DNA from: Betaproteobacteria bacterium
GTDB taxonomy: Bacteria > Pseudomonadota > Gammaproteobacteria > Burkholderiales > SG8-41
Reading direction: 5' to 3'
DNA length: 41,091 nucleotides
NCBI GenBank assembly: GCA_016192825.1
Contig: JACPTK010000003.1
Span: 1 to 41,091 of the forward strand
The notes below the pieces were generated by a model. The model saw only the letters and a program-made list of their open reading frames with translations, searched no databases and was not told the origin of the DNA. Positions 1-41,091 of the stretch are shown here, one piece after another (the stretch's first letter is position 1; each line of letters opens with the position of its first letter). Made by a program: the position numbers and the translations under genes.

Positions 1-126
1 CGCCGCACGAGGCTTCGCGCCGCCGATTGCTCGGACAACGCGCTCGATTGGCTACCTGTTGAACGGGTAATTCACAGGGTAAACTCCTTTCAGTTCACAA
101 GATCAGCCAGGCTTGGCCTGGCACAC

Positions 127-260
127 CCAAGACGCCAAGAGAACCGGAACGGGAGCAGGATTCCCATTCCCGCGAGAAAGTTTTTCAGTCTTCTCCCGGA
201 AATACTTCTGCCGCTTCGCCTTTTTTTGTATAGAATTTCTTGGCGGCCTTGGCGTCTTGG
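127..260. repeat. Intergenic element with 13-bp inverted ends
   Basis: The perfect inverted repeat CCAAGACGCCAAG (127-139) and CTTGGCGTCTTGG (248-260) bounds about 134 bp without a convincing gene, ending 10 bases before the holA start codon. A degenerate relative of the same word (ccgccaggaacgccagga) occurs at about 20439-20456. This fits a small non-autonomous or hairpin-forming repeat. No transposase was found. Confidence 0.55.
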
Positions 261-270
261 CGGCTAATTG

Positions 271-1359
271 ATGCGAATAACAACCGAGCAGCTGCAGCAG
301 CACCTCTCCCGCGAGCTCAAGCCGCTCTACAGCGTGTTCGGCGACGAGACGCTGCTCGCGCTGGAGGCCTCCGACCGCATCCGCGCCAGGGCCCGCGCCG
401 AGGGCTTTACCGAGCGCAGCGTCCTGACGGTCGATGCCGGGTTCAAGTGGAGCGAGCTCGCTTTCACCGGCAACTCGCAATCTCTGTTTTCCGCCCGCCG
501 CATCCTCGAGATGCGCATCCCCAGCGGCAAGCCGGGGGTCGAGGGGTCCGAAGCGCTGCAAAGCTACTGCGAAGGACCGCCACCGGACACCGTCACGCTG
601 ATCTCCCTGCCCGGCCTGGAATGGCGAGCGCAGAAATCCGGCTGGTTCGAGGCGCTCGATCGCGCCGGCGTCCTGGTCGAGGCGAAGCCGGTGGCGCGCA
701 AGGCGCTGCCCGAATGGCTCGCCGGAAGACTGCTCGCCCAGAATCAGGAGACGGACGCGGAGACCCTGGATTTCATCGCCGACCGGGTCGAGGGCAATCT
801 CCTTGCCGCGCATCAGGAGGTGCAGAAGCTCGCGTTGCTGTTCCCCGTGGGCCGGATCGCCCACGAGCTGGTGCGCGAGGCGGTGCTCGACGTCGCGCGC
901 TACGACGTGTTCAAGCTCGGCGAGGCGCTGCTCGAAGGCGACGTTCTCCATCTCGCGCGCATGGTCGACGGCCTGAGAGGCGAAGGCGTCGCGCCTCCGC
1001 TCGTGTTGTGGGCGGTCACGGAGGAAATCCGCGCCATCGGGCGCGTGCTCGACGCCGCGGTCTCCGGCAAGACGCCGCCGCAACTGTGGCGCGACGCCAG
1101 GGTGTGGGGCAACGCCCACCAGAGCCTCATGCAGCAGAATTGCCGGCGCTTCACGAAGGAGCAACTCGAGGCGGCGTTGATGCACGCGGCGAGGGTGGAC
1201 CGCATGGCAAAGGGCTTGATCCGCGGCGACGTGTGGGACGAGCTGCTCCAGCTCTGCCTGCGCTTTGCGAGCGGCGCTTCCGCGAGCCCCCCGCCCAGGC
1301 GCGGCACGTCGGCCGCGAGAGCCGGCAGCAACGCGGACCAGCAGCCGGCGCTGTTCTAA
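271..1359 (+). CDS. holA: DNA polymerase III subunit delta (HolA)
   Basis: The 362-residue product matches the delta subunit of the clamp loader, which opens the beta sliding clamp during replication in the cytoplasm. Family features are the N-terminal stretch leading to PLYSVFGDETLLALEA, the central DRVEGNLLAAHQEVQKL segment, and LDVARYDVFKLGEALLEG followed by the helical clamp-loader collar domain. ATG at 271 is preferred over the in-frame TTG at 268. No good Shine-Dalgarno sequence precedes it, because a repeat end occupies that space. In betaproteobacteria holA usually follows leuS and lptE and precedes proA, and proA does follow here. The C-terminal 25 residues are Ala/Arg/Pro-rich and poorly conserved in the family. 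Confidence 0.93.
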   Translation: MRITTEQLQQHLSRELKPLYSVFGDETLLALEASDRIRARARAEGFTERSVLTVDAGFKWSELAFTGNSQSLFSARRILEMRIPSGKPGVEGSEALQSYCEGPPPDTVTLISLPGLEWRAQKSGWFEALDRAGVLVEAKPVARKALPEWLAGRLLAQNQETDAETLDFIADRVEGNLLAAHQEVQKLALLFPVGRIAHELVREAVLDVARYDVFKLGEALLEGDVLHLARMVDGLRGEGVAPPLVLWAVTEEIRAIGRVLDAAVSGKTPPQLWRDARVWGNAHQSLMQQNCRRFTKEQLEAALMHAARVDRMAKGLIRGDVWDELLQLCLRFASGASASPPPRRGTSAARAGSNADQQPALF

Positions 1360-1503
1360 CGAGCCTCCGGTAAATTCGAGCACGCCGCGCCCGCGCCGCG
1401 CAGGATCCGCGGGCCGCGCCGCCGACCGTGACCGGGCGCCGGCAGTATCCAGTGCGGCGCGGCCGGTTTAGAATTGCCCCTCGACATTCCCTCTGGCAGC
1501 GAC

Positions 1504-2760
1504 ATGGACGTCGGAACTTACGTGCACAACGTCGGGCGGCAGGCGCGCGCGGCCGCGCGCGTCATCGCCAAGGCCGACACCGCGACCAAGAACCGCGCGC
1601 TCAAGGAAATGGCCGCGGCGATCGCGCGCAGCCGCAAGGAACTGCTCGAGGCCAACGCGCGCGATCTCCAGGAAGCCCGGAAGCAGCAGCTCGATTCCGC
1701 GATGATCGACCGGCTCACGCTTACGCCCAAAGTGATCGCGGCGATGGCGGACGGGTTGAAGCAGATCGCGGCGCTGCGCGATCCCGTCGGCGAGATCACG
1801 GAACTGAGGAAGCGGCCCTCGGGCATCCGGGTGGGCAAGATGCGCGTGCCGATCGGCGTGGTCGCCATCATTTACGAGTCGCGCCCCAACGTCACCGCCG
1901 ACGCGGCGGGCCTTTGCGTCAAATCCGGCAACGCGGCGATCCTGCGCGGCGGCTCGGAAGGGATCCATTCCAACCTGGCGATCGCCGCTTGCGTGCACGC
2001 GGGGCTCAGGGTCGCGGGGCTGCCGGAGAGCGTGGTGCAGGTGATCGAGACCACCGACCGCGCGGCGGTGGGCGAGCTGATCACCCTGCAGGACGCCGTG
2101 GACGTGATCGTGCCGCGGGGCGGCAAGAGCCTGATCGCGCGGCTGATGCGCGAATCCCGCATCCCGATGATCAAGCACCTGCACGGCGTGTGCCACACCT
2201 ATATCGACGACAAGGCGGACCTGAAAAAGGCGATCCGGATCGCGGACAACGCCAAGACGCAGCGGCTCGGCACCTGCAACACGATGGAGACGCTGCTGGT
2301 CGCGCGCGGCGTCGCGGCGAGGGTGCTGCCGCCGCTCGCCAGGATCTATCTCGAGAAGGGCATCGAGCTGCGCGGCGACGGGGAGGCGCGCCGGATCGTG
2401 CCGGAGATGAAGCCCGCGACCGAGGAGGATTGGTACACCGAGTACCTCGGCCCCATCCTCTCGGTGCGGGTGGTGAAGGATCTGGACGAGGCGATGGACC
2501 ACATCGCGACCTACGGCTCGCAGCACACCGACGCGATCGTCACCGAGGACAAGGCGCGCGCCCGCCGCTTCCTGCGTGAGGTGGACTCGAGCTCGGTCAT
2601 GGTAAACGCCTCGACCCGCTTCGCCGACGGCTACGAGTACGGGCTCGGCGCCGAGGTCGGCATCTCCACCGACAAGCTGCACGCGCGCGGGCCGGTGGGG
2701 ATCGAGGGGCTCACCTCGCTCAAGTGGGTGGTGTACGGCACCGGCCAGATCAGGAAGTGA
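1504..2760 (+). CDS. proA: Glutamate-5-semialdehyde dehydrogenase (gamma-glutamyl phosphate reductase)
   Basis: This is the second enzyme of proline synthesis: it reduces gamma-glutamyl phosphate to glutamate-5-semialdehyde with NADPH. At 418 residues it has the usual ProA length. The catalytic cysteine is C258 in [13 protein letters not shown]. Other family landmarks are [23 protein letters not shown], the NAD(P)-binding [12 protein letters not shown], and [12 protein letters not shown] near the C-terminus. ATG 1504 is chosen because it gives the family N-terminus ([11 protein letters not shown]...); an upstream TTG at 1474 would add ten unconserved residues. It lies 144 bases after holA, the common betaproteobacterial arrangement. 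Confidence 0.95.
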
Positions 2761-2769
2761 AGCGCGACC

Positions 2770-2837
2770 GGTGACTCGTGACTGGATTTCGCGCGCGAGC
2801 GCGCGGTCCCATTACCCATCACCCATCACGCATTCCG
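2770..2837. repeat. Short tandem-word tract between proA and lpdA
   Basis: The gap contains ggtgactcgtgactgg and, further on, the repeated words attacccatcacccatcacgc. Similar GTGAYTSGTGA words occur after lpdA (about 4630-4665) and after the 5.2 kb gene (about 6904-6948). Confidence 0.5.
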
Positions 2838-2838
2838 A

Positions 2839-4629
2839 ATGAGCCAGACCATCGAAATCAAGGTCCCCGACATCGGCGGCTTCAAGGACGTGCCGGTGAT
2901 CGAGGTCCTGGTCAAGCCGGGCGACAGCGTGAACAAGGAAGACCCGCTGATCACGCTCGAATCGGACAAGGCGACGATGGAGGTGCCCGCGCCGCAGGCG
3001 GGCGTGGTGAAGGAGCTCAGGGTCCGGACCGGCGACAAGGTATCGCAGGGCTCGCCGATCCTGATGCTCGAGGCGAGTGACGCGGCTGCCGCGCCCGCCC
3101 CGGCGACGCGGACGCCCGCAACCGCGCCCGCTCCGCCCGCCGCAAAGGCGCCGGCGGAACCGAAACCGGCACCGCCGCCCGGCGCCGTTCCCGTCGCGCC
3201 GTACGCCGGGCCGAAGGGCGACCTCCACGCCGAGGTGCTGGTGCTGGGCGCCGGCCCCGGCGGCTATACCGCCGCGTTCCGCGCCGCCGATCTCGGCAGG
3301 AAAGTAGTGCTGGTCGAGCGCTTCCCGGCGCTGGGCGGCGTGTGCCTCAACGTCGGCTGCATTCCGTCGAAGGCGCTGCTTCATGTCGCCAGGGTGCTGA
3401 CGGAGGCCCAGGAAGTCGCGCACGCCGGCATCGAGTTCGGCAAACCCACGATCAGACTCGACCAACTGCGCGCCTGGAAGGCAGGTGTCGTCGGCAAGCT
3501 CGCCAAGGGGCTGGCCGGGCTGGCAAAGCAGCGCAAGGTCGAGGTCGTGCAGGGCAAGGGCCAGTTCGCCTCGCCGCATGCGCTGCGGGTCGAATCCCCG
3601 CAAGGCATCAAGACGATCTCGTTCGATCATTGCATCATCGCCGCGGGTTCCAGCATTGCAAGAATCCCGGGCTTCCCGTACGACGACGGACGCATGATCG
3701 ACTCGACCAGCGCGCTGGAGATCCGCGAAGTGCCGAAGCGCCTGCTGGTGATCGGCGGCGGCATCATCGGGCTGGAGATGGCGACGGTGTACGACGCGCT
3801 GGGCAGCCGGGTCAGCGTGGTCGAGCTGATGGACTCGCTGATCCCCGGCGCGGACAAGGATGTCGTGCGCCCGCTCGCCAAGCGCATCGAAAAGCGCTAC
3901 GAGAAAATCCTGCTGAAAACCAAAGTCTCGAGGATCGAACCCGGGCAGAAGGGACTGAGGGTTATTTATGAAGGCGAAAACGCGCCGAAGGCGGAAGTTT
4001 TCGACTTCATCCTGATGGCGGTGGGACGCCGGCCCAACGGGCGCGACATCAACGCGCAGGCCGCGGGCGTCAACGTCAACGAGCGCGGCTACATCCCGGT
4101 GGACCGGCAGCTGCGCACCAACGTGCCGCACATCCACGCCATCGGGGACATCTGCGGCGAGCCCATGCTCGCGCACAAGGCGACTCACGAGGGCAAGACC
4201 GCGGCGGAAGCGATCGCCGGTCACAAGACCTGGTTCGACGCGCGCACCATACCGTCGGTCGCCTACACCGATCCCGAGATCGCGTGGATGGGCGAGACCG
4301 AGGCTCAGCTCCAGGCGCGGGGGGCCGGCTACGAGAAGGCAGTATTTCCGTGGGCCGCGAGCGGCCGCGCGCTCGCCATGGATCGCGGCGAGGGCATGAC
4401 GAAGCTGCTGTTCGACAAGACCACCCGCCGCCTGCTTGGCGCGGCCATGGTCGGCGTCAATGCCGGGGAGCTGATCGCGGAAGCGGTGCTCGCCTACGAG
4501 ATGGGGGCGGACGCGACCGACATCGGCCTCACCATCCACCCGCACCCGACTCTTTCGGAAACCGTCTTTTTCGCCGCCGAGATCGCGGAAGGGTCGATCA
4601 CCGATCTCTACATGCCAAAAAAGGCGTGA
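2839..4629 (+). CDS. lpdA: Dihydrolipoyl dehydrogenase with N-terminal lipoyl domain (E3)
   Basis: This is the FAD-dependent E3 subunit of 2-oxo acid dehydrogenase complexes, which reoxidises dihydrolipoamide with NAD+. Residues 1-80 form a lipoyl domain with the modified lysine K44 in ESDKATM. An Ala/Pro linker (about 80-130) leads to the flavoprotein core, with the FAD-binding [19 protein letters not shown], the redox disulfide C169/C174 (CLNVGC), the NAD-binding [17 protein letters not shown], and the C-terminal HPHPTLSE carrying the His-Glu dyad. The 596-residue size matches the lipoyl-fused E3 common in betaproteobacteria. aceE and aceF are not next to it; the gene follows proA by 78 bases of short-word repeat sequence. 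No clear ribosome binding site precedes the ATG. Confidence 0.95.
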
Positions 4630-4668
4630 TTGGTGATTCGTGATTGGTGATTGGTGACCGGTTGAAAC
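4630..4668. repeat. Tandem GTGATTSGTGATT words after lpdA
   Basis: Three to four imperfect copies of the word ggtgattcgt/ggtgattggt directly follow the lpdA stop codon. No hairpin or T-run that would make a terminator is apparent. Confidence 0.55.
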
Positions 4669-4684
4669 CGATGCTCACGCCGCA

Positions 4685-5098
4685 TCAGCGGGCGAGCGCC
4701 TTTCTGAAATACGAGGGATCGTAGTAATTCATCGGGTCGGTGAGCTGCCTCTTTGGCTTACCGAAGTCGCCGCCTAGGAGTTTGTCGGACTTAGCCCCGA
4801 CAAACTCCTTATGCAAAACCGCCCGCGCGATAACGGGAGTCAATAGCAGTGAATACCTTATTTCCAGCCTGCGCGTGTGTCCATCGGAGGCCAATCGGGG
4901 CCGTTACACCGGGGCTCATTCGAAGTTCACGGGCGGGTTTGCTGTTAGCAGCCTGTCGGACATCTAAGTCCGACAGGCTGCTAGCGCGAGCACGGCGCGC
5001 GGGCCCGCGACGTCCAGGTCCCCCTTCCGCAGCGGCACCGTGTCGGGAAAGAACGGCACGCGGTAGCTCGCCTCGGCGCGCTCGGGGGTCTTGCCCAT
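4685..5098 (-). pseudogene. Gene remnant interrupted by a repeat element, function unrecognised
   Basis: On the minus strand two coding-like pieces flank the repeat at 4774-4985. The upstream piece (5098 down to 4986) reads MGKTPERAEASYRVPFFP and continues to GPRAVLALA. The downstream piece (4773 down to 4685) reads GKPKRQLTDPMNYYDPSYF, then RKALAR and a stop. With the element present, the upstream piece would stop at a TAG in the element's hairpin loop (4964-4966). The simplest reading is a small gene, or the 3' end of one, broken by insertion. No family is recognised, no ribosome binding site supports the ATG at 5098, and the true 5' extent is unknown. It could also be chance coding potential in GC-rich DNA. 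Confidence 0.35.
4774..4985. repeat. MITE/REP-like element, family A, copy 1
   Basis: The 212-bp unit starts with a 13-bp-stem hairpin (AGGAGTTTGTCGG 4776-4788 with CCGACAAACTCCT 4797-4809). A core follows, bounded by GCAAAACCGCCCGCG (4813-4827) and its inverted, slightly degenerate copy near 4929-4942. The unit ends in a perfect 16-bp-stem hairpin (TAGCAGCCTGTCGGAC 4946-4961 with its complement at 4968-4983). Both termini contain CTAG. A second, inverted copy nearly identical through the core lies at 13527-13702. Confidence 0.85.
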
Positions 5099-5220
5099 CG
5101 ATGGGCGGGCCGTTTCGGCGCTTTTTGTCACGAATTCGGCCCGAAAACCCGCCCGGCCCGCAACGACTTTTGTCCTAGATCAACAAGCCCACCCGGCATC
5201 CGCTGGTAGATTGGCAGCCT

Positions 5221-6903
5221 ATGGCGACATTCCTTACCCGCTCGCCCCGCCGCCAGCACGGGGGCCTGCAGGTGCTCGACTGGCTGAGCAGCGTCGGCAA
5301 GAAGGCCGACCACCCGATGTACAACGCCGAGGAGGCGCGCAAGCTGCTCAAGGATCTACCCGCGGACCAGGGCAAGGCGCTCGAGGAAGTGTCCTCGTGG
5401 CTGGAAACCGTCACCACGGCCGAGGGCTACGCGCCCGACGACCGCATCGGCGTGGTGAAGCTCCTCGACGAGACGGGCCAGGATTACGAGCCGGTCCTGC
5501 TGGAGAGCTTCCTGCGCGAGGTGAAGATGAAAGAACACGACCGGCTCAAGCTCTGGCACACGCTGGTCGGGTTCTGGGAGCATCTTGGCGCCGCCTACCG
5601 GCGCTGCCTGAAGGACGTCGCGCCGGATTCCGGATCCGTCGCCGCGCACCCCGAACACGCGTTGCTCGTCGTGCGCGCGCTCCGCGCCCTCGCAGACGAG
5701 GCGAAAATCCTCCATCTGCGTTACCTGCCGGTGCGGCGCCACATCTGGCAGGAACTCGCCGAGCTCTACGGCCTGAGCGAGCAGGCAAAGTTCGACGAGG
5801 AATCGCTGAAGGCCTACGCGAACGATGCCGTGATCACCAGCCCGCGCCGGGAATTCCTGCGGGCGCTGATGCTGGAGGTGGCGGGTCCGGAGTCCGAGCA
5901 GGCCATGGCGGTGGAACTCTCCGCGCGCATCATCGCGCGCTTTGCCTCGGCCTTCGTCATCGCGACCAAGCCCGCCCCCGGCTGCAACTTCTGCTTCGAC
6001 CTCGCGCGCCCGGATCACCCGTTCCACTATTCGCCGAAGGTTCGCGCGAGCGCCACGTTGCGCTATTTCGGCGCGGGGCAGGCGCGCGCGTCGCTCGAGG
6101 AGGTCGTCGCGGGCTACACGGCGCACCCCGAGGAGACGGACCGGCGTTTCGGGGAAGAGTACTCGATCGGGGACAAATTATTGGCCATGAAGCGCCTGCT
6201 GCTCCACTGGAGCGAGGCGGCGCCCCAGCAGCGCGGGCCGCGCGTGAAGATCGACGCCAAAGTGAAGGTTTCGCGCGGATTCGAATCCGTCGCGGAACTC
6301 GTGACGCGCATCGAGTTCGGCGGCATGGCCGAGATGACCAAGGACCAGCGCCTGAAGGTCAAGCAGCAGACGGGGATCGCGCTCCAGTCGGCGGACGTGA
6401 CCGCCGTGATCACGGAATGGATGGAGCGCGACGGTAGCGCGTGGGGCATGGGCGTGGACATCCCGCGCGAGGACGAGCCCTGGGCGAAGATCGGCACGCT
6501 GTGCGCGCTGCAGGCCCCCGGCCAGAAGCTGTGGTGGGTAGCCGCGATCCAGCGCATGTACCGCGACGAACACGACAAGCCGCACGCCGGCGTCGAGATT
6601 CTCGCCAAGAAGCCGCTGTCGGTATTTCTTCGGGGCGTCGGCGCGGGCGCGGAACGCGCCGAGAACTGGCAAACCTCGTCCGGTTCCTTCCGCTTCACCT
6701 ACCTGAACGCCATCATCCTCGGCGAAAGCGCGACTTCCGCCACGCGCCGGGAGATCCTGTTGAAGCGCGACAGCTTCAATGCCGGCACCCTCTACGCCGT
6801 CATGATGGGCGACGAGTCGCAGCACGTGCGGCTCGAGGAGCTGCTCGAGCGCGGAGAGGACTACGACCGCGTGCGCGTGAGTTGGCTCAAGGGCGCCAAA
6901 TAG
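5221..6903 (+). CDS. Large protein of unknown function with a possible C-terminal PilZ-like barrel
   Basis: This 560-residue protein is not recognised with confidence. It is soluble, with no signal peptide or membrane segment. The first 330 residues are predicted helical and rich in Leu/Ala/Glu (for example HPEHALLVVRALRALADEA). The C-terminal part (about 370-560) looks beta-rich. The segment LWWVAAIQRMYRDEHDKPHAGVEIL faintly resembles the W-x-G-x-I-x-R...VGIE strand pattern seen in PilZ-type or related small barrels, but the diagnostic RxxxR plus (D/N)xSxxG pair is not visible. ATG 5221 is the only good start, although no strong Shine-Dalgarno sequence is present. It is monocistronic, ending at a terminator 50 bases downstream. 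Base composition matches the neighbours, so recent transfer is not suggested. Confidence 0.8.
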   Translation: MATFLTRSPRRQHGGLQVLDWLSSVGKKADHPMYNAEEARKLLKDLPADQGKALEEVSSWLETVTTAEGYAPDDRIGVVKLLDETGQDYEPVLLESFLREVKMKEHDRLKLWHTLVGFWEHLGAAYRRCLKDVAPDSGSVAAHPEHALLVVRALRALADEAKILHLRYLPVRRHIWQELAELYGLSEQAKFDEESLKAYANDAVITSPRREFLRALMLEVAGPESEQAMAVELSARIIARFASAFVIATKPAPGCNFCFDLARPDHPFHYSPKVRASATLRYFGAGQARASLEEVVAGYTAHPEETDRRFGEEYSIGDKLLAMKRLLLHWSEAAPQQRGPRVKIDAKVKVSRGFESVAELVTRIEFGGMAEMTKDQRLKVKQQTGIALQSADVTAVITEWMERDGSAWGMGVDIPREDEPWAKIGTLCALQAPGQKLWWVAAIQRMYRDEHDKPHAGVEILAKKPLSVFLRGVGAGAERAENWQTSSGSFRFTYLNAIILGESATSATRREILLKRDSFNAGTLYAVMMGDESQHVRLEELLERGEDYDRVRVSWLKGAK

Positions 6904-6948
6904 ACCGGTGACTCGTGACTGGTGACTCGTGGCCAGTCACTCACGCAG
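6904..6948. repeat. Tandem GTGACTSGTGA words
   Basis: Imperfect repeats of ggtgactcgtgactggtga follow the stop codon and precede the terminator. They resemble the word tract between proA and lpdA and the one after lpdA. Confidence 0.5.
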
Positions 6949-6952
6949 TGAG

Positions 6953-6980
6953 AAAGGCCGCGGAATCCGCGGCCTTTTTT
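6953..6980 (+). terminator. Rho-independent terminator of the 5.2-6.9 kb gene
   Basis: The stem AAAGGCCGCGG (6953-6963) pairs perfectly with CCGCGGCCTTT (6967-6977) across a 3-base loop, and the run of T reaches 6980. It lies between convergent genes. On the minus strand the A/T tail is shorter, so it is weaker in that direction. Confidence 0.9.
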
Positions 6981-7002
6981 CGTCACGTCCTGGATGAGAA
7001 GC

Positions 7003-9171
7003 TTACGCCTGGAGCGCTTCCAGCACCCGCGCCGGGGTGAACGGCATGTGGCGCAGCCGCTTGCCGGTCAGCCGGTAGAACGCGTTCGCCACCGCCGCCG
7101 CCACCCACGGGTTGCCGATCTCGCCGAGGCCGCTCGGCGCCGCGTCGCGCTCCACGAACGCGACGTGCATCTCCTCCGGCACGTCGGCCATGCGCTCAAC
7201 ATGGTAGTCGTGGAAGTTGCTCTGCTCGACCACCCCGCCCTTCAGGGTCACGCGCTCGTGCAGCACGCTGGAGAGCCCGTAGACGATGCCGCTTTCGATG
7301 TTGGCCCGCGCCGCCTCGGGCTGGACGACGAGGCCGCCGTCGATCGCCACCCACGCCTTGTGCACGCGGATCCTGCCGGTCGCGCGGTCGAGCGAGATCT
7401 CGGCGACCCCCGCGCCGAGCGAGCCCGAGCGCTCGCTGATCGAGATGCCGACCGCGCGACCCTCAGGCCGCCGGGCCTTCCAGTCGGACATCTGCACGGC
7501 CTTCTCGAACACCGCGCGCGCCCGCGGCGAAATGGACATGCGCTGAAAGCGGAAATCCACCGGGTCCATGCCCTGGGCCGCCGCCATCTCGTCCACGAAC
7601 GATTCGATCGCGAACACGTTGAACACGTGGCCGACTGCCCGCCAGTGCTTGAGCCGCACGCCGTGGGGGACGCCGCGCGCCTCGATGTGCTGGTGGGGGA
7701 CCTGGTAGTAGGGGATCTTGATGCCGGTCGCGAGCAGCACGCCCCCGTCGCCGACCACGCAGTGCGTCCAGCCGGTGACCTTGCCGTCCGGATCGAGCGC
7801 GGCTTCCAGGCACTGGAAGGACTGCGGGCGGAACATGCCGTGGGCCATGTCCTCCTCGCGCGTCCACACCAGCTTCACCGGGCGGCGCGCCTCGCGCGCG
7901 ATGAGCGCCGCCTCCGAAGCGTAGTCGCCCAGCGTCCGGCGGCCGAAGCCGCCCCCCATGTAGCACTGGTGGAGGGTGACCTGCCCCGGCTTGAATCCAA
8001 GCGCCTTCGCGATCCTCCCGCGGGACACGTCGGGCGCCTGGGTTCCTTCCCAGATTTCCACGTGGTCGCCCGCCGCGCTGAACCGCGCCACGGCGTTGAG
8101 CGGCTCCATCTGCGCGTGGTAACCGTAGTCGCTGCGGTACTCCGACTTGTAGGTCTTGGCCGCGGACGCGAAAGCGGCCTGCGCGTCCCCTTTCGAGTCG
8201 AGCGTGCGCCGCTTCGCGGACGGGTCCGCATGCACCTGGACGTAGGTCTCCGCGAGCGCCTTCTCCGAGTCGAAACCCTCGGCCCGGCCCTCTTTCCACG
8301 TGACTTCGAGCGCACCGCGCGCAGCCATCGCATGCGGCAGGCTGTCGGCGATCACCGCCACGCCGTCCGGCAGCCGCACGGTGCCGATGACGCCGCGCAT
8401 CGATTTGGCCTTGTCCTCGTTCCAGCTCTCGGGCGCGCCGCCGTGCACCGGCGAGTGCCGCGCGGTCGCGTAGACCATCCCCGGCAGGCGCACGTCGATG
8501 GCGTACTGCGCCGTGCCGTTCACCTTGGCCGGAATATCGCGGCGCGGGACGGACTTGCCGATGAGCCGGAACTGGCGCCTGTCCTTCAGCTCGCTCTTGT
8601 CCACGGCCGGGAGCTCCGCGGGCACCGCGCCGAAGCCGGCGATCTCGCCGTAGCTCATGCGCTGGCCGGAGGCCGGGTCCACGACGAAGCCGGGCTCAGT
8701 CCGGAGCGAGGCGGGCGCGACGCCCCATTTCTCCGCCGCGTTCGCGATCAGGACCTTGCGCACCTGCGCGCCCGCCAGGCGCAGCTGGTTGAAATAGAGC
8801 ATCACCGCGCGGCTGCCGACAATGGCCATCGCGCGGCCGTTGTTCATCGCGTAGCCGTAGACCGCGGCGTCGGCCGGAGCCCATTCGATCGCCACCTTCG
8901 ACCAGTCCGCGTCCATCTCCTCTGCGAGAATGAGGGGCAGCGAGGTCATCGAGCCCTGCCCCATTTCGGCGCCCGCGCTCAATATCGTCACCATGCCGTC
9001 GGGCGCGATCCGCACCCACGCGCTCATGGTCCGGGAGGCCGTGTTCGCCTGCGCCTCGGACAACAGGTGGATGCCGTCGCTCCCGATCGCGACGCAGAAC
9101 GTCAGTCCGCCAGCTCCCGCGAGGAATCTGCGGCGGGAAGGGTTGAATCCGGGTTTCACGGTCGCATTCAT
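7003..9171 (-). CDS. Xanthine dehydrogenase-family molybdopterin-binding subunit (IorB-like), Tat-exported
   Basis: This is the large subunit of a molybdenum hydroxylase of the isoquinoline 1-oxidoreductase/aldehyde oxidoreductase type. The 722 residues start with a twin-arginine signal (SRRRFLAGAGGLTFC, about residues 12-26), so the enzyme is expected in the periplasm. Mo-cofactor landmarks include GAEMGQGSMTSLPLI near residue 65, the Gly-rich YMGGGFGRRTLGDYASEAALI in the middle, and SGLGEIGNPWVAAAVANAFY near the end, whose Glu in GLGE corresponds to the catalytic glutamate of the family. It lies 3 bases after the [2Fe-2S] subunit gene. The substrate cannot be read from the sequence. No cytochrome c subunit or MocA/XdhC maturation gene is beside it. 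Confidence 0.92.
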   Translation of the reverse strand: MNATVKPGFNPSRRRFLAGAGGLTFCVAIGSDGIHLLSEAQANTASRTMSAWVRIAPDGMVTILSAGAEMGQGSMTSLPLILAEEMDADWSKVAIEWAPADAAVYGYAMNNGRAMAIVGSRAVMLYFNQLRLAGAQVRKVLIANAAEKWGVAPASLRTEPGFVVDPASGQRMSYGEIAGFGAVPAELPAVDKSELKDRRQFRLIGKSVPRRDIPAKVNGTAQYAIDVRLPGMVYATARHSPVHGGAPESWNEDKAKSMRGVIGTVRLPDGVAVIADSLPHAMAARGALEVTWKEGRAEGFDSEKALAETYVQVHADPSAKRRTLDSKGDAQAAFASAAKTYKSEYRSDYGYHAQMEPLNAVARFSAAGDHVEIWEGTQAPDVSRGRIAKALGFKPGQVTLHQCYMGGGFGRRTLGDYASEAALIAREARRPVKLVWTREEDMAHGMFRPQSFQCLEAALDPDGKVTGWTHCVVGDGGVLLATGIKIPYYQVPHQHIEARGVPHGVRLKHWRAVGHVFNVFAIESFVDEMAAAQGMDPVDFRFQRMSISPRARAVFEKAVQMSDWKARRPEGRAVGISISERSGSLGAGVAEISLDRATGRIRVHKAWVAIDGGLVVQPEAARANIESGIVYGLSSVLHERVTLKGGVVEQSNFHDYHVERMADVPEEMHVAFVERDAAPSGLGEIGNPWVAAAVANAFYRLTGKRLRHMPFTPARVLEALQA

Positions 9172-9174
9172 GGT

Positions 9175-9624
9175 CTAGCCCTCCCTCGACGCGCGCTGGA
9201 TCGAGGCGATGATACGGTTGTAGGTCCCGCAGCGGCAGATGTTGCCGTTCATGTGCCTGACGATCTCGCCGCGTGACGGTTTCGGGTTCTTCGCGAGCAG
9301 CGCCGCGGCCTGCATGATCTGTCCGGACTGGCAGTAGCCGCACTGGGGCACCTGCTCGGCGACCCACGCCTTCTGCAGCGGGTGCGAGCTGTCGCGCGAC
9401 AACCCCTCGATCGTCGTCACCCGCTTGCCCTCGACCTGCGCGACCGGCATGGAGCAGGAACGCACGGGCTCGCCGTTCACGTGCACCGTGCAGGCGCCGC
9501 AGGCGGAGATGCCGCAACCGTACTTGGTGCCCGTCAGCCCCAGGACATCGCGCAGCACCCACAGCAGCGGCGTGTCGGGCTCAACGTTGACCTCGTGGGA
9601 CCTGCCGTTGACGCTGACTTGCAT
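9175..9624 (-). CDS. (2Fe-2S)-binding small subunit of molybdenum hydroxylase (IorA-like)
   Basis: The 149-residue electron-transfer partner of the molybdopterin subunit is encoded immediately downstream of it on the chromosome map and upstream in transcription. All eight cluster ligands are present: C37, C42, C45 and C57 of the plant-ferredoxin-like N-terminal domain ([15 protein letters not shown]), and C95, C98, C130 and C132 of the helical C-terminal domain (QCGYCQSGQ and [11 protein letters not shown]). It has no signal peptide, so it is probably co-exported with the Tat-bearing partner. An AGGAGG-like sequence (gcaggaggagcc on the minus strand) sits just before the ATG and supports the start. 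Confidence 0.94.
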
Positions 9625-9860
9625 GGCTCCTCCTGCTGGTTGATCGCCGGTACGCGCGCCGGTCGTTACGGAACGCGCCGCACGTGACTGCTGCCCTGAT
9701 CCCCTCGAGATATTGTTGCCGGCGGCTCGCAGGCCGCGGCTATTGTGGATACGCTTCAGCGGGAAAGATTATTCCCACCCCATGACCGGGTCAAGCTGCT
9801 ACCGCTCCGGCAACGGGAAAGGTCGGCCGGACAAATGTCGCCAAGCGTCTGGTCCGGCTA

Positions 9861-10412
9861 TCAGCGCTTGCGCGCCGGGATCCGCCAGAGGTGCACGGTC
9901 GTGCCGGCGACCTCCGCCGTGCGCTCGGGCTTCCAGTCCCCCATGCTGAAGGCGTGCGAGACGACGCGCGTGCCCGGCTTGAGGTCCCGCAGCAGCTTGG
10001 GCCGCAGCTTGAGGTTGAGGTCGGTGAGAAGATAGAGGGTGACGACGGTCGCGCCGCTGATGTCGGCCTCGAACAGGTCGCCGCGGATGATCTTTACGCG
10101 GTCCGCGACGCCCCCGCGCCTGGCGTTTTCCGTCGCTTCGGCGATCCGTTCCGGGTCGATGTCGATGCCGACGCCGCGCGCGCCGTATTTCTGCGCGGCG
10201 GTGATCACGATGCGGCCGTCGCCGCACCCCAGATCGTAGACGGTGTCGTTCCGGGTGACCCCCGCCATCTTCAGCATCATATCGACGACCTCGTCGGGGG
10301 TCGGCACGAAGATCACGTCCGGGCCGCGCAGCGGGTCGGCCCGCTCCGCCGCGCCGACGAGGCCGTACGCGCCGAGGGCCCCAAGCCCCGCCAAGAAATC
10401 CCTTCTATGCAT
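9861..10412 (-). CDS. Class I SAM-dependent methyltransferase with N-terminal Tat-like signal
   Basis: A 183-residue Rossmann methyltransferase. Motif I is TVYDLGCGDGRIVITAA (about residues 57-73), motif II GVGIDIDPERI, and a later acidic motif RGDLFEADIS binds SAM in relatives. The N-terminus MHRRDFLAGLGALGAYGLVG resembles a twin-arginine signal (RRDFL plus a hydrophobic stretch), which is odd for an enzyme that needs cytoplasmic SAM. It may act as a membrane anchor or the signal may not be used. Proteins of this shape are common, poorly characterised singletons in betaproteobacteria, and the substrate is unknown. It is encoded on the same strand as the molybdenum hydroxylase but 236 bases away, so co-transcription is doubtful. 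Confidence 0.85.
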   Translation of the reverse strand: MHRRDFLAGLGALGAYGLVGAAERADPLRGPDVIFVPTPDEVVDMMLKMAGVTRNDTVYDLGCGDGRIVITAAQKYGARGVGIDIDPERIAEATENARRGGVADRVKIIRGDLFEADISGATVVTLYLLTDLNLKLRPKLLRDLKPGTRVVSHAFSMGDWKPERTAEVAGTTVHLWRIPARKR

Positions 10413-10474
10413 AAGAAACTCCAGTTGGTAATCGAGAGCGCGACATTCTAACCGATGGGTGCTGATCGTAAGGG

Positions 10475-10566
10475 CGGGAGAGCGTGAGAGCGGGAGATGG
10501 ACACCCCCTCACGACTTCCCGATTTCCCGGCGTTTCGATCTCCCGATCTCACGATCTCACGGCTTC
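10475..10566. repeat. Short-word tract between methyltransferase and mtgA
   Basis: The words gggagagcgtgagagcgggagatgg are followed by the near-complementary words cgatctcccgatctcacgatctcacgg. The two halves could pair into an imperfect long hairpin. A related vocabulary fills the mpl/amidase gap near 18710-18890. Confidence 0.5.
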
Positions 10567-11262
10567 TCAGGGAATGCGGGCGTACTGCATGCGCCCGAGG
10601 ATCACCGCGGTGCGCTGCTGGAGATAAACGGTGTCGCGGCCCGGCGTGTAGCTGCGCGGGCTCGGCAGCATCACGGCGAGCCGCGCCGCCTGCTCCGGCG
10701 TCAGAGCGGCAGCGGTGGCGCCGTAGTGATAGCGCGCGGCGGCCTCCGCGCCGTACACGCCGTCACCCCACTCGATGACGTTGAGATAGATTTCGAGAAT
10801 GCGGCGCTTGGTCAGCACGGTCTCGAGCATCGCCGTGATCACCGCCTCCTGCGCCTTGCGCCACCAGGTCCGCCGCGGGGGCAGGAACAGGTTTTTCGCG
10901 AGCTGCTGGGTGATGGTCGAGGCGCCGACGACAATTTCCCCCTCCCTGACGTTCTTTTCGTAGGCCTTCTGCACGGCTTCCCAGTCGAAGCCGGAGTGGG
11001 ACATGAACTTGTCGTCCTCCGCGGCTACAACCGCACGCTTGAGGTGCCCCGAAATGCGGTGATAGGGAACCCATTGGTGCTTCAATCGCGCATCGGGCTC
11101 GTCCCGGCGGATAATCTCGAGCCGCTCCCGCATGAACGCGGTGCTCTCCGGATTGTGGCGTACCCAGTACCAGATGTGCGCGAGAAACCAGAATTGCGCC
11201 GCGGCGAGCGCGATCAGCGCCAGCAGCACGGCATACCAGATCCAACGCAGGACGGATTTCAA
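10567..11262 (-). CDS. mtgA: Monofunctional biosynthetic peptidoglycan transglycosylase
   Basis: Inner-membrane GT51 glycosyltransferase that polymerises lipid II into glycan strands without a transpeptidase domain. The 231 residues include one N-terminal membrane segment (about residues 8-30). The GT51 signature follows: AAEDDKFMSHSGFDW with the catalytic Glu at 82, GASTITQQLAKNLFL, RKAQEAVITAMLE, and RRILEIYLNVIEWGDGVYG. The length matches MtgA (about 230-240). It is downstream of aroE on the same strand with a 70-base gap filled by word repeats. aroE-mtgA adjacency is common in betaproteobacteria. Confidence 0.96.
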   Translation of the reverse strand: MKSVLRWIWYAVLLALIALAAAQFWFLAHIWYWVRHNPESTAFMRERLEIIRRDEPDARLKHQWVPYHRISGHLKRAVVAAEDDKFMSHSGFDWEAVQKAYEKNVREGEIVVGASTITQQLAKNLFLPPRRTWWRKAQEAVITAMLETVLTKRRILEIYLNVIEWGDGVYGAEAAARYHYGATAAALTPEQAARLAVMLPSPRSYTPGRDTVYLQQRTAVILGRMQYARIP

Positions 11263-11264
11263 AA

Positions 11265-11352
11265 CGCGCGGGTCGTGGGTCGTGGATCGTGGATCGTTGA
11301 CACAGTGATGGCAGGACGGGTCGAATCACGATTCACGAATCACGATTCACGC
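11265..11352. repeat. Short-word tract between aroE and mtgA
   Basis: Words cgtgggtcgtggatcgtggatcg are followed by cgattcacgaatcacgattcacg. The second block overlaps the last codons of aroE (NRDS and the stop). Confidence 0.55.
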
Positions 11353-12202
11353 CTTCTGCAGCGGGCGCTGAGCGCCCCATCCGGCGTCTCAGCATCGCCA
11401 TCGCCGAGCGGGTTTCCGGGTAGACGCCGCGCCAGATGAAGAACGACTCGGCGGCTTGCTCGACCAGCATGCCGAGGCCGTCGGAAACGCGCGCGCCCTG
11501 CCGCTGCGCGAAGTCGAGGAACGGCGTGCGCCGGGCGTAGACCATGTCATAGGCCAGCGCGCCCGATGCGAAGACGTTTCCAGGGATTGGCGGCATCGCG
11601 TTGTCGAGCCCCGCCGAGGTGGCGTTGATCAGGATGTCGAACTGCGCGCCGGCGAGCGCGTCGTACGGCCGCGCGGAAATCCCCTGCAGCGCGAACTGTT
11701 GCAGCTTCTCGAAGTGCCCCACCAGCGCTATCGCTTTCTCCAGCGTGCGGTTGGCGACCACCAGCGTCTGCGGCTGCTCGCGCAGCAGCGGCTCCATCAC
11801 GCCATAGCTCGCGCCGCCCGCCCCCATCAGCAGCACGCGCTTGCCGCGTACCGCGACGCGCAGGTTGCGCGTGAGATCGCGCACGAGGCCGATGCCGTCG
11901 GTGTTATGGCCGGCGATCCGGTCGCCCTGAAAGAGCAGCGTGTTGACCGCTCCCGCGGCGAGCGCGAAGCCGCTGCGGACCGCGGCGAGATCCCAGGCCT
12001 CGTGCTTGAAGGGCAGCGTGACGTTGAGGCCCTTGCCGCCGGATTCCCGGAACGCCTGCACCGCCTGGCGGAAGCCGTCGCGCGGCGCGAGGATCCTGCC
12101 GTAAGCCAAGTCCTGGCCCGTCACGCGCGCGAACTCGGCGTGGATCTCGGGCGACAGGCTGTGCTCGACGGGATTGCCGATGACGGCGTACTGGTCGGTC
12201 AT
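11333..12202 (-). CDS. aroE: Shikimate dehydrogenase (NADP+)
   Basis: Catalyses reversible reduction of 3-dehydroshikimate to shikimate in aromatic amino acid synthesis. The 289 residues carry the shikimate-binding SLSPEIH near residue 15, catalytic K66 in NVTLPFKHEAW, and D102 in HNTDGIGL. The NADP-binding GAGGASYGVM is followed by NRTLEKA. GLGMLVEQAAESFFIWRG is the conserved C-terminal motif. The last residues come from a repeat tract. Gene order tonB-aroE-mtgA on the minus strand suggests one transcription unit, with 82 bases to the upstream gene. Confidence 0.95.
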   Translation of the reverse strand: MTDQYAVIGNPVEHSLSPEIHAEFARVTGQDLAYGRILAPRDGFRQAVQAFRESGGKGLNVTLPFKHEAWDLAAVRSGFALAAGAVNTLLFQGDRIAGHNTDGIGLVRDLTRNLRVAVRGKRVLLMGAGGASYGVMEPLLREQPQTLVVANRTLEKAIALVGHFEKLQQFALQGISARPYDALAGAQFDILINATSAGLDNAMPPIPGNVFASGALAYDMVYARRTPFLDFAQRQGARVSDGLGMLVEQAAESFFIWRGVYPETRSAMAMLRRRMGRSAPAAEGVNRDS

Positions 12203-12284
12203 GATGTTCCGCCCTCAGGATCCTGCGTTCCTGATTTCGATGCTGCAGCCTCGAACGTCAACTATGAGCCGTGAACGCGGAACA

Positions 12285-13304
12285 TCATTCGGCGACGAAT
12301 TGGTCGGAGCGGGTGAATATCCACGTCCGGGTGATGCTGATGATGTCGGTATCCTTGGCGATGTCGGCCGGGAACGGCGCGTACGGCGCGGACAGGTGCA
12401 CGATGCGCAGCGCGGCCGCGTCGAGAATGCGGTGGCCCGAGGGGCGGTTGATGTCCACCCGCTCGAGCTTGCCGTCGGCCTTGATGGACACGGTCACCAC
12501 CAGGCTGCCGTAGATCCTCTGGTCGCGCGCGGCCTGCGGATAGTTCATTTCGCCCACGCGCTCGACCTTGACGCGCCAGTCCTCCACATAGCGCGCGAAG
12601 CGGAACTCCTGGGTGCGCGCCCCGATGAAGCGCCGCCGGGGCCGTTGCTGGTAGCTCTCCCACTGGCGCGAAATGCTCGCCTCCAGCCGCGCGATCTCGA
12701 GGCTGCGGTTCATGATGTCGGCGGCATTCGGCGCAACCTGCGCCTCCTCCCTCGGCTGCAGCGTCTCGGGCGCGGAAGCGGCGACCGCCGTTTTCGATTT
12801 GGCTTGCGTCATGAGCTGCTTGGCCTGGCGCTCGAGCTGCTCCACGCGCTTTTGCGCCATTGCGAGATCGGCGGCTTCCTTCGCCTCCCGGGGCACCGGC
12901 AGCGGGCTGCGGGCGCGGCGCCTGGCGTCGGTGTTACCGCCGCCGTCGAGATTGGCCTGGGCGAGCGCATCGGCCTTCAGCGGCCGCGCCTCGCTCTTGG
13001 CGTTGACCAGCGTCACTTCCAGCGGCTGCTGGCTGGCGAGGTTCGACAGGTCCGGCAGCTTGAAGCTGACCGCGAACAGGAGGACGGCGTGGACGAAAAC
13101 GGAAACCGCTACCGCGACCTGCATGCGCCCGTGCTTGCCGAGCGCGACCATGCGCCGGTCGAGCGCCGCCATGCTGCGCTCGAGTTCGGTCACGCGCGCT
13201 TCGAGCCGGGCGACGGCGGAGTGCCACGGCGCGTGCCGCGCGTGCTTCGCGCGCCGCCGCAGAGGCACCACTTTCCTGTCGGGTAACAGTCCCATGCGGT
13301 TCAT
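12285..13304 (-). CDS. TonB family energy-transducing protein
   Basis: This inner-membrane protein has a short basic cytoplasmic N-terminus with a coiled-coil segment (ARLEARVTELERSMAALDRR). One membrane helix follows (about residues 60-80, VAVAVSVFVHAVLLFAVSF), then a long periplasmic linker with a second coiled coil (AKEAADLAMAQKRVEQLER). The C-terminal TonB domain has the typical NYPQAARDQRIYGSLVVTV and a VDINRPSGHRILDAAALR stretch. TonB proteins couple proton motive force to outer-membrane transporters. No exbB/exbD is nearby, and this aroE-linked form is a recurrent betaproteobacterial locus whose partner receptors are unclear. The start is uncertain: ATG 13304 is chosen, and 13295 or 13331 are possible in frame. 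Confidence 0.88.
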   Translation of the reverse strand: MNRMGLLPDRKVVPLRRRAKHARHAPWHSAVARLEARVTELERSMAALDRRMVALGKHGRMQVAVAVSVFVHAVLLFAVSFKLPDLSNLASQQPLEVTLVNAKSEARPLKADALAQANLDGGGNTDARRRARSPLPVPREAKEAADLAMAQKRVEQLERQAKQLMTQAKSKTAVAASAPETLQPREEAQVAPNAADIMNRSLEIARLEASISRQWESYQQRPRRRFIGARTQEFRFARYVEDWRVKVERVGEMNYPQAARDQRIYGSLVVTVSIKADGKLERVDINRPSGHRILDAAALRIVHLSAPYAPFPADIAKDTDIISITRTWIFTRSDQFVAE

Positions 13305-13414
13305 TCTAGCGTACCGCCCGATTTTCTGCACAGAAAGGCTTTTAATATCGTGGGGTTGCCTGAAATCTTTAAAGTGGAATCACAATTTCGCCGCAGCGCG
13401 CTCATCGAGGACGC

Positions 13415-13532
13415 TAGCAGCCTGTCGGACTGGGTCCCACGAAAGGTCGGCGTGAACGCATGGGTAGTCGATTCATGATAGCAGTGGCCTGCAAAAACCC
13501 ATGCGGAACCCAAAGTCCGGCACACTGCTAGC
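13415..13532. repeat. MITE/REP-like element, family B, copy 1
   Basis: A 118-bp unit with terminal CTAG and inverted ends (CTAGCAGCCTGTCGGACT at the left, AGTCCGGCACACTGCTAG at the right) around an internal sequence without an open frame. The inverted homologue is at 31025-31160. It shares its right-hand GCTAGC with the adjoining family A copy, so the two form one composite block. Confidence 0.8.
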
Positions 13533-13702
13533 AGCAAAACCGCCCGCGAATTTCGAATGAGCCCCAGTGTAACGGCCCCGATTGGCCTCCGATGGACACG
13601 CGCGCAGGCTGGAAATAAGGTTTTCACTGCTATTGACCCCCGTTATCGCGCGGGCGGTTTTGCATAAGGAGTTTGTCGGGGCTAAGTCCGACAAACTCCT
13701 AG
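13527..13702. repeat. MITE/REP-like element, family A, copy 2 (inverted)
   Basis: The reverse complement of this block matches 4774-4985 almost base for base from CTAGGAG through the GCAAAACCGCCCGCG-bounded core. The difference is at the far end, where copy 1 has a compact 38-bp hairpin and this copy runs into family B. The stop codon of the RNase gene (13699-13701) lies inside its terminal CTAG. Confidence 0.85.
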
Positions 13703-15570
13703 CCCGTTTCCCCGGCGCGCGCTGCCTCAGGCGCAAGCTGACGCCGGAATTCGCAGTGGACCGTGAGCTCCAGCAGATCCGGGTCCGCCAGCGCCAGCTC
13801 GACGCGGGTGCCCGGCGCGAGCGCGGGCAGAGAGGGCACGCGCGCGACCAGCGGCAACTCGTCGAATCGCACGAGGCTCTCGCGGACGACCGTCGCGGTC
13901 GCCGTCGCCGCGTTTTCCTGCCGCAGCCAGCGCAGGCACCAGTAACGCTCCATCTGCCGCTGGAATTCCCCGTAGGCATCGTGGGTGGACTCGAAATCAC
14001 GCATGGCCGCGAGCAGCCGCTCGTCGTTCGCGCGGTAGGGGGGCATCTCGCCGCGCACCCGCGCGATCAGCTGGCGCTGGTTCACGAGGTCCACGTAGCG
14101 CCGCAGCGGCGAGCTCGACCAGGCGTAGCTTTCCACGCCGAGCCCTTCGTGTCCCGCCGGCACCGTGCTCATCCTGACCTTGCCGCCGTCCTGCACGCGG
14201 TAGATGGCCGCCACGCCGCCCGCCGCCAGCTCCCGGCCCCAGGCGCTGTTCACCTGGATCATCAGCTCCGAGACGATCCGGTCGACCGGCGTGCCGCGGC
14301 GGCGGCGGATGATGCGCACGCGGTCGTTTTCGACGTAGAAGCTGTATTCGGCGTGCGGCTGGTATTCGGCGGCTTCGCCGCGCCGGGCCCTTTCCAGCGC
14401 GCGCGCGAAACGCCACAGCGGACCAAGGGCTTCCTCGTAGCGGTGCTCGACGCGGCCCGCGGCAATCGTCTCCTCGTTGAATGCCTCTTCCAGCGCGAAA
14501 TGGCGAAGATTCTCCGCGACGGATATCCGCTCGAGGCGCGTCGTCCGCCCCGCGACGGTCCCATCGGGCGCAACCTCGAGGTAATGCGAAAGCGCCGGGC
14601 ATTGGCGGCGCTCCGACAACGTGTAGGCCTCGATCGCGGCGTCCGGCAGCATGGTGATCTTGCCGCCCGGGAAGTACACCGTGGACAACCGCTCGCGGGC
14701 GACGGCGTCGATGGCGGAGCCCGGCGCGATGCCCAGCGCGGGCGCGGCGATGTGGATGCCGATACGAAGCGCCCCGCCCGGCAGCTTCGTCACCGAGAAC
14801 GCGTCGTCGATCTCGGTCGTGGTGACGTCGTCGATGCTGAACGCCTCGACTTCCGCGAGCGGCAGATCGTGCGCCGCCTCGGGCGCAGGCATATCGGGGA
14901 ACGCCGTGCCGCGCGGGAAGAATTCGAACAGGAAGCGGTTCAGGTGATAGTCGTGCGAGGAGGCGAGCGCTCCGCATTTCTCCAGGAGCCGCACCGGCGC
15001 GAGCTTGAGACTCGTGCACGCCGCATCGAGAGCCTTCCACTGCGCGCTCGCCTTATCCGGCCGATACAGGAGCTGATTGAGGACCGGCTTGAAATCTTCA
15101 GGCAACCTCGAGTTCGCGAGCTCGGCTACGTATTGCGCGCGCTTCTCGGCCTCGAGCCTTTTGCGCTCAACCGAGGCGAGCGCGGCCTTCAGCGCCTCCG
15201 CCGGCGCCGCCTTGTAGCGTCCCTTGCCTTTCTTGTAGAAGTACATCGGCGCGCCGTGGAGCTTGAAGAGCAGCCCCGCCGATTCCACCGGCGCTGGCGC
15301 GCGTCCGAAGTATTCGCGCGCCAGCGTTTCGAACGAAAATTCGTTCTGCCCGCAGCATTGCCACAGGAAATCCGCGTCGATGCCTTCAGCAAGCTTGCGC
15401 ACCTCGTCCATGAACTGGGCAAGCCCGGTGCCGTCGAAGCGGAACAGCACGCTGGAAGATTTGACCTTGGCGCGCTTGCCATGCGGCGCCTCGACCTGCA
15501 ACGAGGTGTCGTGGTCGGCAAGCACGGTGCCGACCTTGAACGAGCCTTCGTCTTCGTAAAAAACGTTCAT
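13699..15570 (-). CDS. RNB-domain exoribonuclease (RNase II/R family)
   Basis: A 3'-5' exoribonuclease of 623 residues. The RNB catalytic core starts near residue 240 with AFSIDDVTTTEIDDAFSV, whose aspartates coordinate Mg2+, followed by IGIHIAAPALGI. Further family motifs are LSTVYFPGGKITMLP, then RIVSELMIQVNSAWG and SYAWSSSPLRRYVDLVNQRQL. The N-terminal 230 residues are an OB-like and helical region typical of betaproteobacterial members. ATG 15570 is used because a strong terminator lies between it and more upstream in-frame starts. It is encoded upstream of tonB-aroE-mtgA, separated from tonB by two repeat elements, one of which supplies the TAG stop. Whether it acts as RNase II or R cannot be settled by sight. 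Confidence 0.92.
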   Translation of the reverse strand: MNVFYEDEGSFKVGTVLADHDTSLQVEAPHGKRAKVKSSSVLFRFDGTGLAQFMDEVRKLAEGIDADFLWQCCGQNEFSFETLAREYFGRAPAPVESAGLLFKLHGAPMYFYKKGKGRYKAAPAEALKAALASVERKRLEAEKRAQYVAELANSRLPEDFKPVLNQLLYRPDKASAQWKALDAACTSLKLAPVRLLEKCGALASSHDYHLNRFLFEFFPRGTAFPDMPAPEAAHDLPLAEVEAFSIDDVTTTEIDDAFSVTKLPGGALRIGIHIAAPALGIAPGSAIDAVARERLSTVYFPGGKITMLPDAAIEAYTLSERRQCPALSHYLEVAPDGTVAGRTTRLERISVAENLRHFALEEAFNEETIAAGRVEHRYEEALGPLWRFARALERARRGEAAEYQPHAEYSFYVENDRVRIIRRRRGTPVDRIVSELMIQVNSAWGRELAAGGVAAIYRVQDGGKVRMSTVPAGHEGLGVESYAWSSSPLRRYVDLVNQRQLIARVRGEMPPYRANDERLLAAMRDFESTHDAYGEFQRQMERYWCLRWLRQENAATATATVVRESLVRFDELPLVARVPSLPALAPGTRVELALADPDLLELTVHCEFRRQLAPEAARAGETG

Positions 15571-15601
15571 CTGAGAAGGCCGGGGCAGGACTGCAGGGGT
15601 G

Positions 15602-15636
15602 AAAAAAACGGGCGCAGCCGCTGCGGCTGCGCCCGT
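15602..15636 (-). terminator. Rho-independent terminator downstream of the kelch gene
   Basis: Read on the minus strand, a 13-bp stem (ACGGGCGCAGCCG with CGGCTGCGCCCGT, plus-strand positions 15608-15620 and 15624-15636) with a 3-base loop is followed by seven T (plus-strand A 15602-15608). It ends the kelch transcript and fixes the RNase start at 15570. Confidence 0.95.
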
Positions 15637-15685
15637 CATTATATGCGATGCGCGGTCATTCCCGCGCCGCACCGCGGACCCAGTG

Positions 15686-16750
15686 TTACTTGTCGGGCAG
15701 TTCGAGAGCGTCGTGCAGGTCGGTTTCTATTTGAACGTCAGCTGGCTTTGCGCCCCCGAGCGACTGCACATCGCCGCTCACAACGTGCAGGCGATTGCCA
15801 ACAACCGCGACAGCGTGCCCGTGGCGCGGGACCGACAATGACGGCAAGACGCTCCACCGGTTAGCGACCGGGTCAAGCGCTTCAACAACGGTGAACGCGC
15901 CCCAGATCTTTACGTCACGCATCTCGCCACCAGCTACGTAAATCTTCCCCTTATACGTGCCAGCCGACATCGCGCTGCGCGGTGTCGGCATGGACCGCTT
16001 GAGCGGGCCCCATTGGTCGGTGGCCGGGTCGTACTCCTCGACGAGATCGATGGCGGTTGCAGGCGTAGTCATGAAAGCCGCTCCTATCCGCCCGCCGATG
16101 ACGTAAATCTTGTTATTCGCTGCGCCGATCGCCGCATGGTTACGCGCCGTAGGCATCGTACTCCGGGTTGCCCAAGAATTGGTCGCCGGATCGTAGACCT
16201 CGTTGGAGGCCACTGAGCGATGCGGCCTCCGCGGATGCAGCGCAGTTTCCTTCGAGCCAGGGTGTGTGCCGGCCCCACCGATCACGTAGATCTTGCCGCC
16301 AACCGCCGCGGCCACGGGGGATCCTCGCTTGGTCGGCATGGGCGGCAGTGCTTTCCACGAATCGCTTGTGGGGTCGTATTCCCACGCGTTGTCGATCGGT
16401 ACCCACGTGGGCGGTCCGGATTTCGGCGCCACAAAACCGCCCATGACATAGATCTTCCCATTAGCCTCCGCAAGTGCAGTATGGTGCGCCGGAAGTGGCA
16501 TCGGCTTTTTCTTCGTCCACTGGTCGTTCTCTGGGTCGTACTCATAGACCAATCCCTTCGGCGTCCAACGGGGGGCGAGCCCGCCGAACACATAGAGCTT
16601 ACCGCTGGCAGCGACGCCGTAAACTTCCTCAGATGCCTCCGGAAACGGCGCGAGCTTTACCCATTTCTGGGCGTAGGCCGCGGTTATGCAATAGGACGCC
16701 GCCAGCAGCGCGGCAAGACACAGACGCAGCAACTTGAACACAGTGACCAT
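15686..16750 (-). CDS. Secreted kelch-repeat protein
   Basis: The product is 354 residues, with a signal peptide (MVTVFKLLRL, hydrophobic stretch, then ITAAYAQ with cleavage after AYA). It contains about five to six kelch repeats, each with a Gly-Gly after a beta strand (KLYVFGG, KIYVMGG, KIYVIGGAG, KIYVIGGR, KIYVAGG) and a W/DP-rich strand (YDPENDQW, YDPTSDSW, YDPATNSW, YDPATDQWG). It should fold as a beta-propeller outside the cytoplasm. Start 16750 is supported by a GGAGGGGG ribosome binding site and by the signal peptide. Composition is a little less GC-rich than its neighbours. The function is unknown, because propellers of this type bind proteins, glycans or substrates. Confidence 0.9.
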   Translation of the reverse strand: MVTVFKLLRLCLAALLAASYCITAAYAQKWVKLAPFPEASEEVYGVAASGKLYVFGGLAPRWTPKGLVYEYDPENDQWTKKKPMPLPAHHTALAEANGKIYVMGGFVAPKSGPPTWVPIDNAWEYDPTSDSWKALPPMPTKRGSPVAAAVGGKIYVIGGAGTHPGSKETALHPRRPHRSVASNEVYDPATNSWATRSTMPTARNHAAIGAANNKIYVIGGRIGAAFMTTPATAIDLVEEYDPATDQWGPLKRSMPTPRSAMSAGTYKGKIYVAGGEMRDVKIWGAFTVVEALDPVANRWSVLPSLSVPRHGHAVAVVGNRLHVVSGDVQSLGGAKPADVQIETDLHDALELPDK

Positions 16751-16880
16751 CGGACCCCCTCCAGTTATCAGATTTGCGTGCGCGTGGGTGACCCCGGACA
16801 CGCATCGTGACGATTCCTGCGCGGCCATACTACGCTGATCCCCGCACGGCAAGCAATGGGATGCCGCAGCGGTATGGGAG

Positions 16881-17450
16881 TCATGCCTCGCCTCTGATGC
16901 CGCAGAACTCGAGCACGATGTCCAGGTATTCGGCGAAATCGCTCAACCCGTGATCGCTGCCTTCTATGACGATCTGCCGGCACCCCCGGTAGCGCTCGGC
17001 CGCCGCGCGATAATCGAGCACCTCGTCCCCCGTGGCCGCCAGCAACAAGTAGCGCCCGGGGGTGATGCGCTCGACTTCGAGCCCCCGCAGCTCGGCGACG
17101 TGCCGCGCGGTGAAAGCGTACTCCTCCCCGGTATGAAAATTCTTCTGGCGCCCCACGAGCGGCGCGAGCAGGTCGTACGGCCGCACCGCGGGATTGAGCA
17201 GCACCGCCTTCAGATCATGTTTCTCGGCCAGGTACGTCGCGTAGTAGCCGCCGAGCGAGCTGCCCACCAGGGCGGCGCCGGGATGGCCGATGGCGAGCGC
17301 GTCGAGGAGCGCCGCTGCCTGCGCCGGGCTGTGCGGCAGCGTGGGCGCCGCAAATTCCGCGCCCCGCCCCAGCGCTTCCAGCCGCGCCTTCAGCAGCTGG
17401 GCCTTGGCCGAGGCGGGGGAGCTGTTGAAGCCGTGGATGTAAATCAGCAT
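16881..17450 (-). CDS. YqiA/YcfP-type alpha/beta-fold esterase
   Basis: A small cytoplasmic alpha/beta hydrolase of 189 residues. It has the oxyanion-side HGFNSSP at the N-terminus, nucleophile Ser in VGSSLGGYYAT, acid residue in AATGDEVLDY, and catalytic His in EGSDHGLSDF. YqiA of E. coli hydrolyses short acyl or palmitoyl-CoA esters in vitro, but its physiological role is not clear. It follows the amidase gene by 53 bases on the same strand, within a gap of tandem 'ggctatc/agctacc' words, and may be co-transcribed. Confidence 0.9.
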   Translation of the reverse strand: MLIYIHGFNSSPASAKAQLLKARLEALGRGAEFAAPTLPHSPAQAAALLDALAIGHPGAALVGSSLGGYYATYLAEKHDLKAVLLNPAVRPYDLLAPLVGRQKNFHTGEEYAFTARHVAELRGLEVERITPGRYLLLAATGDEVLDYRAAAERYRGCRQIVIEGSDHGLSDFAEYLDIVLEFCGIRGEA

Positions 17451-17535
17451 TCGGCTATCGGCTACCAGTTACGAGCTACCAGCTATCAGCTACCGGCTAT
17501 CGGCTATCGGCTGGCAGCTGACGGCTGGGAGCTGA
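17451..17535. repeat. Tandem GCTAYCRGCTA words at the amidase 3' end
   Basis: About eight imperfect copies of an eight-base word (cggctatc, cagctacc, cagctatc and similar) fill the gap between the amidase and the esterase. They extend into the last ten amidase codons. A weaker tract with similar words lies just after the phosphatase gene (about 22000-22030). Confidence 0.65.
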
Positions 17536-18703
17536 TGGCTCTCGCGAGAGCGAGCAGCAGCGTGTCGTTGCCGCGCGCGGCGATGAGCGAAAGACCGAGC
17601 GGGCAGCCGTCGAGCGTCGCCAGCGGCAATGACACCTGCGGCAGGCGCGCGAGCCCCGCAATGCACAGCATCGGCAGCGCGCGGCTGCGCACTCCGTCCA
17701 CGACATCGGGCGGTGAATTCCGGAGCGGCGCGATGCCCGGCGCACTGGGCAACGCCAGCACCGCGTCATCCCGCAGCAGGGCGTCCATCCGTTGCGCAAT
17801 TTCCTCGCGCCGCGCCCGCGCGACGTCATGCGGAGCGACCTTCGCTGCCCAGGCTACTCGCGGTCCGACGGCGGGCCCGAAAGTGGGTTTCACGCGGGTG
17901 ACCCACTCGCGGTGACACTCCCAGGCTTCCGCGCCTTGCGGAAACCGGAAGTAATCCCCCCAGGCCGTGAGCGGCTCGTCGCCTGCCGCGACGTACTGCG
18001 GCGCGCCGATCAGCGCGGCCACCTTGTCCAGCGCCGGGTTGAGCGCCGCAGCCGCTGTCTCGTCGGCAAAGGCGAACGCGTCCTGCGCCACCAGCAGGCG
18101 GCTTGGCGCACGGGCGGGCGCAGCGTCGCGCAATAGCACGCGCCCCACGCGCTCGAACACGCCGGGCTCGCGCGCGAACCAGCCGCAGGTGTCGAAGCTC
18201 GGCGCGAGCGGGCATACCCCTTCCAGGGAAATTCGGCCATGCGTGGGGCGCAGCCCGAGGATGCCGCAATAGCTCGCCGGCAGCCGCACCGAGCCGCCGG
18301 TGTCGCTGCCCACGGCGAAGTCCACCAGTCCCGCCGCGACCGCCGCGGCGGAGCCGCTCGACGATCCTCCCGGTATGCGGCCGGGCGCGTTGACGTTGAT
18401 CGGCGTGCCGTAATGCGCGTTCTCGCCCGTCAGGCTCCAGGCCATCTCCTCCGTATGGGTCTTGCCGATGAGCCGCGCGCCGGCGTCGAGCAGCATCTGC
18501 ACCGCGGGCGCGGTGCGCGCGGCCGGCTCGTGCGTGCGCAGCCAGTCGGGATTGCCGAAGCCGGTCTTCACGCCGGCAACGTCGTAGATATCCTTGACCG
18601 CGAAGGTCAGCCCCGCGAGCGGGCCGCGCGGCGCGCCCTGCATTTCAACGTGCGTATGACGGCAGAATGCGCCGAGCGTGTCGTTGGCGACGATCTCGTT
18701 CAT
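17504..18703 (-). CDS. Amidase signature family hydrolase
   Basis: The 399-residue enzyme belongs to the amidase signature family, which has a Ser-cisSer-Lys triad. Lys is in FAVKDIYDVAG, and the Gly/Ser-rich core IPGGSSSGSAAAVAAG and VGSDTGGSVRLPASYCG carries both serines. It is shorter than GatA (about 480) and lacks its usual neighbours gatB/gatC, so it is more likely a free amidase, similar to proteins annotated as AtzF-like or indoleacetamide-type hydrolases. The substrate is unknown. ATG 18703 gives MNEIVANDTLGAFC and the conserved N-terminus; upstream in-frame codons lie in repeat sequence. The last residues (ISSQPSAASR) are encoded by the repeat tract. Confidence 0.9.
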   Translation of the reverse strand: MNEIVANDTLGAFCRHTHVEMQGAPRGPLAGLTFAVKDIYDVAGVKTGFGNPDWLRTHEPAARTAPAVQMLLDAGARLIGKTHTEEMAWSLTGENAHYGTPINVNAPGRIPGGSSSGSAAAVAAGLVDFAVGSDTGGSVRLPASYCGILGLRPTHGRISLEGVCPLAPSFDTCGWFAREPGVFERVGRVLLRDAAPARAPSRLLVAQDAFAFADETAAAALNPALDKVAALIGAPQYVAAGDEPLTAWGDYFRFPQGAEAWECHREWVTRVKPTFGPAVGPRVAWAAKVAPHDVARARREEIAQRMDALLRDDAVLALPSAPGIAPLRNSPPDVVDGVRSRALPMLCIAGLARLPQVSLPLATLDGCPLGLSLIAARGNDTLLLALARAISSQPSAASR

Positions 18704-18709
18704 AGAATC

Positions 18710-18895
18710 ACGCGAGATCGGGAGATCGTGAAATCGGGAGATGGAATTTTGGGGGGGTCCCACTTCCCTGCCCTCCCGCCCTCCCGCCCTCCCGCACTCA
18801 CGGTAGTTGTCCATCTCCCGCTCTCGCGCTCTCCCGCCCTCACGGGGTTTGTCGCCCTCACGCTCTCCCGCCCTCCCGCTCTCCCGGCTTCCCTT
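18710..18895. repeat. CTCCCGCCCT / GGGAGATCG word tract between mpl and the amidase
   Basis: Words gcgagatcgggagatcgtgaaatcgggagatgg are followed by many copies of ccctcccg and ctctcccg. The tract continues past the mpl stop codon, so that the last about twelve residues of Mpl (GKPGEREGGRA) are written in it. Confidence 0.65.
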
Positions 18896-20309
18896 GAGCC
18901 AGCAGGGCCAAGAGTTTTTCATGGATGCCGCCGAAACCGCCGTTGCTCATGATGACCACATGGTCGCCGGGCCGCGATTCCGATGCCACAGTCCCGACCA
19001 GCTTTTCGAAGTCGTCGGTTACAACCGCCCTCGCGCCCAGAGGCGCGAGGGCGGTTGCCGCGTCCCACTTGAGCCCGGCGCTGTAGCAGTACACGCGGTC
19101 GGCGCAGACGAGGCTCGCCGCGAGCCGGTCCTTCATCATGCCGAGTTTCATGGTGTTCGAGCGCGGCTCGAGCACCGCGAGGATGCGTTCCCCGTTCACT
19201 TTCGACCGTAGACCTTCGAGCGTGGCCGCAATCGCCGTTGGATGATGCGCAAAATCATCGTAAACGGCGATGCCGTTTACGATGCCGCGCACTTCCATGC
19301 GGCGCCTGACGCCCTCGAAGGCGCCGAGCGCGGCGATCGCCTGCGCCGGCGCAACGCCGCAATGCCGGGCGGCGGCGATCGCGGCGAGCGCGTTGGCCCG
19401 GTTGTGCGCCCCCGTCAGCGTCCAGACGACGCGCCCCTGCGGCTCTCCTCCCAGACGCACTTCGAAGCCGCCGGCGTTCTGCCCGCCGGCACTCCAGCCG
19501 TCCGCCACCCCGAAGCGCTCGACCGGCGTGTAGCAGCCGCGCTCGAGCACGCGCGCCACCGCCGCATCCGTGCCGTTCGCGACGATCAGCCCGCTCGCAG
19601 GCAGCGTGCGCACGAAATGGTGGAACTGCGTCTCGATCGCCGCCAGGTCGGGAAAGATGTCGGCGTGATCGAACTCGAGGTTGTTGAGCACCGTGGTGCG
19701 CGCCGGGTAGTGCAGGAATTTCGAGCGCTTGTCGAAGAATGCGGTGTCGTACTCGTCGGCCTCGACAACGAATGGCGAACCGCGGAGCGTTTCGCCATGA
19801 TGGTCTCGCTTCGCGAGACCGGAGATGCTTTTCAATTTTCCGGCGCTCGAGCGAGGTCCCGGCAAACGCGCTGACACGCCGAAATTATTTGCTATGCCTC
19901 CAATAAGGAATCCGGGCGCGAGCCCGGATTCCTCCAGGATCCAGGCGAGCATGGCGGAAACGGTGGTCTTACCATGCGTGCCGGCCACGGCGATGACCCA
20001 CTTTCCGGCAAGCACATTCTCGCTCAGCCACTGCGGACCTGAAATGTAGGGAAATCCTCGCTCGAGGATTTCCTCCATGAGCGGATTGCCTCTCGTCACG
20101 ACATTGCCGATGACGAAAACGTCCGGTTGAAGCGCTATCTGATCCACATTCCATCCATTAATCAACTCGATGCCGGAGGCAGCGAGTTGATCGCTCATCG
20201 GCGGATAGACGTTGGCATCGCAGCCGGTAACGCGGTGCCCCGCCGCCCGCGCGATCAGCGCAAGGCCGCCCATGAAAGTGCCGCAGATGCCGAGGATGTG
20301 AAGATGCAT
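18858..20309 (-). CDS. mpl: UDP-N-acetylmuramate:L-alanyl-gamma-D-glutamyl-meso-diaminopimelate ligase
   Basis: This murein-recycling ligase joins tripeptide salvaged from peptidoglycan to UDP-MurNAc in the cytoplasm. The 483 residues begin MHLHILGICGTFMGGLA, as in Mpl. The ATP-binding P-loop is GTHGKTT at 110-116. Other landmarks are FLIGGIANNFGVSARLP, VVEADEYDTAFFDKRSKF, NNLEFDHADIF, LTGAHNRANALAAIAAA and VYDDFAHHPTAI, all typical of the Mur ligase family and of Mpl in particular. ATG 20309 is chosen on the conserved N-terminus. The Gly/Arg/Glu tail is repeat-derived. A composite hairpin repeat lies directly upstream. Confidence 0.95.
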   Translation of the reverse strand: MHLHILGICGTFMGGLALIARAAGHRVTGCDANVYPPMSDQLAASGIELINGWNVDQIALQPDVFVIGNVVTRGNPLMEEILERGFPYISGPQWLSENVLAGKWVIAVAGTHGKTTVSAMLAWILEESGLAPGFLIGGIANNFGVSARLPGPRSSAGKLKSISGLAKRDHHGETLRGSPFVVEADEYDTAFFDKRSKFLHYPARTTVLNNLEFDHADIFPDLAAIETQFHHFVRTLPASGLIVANGTDAAVARVLERGCYTPVERFGVADGWSAGGQNAGGFEVRLGGEPQGRVVWTLTGAHNRANALAAIAAARHCGVAPAQAIAALGAFEGVRRRMEVRGIVNGIAVYDDFAHHPTAIAATLEGLRSKVNGERILAVLEPRSNTMKLGMMKDRLAASLVCADRVYCYSAGLKWDAATALAPLGARAVVTDDFEKLVGTVASESRPGDHVVIMSNGGFGGIHEKLLALLAQGKPGEREGGRA

Positions 20310-20320
20310 TATTGATATTT

Positions 20321-20400
20321 GCGGAATTGGTTGACACACCATTTCCGCACCGTACATTACCCCTCGCCCCCCGGGAGAGGGGGAAGGAGTGAGGGTCGAG
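20321..20400. repeat. Composite hairpin repeat with TTGACA loop, copy 1
   Basis: A near-perfect 10-bp stem, GCGGAATTGG (20321-20330) with CCATTTCCGC (20339-20348), holds the loop TTGACACA. It is followed by cccctcgccccccgggagagggggaaggagtgagg and GTCGAG. The same order occurs at 36467-36573. It lies between the divergent mpl and phosphatase genes. Confidence 0.7.
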
Positions 20401-20560
20401 CGGCGTAAAGCATTTTAAGCAAAGCTCGATAATTAACCGCCAGGAACGCCAGGAAAAATCAACCGCGCATTGTACCCCGGGGCGGCCAGCGCGCGCGTAC
20501 CGGTTTCGCCTATCATTTGCCCTGGTCGCGGCCACAACTATCGGACAAAGGAGAATTTCC

Positions 20561-21991
20561 ATGAAGGACGAGAACGCTGCTCCGAATCCATTGCGGCGCA
20601 TACTGGTGGCGGCTCTCGCCGGTTTCGCGCTGGCGCTCGCCGGCTGCGCATCCACCGGAAGTTCCACGCCGGCGGCGGCTCAGGCGCCGAAGAACATCAT
20701 CATCCTGTTCGCCGACGGCGCCGCGCCGACCCAGTGGGAATTTGGCCGCTATGCGAGCGAGCACCTGCGAAAGCAATCCTTCGCGGTCACGGACGTCGTG
20801 TTCAGGAAAGGAGTGCTGGGATTGCTTTCGACGCATTCCGCGAATTCCATGGTGACGGATTCGGCCGCCTCCGCGACCGCGATGTCCACCGGCTTCAAGA
20901 CCAACAACTTCATGGTCGGGGTGACGCCGGAGGGCAGGCCCCTGACCACGTTCTACGAGGCCGCCAAGGCTGCGGGAAAGCGGCTTGGCCTGGTGACGAC
21001 GGCCGCGATCTACGATGCTTCGCCCGCCGCCTTCAGCGTCCATTCCGCGAATCGCGGCGAGTTTCAACGGATCGTCGACCAGTACTTCACGCTCGAACCC
21101 GACGTCCTGCTCGGCGGCGGGGCGGGATATTTCCTGCCGGCGGGATCTCCCGGCGGCAAGAGGAAGGACGGAAGGGATGTCATCGCCGCGTTCGCAGGCA
21201 AGGGCTACCGGGTAGCGCGGAACACGGTCGAGCTGAACGCGGCGGGCAGCGCGAGGCTGCTCGGGCTGTTCGCCGACGGGCCAATGGGGTACGAGATTGA
21301 CAGCGACCCGGCCCGGACGCCGTCCATCGCCGACATGACGCGCGCCGCCCTGCGCGTCCTGTCGCGATCCGGCTCGAACGGCTTCGTCCTGTTCGCCGAG
21401 AACGAGAATACCGACGACGCGGCTCACGAGAACGACATCGCGGCCCTGATGCGCGCACTGTGGGCGTTCGACGACGCCGTCAATGTTGCGCTCGAGTTCC
21501 AGCAACGCAACCCCGATACGCTCGTGATCGTCACCTCCGATCATGAGACGGGAGGATTGAGCGTCACCTATGCGCTGAGGAACCTGAACCAGCAACCACG
21601 CCAGACGCGCATCTACGCCCAGCCTCACCTCGAGGCGATCGGCCGCATAACGATGTCGTTGGGCGCGGTTGCCAGCAAGCTCGGCAGAGAGCCCTCCCCG
21701 GAAGCGCTTGATGCGCTCCTCCTGCAACATTTTCCCGGATTCCGGCTCGACGACGACTTGCGCGAGCACATCCTCAAGCAACGGCCGTTGGAGCTCAACT
21801 TCACCAATAACACGCAAAACGCGCTGGGCCGCATGATCGCGCGCCAGACCGGCTTCTACTGGGGCACCGCCGGCCACACGAGCGAGCCGGTTGCGGTCGG
21901 CGCAATCGGCCCCGGCGCGGAGCTGTTCCGCGGCTACCAGGACAACACCGACTTCGGCAGGCACCTGCACCGCCTGATCCAGGGCAAGTAA
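20561..21991 (+). CDS. Alkaline phosphatase family lipoprotein
   Basis: This 476-residue phosphomonoesterase is of the PhoA/alkaline phosphatase superfamily. A lipoprotein signal with lipobox LAGC (C29) predicts membrane anchoring on the periplasmic side. Metal-site and nucleophile motifs are visible: IIILFADGAAP (first Asp), VTDSAASATAMSTG with the nucleophile Ser at 101, ENTDDAAHEND, VTSDHETGGLS, and GTAGHTSEPVAVGAIGPGA near the end (Zn-binding His). A strong AAAGGAG ribosome binding site 8 bases before the ATG supports the start. It stands alone, and no Pho box was identified. Compared with E. coli PhoA the size is similar. Confidence 0.93.
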   Translation: MKDENAAPNPLRRILVAALAGFALALAGCASTGSSTPAAAQAPKNIIILFADGAAPTQWEFGRYASEHLRKQSFAVTDVVFRKGVLGLLSTHSANSMVTDSAASATAMSTGFKTNNFMVGVTPEGRPLTTFYEAAKAAGKRLGLVTTAAIYDASPAAFSVHSANRGEFQRIVDQYFTLEPDVLLGGGAGYFLPAGSPGGKRKDGRDVIAAFAGKGYRVARNTVELNAAGSARLLGLFADGPMGYEIDSDPARTPSIADMTRAALRVLSRSGSNGFVLFAENENTDDAAHENDIAALMRALWAFDDAVNVALEFQQRNPDTLVIVTSDHETGGLSVTYALRNLNQQPRQTRIYAQPHLEAIGRITMSLGAVASKLGREPSPEALDALLLQHFPGFRLDDDLREHILKQRPLELNFTNNTQNALGRMIARQTGFYWGTAGHTSEPVAVGAIGPGAELFRGYQDNTDFGRHLHRLIQGK

Positions 21992-21999
21992 GCAGACGG

Positions 22000-22030
22000 C
22001 TGCCAGTTATCAGCCGCCAGCCGTCAGCCA
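22000..22030. repeat. Short CAGCCGCCAGCCGTCAGCCA words after the phosphatase gene
   Basis: Imperfect copies of the word 'ggctgccagttatcagccgccagccgtcagcca' lie just after the phosphatase stop, similar in style to the tract at 17451-17535. Confidence 0.4.
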
Positions 22031-22047
22031 ACCGCTGAAAACGCAGG

Positions 22048-22064
22048 ACGGGCCGCCGGCCCGT
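22048..22064. terminator. Possible hairpin terminator between convergent genes
   Basis: ACGGGCC (22048-22054) pairs with GGCCCGT (22058-22064) across a 3-base loop, between the convergent phosphatase and CPBP genes. No clean T-run follows on either strand, so it is only a weak candidate. Confidence 0.35.
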
Positions 22065-22077
22065 GCCCGTTGTTGCG

Positions 22078-22959
22078 TCACTTCGCTACTCGGCCGCTCA
22101 TTCGTTCTGGATTTTCCGACGCTCGCCGGAAAATCCACCAGTGGAAGACCAAGGCGCCGGTAATCAACGCCACCAGCGCATAGACCGGGTCGAGCTCGCG
22201 CGCGGTGAAGACGGACTCGGTCATGAGCGCCGAGCTCTCGTAATTCGCCACCAGCGCGAGAAACGTGTTGTTCACGGCGTGCAGGCCGATGGCGAGCTCC
22301 AGCCGGCCGTCGCGCAGCGTGACGGTCGCGAGCAGCATGCCGATCGCGAAGTAGTTGGCCGCCATGATGAGCGCGCCGTGGCGCTCGACTTCCGGGTTGA
22401 GCAGGTGCGGCGCGGTGAAAACGAGGCTGCTCAGCACGGCGATCAGCGCCGGACGCCGGGTGAGGAGCCCGAAGCCCTGCATCGCGTAGCCGCGGAAGAT
22501 CAGTTCCTCCGTCGCGCTCTGTATGGGCGTCAGCGCGAGCACCAAGACGAGGAAGGCGAAGAAGCGCTCCGGGTTGAAGCTCAGGTAATAGCGGTCGGGG
22601 AAGAGGAGGTGCTCGATCACCACGATGACGGCGGCGATGACCCCCCAAGCCGCCGCGCCGCGCCCGATACGGCCCCAGTCCACGCGTGCGTCGGGCGCAA
22701 GGAGGCTAGCCAGGGGACGGCGGTGGATCAGCCTGACCGCCAGGGCCAGGCCCGCCAGCATCATGAAGATGGAGAAATTGACCGCCACGAAGTCGAGCAT
22801 CGGGTCGGCGTCCAGGCCCGAGCCGAGCAGCAGGAGGTACGGCACGTAGCCCAGGGCGAGCCAGAAGAAGGCGATGATGAGAACGCCCAGCGCGTAGCGC
22901 CACCACTCGTTGCGCCCCTGCCGTGCGAGGTCGAGGTATTGTTCGGTTTGCGGCGACAT
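22078..22959 (-). CDS. CPBP family intramembrane glutamic protease
   Basis: A polytopic inner-membrane protein of 293 residues with about seven to eight hydrophobic segments. The CPBP/Abi (Rce1-like) catalytic motifs are present: EELIFRG with the Glu pair at 151-152, FTAPHLL with His 185, and HAVNN with His 226 and Asn 230. Relatives include eukaryotic CAAX prenyl proteases, bacterial bacteriocin-immunity proteins and regulators such as MroQ. The bacterial substrate is not predictable here. It is convergent with the phosphatase gene and has no partner gene on its strand. Confidence 0.92.
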   Translation of the reverse strand: MSPQTEQYLDLARQGRNEWWRYALGVLIIAFFWLALGYVPYLLLLGSGLDADPMLDFVAVNFSIFMMLAGLALAVRLIHRRPLASLLAPDARVDWGRIGRGAAAWGVIAAVIVVIEHLLFPDRYYLSFNPERFFAFLVLVLALTPIQSATEELIFRGYAMQGFGLLTRRPALIAVLSSLVFTAPHLLNPEVERHGALIMAANYFAIGMLLATVTLRDGRLELAIGLHAVNNTFLALVANYESSALMTESVFTARELDPVYALVALITGALVFHWWIFRRASENPERMSGRVAK

Positions 22960-23287
22960 TTGCCTGAAAGGCGTGAATAATGAACGATGAATAAGCCCAC
23001 TACATCCAGCTCAGCAAGTCCCTTCCAGCTTCCGGATGCACGAGATCGCTAGCCCGCCAGTACGCGATGACGCGACTTAGCCGATGAAGCGACATTGATT
23101 GTTCGCGCCGCATTCGCCCCTCTATAATGCCTTCAATGATCTACACGCATTATCTCGTAGTCATCCCCTTCGTTTAGCTTGCTTCTGGACGTCTCGAGAC
23201 GCGCCGCTTTTTCCCAGTGATCTTCTGCTCGCATGACCTCACCGTCACCTCGCCGCGGGCTCGCGGCACAATTCCCGGCAGCCTGCA
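22960..23287. other. 328-base intergenic gap, nothing recognised
   Basis: The divergent gap between the CPBP gene and mnmC holds no convincing gene, RNA, repeat word tract or strong hairpin. It presumably contains both promoters, but no clear -35/-10 pair was identified. Confidence 0.5.
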
Positions 23288-25216
23288 ATGCGATCTCATA
23301 TCGTCCCCGCGACGCTGGCGTACGACGTGAACGGCACGCCCTACTCGCCCGAGTACGGCGATGTCTACCACAGCGCCGAATCCGGCCCGGGCCAGGCCCG
23401 GCACGTTTTCCTCGGCGGCAACGATCTGCCGGGGCGCTGGGCCGGGACGCGCATTTTCACCATCGTCGAAACGGGATTCGGCCTCGGACTTAATTTCCTC
23501 GCGACCTGGCAGGCGTGGCGCGCCGACCCGGCGCGGCCGGAGCGCTTGCACTTCGTGTCGGTCGAGAAGCATCCTTTTACCCGCGAGGGGCTCGCGTTGC
23601 TGCACGCGCGCTACCCGGAGCTGGCGCCGCTCGCGCAGCAGCTTCAGGCCGCCTGGCCGCCGCTCCTGCCCGGCCTGCACCGGCTGCACTTCGAGGACGG
23701 TCGCGTCACGCTCACCCTCGCATTCGCCAATGTCGCGGATATCGCGACCAAGCTCAGGCTCGCCGCCGACGCCTTCTACCTCGACGGCTTCGCGCCCGAC
23801 CGCAACCCGGACATGTGGGCGGCGGCGGTGATGAAGGCACTCGCCCGGCTCGCGCGCCCCGGCGCAACCGCCGCGACCTACACGACGGCGCGCGCCGTGC
23901 GCGACGCGCTCGCCGCCGCGGGCTTTGCGGCCGCCCTGCGCCCGGGCTTCGGCCGCAAGCGCGACATGCTCGCCGCGCGCTACGCGCCGCTCCGCCCGCC
24001 GCGCGATGCGCCGTCTGCGGCGCCGCAATGGGGCGAGCGCCGCGCCATCGTCATTGGCGCCGGGCTCGCGGGCGCCGCGGTCGCCGAGCGGCTGACGTCG
24101 CGCGGCTGGGCGGTCGAGCTGATCGAGCGCCGCCCCGCGCCCGCCGCCGAGGCATCGGGCATCCCGGCCGGCGTGTTCCATCCGCACGTGTCGCGCGACG
24201 ACAGCCTGCTGTCCCGGCTGACGCGCGCGGGATTTCTCCTAGCGCTCAACCGCTGGCGCGCGCTGGAAGCCGCCGGCCACCGCCTGGGCTGGGCGCGTTG
24301 CGGCGTGCTGCAAATCGCGAAAGACGGCGGGGACGAGGCGCGGATGGCGGCTGCAGCGCGCGCGCTTGGCCTCCCGCCCGAGTACCTGGAATATCTCCCG
24401 CGCGCGACGGCGCGGGCTCGCGCCGGCTGCGACACGCGCGCCGGCGGCTGGTGGTTCCCCGAGGGCGGGTGGATGCAGCCGGCCTCTCTGATCAATGCCC
24501 AGCTCGCGGCAGCGGCTCGCGGCTCGCGGCTCGTGAATCACCTGGGCCGGGTGGTTCAGACGCTCGATCTTCGGGACGACCGCTGGGAGGCTCGCGGGCC
24601 GGACGGCTCCGTGATCGCCTCGGCGCCGGTCATGGTACTCGCCAACTCGCATGACGCCGCGCGTCTTGCGCGGCTGGATGCCCCGCTCAAGCAGGTGCGC
24701 GGCCAGCTGACATGTCTGCCGGCGGACGGCCAGCCGCTGCCACGCGCGGTGCTCGCGGGCCCCGGGCACCTGATACCGCTCGCGGACGGCGCCGCGGTGG
24801 TAGGCGCAACTTATGATTTCGACGACGACGATCCCGAGCCGCGCGAGGAAGGGCATGCCGGCAACCTCGCGCGTCTCGAAAAGCTGCAGGTGGGCAATCA
24901 CCCAGCGCTGGACCCCGCACGCCTGAACGGGAGCGTCGGTTTCCGCTGCGTCGCCGCCGACCGGCTGCCGCTCATCGGCAATCTGCCGGACCTGTCCGTT
25001 GCCCGCGCCGGGGTCCAGGCGCGCCGGTTGCCGCGCCAGGCCGGCCTCTACGGCGCGTTCGCTTACGCCTCGCGCGGGCTCACGTGGGCGGCGCTCGGCG
25101 GCGAGCTGATCTCGAGCATGATCGACGGCGAGCCGCTGCCGGTCGAGGGCGATCTCGCCGATGCGATCAACCCCGGCCGCTTCGCGCTGCGCCGCGCGCG
25201 CCGCGGAAAAAATTAG
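23288..25216 (+). CDS. mnmC: Bifunctional tRNA 5-methylaminomethyl-2-thiouridine biosynthesis protein MnmC
   Basis: This bifunctional enzyme acts on the wobble uridine of certain tRNAs. Its C-terminal FAD oxidoreductase removes the carboxymethyl group to give nm5U, and its N-terminal methyltransferase then makes mnm5U. Residues 1-240 carry the methyltransferase with IVETGFGLGLNFLATW (SAM site) and DAFYLDGFAPDRNPDMW. From about 255, the FAD domain starts with AIVIGAGLAGAAVAERL, followed by SGIPAGVFHPHVSRDDS, and FAYASRGLTWAALGGELI near the end. The length of 642 is normal for the fused enzyme. The gene appears monocistronic, with rhlE 180 bases downstream. Confidence 0.95.
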   Translation: MRSHIVPATLAYDVNGTPYSPEYGDVYHSAESGPGQARHVFLGGNDLPGRWAGTRIFTIVETGFGLGLNFLATWQAWRADPARPERLHFVSVEKHPFTREGLALLHARYPELAPLAQQLQAAWPPLLPGLHRLHFEDGRVTLTLAFANVADIATKLRLAADAFYLDGFAPDRNPDMWAAAVMKALARLARPGATAATYTTARAVRDALAAAGFAAALRPGFGRKRDMLAARYAPLRPPRDAPSAAPQWGERRAIVIGAGLAGAAVAERLTSRGWAVELIERRPAPAAEASGIPAGVFHPHVSRDDSLLSRLTRAGFLLALNRWRALEAAGHRLGWARCGVLQIAKDGGDEARMAAAARALGLPPEYLEYLPRATARARAGCDTRAGGWWFPEGGWMQPASLINAQLAAAARGSRLVNHLGRVVQTLDLRDDRWEARGPDGSVIASAPVMVLANSHDAARLARLDAPLKQVRGQLTCLPADGQPLPRAVLAGPGHLIPLADGAAVVGATYDFDDDDPEPREEGHAGNLARLEKLQVGNHPALDPARLNGSVGFRCVAADRLPLIGNLPDLSVARAGVQARRLPRQAGLYGAFAYASRGLTWAALGGELISSMIDGEPLPVEGDLADAINPGRFALRRARRGKN

Positions 25217-25243
25217 ACCGGATTAACAAGATTCGTGTATAGT
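25213..25243 (+). promoter_or_regulatory. Possible rhlE promoter
   Basis: TATAGT at 25238-25243 resembles a -10 box, and TTAGAC at 25213-25218 is a poor -35 at 19-base spacing. The transcript would have a leader of about 150 bases. Confidence 0.3.
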
Positions 25244-25384
25244 GCGCCCCGAGGTTTCTGTTTCGCGTCGTCCGGTTAGCGTCTCAGTCGTTTCACGGTC
25301 CATCCCGGATCGTCGAATCACCCAGCCTAGCATCGCATCTGCCTGAACCGGTTTGGAAGGCCAGTCCTTCCCGGGCCGATCATT

Positions 25385-25390
25385 CAGGAG
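25385..25390 (+). promoter_or_regulatory. Ribosome binding site deciding the rhlE start
   Basis: CAGGAG at 25385-25390 is 6 bases from the ATT at 25397, but only 1 base from the out-of-frame ATG at 25392. The spacing therefore favours ATT. Confidence 0.6.
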
Positions 25391-25396
25391 AATGTC

Positions 25397-26857
25397 ATTA
25401 ATACGTCCTTTGCCAATCTCGGCCTGTCGGCCGAGCTGCTCCGCGCTGTCGCCGAGCAGGGTTACACCGAACCCACCCCCATCCAGGCCCAGGCCATCCC
25501 GGTCGTCCTCTCCGGGCGCGACCTGCTCGGCGCCGCGCAGACCGGCACCGGCAAGACCGCCGGCTTCACCCTGCCCATGCTGCAACTGCTCGCGACGCAG
25601 GCCAGCGCGAGCGCTTCGCCCGCGCGCCACCCGGTCCGGGCGCTGATCCTGGTGCCGACCCGCGAGCTGGCGGCGCAGGTGCAGGAGAGCGTGCGCGCCT
25701 ACGGCCGGCACGCGAAGCTGCGTTCGACCGTGATCTTCGGCGGCGTCGGCTTCAACCCGCAGGCCGACGAGCTGCGCCGCGGCGTGGACATTGTCGTCGC
25801 GACGCCGGGGCGGCTCCTCGACCACGTCGAGCAGCGCACGATCGACCTGCGCCGGGTCGAGATCCTGGTGCTCGACGAAGCCGACCGCATGCTCGACATG
25901 GGCTTCATCCCGGCGATCCGCCGCGTCCTCGCGCTGCTGCCGGCGAAACGCCAGAACCTCCTGTTCTCGGCGACGTTTCCCGACGAAATCCGCAAGCTCG
26001 CCAACTCGTTCATGCGCGATCCGGCCACGGTCGAGGTCGCGCCGCGCAACAAGCCGGTCGAACTGATCTCGCAGGTCGCGCATCCGGTGGACAGCGGCCG
26101 GAAGCGCGAGCTGCTGTCGCACCTCGTGAAGACCGGCAACTGGCACCAGGTGCTGGTGTTCACCCGCACCAAGCACGGTGCGAACCGGCTCGCCCAGCAG
26201 CTCGAGCGCGACGGCATCGAGTCCGACGCGATCCACGGCAACAAGAGCCAGGGCGCGCGCACGCGCACGCTCAAGCGCTTCAAGGACAGCGAGCTGCAGG
26301 TGCTGGTCGCCACCGACATCGCGGCGCGCGGGCTCGACATCGAGGAGCTGCCGCACGTGGTGAACTACGACTTGCCGCACGTTCCCGAAGATTACGTGCA
26401 TCGCATCGGCCGCACCGGCCGCGCGGGCGCGTCGGGCCAGGCGGTGTCGCTGGTGTGCGGCGAGGACAAGTCGTTGCTCGCGGCGATCGAGCGGCTCATC
26501 AACCGGCGCATCGAGCAGCAGGTCGTGCCCGGCTTCGAGCCCGGATCGTCGTTTCACGCGCCGGCGGCGCGCCCCCAGCCGCAAAGGCACCAGCGGCAGG
26601 AGCGCGGACGGCAGCACGCCGCGCAGCCGCGTCACGCACAGGGCGGCGACCGCAATCGCCACCCGCGGCAGGCGCACCGGGAGGAACCGCGCGCCACCGC
26701 GCACGGCCATCACGCCGGACCTCAACGCCCGCATGCCAACTCGCCCACGCAATCCCAGCAGCACGCGCATCGCGAAGACCGGCAACCCTCGCCGGAACGT
26801 GCCCGGTCCCAGCAGTTTCCTGCGCTGTTCGGCACGTTCGGGCGTAAGATGGGCTGA
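25397..26857 (+). CDS. rhlE: DEAD-box RNA helicase RhlE, apparent ATT start
   Basis: An ATP-dependent RNA helicase of 486 residues, with all core motifs: Q motif [10 protein letters not shown] (26-35), Walker A AQTGTGKT (47-54), [29 protein letters not shown] (DEAD box), FSATFPDEI (SAT), [29 protein letters not shown] and [12 protein letters not shown] basic Gln/His/Arg-rich tail of about 100 residues follows and probably binds RNA. No ATG, GTG or TTG lies in frame upstream of the Q motif. The conserved N-terminus ([17 protein letters not shown]) is preceded by ATT at 25397, 6 bases after a CAGGAG ribosome binding site. The ATG at 25392 is out of frame. Either ATT is the start or one base is missing near 25398-25400 (see findings). 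Confidence 0.9.
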
Positions 26858-26908
26858 AGCCGGCACGCGGGCGCGGGACCGCGTGTATAGCACGCCCGCC
26901 GGTTTGAC

Positions 26909-26930
26909 GCCGTCTTTTCCGACGGTTGTT
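26909..26930 (+). terminator. Weak possible terminator after rhlE
   Basis: CCGTC and GACGG enclose a TTTTCC loop and are followed by ttgttt. The stem is only 5 bp, and the site lies directly before the FNR box. Confidence 0.3.
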
Positions 26931-26942
26931 TGATCGAGATCA
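26929..26942 (+). promoter_or_regulatory. FNR/Anr-type binding site upstream of nrdJ
   Basis: TTGATCGAGATCAA is a perfect match to the FNR/Anr/Dnr consensus TTGAT-N4-ATCAA and a perfect palindrome. Its centre is 126 bases before the nrdJ GTG. A class II activator position (-41.5) would put transcription start near 26977, where a -10 is weak. TTTAAT (26944-26949) is an alternative -10 close to the box. Oxygen-limited activation of an oxygen-independent reductase fits known Anr control of nrdJ in Pseudomonas. Confidence 0.75.
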
Positions 26943-27061
26943 AGTTTAATAGCTTCAATCGGTTCAGGCGGTTACGCCGGATTGCTCAACCGGAGTATCA
27001 TGATTTGCGTCGGAACTGTCCGCTCCGTGGCTAGGAACCGGGGCGGTGGTGAGAGAAGAAT

Positions 27062-30000
27062 GTGAATCTGAACGACACCCTGCTCGCCCTGCCCCCGCAG
27101 CAAGTCACGCTCGACGTGCTGCTGGAAAAATACGCCAAGGGCGGCGAGAAGAGCGTCGAGGACGTGCGCCGGCGGGTCGCGCGCGCGCTCGCGGCGGTCG
27201 AGAAGGATGCCGCGCGCTGGGAGCGGGTGTTCTACGAAGCGCTCGAGAACGGCTTCATCCCCGGCGGGCGCGTCAACTCCGCCGCCGGCACGCCGCTCCA
27301 GGCAACCCTCATCAACTGCTTCGTGCAGCCCGTCGGTGATTCCGTCTCGGAGACCGTGGACGGCAAGCCCGGCATTTACCTTGCGCTGATGGAGGCCGCC
27401 GAGACCATGCGCCGCGGCGGCGGCGTCGGCTACGACTTTTCCGCGATCCGTCCGAGGGGCGCGAAGGTGCGCGGCACCGACAGCACCGCGAGCGGACCGG
27501 TGTCCTACATGCGCGTGTTCGACAAGAGCTGCGAGACCGTGGAGTCCGCCGGCTCGCGCCGCGGCGCGCAGATGGGCATCCTGCGCTGCGACCATCCCGA
27601 CATCGAAGGTTTCATCCACGCCAAGGACCAGGGCGAGCTCAAGAATTTCAACGTGAGCGTGGCGGTGACCGACGCCTTCATGCGCGCGGTCGAGCAGGAC
27701 GCCGAATGGGAGCTTGTGCACCAGCAGCCGCCCGCGCCGGATTTCGAGGGCGAATTCCGCCAGCGTGCCGACGGAATGTGGGTGTACCGCAGGGTGAAGG
27801 CGCGCGATCTGTGGCAGCAGATCATGGAATCCACCTACGACCACGCCGAGCCGGGCGTGTTCTTCGTGGATCGCGCCAACGCCGACAACAATCTTTCTTA
27901 CGCGGAGAAAATCGAGGCGACCAATCCGTGTGTCACCGCAGACACACGGCTGCACACACAATACGGACTTGCTCCCATCGGTGATCTGCATTCCACCGGC
28001 GCGGCGCTGCAAGCAACGGTTGACTTGCGCGCCTTGGGACAACACAGCAGTGGCGTGACGCTACGGCCAGCCGTACCAGCTTTCATGACCGCACGCGCGG
28101 CAGATGTCTATCGCGTCGAGACGGTCGATGGTTACGAAATCAAGGCAACCGCTTGGCACGACTTCTATACCACGCACGGCAAGATCAAACTCAAGGACCT
28201 CAAACCAGGCGACGAATTGCTGGTTCAGTCCGGCAAAGGACAGTTCGGCAGCGAGGGCAGCGGTGAGATCGGGTTGCTGATCGGTTTAATCACGGGTGAT
28301 GGCCACTTTACGAGCCGCGGGAATGGGGAAGAGGCGGCAATCATCAATTTCCGGGGCGAGGATCGTGAGTTCGCCCCCCCAGTAGCCGGTCACGTTAATA
28401 CCGCGATCGCGGGCCTCGCGTTGGCGCCTCGTAGCTATCGAGTCACCCCGACCGCCGTTCCTGAACGAAATCACGTCTTCGCCCGCTCTGTGCTGCTCGC
28501 CCGTTTCCTCGAGCATTACGGGTTTACCGCTGCCACGAAATTGCGAGTGCCCGAGGTTGTCTGGCGTGGGAACGAGGACTGCGTAAAGGGCTACTTGCGC
28601 GGGTTGTTCCAGACCGACGGCACCGTCGATATTTCCGGCGCAAGCCAGAGTTGTTCGGTTCGCCTCGCCTCCAGCGAGCCCAATCTGCTGAAAGACGTCC
28701 AGGTGCTGCTCGCCAATTTCGGCATCTTTTCCCGGATCCGCAAGCGGCGGGATGCGGGCACCCGCCTGATGCCGGATGGGAAAGGCGGACAACGGCTGTA
28801 CGCATGCCGCGCCGATTACGAACTCATCATCGATGGGAAGTCGCGCGAGCATTTCATGCGGGAAATCGGGTTTCACTCCGATGCCAAGAACGCGAAGTAC
28901 CGGCAATGGGTGAAGGACAAGGCGTTGCTCAAGTCGCAGCCGTTTGTCACCAAAGTAGCAGCCATCACTTACGTGGGGCGCGAAGCGGTTTACGACACCA
29001 CACAAGCCGATCACAACACGGTAATCTTCAACGGGCTGGTCACGGGGCAATGCGGCGAGCAGCCTTTACCGCCCTACGGCTGCTGCTGCCTCGGCTCGAT
29101 CGACCTGACGCCGTTCGTGCGCGAGCCGTTCGGCGCGAGCGCGCGCTTCGACTTCGAGGCGTTCGGTAAAGTCGTGCGCCCGGCCGTGCGCATGCTCGAC
29201 AACGTGCTCGACGCGACCGTGTGGCCGCTCGAGCACCAGCAGGCGGAGGCGCGCGCCAAGCGCCGCGTGGGGCTCGGCTACACCGGGCTGGGTGACGCGC
29301 TCATCATGCTCGGCCTGCGCTACGACACGGACGAAGCGCGCCGCATGACGGCGAGAATCGCGGAGACGATGCGCGACGAGGCCTATGCCGCCTCGGTCGG
29401 GCTCGCGAAGGAAAAGGGCGCGTTCCCCGCGCTCGACGCCGAGCAGTACCTCGCCGCGCCGCGCTTCGCCTCCCGGCTGCCGGAGCGCCTGAAAAACGAC
29501 ATCCGCAAGCACGGACTGCGCAACAGCCATCTTCTGTCGATCGCGCCCACCGGCACGATCTCGCTCGCCTTCGCCGACAACGCCTCCAACGGCATCGAGC
29601 CCGCGTACGCCTGGAGCTACCAGCGCAAGAAGCGCATGCCCGACGGCTCGATGAAGACCTACGACGTGGAGGACCACGCGTGGCGGCTCTACCGGCACCT
29701 CGGCGGCGATGCGGAGAAGCTGCCGCCGGCGTTCGTCACCGCGATGGACATCTCCGCGCTCGACCACATGCGGATGGTGGCCGTGGCCGCCCCGTACGTG
29801 GACTCCGCGATCAGCAAGACGGTGAACGTGCCCGAGGACTATCCCTACGAGCAGTTCAAGGATCTCTACCTCGAAGCCTGGAAGGCGGGGCTCAAGGGCA
29901 TCACGACCTACCGTCCCAACAAGGTGCTCGGGAGCGTGTTGTCGGTCGCCCCGCAGGCGGAACAGCCGAACGATCTGGACACCACCGACACCGACCGCCG

Positions 30001-31027
30001 GCTGCGGCTGGAGGTCGCGCCGCAACCCGCGCTTGCCAGCCTGCGCTGGCCGGGCCGGCCGAAGCTCGCCGCCGGCAACCTGTCATGGACCTACATGGTG
30101 GAGTCGCCCTTCGGCCAGTTCGCGATCTTCGTCGGCCACGTCGAAAACGGCGAGCCGTTCCCGTTCGAGGTGTGGGTGAACGGCACCGAGCAGCCGCGCG
30201 GCCTCGGCGCGGTCGCCAAGACGCTCTCGATGGACATGCGGGCGCAGGACAAGGCGTGGCTCCGGATGAAGCTCGACATCCTCGCGCGCACCACCGGCGA
30301 CGATGCCTTCGACTGCCCGATGCCGCCCGACGGCGAGGTGCGGCGCGTGCCGAGCGCGGTGGCGGCCTTCGCGCGCATCGTGCGCTACCGCGTGGACCAG
30401 CTCGGCGCGCTCGCGAAGACGGACGGAAGGTCCCCGGTGCTCGAGGCGCTCTACGCCAGGAAAGAGCCCAAGACCGGCACCGACGGCACCATGTCGTGGA
30501 CCGTGGACGTGCACAATCCGCGCGCGGGCGACGATTTCGTGCTGATCCTGAAGGAGCTGATGCTGCCCGGCGGGCACCGCCGGCCGTACTCGGTGTGGAT
30601 GGCGGGCGAGTACCCGCGCGCGCTCGACGGGCTGTGCAAGCTGCTCTCGCTCGACATGCGGGTGATCGACCCGGCGTGGATCGGCATGAAGCTGCGCAAG
30701 CTCCTCAATTACGCCGAGCCGCTCGGCGACTTCATGGCGCGCGTGCCGGGCGAGAGCCGGCAGCAGAATTTCCCGAGCACGATCGCCTACTGCGCGCGCC
30801 TGCTCATCCACCGCTACGCGATGCTCGGCGTGCTCGACGAGCGCGGCTATCCGCTCTTCGAAATGGGCGTGCTCGAGATCCCCGAGGACGACCGGGTCGA
30901 GGCGCGCGGCGCGCAGTACCAGATCCTGCACGGCAAGAAGTGCAAGGAGTGCGGCAACGCGGCCGTGATCCACAAGGACGGCTGCGAGTTCTGCACCGCG
31001 TGCGGCGCCATCGGCGCCTGCGGCTAG
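27062..31027 (+). CDS. nrdJ: Adenosylcobalamin-dependent (class II) ribonucleotide reductase with intein
   Basis: This enzyme makes deoxyribonucleotides using a B12-generated thiyl radical and does not need oxygen. The 1321-residue precursor contains an intein at 290-663, so the mature enzyme is about 947 residues. Extein landmarks are the redox Cys in TLINCFVQP (C86), [29 protein letters not shown], the active-site [17 protein letters not shown] interrupted by the intein, and [22 protein letters not shown]. Two TSCPD repeats follow (about 980-1110 and 1140-1265), then a Cys-rich tail ([13 protein letters not shown], last Cys two residues from the end) that acts as the redox relay in the family. 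The start is GTG at 27062, after GAGAGAAG; the overlapping ATG is followed at once by TGA. The TAG stop belongs to a repeat element. An FNR box lies upstream. Confidence 0.95.
27929..29050 (+). mobile_element. Intein with LAGLIDADG homing endonuclease in nrdJ
   Basis: In-frame 374-codon insertion between the Pro and Cys of the RNR motif [12 protein letters not shown]. The N-terminal splice block is [13 protein letters not shown] (Cys1), block B is IKATAWHDF (T363/H366 of the precursor), and the endonuclease blocks are [11 protein letters not shown] (Asp 413) and [11 protein letters not shown] (Asp 519). The C-terminal blocks are [10 protein letters not shown] and [11 protein letters not shown]. 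The last residue is Gln, not Asn, and the one before it is Gly, not His. The +1 residue is the catalytic Cys of the reductase. Codon usage is less GC-biased than the exteins, consistent with horizontal arrival. Confidence 0.95.
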
Positions 31028-31160
31028 CAGTGTGTCGGACTTTGGGTTCCGCACGGGTTTTCGCAGGCCACCGCCATCGTGATCCGCAGTGCCGGCGGGC
31101 GACACACCGCTGATGCGTTCACACCGACCTTTCCTGGGAGCCAGTCCGACAGGCTGCCAG
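31025..31160. repeat. MITE/REP-like element, family B, copy 2
   Basis: Starts CTAGCAGTGTGTCGGACTTT at the nrdJ stop codon and ends in AGTCCGACAGGCTGCCAGC. The reverse complement of 13415-13532 aligns along the whole unit, including gggttccgca, gcaggccacyg and gcgttcacrccgacctttc. This copy has about 20 extra internal bases. The remaining gap to the next gene (31161-31362) contains only a short tract of gcctttc words and a ribosome binding site. Confidence 0.8.
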
Positions 31161-31190
31161 CGGCGCGTGACGGGTGAGGCGACCGAAGGC

Positions 31191-31232
31191 CTGCCTTTCG
31201 CCTTTCGCCTTTCGCTTTAGGCCTTCCGCCTC
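31191..31232. repeat. GCCTTTC word tract
   Basis: Words gcctttcgcctttcgcctttcgctttaggccttccgcc: three tandem copies of a 7-base unit and degenerate relatives between the family B element and the glycine-zipper gene. Confidence 0.5.
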
Positions 31233-31362
31233 TTCCCGCCTGTCGAGCCGAACCGCGCCGGGCGTCGCCCCCTGGCGACAACTTCGTGAAGAAACCCGGA
31301 CAACCCATCACGGGTCCAACGGGTTGACGCCGTTGGCATCGCCTATCGCACAGGAGGACAAA

Positions 31363-31956
31363 ATGCACACCCGTCACGGCCTTTCCCGCTTATTGATCGT
31401 GCTCGCCCTCGCCAGCGGCGCCATTGGGGTCGCAGTGCCTGTGAACACCTACGGCGATCCGCCGCCCTGGGCTCCCGCCCACGGCTGGCGCAAGAAGAAC
31501 GACCCCTACTACACCGGTTATACCGGCAAGAAATGGGACAAGGACTACGGCGTGCTGAACGGTCGCTGCAACCGCGAGGCGGTCGGCGCGGTGATCGGCG
31601 GTGTCGCGGGCGGCGCCATCGGCTCGCAGGTCGGCAAGGGCAGCGGCCGGCAGATCGCAATCGTCATCGGCACCATCGCCGGCGCGATCCTCGGCGCGCA
31701 GGTCGGTCGCGACATCGACCAGACCGACCGCGCGTGCATCGGTCACGCCCTCGAGCTGGCTGGAGACCGCAGGCGCGTCAGCTGGCGGAGCGCCGACAAT
31801 CGCACCGGCTATCTGCTGACGCCGGTGCAGGGCTTCGAGCACGGCGGCGCGCATTGCCGCGAGTTCGACCTCACGGTGGCCTCCGGCCGGCGCCAAGAAA
31901 CCAATCGGGCGATGGCCTGCCCGACGGGCGATGGCGGATGGCGCATACTCGGCTGA
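31363..31956 (+). CDS. Glycine-zipper (2TM) envelope protein
   Basis: The 197-residue exported protein has an N-terminal signal peptide (MHTRHGLSRLLIVLALASG, with a possible cleavage near VPVNTYG). A short YYTGYTGKKWDKDYGVLNG stretch is followed by the glycine zipper: EAVGAVIGGVAGGAIGSQVG and IAIVIGTIAGAILGAQVG, two Gly-x3-Gly hairpin helices typical of Rick_17kDa/YmgG-like proteins that insert in membranes. The C-terminal domain (VSWRSADNRTGYLLTPVQGF to CREFDL) is the common bacterial RT0821/Lpp1805-type surface domain. The start is fixed by the AGGAGG ribosome binding site 5-6 bases before ATG 31363. No lipobox is evident. The role is unknown and probably concerns envelope integrity. Confidence 0.88.
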   Translation: MHTRHGLSRLLIVLALASGAIGVAVPVNTYGDPPPWAPAHGWRKKNDPYYTGYTGKKWDKDYGVLNGRCNREAVGAVIGGVAGGAIGSQVGKGSGRQIAIVIGTIAGAILGAQVGRDIDQTDRACIGHALELAGDRRRVSWRSADNRTGYLLTPVQGFEHGGAHCREFDLTVASGRRQETNRAMACPTGDGGWRILG

Positions 31957-32005
31957 CGCCGGAGATTGCGTGAACTCGAGACGGGTGACGGGTGGCCGGC
32001 CCGGA

Positions 32006-32977
32006 TCACTCGATCCGCACGTTGGCCGCCTTGATCACTTTCGCCCACTTCGGAATCTCGCGCTGGATGTGGTCGGCGAATTCCCTGGACGTGCCGCCGA
32101 TGATCTCGGCGCCGAGCCCCGTCAGCCGCTTGCGCACGTCGGGGAGCTTGAGGATGCGGTTGAGCTCCGCGTTGAGCTTCTCCACGACGGGCGCGGGCGT
32201 GCCCGCGGCCACGAGCACACCGTGCCACGTGGTCGCCTCGAAACCCGGCACGCCGGCTTCCGCGATCGTCGGCAGCTCCGGCATCAGGCGGATGCGCCGG
32301 GCGGGCGTCACGGCGAGCGCGCGCACCCGCTTCGCCTGGATGTGCGGGTAGACCGAGAGCGAGGTCGCGAACATGAGATGGGTGTTGCCGGCGATCAGGT
32401 CGGCCAGCGCCGGCGCCGCGCTCTTGTAGGGAATCGACACGATGTCGACGCGGGCCATGCTCTTGAACATCTCCGCGGCAAGGTGCGCCGCCGCGCCCAT
32501 GCCGGAGTTGGCGTAGTTGAGCTCCCCCGGCCGCGCCCTCGCGAGCGCGATCAGCGCCTTCACTGAATGCACCGGCAGCGAGGGATGCACGACCAGGATG
32601 TTGGGCTGGGTCCCGACCAGGATGATCGGCGCGAAGTCCTTCACCGGATCGAACGGCAGCTTGCGGTAGAGACTCACGTTCGCGCCGAAGGTCGCGTTGT
32701 TCCCGGTCACCAGGGTGTAGCCGTCCGCGGGCGCCTTGGCCGCGAGCTCGGTGCCGATGTTGCCGCCCGCACCGGGGCGGTTCTCGATGATAACCGGCTG
32801 GCCGAAGCCCTCGGAAAGCTTCTGCCCGAGGAGGCGCGCCAGGATATCGGTCGGCCCGCCGGGCAGGTTGGGCGCGATGAACCGGATGGGCTTCGAGGGG
32901 TAATCCTGCGCGACCGCGACACCGCAACACGCGGCGAGCAGCGCCGCCCAGCACAGCCTGAAGACATTATGGATCAT
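32006..32977 (-). CDS. Bug/TctC-family tripartite tricarboxylate transporter binding protein
   Basis: The periplasmic solute-binding protein has 323 residues and a signal peptide (MIHNVFRLCWAALLAACCG to VAVAQ). The mature protein begins DYPSKPIRFIAPNLPGG, the usual Bug motif, and continues with GQPVIIENRPGAGGNIG, FAPIILVGTQPNILVVHPSLP and VPGFEATTWHGVLVAAGTP. Members bind carboxylates such as citrate or aromatic acids, and most are orphans lacking the TctA/TctB membrane pair, as here. It lies 8 bases downstream of a paralogous gene in transcription. ATG 32977 is preferred over a TTG at 32989 that overlaps the upstream stop. Confidence 0.93.
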   Translation of the reverse strand: MIHNVFRLCWAALLAACCGVAVAQDYPSKPIRFIAPNLPGGPTDILARLLGQKLSEGFGQPVIIENRPGAGGNIGTELAAKAPADGYTLVTGNNATFGANVSLYRKLPFDPVKDFAPIILVGTQPNILVVHPSLPVHSVKALIALARARPGELNYANSGMGAAAHLAAEMFKSMARVDIVSIPYKSAAPALADLIAGNTHLMFATSLSVYPHIQAKRVRALAVTPARRIRLMPELPTIAEAGVPGFEATTWHGVLVAAGTPAPVVEKLNAELNRILKLPDVRKRLTGLGAEIIGGTSREFADHIQREIPKWAKVIKAANVRIE

Positions 32978-32985
32978 GGTTGCGT

Positions 32986-33939
32986 TCAATTCGCGCGCGC
33001 GGCGGTCATGATCTTGCTGAAACGCGCGATCTCGGATTTCATCGTCGCCGCAAGCTGCTCCGGCGAGCCGCCCACGACGTCGAATCCGGTCGCGACGAAC
33101 CGCTCCTTCACCGCCGGCTGGTTCAGCGCCCGCACGATGTCCCGATTCAGGCGCTGGATGATCGGCGCGGGCGTCTTCGCCGGCGCGAAGACCCCCAGGA
33201 TCGAGGTCACTTCATAGCCCGGCAGGCCCGCCGCCGCCATCGTGGGCAGGCCGGCCGCCAGCGCCGACGGCTTGGCGCTGGTGACCGCGAGCGCCCTCAG
33301 CTTCCCCAGCTTCACCAGGGGCGTCGCGGAGGTCGCGCTGGCGAAAAAGAGCTGCACTTCGCCACTGACGAGCGCGGTGAGCCCCGGGACGTTGCCCTTG
33401 TAGGGAACGCGCACGAAGCGGGCGCCCGTCATGGCGGCGAACGTCTCGGCCGCGATGAACGTCGTCGAGCCGGTGGGACCGACCGCGCAGTTGAGGTCTC
33501 CCGGACGGGCCTTCGCCAGCGCGACCAGGTCCTTGACCGACTTCACCGGCAGCGAGGGATGCACGACGAGGATGTTGGGCGAGCTGCCGACCAGCGCGAC
33601 CGGCGCGAAATCCCGCAATGGATTCCACGAGAGATCTTTGCGCACCAGCGGCGCGATCCAGACGATGCTGGCGTAGATCAGCAGCGTGTAGCCGTCGCGG
33701 GGCGACTTCACCACGTGTTCCACCGCGATGATCCAGGGCCGGTTTTCCACGACCAGCGGCTGACCGAGGCTGGTCGAGACGCCCGGCCCGATCAGTCGCG
33801 CCGCGATGTCGCCGGGACCGCCGGCGTCGCCGGTCACCATGCGTACGGGCTTGGTCGGAAAATCCTGGCCCGCCGCCAGACCCGCTCCGGCGAGCAACAT
33901 CCCGAATGTCAGCGCCAACGCGACACGTTGCATGCGCAT
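32986..33939 (-). CDS. Second Bug/TctC-family solute-binding protein
   Basis: The paralogue of the downstream neighbour has 317 residues and the signal peptide MRMQRVALALTFGMLLAGAG. Its mature N-terminus is DFPTKPVRMVTGDAGGPGDIA. The shared ILVVHPSLPVKSVKDLVALAKARPGDLN motif and a conserved VPYKGNVPGL place it in the Bug family. It is the first gene of a two-gene minus-strand unit, divergent from the amidohydrolase gene (205-base gap). ATG 33939 gives a normal signal peptide; the open frame extends further upstream without support. The ligand is unknown. The divergent amidohydrolase suggests a dicarboxylate or lactone. Confidence 0.92.
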   Translation of the reverse strand: MRMQRVALALTFGMLLAGAGLAAGQDFPTKPVRMVTGDAGGPGDIAARLIGPGVSTSLGQPLVVENRPWIIAVEHVVKSPRDGYTLLIYASIVWIAPLVRKDLSWNPLRDFAPVALVGSSPNILVVHPSLPVKSVKDLVALAKARPGDLNCAVGPTGSTTFIAAETFAAMTGARFVRVPYKGNVPGLTALVSGEVQLFFASATSATPLVKLGKLRALAVTSAKPSALAAGLPTMAAAGLPGYEVTSILGVFAPAKTPAPIIQRLNRDIVRALNQPAVKERFVATGFDVVGGSPEQLAATMKSEIARFSKIMTAARAN

Positions 33940-34144
33940 ACCGTCTTCTCCTCGCGCGGGTCGCGGCCCGCTCGACCGACCACATGGTGGAAAACCGCGA
34001 CCGCGACCGCGTTCAGGATACCAAAACGACGGCGATTCCGTTACCATCGGCCGCACGAAATCATGGCTACCGCCCGGCACGCGTTGCGCGAAGCGGACAC
34101 GCCGAACGCCCAGGCCGCCCGCGGCGGCCAGCCGAGTCCAGACT

Positions 34145-35029
34145 ATGGCCACCGCACCGCAACCCACGACGCCCAAGCCCTCGCAAATGCCCGATCTCGC
34201 CACGCGCAAGCCGGCGATCGAGGTGCCGGCCGGCGCCTGCGACACGCACGCGCATCTCTTCGGGCCGCCGCAACGCTACCCGTATCGCGACACGCGCATG
34301 TACACGCCGCCCCCGGTCGCCGTGGCGGACTACCGGCGCATGCTCGGCACGCTCGGGATCGAGCGCGCGGTCATCGTGCATACGGCGATCCATCGCGACT
34401 ACCAGGTCACCCTCGACGCGCTGTGCGAGTCGCGGGGCCGTTTCAGGGCGATCGCGCTGCCCGACCCGGGTATGAGCGAGCGCGAGCTTGAGACGCTGCA
34501 CGAAGGGGGCTTTCGCGGCGTGCGCTTCAATCCCTATTTCAACGCGCAGCAGGAGCTGCGCCCGCTGGAGGAGATCGCCGCGCGCATCCGGCCGCTCGGC
34601 TGGCATCTCCAGTTCCACCTCGACGCTCGCGATCTTCCGGAGCTCGCGCCGCGCCTCGAGAAGCTCCCGGTGGAGGTCGTCATCGACCACCTCGGCCACA
34701 TGCCGCTCGCCGCGGGGCTCGGGCACCCGGGATTCCAGCTTCTGCTGCGCATGCTGCGCGAGCGGCGCTGCTGGGTGAAGCTCTCCGCGCCGATGCGCTT
34801 CGAGGACCCGCGCCCCCCGTACCCGAACGTGACGCCGATCGCGCAGGCGCTGATCGAGGCGGCGCCCGATCGCGTGGTGTGGGGCAGCGACTGGCCGCAC
34901 GTCCTGTTCGACGGCTTCATCCCGAACGACGGCGATCTGCTCGACCTGCTCGCGACATGGGCGCCCGATCCCGCGCTGCGCAAGCGCATCCTGGTGGACA
35001 ACCCCGTGGCGCTGTACGGTTTTGCCTGA
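34145..35029 (+). CDS. Amidohydrolase, 2-pyrone-4,6-dicarboxylate lactonase-like
   Basis: The 294-residue TIM-barrel metal-dependent hydrolase is of the amidohydrolase_2/PDC-lactonase (LigI) group. The first strand carries the HxH motif in ACDTHAHLFGP. RGVRFNPYFNAQ, LQFHLDARDLPEL and VVIDHLGHMP follow, and the metal-site Asp is in WGSDWPHVLF, as in LigI-like proteins. LigI opens 2-pyrone-4,6-dicarboxylate in the protocatechuate 4,5-cleavage pathway, but many relatives act on other lactones. ATG 34145 lies just before the conserved region and removes a repeat-free, unconserved N-terminal extension; a shorter start at 34190 (MPDLATR) is possible. It is co-directional with the LVIVD gene 76 bases downstream. 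Confidence 0.88.
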   Translation: MATAPQPTTPKPSQMPDLATRKPAIEVPAGACDTHAHLFGPPQRYPYRDTRMYTPPPVAVADYRRMLGTLGIERAVIVHTAIHRDYQVTLDALCESRGRFRAIALPDPGMSERELETLHEGGFRGVRFNPYFNAQQELRPLEEIAARIRPLGWHLQFHLDARDLPELAPRLEKLPVEVVIDHLGHMPLAAGLGHPGFQLLLRMLRERRCWVKLSAPMRFEDPRPPYPNVTPIAQALIEAAPDRVVWGSDWPHVLFDGFIPNDGDLLDLLATWAPDPALRKRILVDNPVALYGFA

Positions 35030-35105
35030 GCCGCCGCCGGGTCGCGGGCGTTGTGCTTGCGGCCCCGGAACGACGGCGACACCCGATCGACCCTGAGGAG
35101 CACAG

Positions 35106-36461
35106 ATGAACGACGCTTCGCACTCCCCGCAACTCGCCCGCAACGTGAAACGGCTCGCGCACCTCGACCTGCAGGGCGCCGGCCAGGTCTACGTCCAGGG
35201 CCAGTACGCCTACATCGGGCACCTGCCGGCGCGCGAGGGAAGCCGCGCGCCCGACGCCCGGCTCGGCACCAGCATCCTCGACATCTCCGACCCGCGCAAG
35301 CCGCGGATCGTGTCGCAGATCCAGCTCGAGGATCCCACTTCGTACAGCCACAAGGCGCGCGTGATCGGCGACATCATGATCGTCAACAGCGAGCGGCGCA
35401 TGACGGCGATCGGCCGCAAGATCGAGATGCTGCCCCGCCTGCGCGCCATGCTGCGCGAGAAGCTCGGCCGCGACCCCACGCACGCCGAGCTCGCGGAGCC
35501 GCTCGGCCTGAAGGCCGACGAAATGCCGGCGGTCGAGGCGGTCGAGCGCGCGCCCTACGAGGGTGGCGGCTTCCGCCTCTACGACGTGTCGGACCGCGCG
35601 AAACCGAAGCTCATCTGCTTCCAGAAGACGCACGGCATTGGCGTGCACCGTTTCGACATGGACGCGAACTACGCCTACATCTCCACCGAGATGCCGGGCT
35701 ATATCGGCAACATCCTGGTGATCTACGACATCCGCAATCCCGCGAAGCCGGAGGAAGTCTCGCGCTGGTGGATGCCGGGCCAGCACCTCGCCGGCGGCGA
35801 GAAGCCCACCTGGCACGGGCGCCGCAACCGGCTGCATCACGCGCTGCGCGTCGGCGACCACCTGTGGGCCGGCTGCTGGATGGCGGGCGTGCGCGTGATC
35901 GACGCCTCCAACGTCCGCAAGCCGCGCACGGTGGGGGAATTCAACCCTCACCCGCCGTTTCCGGAGCCGAGCCATACCTTCATGGGGGTGCCGTTCGCGA
36001 TCCAGGGCCGCCGCATCGCGCTGATCGCCGACGAAGAGGACCTCATGCACACCGAGGAGGACATGCTCAAGCGCCGCAACCAGCTGAAAGGCTGCCTGTG
36101 GGTGCTCGACGTGACCGACTTCTCGAAGATCCAGCCGCTCTCGATCTACTCGGTGAGCGAGATGGACACGCCGTGGGCGCGCGCGGTGCCGGGGCGCCTC
36201 GGCGCGCACCAGTTCGCGGAAAAAATGAACGACACGCTGGTCTACTGCGCGTGGTTCTCGGGCGGGCTGCGCATCGTGGACATCGCCGACCCGGCGCAGC
36301 CGCGCGAGGCCGGCTTCTTCATTCCCGAGCCGCGCGATGGGCGCGCCGGGCCGCAGACCAACGACGTGGACCTCGACGACCGCGGCCTGATCTACGTCGT
36401 CGACCGCGGCCCGAGCTTCGACATCCTGGAATTCGACCGCAAGCAGGCTGGGCTTTATTGA
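35106..36461 (+). CDS. LVIVD-repeat beta-propeller protein
   Basis: This 451-residue protein has the LVIVD repeat pattern: TSILDISDPRKPRIV, FRLYDVSDRAKPKLI, LVIYDIRNPAKPEEV, VRVIDASNVRKPRTV, LWVLDVTDFSKIQPL and LRIVDIADPAQPREA. It should form a beta-propeller. No signal peptide is visible, so it is presumably cytoplasmic. A GGAG-containing ribosome binding site (tgaggagcacag) directly precedes ATG 35106. Long insertions (residues about 100-160 and 300-345) carry the HTEEDMLKRRNQ and EKLGRDPTHAELAEPLGLKADE segments. No catalytic residue can be named. It follows the amidohydrolase gene closely and may be co-transcribed, so it may serve the same pathway. Confidence 0.9.
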   Translation: MNDASHSPQLARNVKRLAHLDLQGAGQVYVQGQYAYIGHLPAREGSRAPDARLGTSILDISDPRKPRIVSQIQLEDPTSYSHKARVIGDIMIVNSERRMTAIGRKIEMLPRLRAMLREKLGRDPTHAELAEPLGLKADEMPAVEAVERAPYEGGGFRLYDVSDRAKPKLICFQKTHGIGVHRFDMDANYAYISTEMPGYIGNILVIYDIRNPAKPEEVSRWWMPGQHLAGGEKPTWHGRRNRLHHALRVGDHLWAGCWMAGVRVIDASNVRKPRTVGEFNPHPPFPEPSHTFMGVPFAIQGRRIALIADEEDLMHTEEDMLKRRNQLKGCLWVLDVTDFSKIQPLSIYSVSEMDTPWARAVPGRLGAHQFAEKMNDTLVYCAWFSGGLRIVDIADPAQPREAGFFIPEPRDGRAGPQTNDVDLDDRGLIYVVDRGPSFDILEFDRKQAGLY

Positions 36462-36466
36462 CGCTC

Positions 36467-36573
36467 GGGCAAATGGTTGACAAGCCATTTGCCGCCGTCC
36501 ATTTCCCCTCTCCGCTCGGGAGAGGGGGAAGGGGTGAGGGGTCGAGCATCGTCAACGAATTTCACGATGCTCG
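36467..36573. terminator. Composite hairpin repeat with TTGACA loop, copy 2, at a convergent gene junction
   Basis: GGCAAATGG (36468-36476) pairs with CCATTTGCC (36485-36493) around the loop TTGACAAG. It is followed by cccctctccgctcgggagagggggaaggggtgagg. A final 10-bp hairpin CGAGCATCGT (36543-36552) with ACGATGCTCG (36564-36573) ends exactly at the stop codon of the facing gene. It sits between convergent genes, so it may stop transcription from both sides, although no U-run is present. It is homologous to 20321-20400. Confidence 0.6.
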
Positions 36574-37566
36574 TCAGAGCGTCACCGGGGCGCGTGACTC
36601 GATCGAGCGCACGATCGCCTCGAACGCGGCGACCGTGGCCAGCATGTCGCTGACAGGGATCGGATAGGGCACGCCATCTGCCACGGCATCGGCAAACGCG
36701 TCGAGCTCGGCGCGCAGCGCGTCGAGTGGTCCCAGTGTATGGGCAACCGGCTGCGCACCGCTCCTGCGCACCACCAGCTGGTCGCGGCCCAGCGCCTCCG
36801 CCGAGCCGTGGGCTCCGAACACATGCACGCGCCAGTAGAACGGCGTTGCCCGCACGGTCGCCATCGTCCCGCTGATTCCGCTTGCGAATTCGAACACCAC
36901 GGAGACCGTGTCCCGCGGCTCGGGACGCTGCGCGCGCGCGAGCAGCTGCGCGTGCAGGCTGCGCACCGGTCCCGCGACGCTGATCAGCGCGTCGAGCGCG
37001 TGGATGCCGGTGCCGGTCATGCCGCCCCCCGGCGACTCGTCCGGGGCGCCGCGCCACGATTCGGCGAAGTCCCGCGACACTTCATTGCTGTTGTGAGCTT
37101 CCACGTGCAGGATCTCGCCCAGCTCCCCGCTCGCGACGACGCGCCGCAGCGCCTGCATCGACGGCCAGAAGCGCTTGTCGGTGCCGACGCCCAGGACGAC
37201 GCCGGCCTTGCGGCACGCCTCCACCGCGCGCGAGGCTTCCGCCAGCGTCAGCGCGAGCGGCTTCTCGCAGAACACCGGCTTGCCCGCCGCCGCCGCCGCG
37301 ATCACCTGCCCGGCGTGCTGGGAATGCGGCGTCGCCAGCACGATCGCGCGCACCGCCGGGTCGGCGAGCGCCGCGGCGAAATCGGTGGAGAGTGTCAGGC
37401 CGTGCTCGCGCGCGAATGCCGCGGCCGGGCCCGGCTGCCTGACGATGGCGCCCGCGAAGCGCAGGCGGTCGCTCCGGCCCTGCACGGCGCCGACGAGCTT
37501 CCTGCCGTGCCGGCCGAGCCCGACGATGGCGGCTTCGATGATCGTGCTTTCAGCCACGGCGCTCAC
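36574..37566 (-). CDS. Gfo/Idh/MocA family oxidoreductase
   Basis: A 330-residue NAD(P)-dependent dehydrogenase. The Rossmann fold starts AAIVGLGRHGRKLVG (about residues 12-26), and the family motif FCEKPLALTLAEA (with the Glu-Lys-Pro) is near residue 115. C-terminal domain landmarks are MTGTGIHALDALI, with the His of the active site, and ISGTMATVRATPFYWRVHVFGAHGSAEAL. Members reduce or oxidise sugars, inositols and related hydroxy compounds, and the substrate is not predictable. Start GTG 37566; the next ATG is far inside. It is divergent from the methyltransferase gene with a 70-base gap and convergent with the LVIVD gene. Confidence 0.92.
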   Translation of the reverse strand: MSAVAESTIIEAAIVGLGRHGRKLVGAVQGRSDRLRFAGAIVRQPGPAAAFAREHGLTLSTDFAAALADPAVRAIVLATPHSQHAGQVIAAAAAGKPVFCEKPLALTLAEASRAVEACRKAGVVLGVGTDKRFWPSMQALRRVVASGELGEILHVEAHNSNEVSRDFAESWRGAPDESPGGGMTGTGIHALDALISVAGPVRSLHAQLLARAQRPEPRDTVSVVFEFASGISGTMATVRATPFYWRVHVFGAHGSAEALGRDQLVVRRSGAQPVAHTLGPLDALRAELDAFADAVADGVPYPIPVSDMLATVAAFEAIVRSIESRAPVTL

Positions 37567-37636
37567 GGGTTATTCTTGGCGACCGCAAGAATAATTCAAT
37601 CGCAGCAAATCCGCCATTCGACCGGAGCAGACGAAC

Positions 37637-38335
37637 ATGAAGGATCGAAAGGAGTTCAAGCAGGGCCGGCGCACGGCGCTGCGCGCCTCGCTCGCGCTCG
37701 GCGCCGCCGCGGCGGCGCTGCCGGCGGCGCCGGCAATGGCTCAGCGCGGGCGCACCCTGGAACGCGCGCCGCTGGGCGCCACCGCCGAGGAAAAGCGCGT
37801 CCTCTCCGTCCTCGACGATGTCTATCGCAATCACCGCTACCTGAGCGTGCCGGAGGAGGACGGGCGGCTGCTGCGCCTCCTCGCCGATTCGGCCGGCGCG
37901 AAGCAGGTGGTGGAGGTCGGCACCTCGACCGGCTACTCCGGGCTGTGGCTCCTGCTCGCGCTCGCGCGCACCGGCGGCCGGCTCACCACCTACGAGGTGG
38001 ACCGCGGACGCCATGACATGGCGCGGCACAATTTCGAGCGGGCGGGGCTGCTCGGGCACGCGACGCTGGTGCTCGGCGACGCGCACGCCGAAGTCACGAA
38101 GCTCAAGGGACCGCTCGACCTCGTCTTCCTCGACGCCGACAAGGAAGGCTATCCCGACTACCTGCAGAAGCTCGCGCCGCTGGTGCGGCCCGGCGGGCTC
38201 ATCGTCGCGCACAACATGGCCTCGCCCCCGCCCGACCCGCGCTACGTCGAAGCGGTCACGACGAACCCGGCCTACGACACGGTGTTCCTCAACATGCATG
38301 CGGCGGGGGTGGGCGTCACCCTCAAAAAACGTTAA
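37637..38335 (+). CDS. O-methyltransferase with Tat-type N-terminus
   Basis: This SAM-dependent class I methyltransferase of the catechol/caffeoyl-CoA O-methyltransferase group has 232 residues. Motif I is VVEVGTSTGYSGLWLLLAL, the metal/acid motif LVFLDADKEGYPDYLQ, and the SAM loop LVLGDAHAEVTKL. The N-terminus has KQGRRTALRASLALGAAAAA, a twin-arginine-like signal followed by a hydrophobic stretch and an AMA-type cleavage site. Relatives are often annotated as exported, which conflicts with the use of SAM. It is the last gene before the attC-bearing region, ending 20 bases before the first attC-like site, and has a GGAG ribosome binding site. Confidence 0.9.
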   Translation: MKDRKEFKQGRRTALRASLALGAAAAALPAAPAMAQRGRTLERAPLGATAEEKRVLSVLDDVYRNHRYLSVPEEDGRLLRLLADSAGAKQVVEVGTSTGYSGLWLLLALARTGGRLTTYEVDRGRHDMARHNFERAGLLGHATLVLGDAHAEVTKLKGPLDLVFLDADKEGYPDYLQKLAPLVRPGGLIVAHNMASPPPDPRYVEAVTTNPAYDTVFLNMHAAGVGVTLKKR

Positions 38336-38354
38336 AGCCGGACGCTACGCGCCG

Positions 38355-38406
38355 GTTTAACTCCGCGCGTAGGAACCGACGCCGCCGCGCTGCTCAACGC
38401 GCGGGA
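38355..38406 (-). other. attC-like site, third (left end of the cassette array), degenerate
   Basis: On the minus strand the R' box is GTTAAAC (plus 38355-38361), fitting GTTRRRY. The inner L boxes are TCCGCGCGT (38362-38370) and ACGCGCGGGA (38397-38406), which pair with one extra base, as attC stems do. No convincing R'' box is visible toward the UPF0158 gene, so the site may be degraded or a chance match. If real it marks the left limit of the cassettes, 20 bases from the methyltransferase stop codon. Confidence 0.45.
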
Positions 38407-38434
38407 ATTCCATCAGCAATCGAGTCGAGTGCGG

Positions 38435-38863
38435 TCAGCTATCGAGCTTAATGCCGCGGTCCTCGCACCAATCCCGCAGCGCGTTCTTCTGGGCCGTTGC
38501 CTCATATTCGTACCACTGTTGCAACGTGCCGCGGTGTTCCAGCAAATCCTTGAAGCGCGCATAGGCCTTCGGACGTCGAAAGATTTCCCGTACCCTGTCC
38601 AGCGCGTCCGGCATGAATCCCCCCGCAAATTTCAACACCAGCGGCTTGCCAAGACCGAGATCATTCTTGTGCGGAATCGGAATGTACTTTTCAGGGTCCT
38701 CGATGTCGTCCGGCAGCGGCTCTTCATTGTCCCCGTATTCGCTATGCCAATGGATCTCGCCGGTCTTCGTGCAGAGGTACGCTTCATGCTCCCCCGGCTG
38801 CCCGAAGCTGACGAACTCGAAGGCCTCAAGCAGCGCGTCAAACCTTGCCGTCGGACCGGTCAT
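38435..38863 (-). CDS. UPF0158 family protein (integron cassette gene)
   Basis: Small cytoplasmic protein of 142 residues matching UPF0158 (also called DUF2185-like in some sets; only the UPF0158 assignment is intended here). The N-terminus is MTGPTARFDALLEAFEFVSF. It has the typical YLCTKTGEIHWHSEYGD, an acidic patch PLPDDIEDPEKYIPIPHKNDLGLG, and ALRDWCEDRGIKL at the end. The start is placed at 38863, directly after an attC R' box; an upstream in-frame codon would read through the attC. The biochemical function is unknown. It appears as a lone gene in a cassette, a common lifestyle for this family. Confidence 0.85.
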   Translation of the reverse strand: MTGPTARFDALLEAFEFVSFGQPGEHEAYLCTKTGEIHWHSEYGDNEEPLPDDIEDPEKYIPIPHKNDLGLGKPLVLKFAGGFMPDALDRVREIFRRPKAYARFKDLLEHRGTLQQWYEYEATAQKNALRDWCEDRGIKLDS

Positions 38864-38871
38864 CCCCTGAT

Positions 38872-38944
38872 GCCCAACATTCGCGGTGAAATGTGTGTCC
38901 GAGCGGCGATGCTCGCAGAGCGTCATTCTCGACCGCGGTTAGGT
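38872..38944 (-). other. attC site, second, between DUF2442 and UPF0158 cassettes
   Basis: On the minus strand: R'' ACCTAAC (plus 38938-38944), L-box arms CGCGGTcGAgAATG and CATTTCACCGCG that pair with two extra bases, then R' GTTGGGC (plus 38872-38878). The length of 73 bp is normal for attC. The DUF2442 stop codon TAA lies within R'' and the UPF0158 ATG follows R' by 8 bases, both typical of cassettes. Confidence 0.75.
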
Positions 38945-39208
38945 GCTGGATCGCGCCACCAGCGGGAACTTCCCGGGATGGCGGATGGATTCGACGGCCA
39001 GATCCACATCGAGGTCGGGCCAGTAGAGGTGGTGCGGTTGAGGACGAACGACGTTCGTGAGCTTGGCGATTGGAGCGTCCTTGAACCAGGGAAACTGCGA
39101 AAAAGGCACGAACAACTCCTCGGCTCCCAGCATCAGCCAGAAGTCGTGAGTCGAGACGTTCGTGACCTCAACGTCCAAAGTGCCTGCGCCAGGCAGCACG
39201 GATGTCAT
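38939..39208 (-). CDS. DUF2442 domain protein (cassette gene)
   Basis: A protein of 89 residues with the DUF2442 pattern: VTNVSTHDFWLMLGAEELFV, then FSQFPWFKDAPIAKLTNV and RPQPHHLYWPDLDVDLAVESIRHP. Members are found next to DUF4160 genes, and the pair is often suspected to be a toxin-antitoxin-like unit, without proof for this family. It starts at ATG 39208 inside the downstream part of the DUF4160 reading frame (a 41-base overlap with the read-through frame), so the two were made to be translated together. It ends in the attC R'' box. Confidence 0.85.
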   Translation of the reverse strand: MTSVLPGAGTLDVEVTNVSTHDFWLMLGAEELFVPFSQFPWFKDAPIAKLTNVVRPQPHHLYWPDLDVDLAVESIRHPGKFPLVARSST

Positions 39209-39407
39209 GTTCGTGTTTCCGGATCAGAGCCTCGGCCGCCCGAATCTAGCGGTCGTTCAGGCCGTAATTCTGCGCCAGTTCGATCACCGGCTCAAGCCAG
39301 AACTTCGCTTCCCCGTCCGCGTGGTTCACATGGACGTGGAGCCGTGATTCCTCGCGAGAGAAAAAGAAGAAACGAACTCCGTCCTCGCGAAAGATTGTCG
39401 GGCTCAA
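39168..39407 (-). pseudogene. DUF4160 gene with in-frame amber stop
   Basis: The reading frame starts at TTG 39407, six bases after GGAAGAA, and reads SPTIFREDGVRFFFFSREES, then RLHVHVNHADGEAKFWLEP and VIELAQNYGLNDR, the DUF4160 fold. TAG at 39246-39248 stops it after 53 residues. In the same frame past the TAG the sequence IRAAEALIRKHEHDI then RAAWRRHFGR up to TGA (39168-39170) is the normal DUF4160 C-terminal helix. The full gene would be 79 residues, so the frame is almost certainly a family member with a nonsense change, or it is decoded by suppression. It starts 16 bases after an attC R' box. Confidence 0.8.
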
Positions 39408-39423
39408 GGGCTATTCTTCCGGC

Positions 39424-39510
39424 ACCTAACGTCATGCTGTGCGGCGGGCCGCCACGGTGCTGAAAAATGGTACGCCGCTTCCGGCCCGTCCGCACCAACT
39501 AAAGTTAGGC
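39424..39510 (-). other. attC site, first, downstream of the decarboxylase cassette
   Basis: The best attC of the window, 87 bp. On the minus strand: R'' GCCTAAC (plus 39504-39510), L arms GTGCGGaCGGGCCG and CGGCCCGCCGCAC pairing over 13 bp with one extrahelical A, then R' GTTAGGT (plus 39424-39430). The decarboxylase gene ends 57 bases upstream, and the DUF4160 frame starts 16 bases after R'. Confidence 0.9.
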
Positions 39511-39566
39511 AGATAGCTCACTTCGACCTGTCTTGTTGATTCAAATATTCCTCCCGGGGATTCGCA

Positions 39567-40784
39567 TTAGCTCGCCAACCTCTGGATCGCCGCTCGCACC
39601 TGCTCTGCGAGGGCCAGCGGGTCAGCGTTCGGATTGGCGGCAACGTTGCGCAGCCATTTCTCGCCTTGGATGGTGGTAAATGAAGTTGATCCGGCAGGCA
39701 GCGCCTCTTGGAGGCGCTCGGTCGGCACACGCGATGCCCGCCATGCCAACACGCCGGTGACCGGTGGTGAAAATAATTCGATGCCCCCTTGTTCGGTGAT
39801 GTGCCGTGCGAACTCTTGCATGTGCGTGAGGCAGCGTTCAATGCGCGCCGCGACGCCGCTGCGTCCGAATGCGAGGAGGGTGGCGAGCAGGGGCACTGCC
39901 GTGGCGCCATGCGACCCTAGCAAGCCAACATTGGGTGTTGCCAGGTACGCACCCGCGAAACTGATCGCCTCGTTCGCGCGGTTTGCTTCGCGGAACAGAA
40001 TCAATGCCGATTCCTTCGGCTGGAATAGCCACTTGTGGGCCGAAATCGCCACCGAATCCGCGCGCTCGATGCCGGCGAGCACCTCGGCATGTCGCTCAGA
40101 GAGCCGTAGTGGGCCGGCCCAGGCCGCGTCAACGTGGGTCCACGCCGCCTGGCCGATGATGTCCAGCGGATCAACTGCGCCAACGCTGGTGGTACCGGCG
40201 GTCAGCACCAGGCAGGCGCGCTTGAGGTCACCCAGCGCGTTCGCTTGCAGGCGACCGAGCACGTCGGTCTCGACTGGGCGGTAGCGCATACCAAGCAGCC
40301 TGGCGGCTTTTTCGACCGAGAGGTGCGCCGCGCGGGAGGCTACCACCTCCTCGGCTCCAGCAGCATCGCGTGCTGCCCAGATGCCGGTCAGATTGGCCAC
40401 GGTCGAGCCTGGCACTAGATGACCACCATTCATACCGAAAAGCGGCGCCAACCAGTTCACTACGAGTGCTTCGAGATCGCGTGCCACCGGTGCAGTATCC
40501 GGGTGCAACAGGTTCTGATTCAGTGAGGCGTTCCACAGAGTGGTTGCCCAGGTAATCCACGGGGTCGGTGGATCCATGTGTGCCATCGCCAGCGCGCCAT
40601 CGAGTCGCTGCGCGCCGCCCAGTACCAGTGGCGCCAGCTGCCGTAGGGTGGCGGCTTCTCCGATGCCCGTATCCGGCAGGCTCATGGGCAGCACAGCCTT
40701 ATCACCGCCTTGACCACGCGCCAGCAGCAAGGCCAGCGCTTGGCCGAGCGCCTCGCTGTCGGCCACGAAAGCGGGATCAATCAA
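39567..40784 (-). CDS. PLP-dependent decarboxylase (group II), integron cassette gene
   Basis: A pyridoxal-phosphate fold of 405 residues of the aspartate/glutamate/aromatic-amino-acid decarboxylase family. The PLP lysine is K251 in ISAHKWLFQPK, preceded by the Asp/Ala pair THVDAAWAGPLRLS that contacts the cofactor ring. The Gly/Ser-rich GHLVPGSTVANLTGIWAARDA and LTAGTTSVGAVDPLD strands are family hallmarks. At 405 residues it is shorter than typical members (470-520). The amine product is unknown: the closest-looking groups include 2,4-diaminobutyrate, aspartate and tyrosine decarboxylases. TTG 40784, after a GGAG, is the likely start. It is flanked by attC-like sites on both sides. Confidence 0.85.
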   Translation of the reverse strand: MIDPAFVADSEALGQALALLLARGQGGDKAVLPMSLPDTGIGEAATLRQLAPLVLGGAQRLDGALAMAHMDPPTPWITWATTLWNASLNQNLLHPDTAPVARDLEALVVNWLAPLFGMNGGHLVPGSTVANLTGIWAARDAAGAEEVVASRAAHLSVEKAARLLGMRYRPVETDVLGRLQANALGDLKRACLVLTAGTTSVGAVDPLDIIGQAAWTHVDAAWAGPLRLSERHAEVLAGIERADSVAISAHKWLFQPKESALILFREANRANEAISFAGAYLATPNVGLLGSHGATAVPLLATLLAFGRSGVAARIERCLTHMQEFARHITEQGGIELFSPPVTGVLAWRASRVPTERLQEALPAGSTSFTTIQGEKWLRNVAANPNADPLALAEQVRAAIQRLAS

Positions 40785-40846
40785 TTGACGACTCCGTCGG
40801 ATTGGAAGGATGTGGCTCGATGCGAGCGACCGTTCTCCCTCTCATG

Positions 40847-40904
40847 GCCTAACGTGCCACGCTAGCCGGCGGCGCGCTTTCGCGGCGTCCGCGTTGAGCG
40901 TGTT
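40847..40904 (-). other. attC-like site at the cassette/IS110 junction, R'' apparently lost or altered
   Basis: On the minus strand R' is GTTAGGC (plus 40847-40853). The arms CACGCT (40858-40863) and AGCGTG (40897-40902) pair, and the GC-rich centre (ggcgcgctttcgcggcgtcc) has the look of the classical 59-base element. No clean R'' box is found beyond the outer arm; GCTCAAC (plus 40893-40899) is a poor candidate. The IS110-family leader begins at about this point. Confidence 0.6.
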
Positions 40905-40912
40905 GATACTGA

Positions 40913-41009
40913 TTGAGGCCCCCGTTTTCGGAGGGCTTGGTAGCTTGAGACTACCATTGAAGAACGTGTTTGCCGACACGACCATTCTTTTCCGAAAAGG
41001 AGGCCTCAA
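40913..41009 (+). ncRNA. Structured leader of IS110 element, candidate bridge RNA region
   Basis: Four pairings are seen. TTGAGGCC (40913-40920) pairs with GGCCTCAA (41002-41009) next to the start codon. Hairpins are GCCCCCG/CGGAGGGC (40918-40936, one bulged A, TTTT loop), TGGTAG/CTACCA (40938-40956) and CGTGT/ACACG (40965-40980). The first hairpin and the closing stem overlap by three bases and are alternatives. The IS110-group places its guide (bridge) RNA in this end, which suggests the assignment. Confidence 0.5.
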
Positions 41010-41091
41010 ATGCGATTCTATACCCGGCAGCATCGGCATTACTGCGGCGTGGACCTGCACGCGCGCACGATGTATGTGTGCGTGCTCGATC
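41010..41091 (+). CDS. IS110-family transposase, 5' fragment
   Basis: The 27 visible residues read MRFYTRQHRHYCGVDLHART and then MYVCVLD, the N-terminus of the IS110 transposase. Its RuvC-like DEDD domain begins with the first catalytic Asp in YCGVDLHA. A strong AAAGGAGG ribosome binding site (40997-41004) precedes ATG 41010. The rest of the gene lies beyond the window. Confidence 0.85.
   Translation, partial: MRFYTRQHRHYCGVDLHARTMYVCVLD

Follow-up and report, generated by a model that had tools for sequence, protein, structure and literature searches.

Do the imperfect palindromes between the minus-strand genes at the right end of this contig belong to an integron? The window is the whole stretch of DNA that was analysed (41,091 nucleotides), and its source genome is a bin of 123 contigs with an estimated contamination of 4.96%. 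An integron cassette consists of a gene or gene pair, usually promoterless, and a downstream attC site. The bottom strand of attC forms a hairpin, in which the integron integrase (IntI) reads the boxes and the extrahelical bases, and cassettes join at R'. The preliminary description proposed an integron cassette architecture. This was borne out by the anatomy of the attC sites, their scores with a covariance model (R3), their shared orientation, and two IntI in the genome. We are highly confident that the distal end of a chromosomal integron cassette array makes up the right 2.7 kb of the contig, and the array was most likely cut at the contig edge by assembly. Such an array is an already known type of system.

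attC sites and cassette genes

The features of the locus are listed in Table 1. Perfect RYYYAAC...GTTRRRY pairs with complementary inner boxes were present at 39424-39510 and 38872-38944. Strict box criteria selected three places in the window, compared with a mean of 0.17 and a maximum of 2 in 60 dinucleotide shuffles, and two places within 2.1 kb occurred in none of these shuffles. Together with the R3 scores, this confirms both palindromes as attC. The third place came out as 40847-40899, since a GCTCAAC inside the site matches R'' by chance. The actual R'' of this site was displaced by an insertion sequence (IS), so the end at 40904 given earlier is two bases off; the palindrome stands as an attC, and its end moves to 40902. 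In total, three sites of one orientation with R''/L''/L'/R' boxes lie on the minus strand, where at least two are expected of an array. An attC is further marked by a pair of extrahelical bases, which are spaced 6 to 8 nt apart on the R''-L'' arm (PMC2727003, seen in part). By eye, they are clear at 39424 (GTT-G-GTGCGG-A-C). One bulge is clear at 38872, where the 5' spacer has 0 bases, and at 40847 the first bulge is clear, with mismatches in the stem above.

Table 1. Features at the right end of the window
Feature	Position	Strand	Evidence
O-methyltransferase gene, chromosomal neighbour, convergent with the array	37637-38335	+	PF01596, E 4.4e-24
Dispersed two-hairpin repeat copy, after the methyltransferase gene	38330-38405	+	R2, 79.8 bits (this copy is part of the model)
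UPF0158-like gene (weak), last of array, without own attC	38435-38863	-	PF03682, E 0.0019, 18.7 bits, below the cut-off of 21.1
attC	38872-38944	-	R'' ACCTAAC, R' GTTGGGC; R3 27.4 bits, E 6.6e-5; unlisted by R1
DUF2442 cassette gene, stop in R''	38939-39208	-	PF10387, E 5.1e-15
DUF4160 cassette gene	39246-39407	-	PF13711, E 6.1e-9
attC	39424-39510	-	R'' GCCTAAC, R' GTTAGGT; R3 30.0 bits, E 1.6e-5; unlisted by R1
PLP-dependent decarboxylase cassette gene, 405 aa	39567-40784	-	PF00282, E 1.7e-31
attC of the cassette upstream, IS-interrupted just past R''	40847-40902	-	L''-VTS-L'-R' part left; R3 26.3 bits, E 1.2e-4 (whole window, 40847-40909)
IS110-type element, left end, runs off contig	40903-41091	+	189 bases present
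IS leader, candidate guide RNA	40903-41009	+	107 bases, structured

The model R3 was built from a full-length alignment of 36 attC sites of other genomes, with none from the genome itself. R1 is an earlier, shorter model of the same 36 sites trimmed to 25+25 bases. The top three R3 matches of the window were the three attC sites, all on the minus strand, and the next match reached 12.9 bits; R3 partly rewards the same boxes, since its training sites were chosen by a box-based scan and it has 9 base pairs only, and it is a second try, built after the failure of R1. The R1 scan of the window did not list the 38872 and 39424 sites, which counts against the attC finding. For 40847-40899, R1 gave a plus-strand score of 11.8 bits and, on the minus strand, a partial match of 8.2 bits. 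We guess that long hairpin tops and the odd spacers of the missed sites defeat R1. The preliminary description expected at least three well-scoring attC on one strand together with an IntI; this was found with R3 and the two IntI of the genome, and fails with R1.

Palindromic terminators or REP-like repeats that lie between ordinary genes could also mimic attC. The two sites that R1 missed favor this reading, as do the GC-rich genome and the fact that one of the four palindromes truly is such a repeat. However, R3 gave the three sites 26-30 bits against at most 12.9 anywhere else in 41 kb, and none of the 60 shuffles had box pairs so dense. Sites of the 39424 shape also recur on contigs C113 and C102 of the same genome and in the array region (L162) of the genus relative G001. 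We consider mimicry extremely improbable.

The attC sites set apart a decarboxylase cassette, a cassette of DUF4160 and DUF2442, and the UPF0158-like gene, all on the minus strand. The three gene units described earlier resolve into two whole cassettes and a third gene. It had also been claimed that stops sit in or near R'' and that starts follow shortly after R'. Such gene-attC units were found: the DUF2442 stop codon (38939-38941) lies within R'' (38938-38944), and the UPF0158 ATG (38861-38863) starts 8 bases past R' (38872-38878). The decarboxylase stop departs from the claim, lying 56 bases ahead of R''. The best named homologue of the decarboxylase is that of Lautropia sp. SCN 69-89 (64%). 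Among the best 80 of 210 homologous loci (52-64% identical), 78 had no attC-like site on the gene strand within 400 bases downstream or 500 bases upstream, and two had a weak upstream look-alike. Relatives with the same genes but without palindromes had been named as a sign against an array. For the decarboxylase this is literally the case in these 78 of the best 80 loci, but the attC evidence stands. Relatives without attC fit the capture of a widespread gene. On the other side of the array, O-methyltransferase orthologues were found in three of nine genus relatives, and by eye the 560 bases after these three contain no array and no repeat.

Integrases and the interrupted attC site

Two IntI (TIGR02249) are encoded on other contigs of the genome, C37 and C2, and score 481 and 478 bits where the curated cut-off is 265. 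IntI above the cut-off was present in 73 of the 149 genomes searched, the own genome counted. Three attC lie on the array side of the IntI of contig C37, five further sites lie on C102 and C113, and attC is also present on C62. The window, including the 38 kb to the left of the array, holds no IntI or attI, and any IntI or further attC to the right is beyond view, since the contig breaks off after 189 bases of an IS110-type element. One of the two IntI would be the integrase serving this array, and the array would start at an attI past the contig end and extend leftward from there. C37 is tied to the window contig (C92) via the bin alone. The continuation was presumably lost where the assembly was broken by the attC-targeting element, which has three pieces in the genome.

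A variant of this explanation is a CALIN, a cluster of attC sites without a cis integrase in the living genome, whatever IntI is encoded elsewhere. That no IntI lies in the 38 kb left of the array agrees with a CALIN. In addition, by reading, the arrays of three contigs (C92, C102, and C113) appear to end next to other genes, against two IntI found, so at least one array may be without its own integrase. However, the contig end has removed the side on which IntI is expected, and the IntegronFinder 2.0 authors, in the part of PMC9024848 seen, state that this effect makes CALIN counts too high in draft assemblies. We believe that a CALIN deserves consideration, although it is on balance not the probable form of the array.

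The IS left end cuts the 40847 attC just past the R'' box, and relatives in other bacteria lie at the same point of attC-like sites. By eye, the insertion point is identical in the window, C113, genome G202, and Salinivibrio; Catenovulum, Alteromonas, and Pseudoalteromonas are compatible with it, and the case of Manganitrophus is ambiguous. Insertion at a fixed attC point, the trait of the IS1111-attC group, was thus seen by eye. C102 and C113 carry portions of the window's IS: left-end homologues lie at C113:30-148 (96%) and, limited to the inner part, at C102:1513-1633 (98%), and a homologous left end lies in G202:C25 (79%). The transposase starts at 41010, and the 27 residues in the window, where a DEDD domain would mark the IS110 family, have no Pfam match. 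The fold of 40905-41012 has z = -4.45, and none of 200 shuffles was equally stable. Plasmid relatives are annotated 'IS110 family transposase', relatives of the 87-residue piece of a homologue carry an IS110 family annotation, and in relatives of the element the gene is followed by several hundred bases of non-coding sequence. The element on C71, the single PF01548 match in the genome, was considered as a copy of the window's IS and is by eye a different element; therefore, no full copy of the window's IS was found in the genome. The C37 tail, which follows CCCTAAC-CC, is a possible right end of this IS or of a different element that targets attC; no Pfam family matched the 73-aa open frame of this tail. 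Related IS110-type elements appear to enter one attC point in this genome and in members of Vibrionales and Alteromonadales. Such insertions interrupt cassettes and can break assemblies at attC.

The dispersed repeat beside the array

The fourth palindrome, 38355-38406, had been described as a degenerate attC. This did not hold: no R'' box was seen by eye, the site did not qualify as an attC, R3 gave 4.0 bits at 38376-38404, which is background, and the site belongs to a copy of a dispersed two-hairpin repeat. On the plus strand, R3 gave the neighbouring hairpin (38331-38367) 10.9 bits, the sixth-best score of the window. The repeat model R2 had 57 matches at E<0.01 in the genome, over many contigs, and the repeat was found in 10 of 10 genus genomes searched. 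The array ends next to this repeat, which follows the 3' end of the convergent methyltransferase gene, and two of the three array ends seen (C92 and C102) lie beside a copy.

A decayed attC of the UPF0158 cassette would be expected after the last cassette gene, where the site does lie, and the second hairpin of the repeat resembles attC in its core, where many copies show both extrahelical bases. Nevertheless, the site belongs to a family with many matches across contigs, its orientation follows the methyltransferase gene and not the array, and R'' box and attC score are both absent. The core-profile score of the window copy (14.7) is also below that of the family consensus (21.35). We regard a decayed attC as very unlikely and read the site as a member of the dispersed repeat.

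It is a tentative and rather unlikely idea that the genus carries, outside integrons, a dispersed repeat in which the second hairpin shares its ancestry with the attC core (L-box stem, extrahelical base, 6-bp stem, and extrahelical A). The genus relatives G006 and G008, bins that are incomplete and have no IntI above the cut-off, have 35 and 78 repeat matches, respectively, which speaks against spread by IntI. A RAYT-linked REP was considered, and none of eight Y1 transposase (PF01797) matches lay within 5 kb of the copies listed (150 candidates scored). An Rfam scan of the window gave no family at threshold, and on seven loci it detected a tRNA (L022) and a group II intron (L201). A literature search, thin on subscription journals, found nothing on dispersed or origin-related attC repeats. 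If the idea is true, attC-like hairpins are stocked in large numbers downstream of ordinary genes on the chromosomes of the genus, where they are remnants of cassette insertion or else the starting material for new cassettes. The repeat bears on the open question of the origin of attC sites, and hence of new cassettes.

Comparison with known systems

The array is one further environmental chromosomal integron, and its two by-products, the IS targeting attC and the attC-like repeat, weigh more. Like REP sequences, as far as the part of PMC8266576 seen describes them, the repeat consists of dispersed imperfect palindromes in high copy, here as paired hairpins. Unlike them, its second hairpin has an attC-like core. 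The window's IS resembles IS1111-attC elements such as ISKpn4 and ISPst6 (PMC11187229 and PMC11089894, both seen in part): by description, an IS of the IS110/IS1111 type enters one attC end. In contrast to that group, the plasmid relatives of the window's element are annotated as IS110 family, the element has the structured 107-base leader, and its relatives also have the non-coding sequence after the gene. For sedentary chromosomal integrons and CALINs, we followed the definitions in the available part of PMC9024848. As in these, the genome has IntI, several attC in a single orientation, and cassettes of unknown function alongside toxin-antitoxin-like genes (ParE on C102 and a ParE-like one on C37). 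Unlike these, the system is split across several contigs, with its own IntI and attI beyond view, and one cassette gene is 1.2 kb long.

attC sites and cassette genes of the array

Four attC sites had been proposed at the right end of the contig in the preliminary description. Three of them were well scored on the minus strand by R3, a covariance model of full-length sites (64 positions, 9 pairs), while the fourth palindrome, 38355-38406, is a copy of a dispersed repeat. The fourth-ranked R3 match in the window (12.9 bits) was the opposite strand of the 40847 site, and the fifth scored 11.9 bits. R1, built from the same sites in trimmed form, omitted two of the three: neither the 38872 nor the 39424 site was among its listed matches in the window, and 40847-40899 scored 11.8 bits (plus strand) and, as a partial match, 8.2 bits (minus strand). 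On other contigs of the genome, R1 gave attC sites 29-33 bits on C113, C62, C102 and C37 (among 150 candidates scored), and R3 gave eight sites on C37, C102 and C113 27-53 bits. The training sites were curated from the array side of integron integrase (IntI) genes in other genomes (37 sites; 36 used, 10 from the same genus and 26 from elsewhere). Because they were selected by a box-and-stem scan, they are biased to that form. Pairing across their alignment was 75.0%, against 63.7% in shuffles. Perfect box pairs at the 39424 and 38872 palindromes were borne out by sequence reading and folding. When no mismatch was allowed in the boxes, and at least 6/7 box pairs and an inner complement of at least 6 were required, three places in the window qualified; 60 dinucleotide shuffles averaged 0.17 such places and never had more than 2. 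We take the three sites to be attC of a less common shape.

Features of the window
Feature	Position	Strand	Remarks
attC site	40847-40909	minus	R3 26.3 bits
attC site	39424-39510	minus	R3 30.0 bits
attC site	38872-38944	minus	R3 27.4 bits
PLP decarboxylase		minus	first gene reading leftward; PF00282
DUF4160 and DUF2442		minus	one shared cassette, second reading leftward
UPF0158-like protein		minus	third reading leftward; match below cut-off
Two-hairpin repeat	38330-38405	plus	no Rfam family at threshold
IS110-type element	40903-41091		runs off the contig end
Leader of the element	40905-41012		folding z = -4.45
ORF of 1321 aa	27062-31027		by eye, resembles a ribonucleotide reductase that carries an intein-like insert

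At the 38872 site the DUF2442 stop lies inside R'' and the UPF0158 start 8 bases past R'. Among the best 80 of 210 loci homologous to the decarboxylase, no attC-like site was found within 400 bases downstream (0/80); one-mismatch look-alikes lay within 500 bases upstream at two, which we take to be chance. The array-adjacent methyltransferase has orthologues in 3/9 genus relatives, and in the 560 bases after these three neither an array nor the repeat was seen by eye.

The dispersed two-hairpin repeat

The region 38318-38412 had at least 43 genome matches at E<=10, with 40 of 99 candidates scored. Seventeen copies were aligned: that of the window and those of 16 among 19 further loci (L188, L191 and L193 excluded). 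The alignment backed two hairpins; paired cells made up 94.5%, compared with 90.6% in shuffles, and 11 pairs were changed on both sides against 2.5. The resulting model, R2, gave at least 57 matches at E<0.01 and at least 66 at E<=1 in the own genome (150 candidates scored). Across 60 genomes, own included (E<=0.1), it was found in 10/10 of the genus, 19/26 of the rest of the family and 3/24 from other families. Several copies follow stop codons (by eye). Copies occur on C92 (the window), C102, C113 and C2; one stands at the array end of C92 and another at that of C102, and none was seen by eye at that of C113.

In this repeat, which is common in the genus, hairpin 2 carries two extrahelical bases in a core like that of attC. 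The hairpin 2 consensus scored 21.35 on an attC-core profile whose own 36 sites (genus sites among them) score 4.7-28.9, and among 200,000 same-architecture hairpins with their pairs shuffled, 31 reached that value; the core-profile figures, here and below, are optimistic, because the repeat-to-attC alignment was picked by eye. A second profile, made from the 26 non-genus attC, gave at most 16.8 to 22,653 bulged hairpins from 116 kb of the own genome, a set containing at least two repeat copies. Thirteen of the 19 repeat loci exceeded that maximum and six did not; at 12 of the 13 the scoring hairpin belonged to the repeat, and at L193 it was a neighbouring one. The window copy scored only 14.7 on the first profile, and 8/18 R1 matches (E<=5) on the 19 loci overlapped the repeat, weakly (8-15 bits). 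The core may be a relic of attC, a source of attC or a convergence. Two genus members without detected IntI (G006, G008) have many copies, which speaks against spread of the repeat by IntI.

An IS110-type element in the 40847 attC

In the orientation of the array, six paired bases and then the first extrahelical base of the 40847 attC follow the IS end (..CAGTATCAA), so the break lies just past R''. By eye, this IS end also sits at that attC point on C113, in a relative (G202:C25) and in a Salinivibrio element (L197). Insertion points of Catenovulum, Alteromonas and Pseudoalteromonas elements are compatible by eye, and that of Manganitrophus is unclear. On the opposite side of the L197 and L201 elements, GTTAAGC and GTTAGGT follow, an R''-type box. 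Left-end pieces common to C92, C102 and C113 share 96-98% identity; C102:1513-1633 (L026) holds only an inner 121-base piece, from which, by eye, the outer tip and the greater part of the transposase gene are missing. The window element, C113:30-148, the G202:C25 end (L165), L197 and L199-L201 are related IS110-type elements from several bacterial orders, and appear to share one position within attC or attC-like sites.

The window element has a structured leader, and relatives' elements have a long non-coding stretch 3' of the gene. According to PMC11187229, IS1111 and IS110 elements rely on a guide ('seek') RNA that a non-coding region supplies, and two IS1111 family members, ISKpn4 and ISPst6, target attC. 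The leader, or the region 3' of the transposase gene, might likewise guide the element into attC.

Integrases and status of the array

C92 belongs to a genome bin of 5.1 Mb in 123 contigs, with completeness 96.17 and contamination 4.96, and its right end falls inside the IS. An integrase to the right had been one expectation; two genes exceeded the TIGR02249 cut-off, both on other contigs (C2 and C37). IntI exceeded it in 73/149 genomes searched, own included. C2 stops about 300 bases beyond its match, and its final stretch (L021 10700-10962) resembles the beginning of an IS91-type transposase gene. On C37, three attC lie on the array side of IntI (R1 29.2, 28.9 and 15.9 bits); C37 is tied to C92 by membership in the same bin only. 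The array may be a complete integron or a cluster of attC sites lacking integrase (CALIN), either being compatible with the present assembly.

After R'' (CCCTAAC-CC) the C37 array gives way to other DNA up to the contig end (L022 12424-12568), and this break resembles the point at which the IS enters other attC sites. At the right end of the window lies the genuine end of an integron array, a system of known kind; it has three attC sites instead of four and is interrupted by an attC-targeting IS.
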